Below are positions 1 to 15,835 of a DNA stretch of 15,835 nucleotides, piece by piece. A program made the translations under genes and the position numbers. Where the stretch lies: contig JBFLXN010000038.1 of assembly GCA_040755715.1 (NCBI GenBank), positions 1 through 15,835 on the forward strand, in the 5' to 3' direction. Origin of the DNA: JBFLXN01 sp040755715 [NCBI: Candidatus Edwardsbacteria bacterium]. GTDB lineage: Bacteria > Edwardsbacteria > AC1 > JBFLXN01. The notes under the pieces were generated by a model. The model searched no databases. It worked only from the letters and a program-made list of their open reading frames with translations, and was not told where the DNA came from. Within the stretch, counting starts at the first letter, position 1; each line of letters opens with the position of its first letter.

Positions 1-189
1 ACACCTAAGATTAAAATTTTGCCTTTGCCTACTTATAGTCCTTGGCTTAATCCCATTGAACCAGTGTTTGGTGACCTTTACAAAAAAGTTATTGCAGGAA
101 GTAACTTCCGCTGGCCTAAAGATATGGCTGGTTCTATTCATAAATATTTTTATCATAGAAATTGGCAAACACATAATAGCGACAATTAG
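1..189 (+). CDS. IS630-type transposase, C-terminal fragment (5' end off window)
   Basis: Frame 1 is open from the first base and ends at TAG 187-189, giving 62 residues. It contains LPTYSPWLNPIEPVFGDL, the signature around the third acidic residue (Glu of NPIE, residue 20 here) of the IS630/Tc1-mariner DDE transposase superfamily. The two earlier catalytic Asp residues would lie to the left of the window. The rest of the fragment (VFGDLYKKV, then RWPKDM and HKYFYH) fits the helical end of the catalytic domain. The stop is 57 bp before the glycosyltransferase start, so the right end of the element should lie in 190-246. I could not identify a convincing terminal inverted repeat there, because the left end is missing. 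It is unclear whether the full gene is intact. Confidence 0.85.
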   Translation, partial: TPKIKILPLPTYSPWLNPIEPVFGDLYKKVIAGSNFRWPKDMAGSIHKYFYHRNWQTHNSDN

Positions 190-246
190 TTAACAAAGCA
201 ATATGATAAATATTTGCCTAGCACATTTGTGGGGACATCCTAGGAA

Positions 247-1164
247 ATGAATAATGAATTTCCGTTGGTCTATATTGTCATTCTCAATTGGAATAATTGG
301 TGGGACACCTTAGAATGCGTTTCTACTTTAGAGGAAACTAATTATCCCAATTTCAAGATTCTTATTGTTGATAATGGTTCGTCTAATGATTCAGTGGAAA
401 GACTCCGGAGTGCGCGTCCTCAATTACCCATACTTATTGGCGATACAAACGTAGGTTTTGCTCAGGGCAACAACCTGGGAATTCGTTGGGTGATGGAACG
501 AGATGCTGATTATGTTTTTCTTTTGAACAACGATACGGTCGTCGATTCTCGAGCAATAGACGAATTGACTAAGGTAGCAGAGTCGGACGGATCTATCGGA
601 GTAGTTAGTCCAAAGATATTCTATTATTCTTCTCCTGAAACATTTTGGTTTGTTAAGGCCAAGGTGAATTTGAAGACTGGTTTGGTGGGATATCATCAAG
701 GGAAGAACCAGAAGGACCGTGGGCAGTTTGATAGGGAGGGGGATATAGAAAGAGCATCGGGATGTGCGATGATGGTTAAAAGAAAAGTTGTTGAAGAAAT
801 TGGACTGTTTGACGCCAACTATTTCTGCTATCTGGAAGAGGTAGATTGGTGCATAAGGTGTAGAGAGGCTGGTTTTAGAATAACGTATGTTCCTCAAGCA
901 AAGGTTTGGCACAAAGTGGCCTCCTCTAGGGGAGGCGAGAAGTCAGCCGAGATCATTTACTATTGCGTCAGGAACACTCTGTATTTGGTTACGAAATTTC
1001 TTCCGTTTGAAGATGAATTTAGAGAAAACTTTCGCAAGATAGTCATTATCTTTCTGCATCTTCTTATGGTCTTGCGTTTGAGGATTAAACTTAATGCAGG
1101 CATAAAAGAAGTTTTTTATGGGGTGAAAGATTTCCACCGTGGGAGATTAGGAAAAAGAAGGTGA
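247..1164 (+). CDS. Glycosyltransferase family 2 (rhamnosyltransferase-like)
   Basis: A 305-residue GT-A fold glycosyltransferase that probably transfers an NDP-activated sugar in O-antigen or exopolysaccharide assembly at the cytoplasmic face of the inner membrane. The N-terminus has the family pattern: VYIVILNWN at residues 8-16, VDNGSSNDS at 41-49, and NVGFAQGNNLGIR at 68-80, followed by FLLNNDT at 91-97, the DxD-equivalent that binds the metal and nucleotide sugar. SGCAMMVKR (171-179) and FCYLEEVDWCIR (193-204) give the acceptor/catalytic acidic region. The C-terminal part is basic with a hydrophobic helix near 266-278, which suggests membrane association. Length is normal. The start lies just after an IS630-type element, and AGGA at 242-245 is too close to ATG to be a good ribosome site, so the original upstream region may have been replaced by the insertion. 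Sugar specificity cannot be read from sequence. Confidence 0.88.
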   Translation: MNNEFPLVYIVILNWNNWWDTLECVSTLEETNYPNFKILIVDNGSSNDSVERLRSARPQLPILIGDTNVGFAQGNNLGIRWVMERDADYVFLLNNDTVVDSRAIDELTKVAESDGSIGVVSPKIFYYSSPETFWFVKAKVNLKTGLVGYHQGKNQKDRGQFDREGDIERASGCAMMVKRKVVEEIGLFDANYFCYLEEVDWCIRCREAGFRITYVPQAKVWHKVASSRGGEKSAEIIYYCVRNTLYLVTKFLPFEDEFRENFRKIVIIFLHLLMVLRLRIKLNAGIKEVFYGVKDFHRGRLGKRR

Positions 1165-1174
1165 GAAAAGCGTA

Positions 1175-1303
1175 ATGGGAGATGTACTTTCTCCATTTTT
1201 TGCAGAAATAATTCCCAGAGAGATTCATAGGAAAGAAGAGATACAGATAGCAGAATGTTTGAATTGCGGATTAGGGTCTAAAGACCCAGAAGCTACTCAA
1301 TAG
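1175..1303 (+). CDS. Possible small ORF of 42 codons, unknown
   Basis: An ATG at 1175 opens a 42-residue frame ending at TAG 1301-1303. The Shine-Dalgarno-like AAGGTGAG at 1158-1165 overlaps the glycosyltransferase stop and is 9 nt before the ATG, which would allow coupled translation. The peptide is acidic/polar, has a CxxC (ECLNCG) near its end, no signal peptide and no membrane helix. I recognise no family. It may be a gene remnant or chance; the position and ribosome site are the only support. Confidence 0.28.
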   Translation: MGDVLSPFFAEIIPREIHRKEEIQIAECLNCGLGSKDPEATQ

Positions 1304-1335
1304 AGAAAAGACTTCCCGGAGATAATCAGACAGAA

Positions 1336-2136
1336 TTGATAATATTAATCTCCTTTCTCATCTTTCTTTTCGGACTTTGCCTCGGCAGTTTTCTTAATGT
1401 CTGTATCTATCGCCTGCCAAAGGGTCAATCTATTGTTTCTCCTCCTTCTCATTGTCCGCTTTGTCAAACTCTTATTCTGCCTCAAGACAATATTCCCTTG
1501 TTAAGTTTTATTATATTAAAAGGCAAATGTCATTCCTGTAAAGGCGATATTTCCTGGCGCTATCCGTTGGTGGAATTCTTAAGTGGACTTCTTCTTGTTC
1601 TTCTCTTTCTTGCTTTTGGTTTCTCCTGGCATTTTCTTTTTTATTCTATTTTTTCTTTATCCCTTCTTCTTTTAAGTTTTATTGACCTGGAACATCATAT
1701 CTTACCTGACATAATCACTTTACCTGGTATATTTTGTGGTTTGATTTTTAACATTATTTTGTGGTTGTTTTCTTTCAGGATATCTTCTTTTGAGAACATA
1801 TTTCTCAATTCTCTTCTGGGGATTCTGATAGGAGGTGGGATACTTTATATTTCTGCGGTTGTAGGAAAATTTGTTTTCAAGAGAGAGGCGATGGGAGGTG
1901 GAGATATAAAATTGGCAGCAATGATAGGTGCATTTTGGGGATGGGAAAAACTTTTGGGGGCACTATTTTTAGCATTTCTGTTTGGTTCACTGGTCGGCAT
2001 TGCTCTGATTCTCTTCAAAAAGAAAAAAAGGGGAGAAGAGATTCCCTTTGGTCCCTTTCTCTCTTTGGGTGGAATCCTATTTATCTTCTTGGGAAATGAA
2101 ATAGTTCATTTATACAGAGCAATATTGTTGTCATAG
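1336..2136 (+). CDS. pilD: Type IV prepilin peptidase (PilD/GspO family)
   Basis: An inner-membrane aspartyl protease that cleaves the leader of type IV pilins or type II secretion pseudopilins and N-methylates the new N-terminus. The N-terminal domain has FGLCLGSFLNVCIYRLPKG (residues 12-30) and two CxxC pairs (C40/C43, C65/C68) forming the usual zinc site. The two catalytic aspartates lie in FIDLEHH (D117) and GGGDIKLAAMIGAFWGW (D190). About seven to eight hydrophobic segments and 266 residues match the family. The start is TTG: no ATG or GTG lies between the upstream in-frame stop (1279) and the conserved domain. The nearest SD-like GGAG (1318-1321) is 14 nt away, so initiation is probably weak or the start is non-canonical. 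No pilin or secretion genes are in the window, so the substrate is unknown. Confidence 0.93.
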   Translation: MIILISFLIFLFGLCLGSFLNVCIYRLPKGQSIVSPPSHCPLCQTLILPQDNIPLLSFIILKGKCHSCKGDISWRYPLVEFLSGLLLVLLFLAFGFSWHFLFYSIFSLSLLLLSFIDLEHHILPDIITLPGIFCGLIFNIILWLFSFRISSFENIFLNSLLGILIGGGILYISAVVGKFVFKREAMGGGDIKLAAMIGAFWGWEKLLGALFLAFLFGSLVGIALILFKKKKRGEEIPFGPFLSLGGILFIFLGNEIVHLYRAILLS

Positions 2137-2161
2137 TAATCACTGACAGTGTTTATTTTAT

Positions 2162-2197
2162 TATTCCATTATTTTAGAATTGTGGAATAATGGAATG
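2162..2197 (+). promoter_or_regulatory. Dyad-symmetric element, copy 1 (candidate operator or leader hairpin)
   Basis: A perfect 11-bp inverted repeat, ATTCCATTATT (2163-2173) and AATAATGGAAT (2186-2196), with a 12-nt spacer. It ends immediately before the GGAGG ribosome site (2197-2201) of the winged-helix gene. A second copy with one mismatch lies after that gene at 2595-2630. Position and symmetry suit autoregulation by the encoded regulator; an RNA hairpin affecting translation is the alternative. Confidence 0.55.
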
Positions 2198-2208
2198 GAG
2201 GAACCACT

Positions 2209-2526
2209 ATGAAGATTATTGAAAAAAGATTCAGAGGATCTCTGGTATGTAGAGTATTGGGGTACCCTATCTCATATGGAATTACAAAATTGCTTTTGGA
2301 GAGAGGAAGAACGGATTTGAATACAATTGCAGGTGAAGTAAAGAGATCAAAATCAGCGGTATGCTTTCACTTGACGAAGCTAAGATTAGCAAATATTATA
2401 AGATACGAGAGAACAGGGAAAATAACATATTATTGGATAAAATATCCAAAAGAGATAAAGAAGTTATTTGATTCCTGTGAATCTTTAGTAAAAAGAATAT
2501 CAAGACGATTAGAGAAAGACTTATGA
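2209..2526 (+). CDS. Small winged helix-turn-helix regulator (ArsR-like)
   Basis: A 105-residue DNA-binding protein. Residues 20-33 (PISYGITKLLLERG) form the first helix of an ArsR-type winged helix; TDLNTIAGEVKRSKSAVCFHLTKL (35-58) is the helix-turn-helix with recognition helix SAVCFHLTKL; and IIRYERTGKITYYWIKYP (63-80) is the beta wing. A helical tail (81-105) with many Lys/Arg may dimerise. Cysteines at 14, 52 and 90 are the only candidate metal or redox ligands, and no classic ArsR metal motif (ELCVCDL) is present, so the ligand is unknown. ATG is preceded by GGAGG with a 7-nt spacer. The gene lies between two near-identical 36-bp dyads, suggesting autoregulation, and stands alone between pilD and a convergent MFS gene. 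Confidence 0.8.
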   Translation: MKIIEKRFRGSLVCRVLGYPISYGITKLLLERGRTDLNTIAGEVKRSKSAVCFHLTKLRLANIIRYERTGKITYYWIKYPKEIKKLFDSCESLVKRISRRLEKDL

Positions 2527-2594
2527 TCGCATTTTTATAAAGAGAAGCAAACGCTATCATTTTCTTAAGAAGGAATAAGGATATTCAATTCTAC

Positions 2595-2630
2595 TATTCC
2601 ATTATTTTAGAATTGTGGAATTATGGAATG
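2595..2630 (+). repeat. Dyad-symmetric element, copy 2 (possible + strand terminator)
   Basis: It is identical to 2162-2197 except one base (2622 T for A), giving arms ATTCCATTATT (2596-2606) and AATTATGGAAT (2619-2629). It lies 68 bp after the stop of the winged-helix gene and before the convergent end of the MFS gene, so it is not in a promoter of either neighbour. The right arm is followed by GATAGTTTTTG, so on + strand RNA it could also act as a weak intrinsic terminator. The high identity of the two copies suggests a common origin rather than chance. Confidence 0.55.
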
Positions 2631-2688
2631 ATAGTTTTTGTTTGTGATACTTGCTCAATACAATGTTTGTGACGGTGAAGTGCAAAGC

Positions 2689-4002
2689 CTACTCAGAAAT
2701 TGCTTTTGCCTGAAGAAATGTGCAGAACGAAAATAGAAGGGTAAAAGAGAAGAGTATCTTGAGAGAGAAAAGTTCCACAATAATTCCACCTAAAGCGGGC
2801 AGAAGCATAGCTGGGCCAAGAAGAGTATTCATAAATCCGATATAAGTGGGACGTTTAGAATGAGGAGCAATTTCTATTATTAGATTATTATGACCCAATG
2901 AGATTCCACTGATGATTGCTCCTTGAAGGAGAAAGATGAGAGAAAAGAAATAAATGGAAAAGAGGAGATTAAGACTGACTAAAGCAATCAAAGGTGGGAA
3001 GAAAGAAAGAATCGCTACTACTTTTAGAATAAATTGATTTCTTTTTTGATTTCCCCAGTGGGTCCACAAAAAATTAGACAAAACATAAGTAGCCATCTGC
3101 AAGGTAAGAAATATTCCTACCGTTCCTTTCTGAATATTTAAGACTTCTTTGGCATAGATTATGTAAAACGGACCTGCCATAGCCCAACATCCCAAAGTAT
3201 ATCTAAAGAATAAAAGATAGCGAAAAAATTTATCATTTAGAAGAATAAGAAAAGTATTCTTTAGATAAGAGAAATAGCGAAGACGAACTGGGAAGAAATC
3301 TTCTGGTGGTTCAGTTACATGGGAAAAGGCGACGAGTCCTGCAGTAATTAGAAGAGTAGCAAACAAAAAAATCCAAGCAAAATTTAGTGGAAACGCAGAT
3401 TTTGTAAGGATATGTTTGACTACTAACCCGGCAGCGGCAGCTAATATTCCTCCAAAGAACATTCGCATTCCCCAAAAACTTCCCCTCTTTTCTGGAGGGA
3501 TTGTCTTAGCAAATATATCCATAAAAGCAACTCCCGCCAAGCCTCCTCCTAAAGAATATAGAGAAAAAAGAAAGAAGAAAGAGGAAAGAAGAAAAAGTGA
3601 ATTATGAGGAAATAAAAAGAGGAAAAGGGTGAACAAAATAAGAGCAATGGTGCGAATATAAGCAGCAAAAATATAATAGGGAAGCTTATGTTTTCCCTTT
3701 TCCAAAAAATGAGCTACGAAGAATTGTGGCAGACACCATCCTGCAGTTTCTATGCTTGAGCCTAAACCAATTAGAAACTTGGAGGAAGTCAGTTGACTAA
3801 GAAAAAAAGGTAAGACTGTTTGAGGGTCCACAAATGCCGAGGCGCCATTAAAGAATATTCCATTTGTTACACCTAAAGCAAAATTTCTTTTTACCCCGTT
3901 AGAAATTTGGGTGTTCTTCCTTAATGGACTTCTTGCATTTCTAACGGGGCTTACCACTGCCCTTGGGTTCTTTTGGGTGGGCTGGTTGGTGTCATTCCTC
4001 AT
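2689..4002 (-). CDS. Major facilitator superfamily transporter
   Basis: A 437-residue integral membrane protein with about 12 hydrophobic segments in two halves, consistent with an MFS secondary carrier. The segment following TM1 (SSKFLIGLGSSIETAGWCLPQF) and the cytoplasmic loop DIFAKTIPPEKRGSFWGMR resemble the A-motif region of MFS proteins with unknown substrates. The ATG at 4002 lies inside the dipeptidase gene (11-bp overlap), pointing to co-transcription. No good SD is visible; GTG at codon 16 is an alternative start. Codons 18-37 are encoded by a palindromic insertion (see 3894-3949), and no ATG, GTG or TTG start lies after it before the first membrane segment. The protein therefore probably carries a 20-residue insertion in its cytoplasmic N-terminus. 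The substrate cannot be inferred; the dipeptidase neighbour weakly suggests peptide or amino-acid products. Confidence 0.85.
   Translation of the reverse strand: MRNDTNQPTQKNPRAVVSPVRNARSPLRKNTQISNGVKRNFALGVTNGIFFNGASAFVDPQTVLPFFLSQLTSSKFLIGLGSSIETAGWCLPQFFVAHFLEKGKHKLPYYIFAAYIRTIALILFTLFLFLFPHNSLFLLSSFFFLFSLYSLGGGLAGVAFMDIFAKTIPPEKRGSFWGMRMFFGGILAAAAGLVVKHILTKSAFPLNFAWIFLFATLLITAGLVAFSHVTEPPEDFFPVRLRYFSYLKNTFLILLNDKFFRYLLFFRYTLGCWAMAGPFYIIYAKEVLNIQKGTVGIFLTLQMATYVLSNFLWTHWGNQKRNQFILKVVAILSFFPPLIALVSLNLLFSIYFFSLIFLLQGAIISGISLGHNNLIIEIAPHSKRPTYIGFMNTLLGPAMLLPALGGIIVELFSLKILFSFTLLFSFCTFLQAKAISE
3894..3949 (-). repeat. Palindromic element inserted in frame in the MFS gene
   Basis: Perfect 13-bp inverted repeats, CCCCGTTAGAAAT (3894-3906) and ATTTCTAACGGGG (3937-3949), separated by 30 bp. 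On the coding strand the element is flanked by GTAAG and TAAAA, so a short TAA(G/A) duplication is possible. The 56-bp element plus a 4-bp duplication equals 60 bp, or 20 codons, and keeps the frame. It resembles in style, not sequence, the Rickettsia palindromic elements that insert inside genes. Confidence 0.7.
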
Positions 4003-4960
4003 TTAACTTTAATACCCGCAAAAAATTTTCTGCCAATACTTTGTTAATCTCTTCTTCAGCATATTTCCTTTTTTGAAGAGTCTTAATCAGATTAGGAATT
4101 TTACTTGCATCTTCCAGTTCGCGGGGAACCTTGCTTATACCATCAAAATCAGAGCCAATGGCAACATAATCAATTCCAACCAAATTTTTGATATAATCAA
4201 TTTGTTCCACTACGCTTTCTACATCAGAGGGTCGCCGATTTCTACTTAAGAAACCAGGACAAAAATTGATTCCTATTAATCCGCCACTCTTGGCGAGAGC
4301 ACAAATTTGTTTATCACTTAAATTACGAAAGTGCTCGTTTAATGCCTTGACACAAGAATGAGAAGCAATTACTGGTTTTCTGGTTATCTTCATTACATTC
4401 CAGAAAGTCTTCTCTGAAACATGAGATAGGTCAATAATCATTCCCAAACGATTCATTTCCCGAATTACTTCTTGCCCGAAAGGAGTGAGTCCGAATTTTC
4501 TTATTCGCTTATCAGCAGCGGCGGTGCCGATTTCATTGGAATTGTTCCAGGTGAGAGTAAGTATACGGACACCGAGGCGATAAAAGTTTCTCAAATTTGC
4601 CAAATTTCCTTCCAGAGCGAGCGAATGTCCACCTTCAATTGCCAGGATAGCAGCGATTTTACCAGAAGTGGTTATTCTCTGAATCTCTTCCAGCCCAGTA
4701 GCCAAGCTAATCTCGTTGGAATTCTTGTCAATTTCTTGATAAAAGAGGTCAATTAGTTTGAGAAGTTTGTTGTTTGCCTGATGAGATAGATATTTTGGAG
4801 AAATCCAGCAGGCAAAGACCTGGACATTAATCCCTCCTCTTTTTAATTTTGGCAAATCCAGATGTCCTTTCTCAGAATCCTCAGCTAAACTTTGCCCTTT
4901 AGCTAGACGGAGTAAAGTATCACAGTGAAGGTCACAAATGATTCTCTCAGAATTGCTCAT
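3992..4960 (-). CDS. Membrane dipeptidase family (M19, renal dipeptidase-like)
   Basis: A 322-residue TIM-barrel zinc dipeptidase (amidohydrolase fold) hydrolysing dipeptides, possibly including D-amino-acid substrates. The binuclear metal ligands of the family are all visible: HxD in CDLHCDTLL (H12, D14), bridging Glu in AIEGGHSLALEG (E109), H180 in MIIDLSHVSEKTF, and H201 in PVIASHSCVKAL. D271 in AIGSDFDG is the usual catalytic-site Asp. I choose the ATG at 4960 (MSNSERIICDLH). The frame stays open to 5059, but the extra 33 residues are encoded by a GC-rich hairpin and AT-rich repeat DNA and would extend beyond the family N-terminus. No strong SD is seen. There is no clear signal peptide with this start, so a cytoplasmic location is likely. 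The end overlaps the MFS start by 11 bp, indicating one transcript. Confidence 0.93.
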   Translation of the reverse strand: MSNSERIICDLHCDTLLRLAKGQSLAEDSEKGHLDLPKLKRGGINVQVFACWISPKYLSHQANNKLLKLIDLFYQEIDKNSNEISLATGLEEIQRITTSGKIAAILAIEGGHSLALEGNLANLRNFYRLGVRILTLTWNNSNEIGTAAADKRIRKFGLTPFGQEVIREMNRLGMIIDLSHVSEKTFWNVMKITRKPVIASHSCVKALNEHFRNLSDKQICALAKSGGLIGINFCPGFLSRNRRPSDVESVVEQIDYIKNLVGIDYVAIGSDFDGISKVPRELEDASKIPNLIKTLQKRKYAEEEINKVLAENFLRVLKLNEE

Positions 4961-4999
4961 TTTGATTGCACCAGGAATTTCTTTTTGGGACGCAGATGA

Positions 5000-5027
5000 A
5001 CCCCGCACCAATTCAGTGGTGCGGGGT
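5000..5027. repeat. GC-rich palindromic insertion with 4-bp flanking duplication
   Basis: Arms ACCCCGCACCA (5000-5010) and TGGTGCGGGGT (5017-5027) with a 6-nt loop. The core 5001-5026 is flanked by TGAA on both sides (4997-5000 and 5027-5030). Deleting the core and one TGAA leaves a smooth tandem GACGCAGATGAACGCAGAT, which looks like the empty site. It lies upstream of the preferred dipeptidase start, in the probable leader. There is no adjacent T run on either strand, so it is not a standard terminator. Confidence 0.7.
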
Positions 5028-5045
5028 GAACGCAGATACAAAAGA

Positions 5046-5197
5046 ATATTAAATATCAAAAATACAAATCAAAAATTAAAAATTGGATTTAAGAAGAGGC
5101 TGGGCGAATTCTCTAATATTTTTGCTTCAAGTATTCTAACTCTTAAGGGTAAAAAATGATATTTGATATTTAATATGTATTTTTGATTTTTAATATT
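5046..5197. repeat. AT-rich long imperfect inverted repeat in lpxB-dipeptidase gap
   Basis: The 36 bp at 5046-5081 match the reverse complement of 5162-5197 at about 31 of 36 positions by eye; the arms contain the recurring unit AAATATCAAAAAT. The 80-bp centre is not coding. With the hairpin at 5000-5027 it fills the 328 bp between the preferred dipeptidase start and the lpxB stop; I see no gene there. It resembles MITE-like or intergenic hairpin repeats of AT-rich genomes. Confidence 0.6.
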
Positions 5198-5288
5198 TGA
5201 TTTTTGATTTGAGAAAGAAAGGCATTTGATGATGATCGCAGAAAGAAAATATAAAAAATCCTGATAATCTGCAAAAATCTATGTCCTA

Positions 5289-6434
5289 TTATCTTGAAAT
5301 CCACTTCCAGACAATTTCAGCGGCCCGGCGGCTTGCCCCGGCTTCTCCTAATTTCTTCCTAATCTGTCGTAGCTCTTTCGTTACTACTTCTCTCGGTCGT
5401 CCCTCTAGTAAGAGCATTTGAGCCATTAGAGCAATGGCTCCAGGTTGGGCATCATATTGAAGGAATTCTGGGATGATTCTCTTTCCCGCTACAATATTTA
5501 CCAACCCAATGTGCTTGACCTTTACTAATTTTTTGGCTATTAACCAGGAGAAGAACGAAGTCTTATAGAGAATAACCATCGGTGTGCCGAGAATACCGGC
5601 TTCTAAGGTAGCTGTCCCAGAAGCGACTAAAAGCAAGGTAGCATATTGCATCATTTCATAAATAAAATCTGAAACTATCCTTATTTCTAATGAACTCTTT
5701 TTTAGTATATTTTCTACTTCTTTTTTTACTTGGGGAGCAAGCCCAAGACAAAGTTGTAAGTTTGGAATATCTTCTTTGATTTTTTCTGCTGTCTTTAGCA
5801 TTATCGGAAGCATTCTTTTTACTTCTTCTCTTCGACTGCCCGGCAGAAAGCCAAGAAGCGGGTATTTTTTATCTACCGAAAAGCGACTGAAGAAATCTTC
5901 TTTTGACAATTTCACTTTTACCACATCTAAAAGTGGATGACCTGTCCATTCAACATCAACTCCGGCTTTTTGGTAAATTTCTTTTTCGAAAGGAAAAACC
6001 ACTACCATTTTATTTACTGTTTGAGCAATCTTCTTGAGACGGTTTTTGCCCCAAGCCCAAACTTGAGGACTGATATAATATAATATAGGAATTCCCTCAG
6101 TTTTGGCTATTTTAGCCAGACGCAGATTTAATCCTGGATAATCAATAAGAATTAAAAGATTTGGCCGATACTTTCGCAATACCTTTTTCAATTTTTGTAA
6201 GACTTGATAAAAAAAAGGAAGATATCTTATCACTTCAAAAAATCCTACTACAGACATCTCCTTGATATGATAGAGAAGTTCTACCCCTTCGTCTTGTAAG
6301 CGCTCTCCACCAATGCCAAATATTTCTATATCTTGATTTAATTTCTTTAATTCTTTGACCAAAAAACTGCCATGAAGGTCACCAGAGGCTTCCCCGGCTA
6401 CAATCATTATTCTTGTTTGACCAGACTTTTCCAT
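5289..6434 (-). CDS. lpxB: Lipid-A-disaccharide synthase
   Basis: A GT-B glycosyltransferase (family GT19) that joins UDP-2,3-diacylglucosamine and lipid X to form the lipid A disaccharide at the inner face of the cytoplasmic membrane. Recognisable motifs are VAGEASGDLHGS (residues 12-23), the membrane-associated region MSVVGFFEVIRYLPFF (60-75), LIDYPGLNLRLA (97-108), SPQVWAWG (122-129), TGHPLLD (164-170), LLGFLPGSRREEV (193-205) and, in the nucleotide-binding C-terminal half, SGTATLEAGILGTP. At 381 residues it is full length. The start at 6434 gives beta-strand 1 its usual lead-in (RIMIVAGEASGD). A second ATG at 6407 overlaps the upstream stop as TAATG but would cut that strand short. Either way the gene overlaps the GnnA-like gene and must be translationally coupled to it. 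Confidence 0.96.
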   Translation of the reverse strand: MEKSGQTRIMIVAGEASGDLHGSFLVKELKKLNQDIEIFGIGGERLQDEGVELLYHIKEMSVVGFFEVIRYLPFFYQVLQKLKKVLRKYRPNLLILIDYPGLNLRLAKIAKTEGIPILYYISPQVWAWGKNRLKKIAQTVNKMVVVFPFEKEIYQKAGVDVEWTGHPLLDVVKVKLSKEDFFSRFSVDKKYPLLGFLPGSRREEVKRMLPIMLKTAEKIKEDIPNLQLCLGLAPQVKKEVENILKKSSLEIRIVSDFIYEMMQYATLLLVASGTATLEAGILGTPMVILYKTSFFSWLIAKKLVKVKHIGLVNIVAGKRIIPEFLQYDAQPGAIALMAQMLLLEGRPREVVTKELRQIRKKLGEAGASRRAAEIVWKWISR

Positions 6435-7357
6435 TTTTCTTTTCTCTGTTCAATTTTTTGTTGAATTTCGTGAACCAATTTGAGAGCCTGTAAACCTTTT
6501 TCCCCAGAGACTAAAGGTTTCGTTCTGTTTTTTACACAATTGATAAATGAGATTAATTCAAGTCGTAGAGGTTCGTCTTTTTTTATTTCTATTTCTTCGG
6601 AGGTAATAATATTTGAAGATAAATGTTGAATTTTAGCAATCTGATTAAGATAGTCAACGAAAATGCAAGTTTTCTCTTGGAAGAATTGTATTTGACGCAT
6701 TTTTTCTGGAGAGATACGACTGGCAGTAAGATTGGCTAGGCTTCCATTTCCAAATTCCAAATACACATTTGCTATGTCTTCGTTCGGGCTTAAAACATTG
6801 GCTCCCATAGCTTCTATTTTGATAACCGGACTTTTTACAAAATGAAGAATAATTTCCAAATCGTGAATCATTAGTTCAAGGGTGACACTAACATTTGCCC
6901 CTCTGGGGCTAAAGAGACCTAAACGGCGAGCTTCTATGAAGAATGGCTGATGAATGAAATTCTCCACGGCTCTGACAGCCGGATTGTAGCGTTCCACATG
7001 TCCTATCTGGAAAATCAAATCTTTGCTTTTAGCTAAAGATATTAATTCTTCGGCTTCACTGATTGTTTTTGTAATAGGTTTTTCCAAAAGAAGATGACAT
7101 CCTGTTTCCAAAACTCTTTTAGCTACCGAATAGTGATTTTCTGTAGGGACGACCACACTTACCGCTTCTACTTTAGGTAGAAGTTCTTCTAAATCGGTGA
7201 AGGCAGGGACTGCAAATTTATTTCCCAGCTGAGTCACTCGCTCTTTATTTATGTCGGCAATTCCGACCAATTGGCAGTCAGGAATTTCCTGATAGAGACG
7301 GGTATGGTGTTGTCCCAAATATCCAACGCCGATAACACCAACTCTTAATGGCTTCAA
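6407..7357 (-). CDS. Gfo/Idh/MocA oxidoreductase, GnnA-like (between lpxA and lpxB)
   Basis: An NAD(P)-dependent sugar dehydrogenase. The Rossmann motif RVGVIGVGYLGQHH comes a few residues after the start, LLLEKPITKTISEAE is the conserved EKP motif, IGHVERYNPAV follows, and LMIHDLEIILHF carries the family HD pair. Total length is about 316 residues, normal for the family. I prefer the TTG start at 7357 because AGAGGA (7369-7364) stands 6 nt before it. ATG codons at 7375 and 7396 lack an SD, and the one at 7396 lies inside a repeat. In Acidithiobacillus and Leptospira, GnnA, from the same superfamily and near lpxA, oxidises the 3-OH of UDP-GlcNAc so that GnnB can transaminate it. The same role here is an inference from position; a different UDP-sugar role is possible. 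It overlaps lpxB by 28 bp. Confidence 0.87.
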   Translation of the reverse strand: MKPLRVGVIGVGYLGQHHTRLYQEIPDCQLVGIADINKERVTQLGNKFAVPAFTDLEELLPKVEAVSVVVPTENHYSVAKRVLETGCHLLLEKPITKTISEAEELISLAKSKDLIFQIGHVERYNPAVRAVENFIHQPFFIEARRLGLFSPRGANVSVTLELMIHDLEIILHFVKSPVIKIEAMGANVLSPNEDIANVYLEFGNGSLANLTASRISPEKMRQIQFFQEKTCIFVDYLNQIAKIQHLSSNIITSEEIEIKKDEPLRLELISFINCVKNRTKPLVSGEKGLQALKLVHEIQQKIEQRKEKWKSLVKQE

Positions 7358-7373
7358 GAGAATTCCTCTTTTC

Positions 7374-7545
7374 ATTGCAAAATGCAAAATTAGCAATTAG
7401 CAATTTAAAATGTTAAATTTAGTCCCGATGGACATCGGGACTAAATTTGCAATGCGTTATTCATCTCTTTCTTTATGTCCATTGATAATTGTTAATTTTG
7501 TATTGCTAATTTTGCAATGGATTCTATCTATCCACTATATTCCGT
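7374..7545. repeat. AT-rich imperfect palindrome, copy 1 (lpxA / gnnA-like junction)
   Basis: Ends ATTGCAAAATGC (from 7374) and GCTAATTTTGCAAT (to 7518) are inverted copies, so the whole can fold on itself. From 7449 to about 7545 it matches 9723-9820 at roughly 85% by eye, and the left arm also matches. It differs from copy 2 by a 28-bp palindromic insertion (7415-7448 region). Its left end overlaps the longest possible N-terminus of the oxidoreductase. It has no coding potential of its own. Confidence 0.75.
7415..7448. repeat. Perfect 15-bp-arm hairpin inserted in repeat copy 1
   Basis: Arms AAATTTAGTCCCGAT (7415-7429) and ATCGGGACTAAATTT (7434-7448) with a 4-nt loop GGAC. Compared with the sister repeat at 9694-9840, the net insertion is 28 bp: a 22-bp core bounded by AAATTT on each side. 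The core arms are close to those of the element at 12430-12449. On RNA it would be a very stable hairpin inside the lpx operon, but no T run follows, so it is not a normal terminator. Confidence 0.75.
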
Positions 7546-7563
7546 GAAAAGCTAAATTTCTTC

Positions 7564-8346
7564 TTAGGGGCTGTGTTTTTCAATGCCTCTTTTACTTTTT
7601 TCAATGAATTCAATAAGGTGGGTAACTTCTGGAGTTTGAGGAAAGTCTGATTTGAGTTGCTCTAAAGCCTGACTGGTATTGAGACTACTACGAAAGATAA
7701 GGCGAAAAGCCTTAGAAAGAAGAATCCTTGTCTCTGGTTTAAAACCGTATCTTTCCAAGGCGATGTTGTTCAATCCATAGATTTTCATAGGGTTGCCGGC
7801 GGCTTTGGCGTAAGGAAGTACATCCTTGGCACAGCGGGAGGCACCACCGACAATGGCATAACATCCTATTTGAACAAACTGATGAACTGGTGTTAGTCCA
7901 CCCACTACCGCAAAATCTTCAATCTCTACATGACCTGCCAAATTGACGCTATTAGCCAAAATTACATTCTTACCAATTTTACATTGATGAGCAATGTGAC
8001 TGTAAGCCATTAAGAAACAATGATTACCAATCTGGGTAATACTTCCTTCTGGTGTGCCACGATGGATGGTAACAAATTCTCTAACGATGACATTATCTCC
8101 AAGGTGACAAAAACTTTTAGTCCCTTTGTATTTTAAATCTTGTGGTTCTCCACCAATAGAAGCCCCGTGAGCAATCTTACAATTCTTTCCGATCTTGACC
8201 CATTTGTGCAAGACCACCATCGGACCAATCTCACTATCTTCACCGATTTCCACTTCCTCGCCGATAACGGTATAAGGTCCGATTTTTACCCCTTCCGCAA
8301 TTTTAACTGAAGGGTGAATGATGACTGTCGGATGAATGTCCGTCAT
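7564..8346 (-). CDS. lpxA: UDP-N-acetylglucosamine acyltransferase
   Basis: A trimeric left-handed beta-helix enzyme that moves a 3-hydroxyacyl chain from ACP to the 3-position of UDP-GlcNAc (or UDP-GlcNAc3N), the first lipid A step. Hexapeptide repeats of the [LIV]-G-x4 type run from IHPSVKI through about residue 175. The catalytic region MAYSHIAHQCKIG (113-125) contains H117 and H120; H120 aligns with the general base of the family. VHQFVQIG (154-161) and AAGNPMKIYGLN (182-193) precede the helical C-terminal domain that completes the trimer. Length 260 is typical. The ATG overlaps the lpxC-fabZ stop by 4 bp (ATGA), so translation is coupled. If the downstream GnnA-like protein works with an aminotransferase, the acceptor may carry a 3-amino group. 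Confidence 0.97.
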   Translation of the reverse strand: MTDIHPTVIIHPSVKIAEGVKIGPYTVIGEEVEIGEDSEIGPMVVLHKWVKIGKNCKIAHGASIGGEPQDLKYKGTKSFCHLGDNVIVREFVTIHRGTPEGSITQIGNHCFLMAYSHIAHQCKIGKNVILANSVNLAGHVEIEDFAVVGGLTPVHQFVQIGCYAIVGGASRCAKDVLPYAKAAGNPMKIYGLNNIALERYGFKPETRILLSKAFRLIFRSSLNTSQALEQLKSDFPQTPEVTHLIEFIEKSKRGIEKHSP

Positions 8347-9635
8347 TTTTCTATCACCATCGCCATCAATTGTGCTTCAGCTACCAAGTTATTTTCCACA
8401 TAAGCTTTGCCTGTCATTTTGCAGATGCGTCCTTTCAGTTTAACCATTTCTAATTCAAAGCGAATCTGGTCACCAGGCACCACTGGCCTGCGGAATTTTG
8501 CCTTATCAATTTCCATAAAAATTACTAATTTATTTTCCGGATTTTCCACACTGTGCAGTAAGAGAAATCCACCAACTTGGGCCATTGCTTCAATAATTAA
8601 GACTCCAGGCATTAGTGGTCTTCCCGGAAAATGTCCAGGGAAAAACGGTTCATTAAGAGTTACATTCTTAATGCCGACGACTCGTCTTTTTTCTTCTAAT
8701 TCCAAAATTCTGTCAACTAAGAGAAATGGGTAACGATGCGGCATTAGTTGTAAAATGGCATTGATATCAAAGACAGGACCTTGCTTTTTCTTTTCAATTT
8801 CTTCGGCGACTTTTTTTAATTCTCTAACAAATTTAATGTGGGAGCGATGTCCGGATTTGATAGCCAAGAGATGAGCCTTCAGAGGTTGTCCCAGTAAAGC
8901 CAAATCTCCCAAGAGGTCTATTATTTTATGTCGCACGAACTCATCGGGATACCTGAGAGGTTCAGGGTTGACAATGCCTTGTTCACCAATAACGATGGCG
9001 CAATTTAGTGTCCCCCCCTTAATGAGTCCCTGTTGACGCAACCGTTGTACATCGTTCTCCAAGCAGAAAGTTCTGGCTGGGGCAATTTCTTTGATAAAGG
9101 TTTCCGGGCTAATTTCAAAAGAGGTGTATTGACTCTTAAGAACAGGATGGTGAAAATCAATGGTAAAACTGAGGCGCAGAGAATTGTGTGGTGAAGCCAC
9201 TAATTGGATACCGTCTTCAGAAAGAGTTACTAGCCGGTCTAAAGATAAGAAATTTCGTGTAGCATCCTGTTCAATCTTACCGGCTTTTTGTAATAATTCT
9301 ACAAAAGGCTTGCTACTTCCGTCGCCGAAAGGGATTTCCTCGGCATCAACTTCAATATAGAGATTATCAATTCCCAGTGCTACTACCGCCGCCAAGAGAT
9401 GTTCAATAGTAGCAACCTTTGCCTCATCAATTCCTATAGTAGTCCCCCTTTCGGTGCCAACAACATACTCTATTTTTGCAGGAATTGAAGAGGCTTGAGG
9501 CAGATCACTTCTGATGAAGATAAGTCCTGTATGGGGGGGAGCTGGCTTAAGAGTAATAGTTGAATTTATTCCACTATGGACTCCCATTCCTGAATAGATT
9601 ACAGTTTCTACAATAGTTTGCTGAAGGTTTGACAT
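8343..9635 (-). CDS. lpxC-fabZ: Bifunctional LpxC-FabZ: UDP-3-O-acyl-GlcNAc deacetylase / 3-hydroxyacyl-ACP dehydratase
   Basis: One 430-residue protein with two complete enzymes. Residues 1-~285 are LpxC, the zinc deacetylase that commits the pathway: IEHLLAAV (77-84) with E78 and H79, VRHKIIDLLGDLALLG (234-249) with zinc ligands H236 and D240, and KSGHRSH (260-266) with catalytic H263. Residues ~288-430 are the FabZ hot-dog dehydratase: LMPHRYPFLLVDRI (297-310), FFPGHFPGRPLMPGV (331-345) with catalytic H335, and IIEAMAQVGG (347-356) with E349. The short linker EIEKKKQGP joins them. The ATG has GGAG 6 nt upstream. Such fusions are known in Bacteroidetes and some other phyla. It lies between lpxD (184 bp away, across a repeat) and lpxA (4-bp overlap). 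No separate fabZ or lpxC is in the window. Confidence 0.97.
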   Translation of the reverse strand: MSNLQQTIVETVIYSGMGVHSGINSTITLKPAPPHTGLIFIRSDLPQASSIPAKIEYVVGTERGTTIGIDEAKVATIEHLLAAVVALGIDNLYIEVDAEEIPFGDGSSKPFVELLQKAGKIEQDATRNFLSLDRLVTLSEDGIQLVASPHNSLRLSFTIDFHHPVLKSQYTSFEISPETFIKEIAPARTFCLENDVQRLRQQGLIKGGTLNCAIVIGEQGIVNPEPLRYPDEFVRHKIIDLLGDLALLGQPLKAHLLAIKSGHRSHIKFVRELKKVAEEIEKKKQGPVFDINAILQLMPHRYPFLLVDRILELEEKRRVVGIKNVTLNEPFFPGHFPGRPLMPGVLIIEAMAQVGGFLLLHSVENPENKLVIFMEIDKAKFRRPVVPGDQIRFELEMVKLKGRICKMTGKAYVENNLVAEAQLMAMVIEK

Positions 9636-9693
9636 TTTTTACTCCAAGTTTGATTAGCTCATTACAAATTGTCGTGGGCAATAAAGATTATTC

Positions 9694-9840
9694 AGTGCAA
9701 AATGTAAAATTAGCAGTTAGCATTTTAAAATGATAATTTTGCAACGATTTATTCATCTTTTTCTTTGTATTCATTGATAATTGCTAATTTTTCATTGCTA
9801 GTTTTGCAATGGATTCTATCTACTCCCTATATTCGGTGAG
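9694..9840. repeat. AT-rich imperfect palindrome, copy 2 (lpxD / lpxC junction)
   Basis: Left end AGTGCAAAATGTAAAATTAGC (from 9694) is an imperfect inverted match to the right end CATTGCTAGTTTTGCAAT (to 9810). It is homologous to 7374-7545 but lacks the 28-bp hairpin. Similarity continues past the palindrome into the last six codons of lpxD (TTCTATCTA to GGTGAG), so the duplicated unit may have included the 3' tip of lpxD or supplied its present stop codon. Confidence 0.72.
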
Positions 9841-10866
9841 GAGCCTCAATACTTTTTGTATGTCTCTTTCCATTTGATAGAATCTTTTTGTCAATTCAGG
9901 AAGTCTCGCTACCGCTGCTTCTCTTCGTTTTGCTTCAGCATGTGGTCTGGCCGGATAACCAGAAACAACAGTATTGTCTGGGATTGATTTAGTCACACCC
10001 GCTTGCGCTCCAATAGTAACATTATTTCCAATCTTGATATGGTCAGCCAAACCAGCTTGACCTGCAATCACACAATTATCGCCAATGATTGTAGAGCCGC
10101 CAATGCCTACTTCAGCCGCAATCACACAGTTTCTGCCGATAGTCACATTATGTCCTATTTGGACTAAATTGTCAACTTTTGTTCCGTAACCAATGCGCGT
10201 GATTCCCAAAGTAGCCCGGTCAATAGTAGTATTAGCACCAATTTCTACTTCGTCTTCAATGATTACCGTTCCCAGTTGGGGAATTTTATAGTATCTCTCT
10301 TTGTCTTTTGTGTAGCCGAAACCATCGGCTCCGAGAACAACACCACAGTGAACGATAACATGTTTTGCTAAGACTACTTCCTCACGAATAGAAACATTTG
10401 GATAAATTAAACAACCATTGCCAATTTTTGCTCTTTTACCAATATAAACAAATGGATAAATAATGCAATTCCGACCAATTTCAACCTCATCTTCAATTAT
10501 AGTAAAAGCCCCAATAAAAGCGTTTTCTCCAATCTTAGCCGAAGAAGAAATAATAGCAGAGGGATGAAAACCCGGCTTAAATTTTTCCTTTTTCTCTTCG
10601 GCGAAAATAGTAGCTATTTTGGCAAAGGCAAGATATGGATTTTCACTGCGAATAATAGGAAGAGGAGCTGTGCTGATTTCTCTAGGCACAATAACCGCAG
10701 AAGCTCGACTGGTCTCTAAAAGAGACCTATGCCTGACGTCACTAAGAAAAGTGAGTTCTCCCTCTTTAGCCTCATTGAGAGGAGCTAGTCCGGTAATGAC
10801 AATTTCCGTATCAGCCGTCAATTCACCTTGAACGATTTCAGTGATTTCAGCCAAAGTAATTTTCAT
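9820..10866 (-). CDS. lpxD: UDP-3-O-acylglucosamine N-acyltransferase
   Basis: The third lipid A acyltransfer enzyme: it adds a 3-hydroxyacyl chain from ACP to the 2-amino group of UDP-3-O-acyl-GlcN. Residues 1-~98 are the uridine-binding N-terminal domain (ITGLAPLNEAKEGELTFLSD at 24-43), residues ~100-315 the left-handed beta-helix with hexapeptide repeats, and the tail a helical extension (YQMERDIQKVLRLLTEY) for ACP binding and trimerisation. VVLGADGFGYTKD (176-188) and VDNLVQIGHNVTIG (231-244) contain the conserved catalytic H239. At 348 residues it is full length. The stop and last six codons fall in DNA shared with a repeat copy at ~7540. It follows the Skp-like gene with a 168-bp gap. 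Confidence 0.97.
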   Translation of the reverse strand: MKITLAEITEIVQGELTADTEIVITGLAPLNEAKEGELTFLSDVRHRSLLETSRASAVIVPREISTAPLPIIRSENPYLAFAKIATIFAEEKKEKFKPGFHPSAIISSSAKIGENAFIGAFTIIEDEVEIGRNCIIYPFVYIGKRAKIGNGCLIYPNVSIREEVVLAKHVIVHCGVVLGADGFGYTKDKERYYKIPQLGTVIIEDEVEIGANTTIDRATLGITRIGYGTKVDNLVQIGHNVTIGRNCVIAAEVGIGGSTIIGDNCVIAGQAGLADHIKIGNNVTIGAQAGVTKSIPDNTVVSGYPARPHAEAKRREAAVARLPELTKRFYQMERDIQKVLRLLTEYRE

Positions 10867-11034
10867 ATCTCAGATTTGCCACAGAAACACGGAAATATAG
10901 AAACTCATAGAAATTCATTGAAATTTATTGTTTTCATTTTCTATCAACTTTCATCAATTTCAACAAAGTTCTGTGCATTCCTCCTCTAACTCTCCAACTT
11001 CTCATTTCGTGCCTTCGCGGCTATAGTTTTTATT
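10867..11034. other. Intergenic gap, lpxD to skp-like; resembles dispersed intergenic repeat
   Basis: No ORF, tRNA or strong hairpin is seen. On the - strand it begins after the Skp-like stop with AGCCGCGAAGGCACGAAA and ends with CCGTGTTTCTGTGGC near lpxD. From memory, phrases of this kind recur in intergenic DNA of several environmental bacterial genomes. I cannot confirm a family from one copy. No SD is evident directly before the lpxD ATG. Confidence 0.35.
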
Positions 11035-11991
11035 TTAACGGTATTTCTCAGCGAGTCTTCTCGCCAAATCATTAATGGCGCTTGGCAAATTATCTTCACC
11101 AATGACTTCAGTCTGTTCGGTAGTGATTAATTCTTTAGTTATGGTTTTGAAAAGTTTTATCTCAAGGGTAAATGTTTTGCTTTTTAGACTTACTCTACCC
11201 AAAGCTACGGCTTCTGCTCCCAAATCTTCTCCAAAACTTAAGGCTTTATCTTCGGGGGGGGGAGCTTCCTTTTGAAAACCCTTCTCTTTGAGAAAATCAT
11301 AGATTTGCATCTTCTCCATTATTTCAAAACGCTCCTGTTGTTGGAAAGCAGAAATCAACATTTCAAATAAACCCTTACCGTAATTTTTATTTTCGGCCTC
11401 TACAATCTCCTCTTTAAAGGGAAAAGTGGCGATTTTGATTTTTGCCATTTTTAGATAGCCAGTCTCCTTTTCCAAGGTTTCAATCACTTCGTCAGTAATG
11501 TCAAGCTCCTTGGAGGCGTAAATAAGATTTCCCGCCGAGGCATCAAGGATGATGGTATATCCTTCATCGTTGGCGATTTTCCTAATGATGGTATTGATTT
11601 TTTCCAGAACCGGTTTGGATAATTCTTCGTTTTTTTGCTGAGCCTTACCACCTTTCCCCCAGATTTCTTCAACGAATTTTTGTAATTCTCCTTTCTTCTG
11701 AAGAATAGTTTGTTCTTTTTCTTTTCTCTTTTCTTGGCTGAGTAGTAGACTTTGAGTTTGTAATTCTGTTTCTAAGTCAGAGATTTCTTTTTTGCGTTTT
11801 TCTACTTCATTCTGCCAGTTGCTGATTTCCTGAGCAAACTGTTTCTGGATGTCTTGGGTACCTTTATATTGCTCCAAAATTCTTTGGGAATCAACATAGC
11901 CAATTTTGATTTCCCGTCCAAAGATGGTAGATGAGAAAAAGAAAAAAAAGATGATAAAGCCAATTTTGATTTTTCCCCTTATAAGAAACAT
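11035..11991 (-). CDS. OmpH/Skp-like periplasmic chaperone with extra C-terminal domain
   Basis: A secreted, probably periplasmic, protein of 318 residues. A hydrophobic signal (GFIIFFFFFSSTIFG, residues 11-25) precedes IKIGYVDSQRILEQYKGTQ (28-46), the hallmark N-terminal strand of the OmpH family. A long charged coiled coil (about 47-140) follows, then a second beta segment EGYTIILDASAGNLIYAS, giving the prefoldin-like tentacle chaperone that holds unfolded outer-membrane proteins. Skp proteins normally end near 160-180 residues. Here ~130 more follow: IKIATFPFKEE, a helix, RFEIMEKMQIYDFLKEKG, then LGAEAVALGRV and strands. This pattern recalls CsgG/FlgO/LpoB-like domains that bind outer-membrane partners (tentative). 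A run of nine G (11254-11262) encodes part of APPPED and could slip. ATG is preceded by GGAG (12002-11999) with a 7-nt spacer. It lies directly upstream of lpxD, as skp often does. Confidence 0.82.
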   Translation of the reverse strand: MFLIRGKIKIGFIIFFFFFSSTIFGREIKIGYVDSQRILEQYKGTQDIQKQFAQEISNWQNEVEKRKKEISDLETELQTQSLLLSQEKRKEKEQTILQKKGELQKFVEEIWGKGGKAQQKNEELSKPVLEKINTIIRKIANDEGYTIILDASAGNLIYASKELDITDEVIETLEKETGYLKMAKIKIATFPFKEEIVEAENKNYGKGLFEMLISAFQQQERFEIMEKMQIYDFLKEKGFQKEAPPPEDKALSFGEDLGAEAVALGRVSLKSKTFTLEIKLFKTITKELITTEQTEVIGEDNLPSAINDLARRLAEKYR

Positions 11992-12002
11992 CTGATTTCT
12001 CC

Positions 12003-12193
12003 TTTTTTATATAAACGAATTACTCTAATGATAGCGAATTTAATAAATAGATTTTATCAATGTTCGCCTTTAGTGTCATTCGCTTTATTTGGTTTTTATA
12101 AAACCTTTATCATTTTATCAAAAATTGTAGAAAGATTGCAAGTCTTTTTTGATGAGAGAATTTTCTAGATATACTATGAAAGCATAAACGTTA
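12003..12193. other. Non-coding AT-rich stretch upstream of skp-like gene
   Basis: I find no gene on either strand. The - strand is rich in TATAAA- and TTGATA-like words, so a promoter for the skp-lpx operon probably lies here, but I cannot fix a -35/-10 pair with acceptable spacing. AGCGAAT (12033-12039 region) and ATTCGCT (12088-12094 region) form a 7-bp inverted pair of doubtful meaning. Confidence 0.3.
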
Positions 12194-12345
12194 TTTTACG
12201 GTCTCCCAGCCCGAAACGAAAGTGAACCAAAGGTGGCTAAAGACGGGCGGGCGACCGGTCAATTCCTTCGGGAAGCCGAATACGGGAAATCTGTATGTTC
12301 GGTTTGAAGCAGGGGACGACGGTAGTAATGCTATCTCCTACTCTA
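12194..12345 (+). ncRNA. Group II intron 3' remnant (domains V and VI), no reverse transcriptase
   Basis: At 12273-12306 there is a domain V-like hairpin. The lower stem AGCCGAA pairs with TTCGGTT, and the conserved AGC catalytic triad leads in. The upper stem TACGG / TCTGTA is capped by GAAA, and an unpaired TG bulge (12296-12297) follows on the 3' side. Directly after it, AGGGGACGACGGTAG (from 12311) pairs with CTATCTCCT, giving a domain VI-like hairpin ending in TCCTACTCTAC, a usual bacterial intron 3' end. The preceding GTGAACCAAAGGTGG region also resembles bacterial group II introns. Domains I-III and any maturase ORF are absent, so this is a dead fragment or a heavily reduced intron. 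Confidence 0.68.
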
Positions 12346-12349
12346 CTCA

Positions 12350-12478
12350 ATATTTTTTGACAGGATTTACATGATAAAAGATAAGATAAGCTCTAAAATC
12401 CGAAACAAAAATCCTGTTAATCATCTGACGTCCCGATTCCATTGGGACTTTGGACGATGGCGTCCTGTCAAATAATAT
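12350..12478. repeat. Large imperfect palindrome with TTTGACAGGA ends
   Basis: ATATTTTTTGACAGGA (12350-12365) matches the reverse complement of 12463-12478 with one mismatch. The centre carries decayed AGGATTTACATGAT / AATCCTGTTAATCAT units, like the GACAGGATTAACAGGAT intergenic repeats of many bacteria. Inside its right half lies another CCCG palindrome, GTCCCGAT (12430-12437) and ATTGGGAC (12441-12448), possibly bounded by CGTCC copies (12429-12433, 12461-12465). It follows the intron remnant by about 5 bp. Confidence 0.65.
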
Positions 12479-12503
12479 CTTGTTCAACATTCTGACATAA
12501 GCC

Positions 12504-12545
12504 AAAAAGTAAAGGTTGAGAGATTTATGTCATCCCTCAACCTTT
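12504..12545 (-). terminator. Rho-independent terminator of the PorV-like operon
   Basis: On the - strand, 29 nt after the stop codon, AAAGGTTGAG (12545-12536) pairs perfectly with CTCAACCTTT (12520-12511) around a 15-nt loop, followed by ACTTTTTGG. The ten-pair stem, downstream T run and position make it a plausible intrinsic terminator separating the surface-protein operon from the skp-lpx operon. Confidence 0.72.
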
Positions 12546-12574
12546 TATTCCTTGGAGAAAAGAGTAGTCTTTCT

Positions 12575-13450
12575 TTAGAAGCTATAGCCTAAGGCAAAGC
12601 GGTGGGCACTTCCAAATACCTTCTTGTCGCCGGTATTGAAAGCATAGTCAAACTTTACCTTCTTTACTTCAATTCCAAGACCAAAGCTGAGCGCATCACG
12701 AGTATTCCAACCGAGCCTCAAGGCTAATTGTGGAATGACCTGATACTCTGCACCACTGAAGAAGTCAAGGCTCATCCCTTTTTTATTATTTACCCCTTTC
12801 TTTGTGGTGAGGTCCATAGCCAAAACCGCCTTCTCCCCCAAAAATCGGTAACCAAATCCCATCCGATAACTGGAAGGAAAGTTCTCGTTCTTTATATCAG
12901 CAGAGAGATTCCGGGCTAGAAATCCTACAGTTAGCCCTTTATTCTCTAAGGGCTTTAATAGTAAACCCACATCAATCCCAAAACCAGAACCCTCACCTCG
13001 TTTGGCAGTGATGCTCAATCGGTTCAGACTGAAGCCAACTGCTGTCCTTGTAAGAAGACGGATTCCATAGGAGAGGGAGAAGGCATTCTCAGTTATGGTG
13101 CTCTTCACATTATCCTCTTCCTCTTCAAGCGAGGCTCTCTTACCCAGCCAGGTGAAACCCACTCCATAAGGATAGGAGCTCCTGGCCAGCGGGGCTACTG
13201 CCCCGAAATAATCAACCATCACTCCTTTAACCTCTGACATCATCCAGTGCATAAATGTTGCCTGTCGTGCCTTAAGAAATCCTAAACCAGCTGGGTTCCA
13301 GTATGGACTATTGGCATCGTCAGAGATGGCCACAAATGCACTCCCCATCCCACAAGGACGAGCACCAATCCCTAATTCTAATGGAGTTGTGGGGGCGATG
13401 GAAAAACTTAAACCAAAGAGAATTAGGGTGAATATACTTAATCTTTTCAT
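12575..13450 (-). CDS. PorV/PorQ family outer-membrane beta-barrel protein
   Basis: A 291-residue outer-membrane protein of the PorV/PorQ (UPF0164) type. A signal peptide (KRLSIFTLILFGLSFSIA) is followed by the family hallmark LGIGARPCGMGSAFVAISDD (26-45) and YWNPAGLG (50-57), in which the GARxxGMG and NPAG turns are diagnostic. The remainder is alternating beta strands ending in the aromatic HRFALGYSF, a normal barrel C-terminus for the Bam machine. In Bacteroidetes PorV takes part in type IX secretion, shuttling cargo that carries a C-terminal signal. It is shorter than classical PorV (about 400), closer to the shorter homologues common in candidate phyla. A strong AGGAGG (13462-13457) stands 6 nt before ATG. 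It starts 30 bp after the secreted modular protein, whose C-terminus looks like T9SS cargo, so the two may work together. Confidence 0.85.
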   Translation of the reverse strand: MKRLSIFTLILFGLSFSIAPTTPLELGIGARPCGMGSAFVAISDDANSPYWNPAGLGFLKARQATFMHWMMSEVKGVMVDYFGAVAPLARSSYPYGVGFTWLGKRASLEEEEDNVKSTITENAFSLSYGIRLLTRTAVGFSLNRLSITAKRGEGSGFGIDVGLLLKPLENKGLTVGFLARNLSADIKNENFPSSYRMGFGYRFLGEKAVLAMDLTTKKGVNNKKGMSLDFFSGAEYQVIPQLALRLGWNTRDALSFGLGIEVKKVKFDYAFNTGDKKVFGSAHRFALGYSF

Positions 13451-13480
13451 TTTCTACCTCCTGATTAAAAGTGCCCTAGT

Positions 13481-15835
13481 TTACTTTATTACGCCTAAGG
13501 GTTTCTTTATAGTCTTGCTTTGCGTCGTTCCTTTAAACTCAAACACATAGACATAGATACCAGAGCCGACATAGTCGTCGAAGTCATTCTTTCCATCCCA
13601 GCGAATGGCATCCGAGGTCTCAAAGTCTCTATTCTCAATAAGAGTTCTGACTAAATCGCCAGCCAGATCATAGACCTTTAAGGTAACTTTTCCTTTCTCC
13701 GAAAGTCTAAAGACACAGTCTGTCCCTTCAGACGGAATAAATGGGTTTCTTGTCCAAAAGACTTGTAATTCCTTGACCGTTGTCCGCCTATCAACCCCTA
13801 AGGCATAAATAGTAAAGTGATTAACACTAATGGTTAAAGTGTTGTTCTTACTATCTCTAACTGGCTCACCAGCTCTGATCCACTTAAATCCGTTCCAATA
13901 GAAAGCCACCAGACTTGTTTCGCTCCAGTTAAGAGTTCCATCCTGATCCGGGTCAAGGTCCGCCTCAGTATAAGGAAGGGTTATCTCCACTGGTTTGTGG
14001 AAGACTAATCCTGTTGGACTAAACTCATGGGCAACACCAATTAGACGAAGTAAAGTATCAGCTGGCAGAGTAAGGTCTGTCTTTGGAACAGGAACGATGG
14101 AAATTGTCTGCTTCTCTAAAAGCGCCTTAGGTGGAATTACTACCGTAGTTCCATCAGGAGACTTCACTGTACCACCTGCATCTCCAACTCCCTGACTGAC
14201 CTTAGGAACAATGTAAGTAACCCTAGAGCTGTCCGAAGTAGAAAATCCTACCTTGTCATTAACCGAGACTCTTATTTTGTTCCAACCTTCAATTAGCCGG
14301 ATGATTCGGCTAAAGGTGCGATCACTTCTTGGAGGCAGAATAATAGGACTGTCATTGATATTGTTACCTGCCTGATTGCGTAGTTCAATGACAATAGAAG
14401 AAGTAGTATTGGTGTCGGGTAAATCGTAATAGGAGCCAGTGACAATTACCTCAGAGTAGTATACTTCACCGTTTAAGGAATCTCCCTTAGCCGGAAGTGG
14501 ACTCACCACTATCTTCAACCTCGGCGGTGTATTGTCCAAAGTGACATAACCAGTTCTGGTACTAGAATTGGGAACAATATCAGAAGCAGAGATGGTAAAG
14601 GAAACTAATCCATTGGTAGTGTTTGTCACAGTAACCACTGCGGTATAGACATTGTCACCAGCGACCGCATCACCATTGGTTCCATTGTCATACATCTGGA
14701 TATTGTTAACACCATTCAGGTTTGTCCCATCAAGCCTCACCGTTGAGGTATCAACTCTGGTAGTAGCATCTGTGATTAATGCAGTGATAGTGACGCTCTG
14801 TGTATTTCTGACTGCGGTCTGACCAGAGGGATAAGTGACCGATACATTCTCAATCGCAGGTCCTTTGGTATCTACAGTGAAAATCATTGAAGCTGGATTA
14901 CCCCAGACATTGGTAGAATCCTTGCCCCGCACATAGACTGTGTGTTGACCCTCAGATAGGCTGGAAATTGGGAAGTATCCCTTAACAAAGACAGAATCAG
15001 CACCAGTGGCTCCAGTCATCGCCGTGCCAGTCCCATAAGGTCCAATCACATCCACAAAATATTCCGCCGCCATCACCCCATTTGTATCCTTTACTACCGC
15101 GGTCAAGGTATCAGCTGCATTTAGAATATTGTCATTCAAGGGGTCAATCGCAAAGTCTAAATTTGAAGTTATAGGACCCGAGTTGTCAAGCACCAAATTA
15201 ACTGTGCCAGTGCTGGTCAGTCCCACTCCATCAGTCGCGGTAACCGAAATGGTATAGGTTCCGTTTGGCCTAATATTCACCTCGCTTAAGGTGTAGGTAA
15301 TGAAATATACCCCCATACCACTATCTTGAACCGTTTCGGCACCATTGATATAATAGTTGTCTATCGGGCTAAAGTCTGCTGTAACCCTATATCCAGCCGC
15401 ATCTGTGGTCGCACGCAACCTAATCGTCTCACCATTGTGGTAGATATTGTCAGGGTCTAAGACAGTCACTACTACCGCGCCCGGAGCAGTATTGTCCAAA
15501 ATTACACTGCCAGTCTTAGCCGTACCAGCATTGGGCACAATGTCTGAGGCAGAAACGGTGAAATTTTGTGCCCCATTCAAACCAGTAGTAATCGTTACTA
15601 CTGCGGTATAGACATTGTCACCAGCGACCGCATCACCATTGGTTCCATTGTCATACATCTGGATATTGTTAACACCATTCAGGTTTGTCCCATCAAGCCT
15701 CACCGTTAAGGTATCAACTCTGGTAGTAGCATCTGTGATTAATGCAGTGATAGTGACGCTCTGTGTATTTCTGACTGCGGTCTGACCAGAGGGATAAGTG
15801 ACCGATACATTCTCAATCGCAGGTCCTTTGGTATC
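13481..15835 (-). CDS. Large secreted multi-Ig protein with ZU5-like and FlgD/T9SS-type C-terminal domains (5' end off window)
   Basis: The frame is open to the right edge, so at least 784 residues are present and the N-terminus is missing; the GTG at 15703 is internal. The N-terminal part consists of repeated Ig-like modules with DTKGPAIENVSVTYPSG and the turn MYDNGTNGDAVAGDNVYTA, a choice-of-anchor-type motif found twice. Between about 13800 and 14195 is a ZU5-like domain (GGTVKSPDGTTVVIPPKAL, then FSPTGLVFHKPVEITLP) containing a calcium-loop-like DLDPDQDGTLN. The last ~95 residues (NPFIPSEG, KVTLKVYDLAGDLVRTL, IRWDGKND, GSGIYVYVFEFKG, ending KKPLGVIK) match the FlgD-Ig/T9SS C-terminal sorting type. 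A surface adhesin or S-layer-like role is inferred. It is followed 30 bp later by the PorV-like gene. Confidence 0.82.
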   Translation of the reverse strand, partial: DTKGPAIENVSVTYPSGQTAVRNTQSVTITALITDATTRVDTLTVRLDGTNLNGVNNIQMYDNGTNGDAVAGDNVYTAVVTITTGLNGAQNFTVSASDIVPNAGTAKTGSVILDNTAPGAVVVTVLDPDNIYHNGETIRLRATTDAAGYRVTADFSPIDNYYINGAETVQDSGMGVYFITYTLSEVNIRPNGTYTISVTATDGVGLTSTGTVNLVLDNSGPITSNLDFAIDPLNDNILNAADTLTAVVKDTNGVMAAEYFVDVIGPYGTGTAMTGATGADSVFVKGYFPISSLSEGQHTVYVRGKDSTNVWGNPASMIFTVDTKGPAIENVSVTYPSGQTAVRNTQSVTITALITDATTRVDTSTVRLDGTNLNGVNNIQMYDNGTNGDAVAGDNVYTAVVTVTNTTNGLVSFTISASDIVPNSSTRTGYVTLDNTPPRLKIVVSPLPAKGDSLNGEVYYSEVIVTGSYYDLPDTNTTSSIVIELRNQAGNNINDSPIILPPRSDRTFSRIIRLIEGWNKIRVSVNDKVGFSTSDSSRVTYIVPKVSQGVGDAGGTVKSPDGTTVVIPPKALLEKQTISIVPVPKTDLTLPADTLLRLIGVAHEFSPTGLVFHKPVEITLPYTEADLDPDQDGTLNWSETSLVAFYWNGFKWIRAGEPVRDSKNNTLTISVNHFTIYALGVDRRTTVKELQVFWTRNPFIPSEGTDCVFRLSEKGKVTLKVYDLAGDLVRTLIENRDFETSDAIRWDGKNDFDDYVGSGIYVYVFEFKGTTQSKTIKKPLGVIK
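14637..14872 (-). repeat. Near-identical module repeat, inner copy
   Basis: These 236 bp recur at 15600-15835 with a single visible difference (14747 G versus 15710 A, Ser versus Leu codon). The offset is exactly 963 bp, or 321 codons. Similarity falls away abruptly on the low-coordinate side of 14637. Confidence 0.9.
15600..15835 (-). repeat. Near-identical module repeat, edge copy
   Basis: Partner of 14637-14872. The window ends inside this copy, so the repeat may continue. It encodes the Ig-type segment from DTKGPAIENV to the DGTNLNG and DAVAGDNVYTA motifs. Confidence 0.9.

Follow-up and report, generated by a model that had tools for sequence, protein, structure and literature searches.

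The window, by which is meant the whole 15,835-nucleotide stretch that was analyzed, contains a bacterial lipid-A operon on the minus strand, as read from the ORF list and its translations. The features discussed below are collected in Table 1. Other Pfam names assigned in the window are OmpH, MFS, dipeptidase, prepilin peptidase and glycosyltransferase. The closest relatives of the LpxC-FabZ protein among the matches listed are from Edwardsbacteria (63%) and a UBP2 bacterium (62%), and the Edwardsbacteria and UBP2 relatives form one phylum, from which 10 genomes were compared. Near-identical ATTCCATTATTTTAGAATTGTGGAATAATGGAAT palindromes at 2155-2205 and 2588-2638 bracket a 105-amino acid ORF (2209-2526), for which a Pfam search gave no match.

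Table 1. Positions of the operon genes, the repeat pair and the palindromic features in the window
Feature	Position	Strand	Remarks
lpxB	5289-6434	minus	name read from translation
Gfo/Idh oxidoreductase	start about 7375	minus	Pfam
Host repeat copy 1 ("filled")	7371-7557	plus	AT-rich imperfect palindrome between lpxA and the Gfo/Idh gene
Hairpin block, 28 bp	7414-7448		copy 1 only; TAAATTT at 7414-7420 and 7442-7448
Perfect stem, 15 bp, loop 4 nt	7415-7448		AAATTTAGTCCCGAT-GGAC-ATCGGGACTAAATTT
22-bp core	7421-7442		AGTCCCGAT-GGAC-ATCGGGACT
lpxA	7564-8346	minus	name read from translation
lpxC-fabZ fusion	8343-9635	minus	name read from translation
Host repeat copy 2 ("empty")	9691-9857	plus	between lpxD and lpxC-fabZ; overlaps the last lpxD codons
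lpxD	9820-10866	minus	name read from translation
Other palindromic element, TTGACAGGATTTACATGAT ... CCTGTCAA	12357-12472	plus	GACAGGATTTACATGAT...CCTGTC, GACAGGAT-type; right arm with extra sequence
Near-copy of core, GTCCCGAT-TCC-ATTGGGAC	12430-12448		inside the GACAGGAT-type element

The two copies of the AT-rich host repeat align without gaps once a single 28-bp block is removed from copy 1, with 132 of 159 positions identical (83%), and 28 nt is the best-fitting length when blocks of 16-39 nt are scanned over a range of start positions. The left parts of the copies are spaced by 2320 nt and the right parts by 2292 nt, a difference of 28. This confirms the original prediction of two homologous repeats that differ by one clean block, and the junction strings given there for the filled and empty copies are correct; the repeat had been placed at 7374-7545, where it does lie, but the homology continues to about 7557. 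Each copy is an imperfect inverted repeat, the arms of copy 1 (7373-7412 and 7480-7519) being 70% complementary, and all four arms are composed of degenerate 7-nt tandem repeats with a lag-7 match of 0.50-0.69 (shuffle p < 0.01 for each). Relative to shuffles, folding is much more stable for the copy-1 region (z = -6.0) and scarcely so for copy 2 (z = -1.1), and in the copy-1 fold the hairpin forms the inner part of a larger palindrome. The 187-bp repeat is represented in the 10 nearest genomes only by short partial AT-rich stretches, the best of 39 nt, and has no match in the plasmid and phage record collections. AT-rich inverted arrays built like the host repeat, with a different sequence and a lag-7 match of 0.74-0.76, are also present at 5045-5212 in the window. 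Similar AT-rich degenerate repeats at five loci elsewhere (L083, L084, L085, L090, and L093), read from the DNA, seem to lie inside coding sequence before C-terminal sorting-like domains.

The block in copy 1 has eight equivalent starts (7414-7421), a sign that it is bounded by TAAATTT as a direct repeat of 7 bp. The AAATTT said to bound the hairpin on both sides is present, but it is only part of this direct repeat. Folded as RNA the hairpin has a free energy of -19.4 kcal/mol, and as a 34-bp intergenic palindrome it has the size and shape of a REP. The longest stem in the window exceeds the longest in each of 60 dinucleotide shuffles, at 16 compared with a highest value of 14, under a rule that allows loops of 2-10 and counts the loop's own G-C pair, so that the 15-bp stem scores 16. 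On the plus strand the 9-bp stem of the core is flanked by ATTT/AAAT and the 15-bp stem by TGTT/GCAA; with both stem flanks read, neither a GTAG nor a CGTC tag is present at the hairpin foot. AAATTT is its own reverse complement and serves as both stem and direct repeat, so the two are indistinguishable here. The TAAATTT-bounded block fits an insertion of 21 bp that duplicated a 7-bp target and also fits a slippage deletion, and the pair therefore carries no polarity. What had been called an insertion thus stands as a clean with/without pair that a precise deletion between the TAAATTT repeats explains equally well, and the claim that it is direct evidence of movement in this genome is not supported in that form, as a lone pair of this kind does not demonstrate mobility. 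The best explanation for copies 1 and 2 is that they stem from an old duplication, have since diverged by 17% and are set apart by the inner hairpin, which one has and the other lacks.

The core arms GTCCCGAT/ATCGGGAC (at most one mismatch, loop 2-8) occur twice in the window, at 7422 and 12430, and in none of 200 shuffles; one of the two copies in these 15.8 kb is exact and the other near. The near-copy, 5 kb away, is carried by a different palindromic element, whose left arm is found in 6 of the 30 genomes searched and several times each in G009, G010, and G011. A second with/without pair for elements of this type is seen in a genome of the Edwardsbacteria phylum (G001), in which locus L115 is a plain GACAGGAT-type element and L111 is the same element with a 51-bp hairpin insert. 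Outside the insert 110 of 139 aligned columns are identical, and the insert occupies the position of that in the element of the window. The inserts at L111 and in the window have their ends in common (RTCYGACG ... GGNCGAYGGCG) and different hairpins. A further element, L088, has about 55 extra bases at the insert point with no perfect hairpin, and 21 of the 24 GACAGGAT-type right arms listed read straight through without an insert. The insert end at 12430, CGAYGGCGTCCTGTC, has three matches in 82 KSB1-phylum genomes; these were rejected, their surroundings not being GACAGGAT elements. Adjoining the GACAGGAT element of the window, the 3' end of a Group II intron is recognized at 12271-12346 (Rfam RF00029, 47.9 bits); the intron looks truncated since no ORF of at least 60 amino acids is listed just upstream in the spacer.

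Gain or loss of hairpins was also sought by joining the flanks of 348 hairpins from 1.6 Mb of G003, G005, and G009, which gave no filled/empty pair (0/348), although with loops of 3-8 only this procedure is blind to a pair of the L111/L115 type. The comparison of 400 kb each of G003 and G005, which at about 83% identity are too diverged for spacers to be compared, gave 27 gaps of 16-150 nt with no clear hairpin gain and one tandem copy-number difference of a GTAGGGGCGAGGTCACCTCGCCCCTAC-type palindrome. A sequence-based literature look-up of the repeat motifs returned nothing usable, two 8-mers matching primer-like text in the papers listed.

Among other bacteria the core is rare; GTCCCGAT-N(2-8)-ATCGGGAC is absent from the 10 genomes of the nearest phylum and present in 2 of 30 mixed genomes, at L081 inside a GTCATTGCGA palindrome and at L082 inside a CACCCCTCC-type repeat. 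With longer arms, the core is found in 3 of 197 genomes of one Ignavibacteria class (within the Bacteroidota phylum), in none of 82 KSB1-phylum genomes, and at 17 places in 8 of 148 Bacteroidota genomes, six of these places being in one genome and four in another. Fourteen of the 15 Bacteroidota loci examined are terminator-like, with at least 6 T in the 8 bases past the stem on one strand, as is the Ignavibacteria locus L103. The recurrence of the core may accordingly be convergence on a good terminator stem, at least for part of the pattern, as most Bacteroidota copies are plain terminators. The Bacteroidota exception, L203, has the core flanked by TTTT/AAAA with a short AT-rich array running to a start codon, and in 393 kb of its genome (G333) the core is single-copy among 17 hairpins found by the script rule. 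At L105 (about 1440-1580) the core hairpin is in the anticodon arm of a degenerate tRNA-Ser copy upstream of an intact tRNA-Ser, with TCCCGATGGTAATCGGGA in place of the CGGTTTG of the intact gene. The degenerate copy has further extra sequence in its 5' part. Orthologous terminators of two Bacteroidota genomes (L212/L213, from G377 and G421, and L215/L216) have the AGTCCCGAT stem in common but not the loop.

In viral contigs the longer TTTAGTCCCGAT-N(2-8)-ATCGGGACTAAA has a single match, in phage contig L277, where the arms are those of the window hairpin over 14 nt each. This hairpin is within an AT-rich octad palindrome that precedes the gene for the major head protein and has an unassigned gene on its other side. 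The expectation that other copies of the core would carry AAATTT flanks is partly refuted, as the flanks are GAATTT/AAATTC here and TTTT/AAAA at L203, and no AAATTT flanks are present at 12430. The 16-nt core matches 91 viral stretches, 80 of which were examined and gave 84 matches, 73 of them non-redundant. At 12 of these 73 places the core forms the apex of a GTCATTGCGA...GCAA palindrome, where six represent one locus in related contigs and 7 are independent by their flanks, and at one further place (L346) it is in a GTCATTTTGA...AAGAATA palindrome. Degenerate tandem arrays flank six viral cores (L277, L285, L315, L319, L335, and L337). Two loci flagged by regular expression were discarded, L290 as a false positive by eye among the palindrome-hosted cores (14 flagged, 13 kept) and L338, which looks like coding sequence, among those flanked by arrays (7 flagged, 6 kept). 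A permuted-arm control gave 45 stretches, 32 non-redundant, with none of the 32 in such palindromes and two flanked by arrays, these being the same sequence twice. With related loci merged, nesting is seen for 8 of 68 core places versus 0 of 32 control places, a weak difference (p = 0.04), and a second merged comparison gives 14 of 68 versus 1 of 31 (p = 0.02), values for which this single control is a rough yardstick only, as its matches came mainly from other phages. A test scoring inverted flanks of the viral matches (4/72 for the core and 0/32 for the control above the 99% point) was dropped since near-identical sequences inflated its null.

The converse pattern, one type of host with many apices, is shown by the GTCATTGCGA palindromes. 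Others of these on the core-bearing contigs carry different apices, for example GGCTGACGAAGTCAGCC, GCACCTGAAAGGTGC, and GCGAAGC, and over all loci examined there are 35 GTCATTGCGA hosts with 28 distinct apices among them. In 21 of the 35 the apex is a perfect hairpin with a loop of up to 7, and some of the 35 lie in bacterial stretches, their apices long and unstructured. Paired changes that preserve the stem are present (GTCTCGATTTATCGAGAC and GCCCCGACTTGTCGGGGC), and the apices in these hosts look exchanged rather than cleanly inserted. The second perfect hairpin of the window, at 5000-5027 (ACCCCGCACC-N-GGTGCGGGGT, 11-bp stem), stands between the halves of a GACGCAGATGA/GAACGCAGATA repeat. 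Its sequence (CCCCGCACC...GGTGCGGGG) is found in at least 120 viral stretches; among the 80 examined, 19 have a T- or A-run and there is one loose match to the host words, so that this hairpin is without the nesting pattern.

The interpretation that we favor, at even chances, is that the 28-bp block is an apical hairpin module, separable from the larger and older palindromic repeat whose arms enclose it. The outer repeat, with its degenerate 7-nt AT-rich inverted arms, and the inner hairpin, GTCCCGAT-N-ATCGGGAC, would then be two layers with separate histories, as suggested by the presence of one inner core in unrelated outer repeats and of many inner hairpins in one type of outer repeat. These are the two marks of an exchangeable apex as proposed here, a core shared by unrelated hosts and varied apices in one host, and both are observed against one permuted control. 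Exchange may take place while the palindrome is single-stranded or extruded, on the lagging strand or as a cruciform, and could proceed by a single-strand transposase, by template switching or by gene conversion between hairpins. In the window the hairpin module is probably mainly a passenger. In an lpxA-Gfo/Idh transcript it would fold into a stable stem that immediately precedes the second gene. The mobility of short CCCG/CGGG palindromes put forward in the original prediction is borne out to the extent that such hairpins are separable from their hosts (12430, L111/L115, and the viral apices), but not as movement in this genome, for which a mobile-element reading is plausible. A wider proposal, which we consider doubtful, is that outer arms from many families with no relation to each other serve as docking sites for a pool of small perfect hairpins, GTCCCGAT-N-ATCGGGAC among them. 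These hairpins would be swapped at the apices, both inside a genome and across the divide of bacteria and phages, via extruded or single-stranded hairpins and with no gene of their own.

One alternative is that the hairpin is ancestral and that copy 2 lost the block by slipped-strand deletion between the 7-bp repeats, favored by the hairpin. Hairpins between direct repeats are prone to deletion, and the TAAATTT repeats bound the block exactly. Polymerase slippage across hairpins is the subject of PMC4134008. Deletion nevertheless leaves the same core in unrelated hosts unexplained, and the 10 nearest genomes gave no third copy of the repeat to polarize the event; we judge it unlikely. A second alternative is that the hairpin began as an intrinsic terminator and has since decayed or been converted; AGTCCCGAT-N4-ATCGGGACT would be a preferred terminator stem in this region of the tree, with the T-run gone from the window copy. 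The T-runs of the Bacteroidota loci and of L103, and the orthologous terminators of G377 and G421 (L212/L213) that keep the stem and change the loop, are in its favor. Against this, just 3 of the 8 bases past the core are T on either strand of the window copy, a terminator scan did not list it, and it is internal to an operon, with lpxA on one side and a gene of the same direction on the other. A T-run is also lacking at L105, L203, and the near-copy at 12430, and among the viral matches the T-run flag is raised for just 3 of 84, unlike in Bacteroidota. A terminator origin is improbable, and the window hairpin, lacking a T-run, is probably no terminator now, even though the identical stem is used as one in Bacteroidota.

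A third alternative is movement of the palindromes by a single-strand (HUH/Y1, RAYT-like) transposase, as proposed for REPs. Y1_Tnp genes (PF01797) are present in 13 of the 15 relatives and core-bearing genomes tested and in 8 of 10 of the nearest phylum. At 8 of the 20 Y1 loci examined, the gene has similar perfect hairpins to its left and right, no more than 450 nt away; several of these, for example at L185, L186, and L191, resemble the window hairpin in having stems of 13-16 bp and loops of 4 nt. These hairpins, however, differ from the core, which is absent beside all 20 loci, and the foot of the window hairpin lacks the GTAG or CGTC tag. The hairpin family around one Y1 gene (TAGCCCATAC) is low-copy (2 sites for G009, 4 for G010) and old, since the two species share one site at 91% flank identity. 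The nine window ORFs scanned include no match to the Y1 family, and IS200/IS605-type insertion is not known to make target duplications. We regard this explanation too as having little chance of being right. The REP/RAYT connection that had been raised is retained in that Y1 genes are common in relatives, some of them with flanking hairpins, but with other cores and no tag it is a resemblance only.

Comparison with known systems places the preferred reading, a hairpin module separable from its host, near to but apart from several of them. REP, BIME, and REPIN elements of the GTAG and CGTC superfamilies carry a tetranucleotide tag at the hairpin foot (Di Nocera et al. 2013; PMC3733652), and as described there they are perfect palindromes of 20-40 bp with short loops, mostly intergenic, like the window hairpin. 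The latter differs in having no GTAG/CGTC tag, in its host, a degenerate heptad array, and in the recurrence of its core in unrelated outer repeats. The GTCATTGCGA hosts, judged by their tag (TGTC) and a stem starting AT, look like TGTC-tagged relatives of the CGTC group. REPs inserted within longer palindromes are described in Anabaena variabilis, Halothiobacillus neapolitanus, and T. roseum (PMC3733652), and nesting as such is therefore already known from section 7 of that paper. The REP-associated tyrosine transposases and REPtrons treated in PMC6006769 are resembled by the Y1 genes of the nearest phylum with flanking palindromes of the same size and shape; the difference lies in the window and at the 20 Y1 loci, with no Y1 in the window ORFs scanned, no core beside any of those loci and no guide tag. 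Like a MITE, the window block consists of inverted arms bounded by a short direct repeat, but only 21-22 bp lie between the direct repeats, and TAAATTT, which overlaps the stem in a single with/without pair, would hardly count as a target duplication of the clean kind. Rickettsia palindromic elements (PMC3733652) are likewise short palindromes scattered over unrelated places, whereas the window hairpin is intergenic with no in-frame coding use at its site. Hairpins made by template switching (PMC8794818) share the perfect stem, the less conserved surroundings and the paired stem changes, but de novo template switching requires a pre-existing arm, and copy 2 is without CCCGAT; nor would it yield the same core in unrelated hosts.

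If the two layers do have separate histories, catalogues of bacterial repeat families, which now treat each sequence as a unit, should list the outer and inner layers apart. The many palindromic spacers in uncultured phyla and their phages that lack an explanation would then pose a question that can be tackled, namely which enzyme or replication error swaps the apex. What appears to be added to the nested palindromes described in PMC3733652 is the one core common to unrelated hosts, as measured against a limited search of what is in print on apex exchange. As separate observations, a Y1 transposase gene at L190 is likewise bracketed by long perfect hairpins, and within the window a large Ig-like ORF contains a 242-bp direct repeat, 99% identical between 14631-14872 and 15594-15835 and reaching the window end, which is either an internal protein repeat or an assembly joint.
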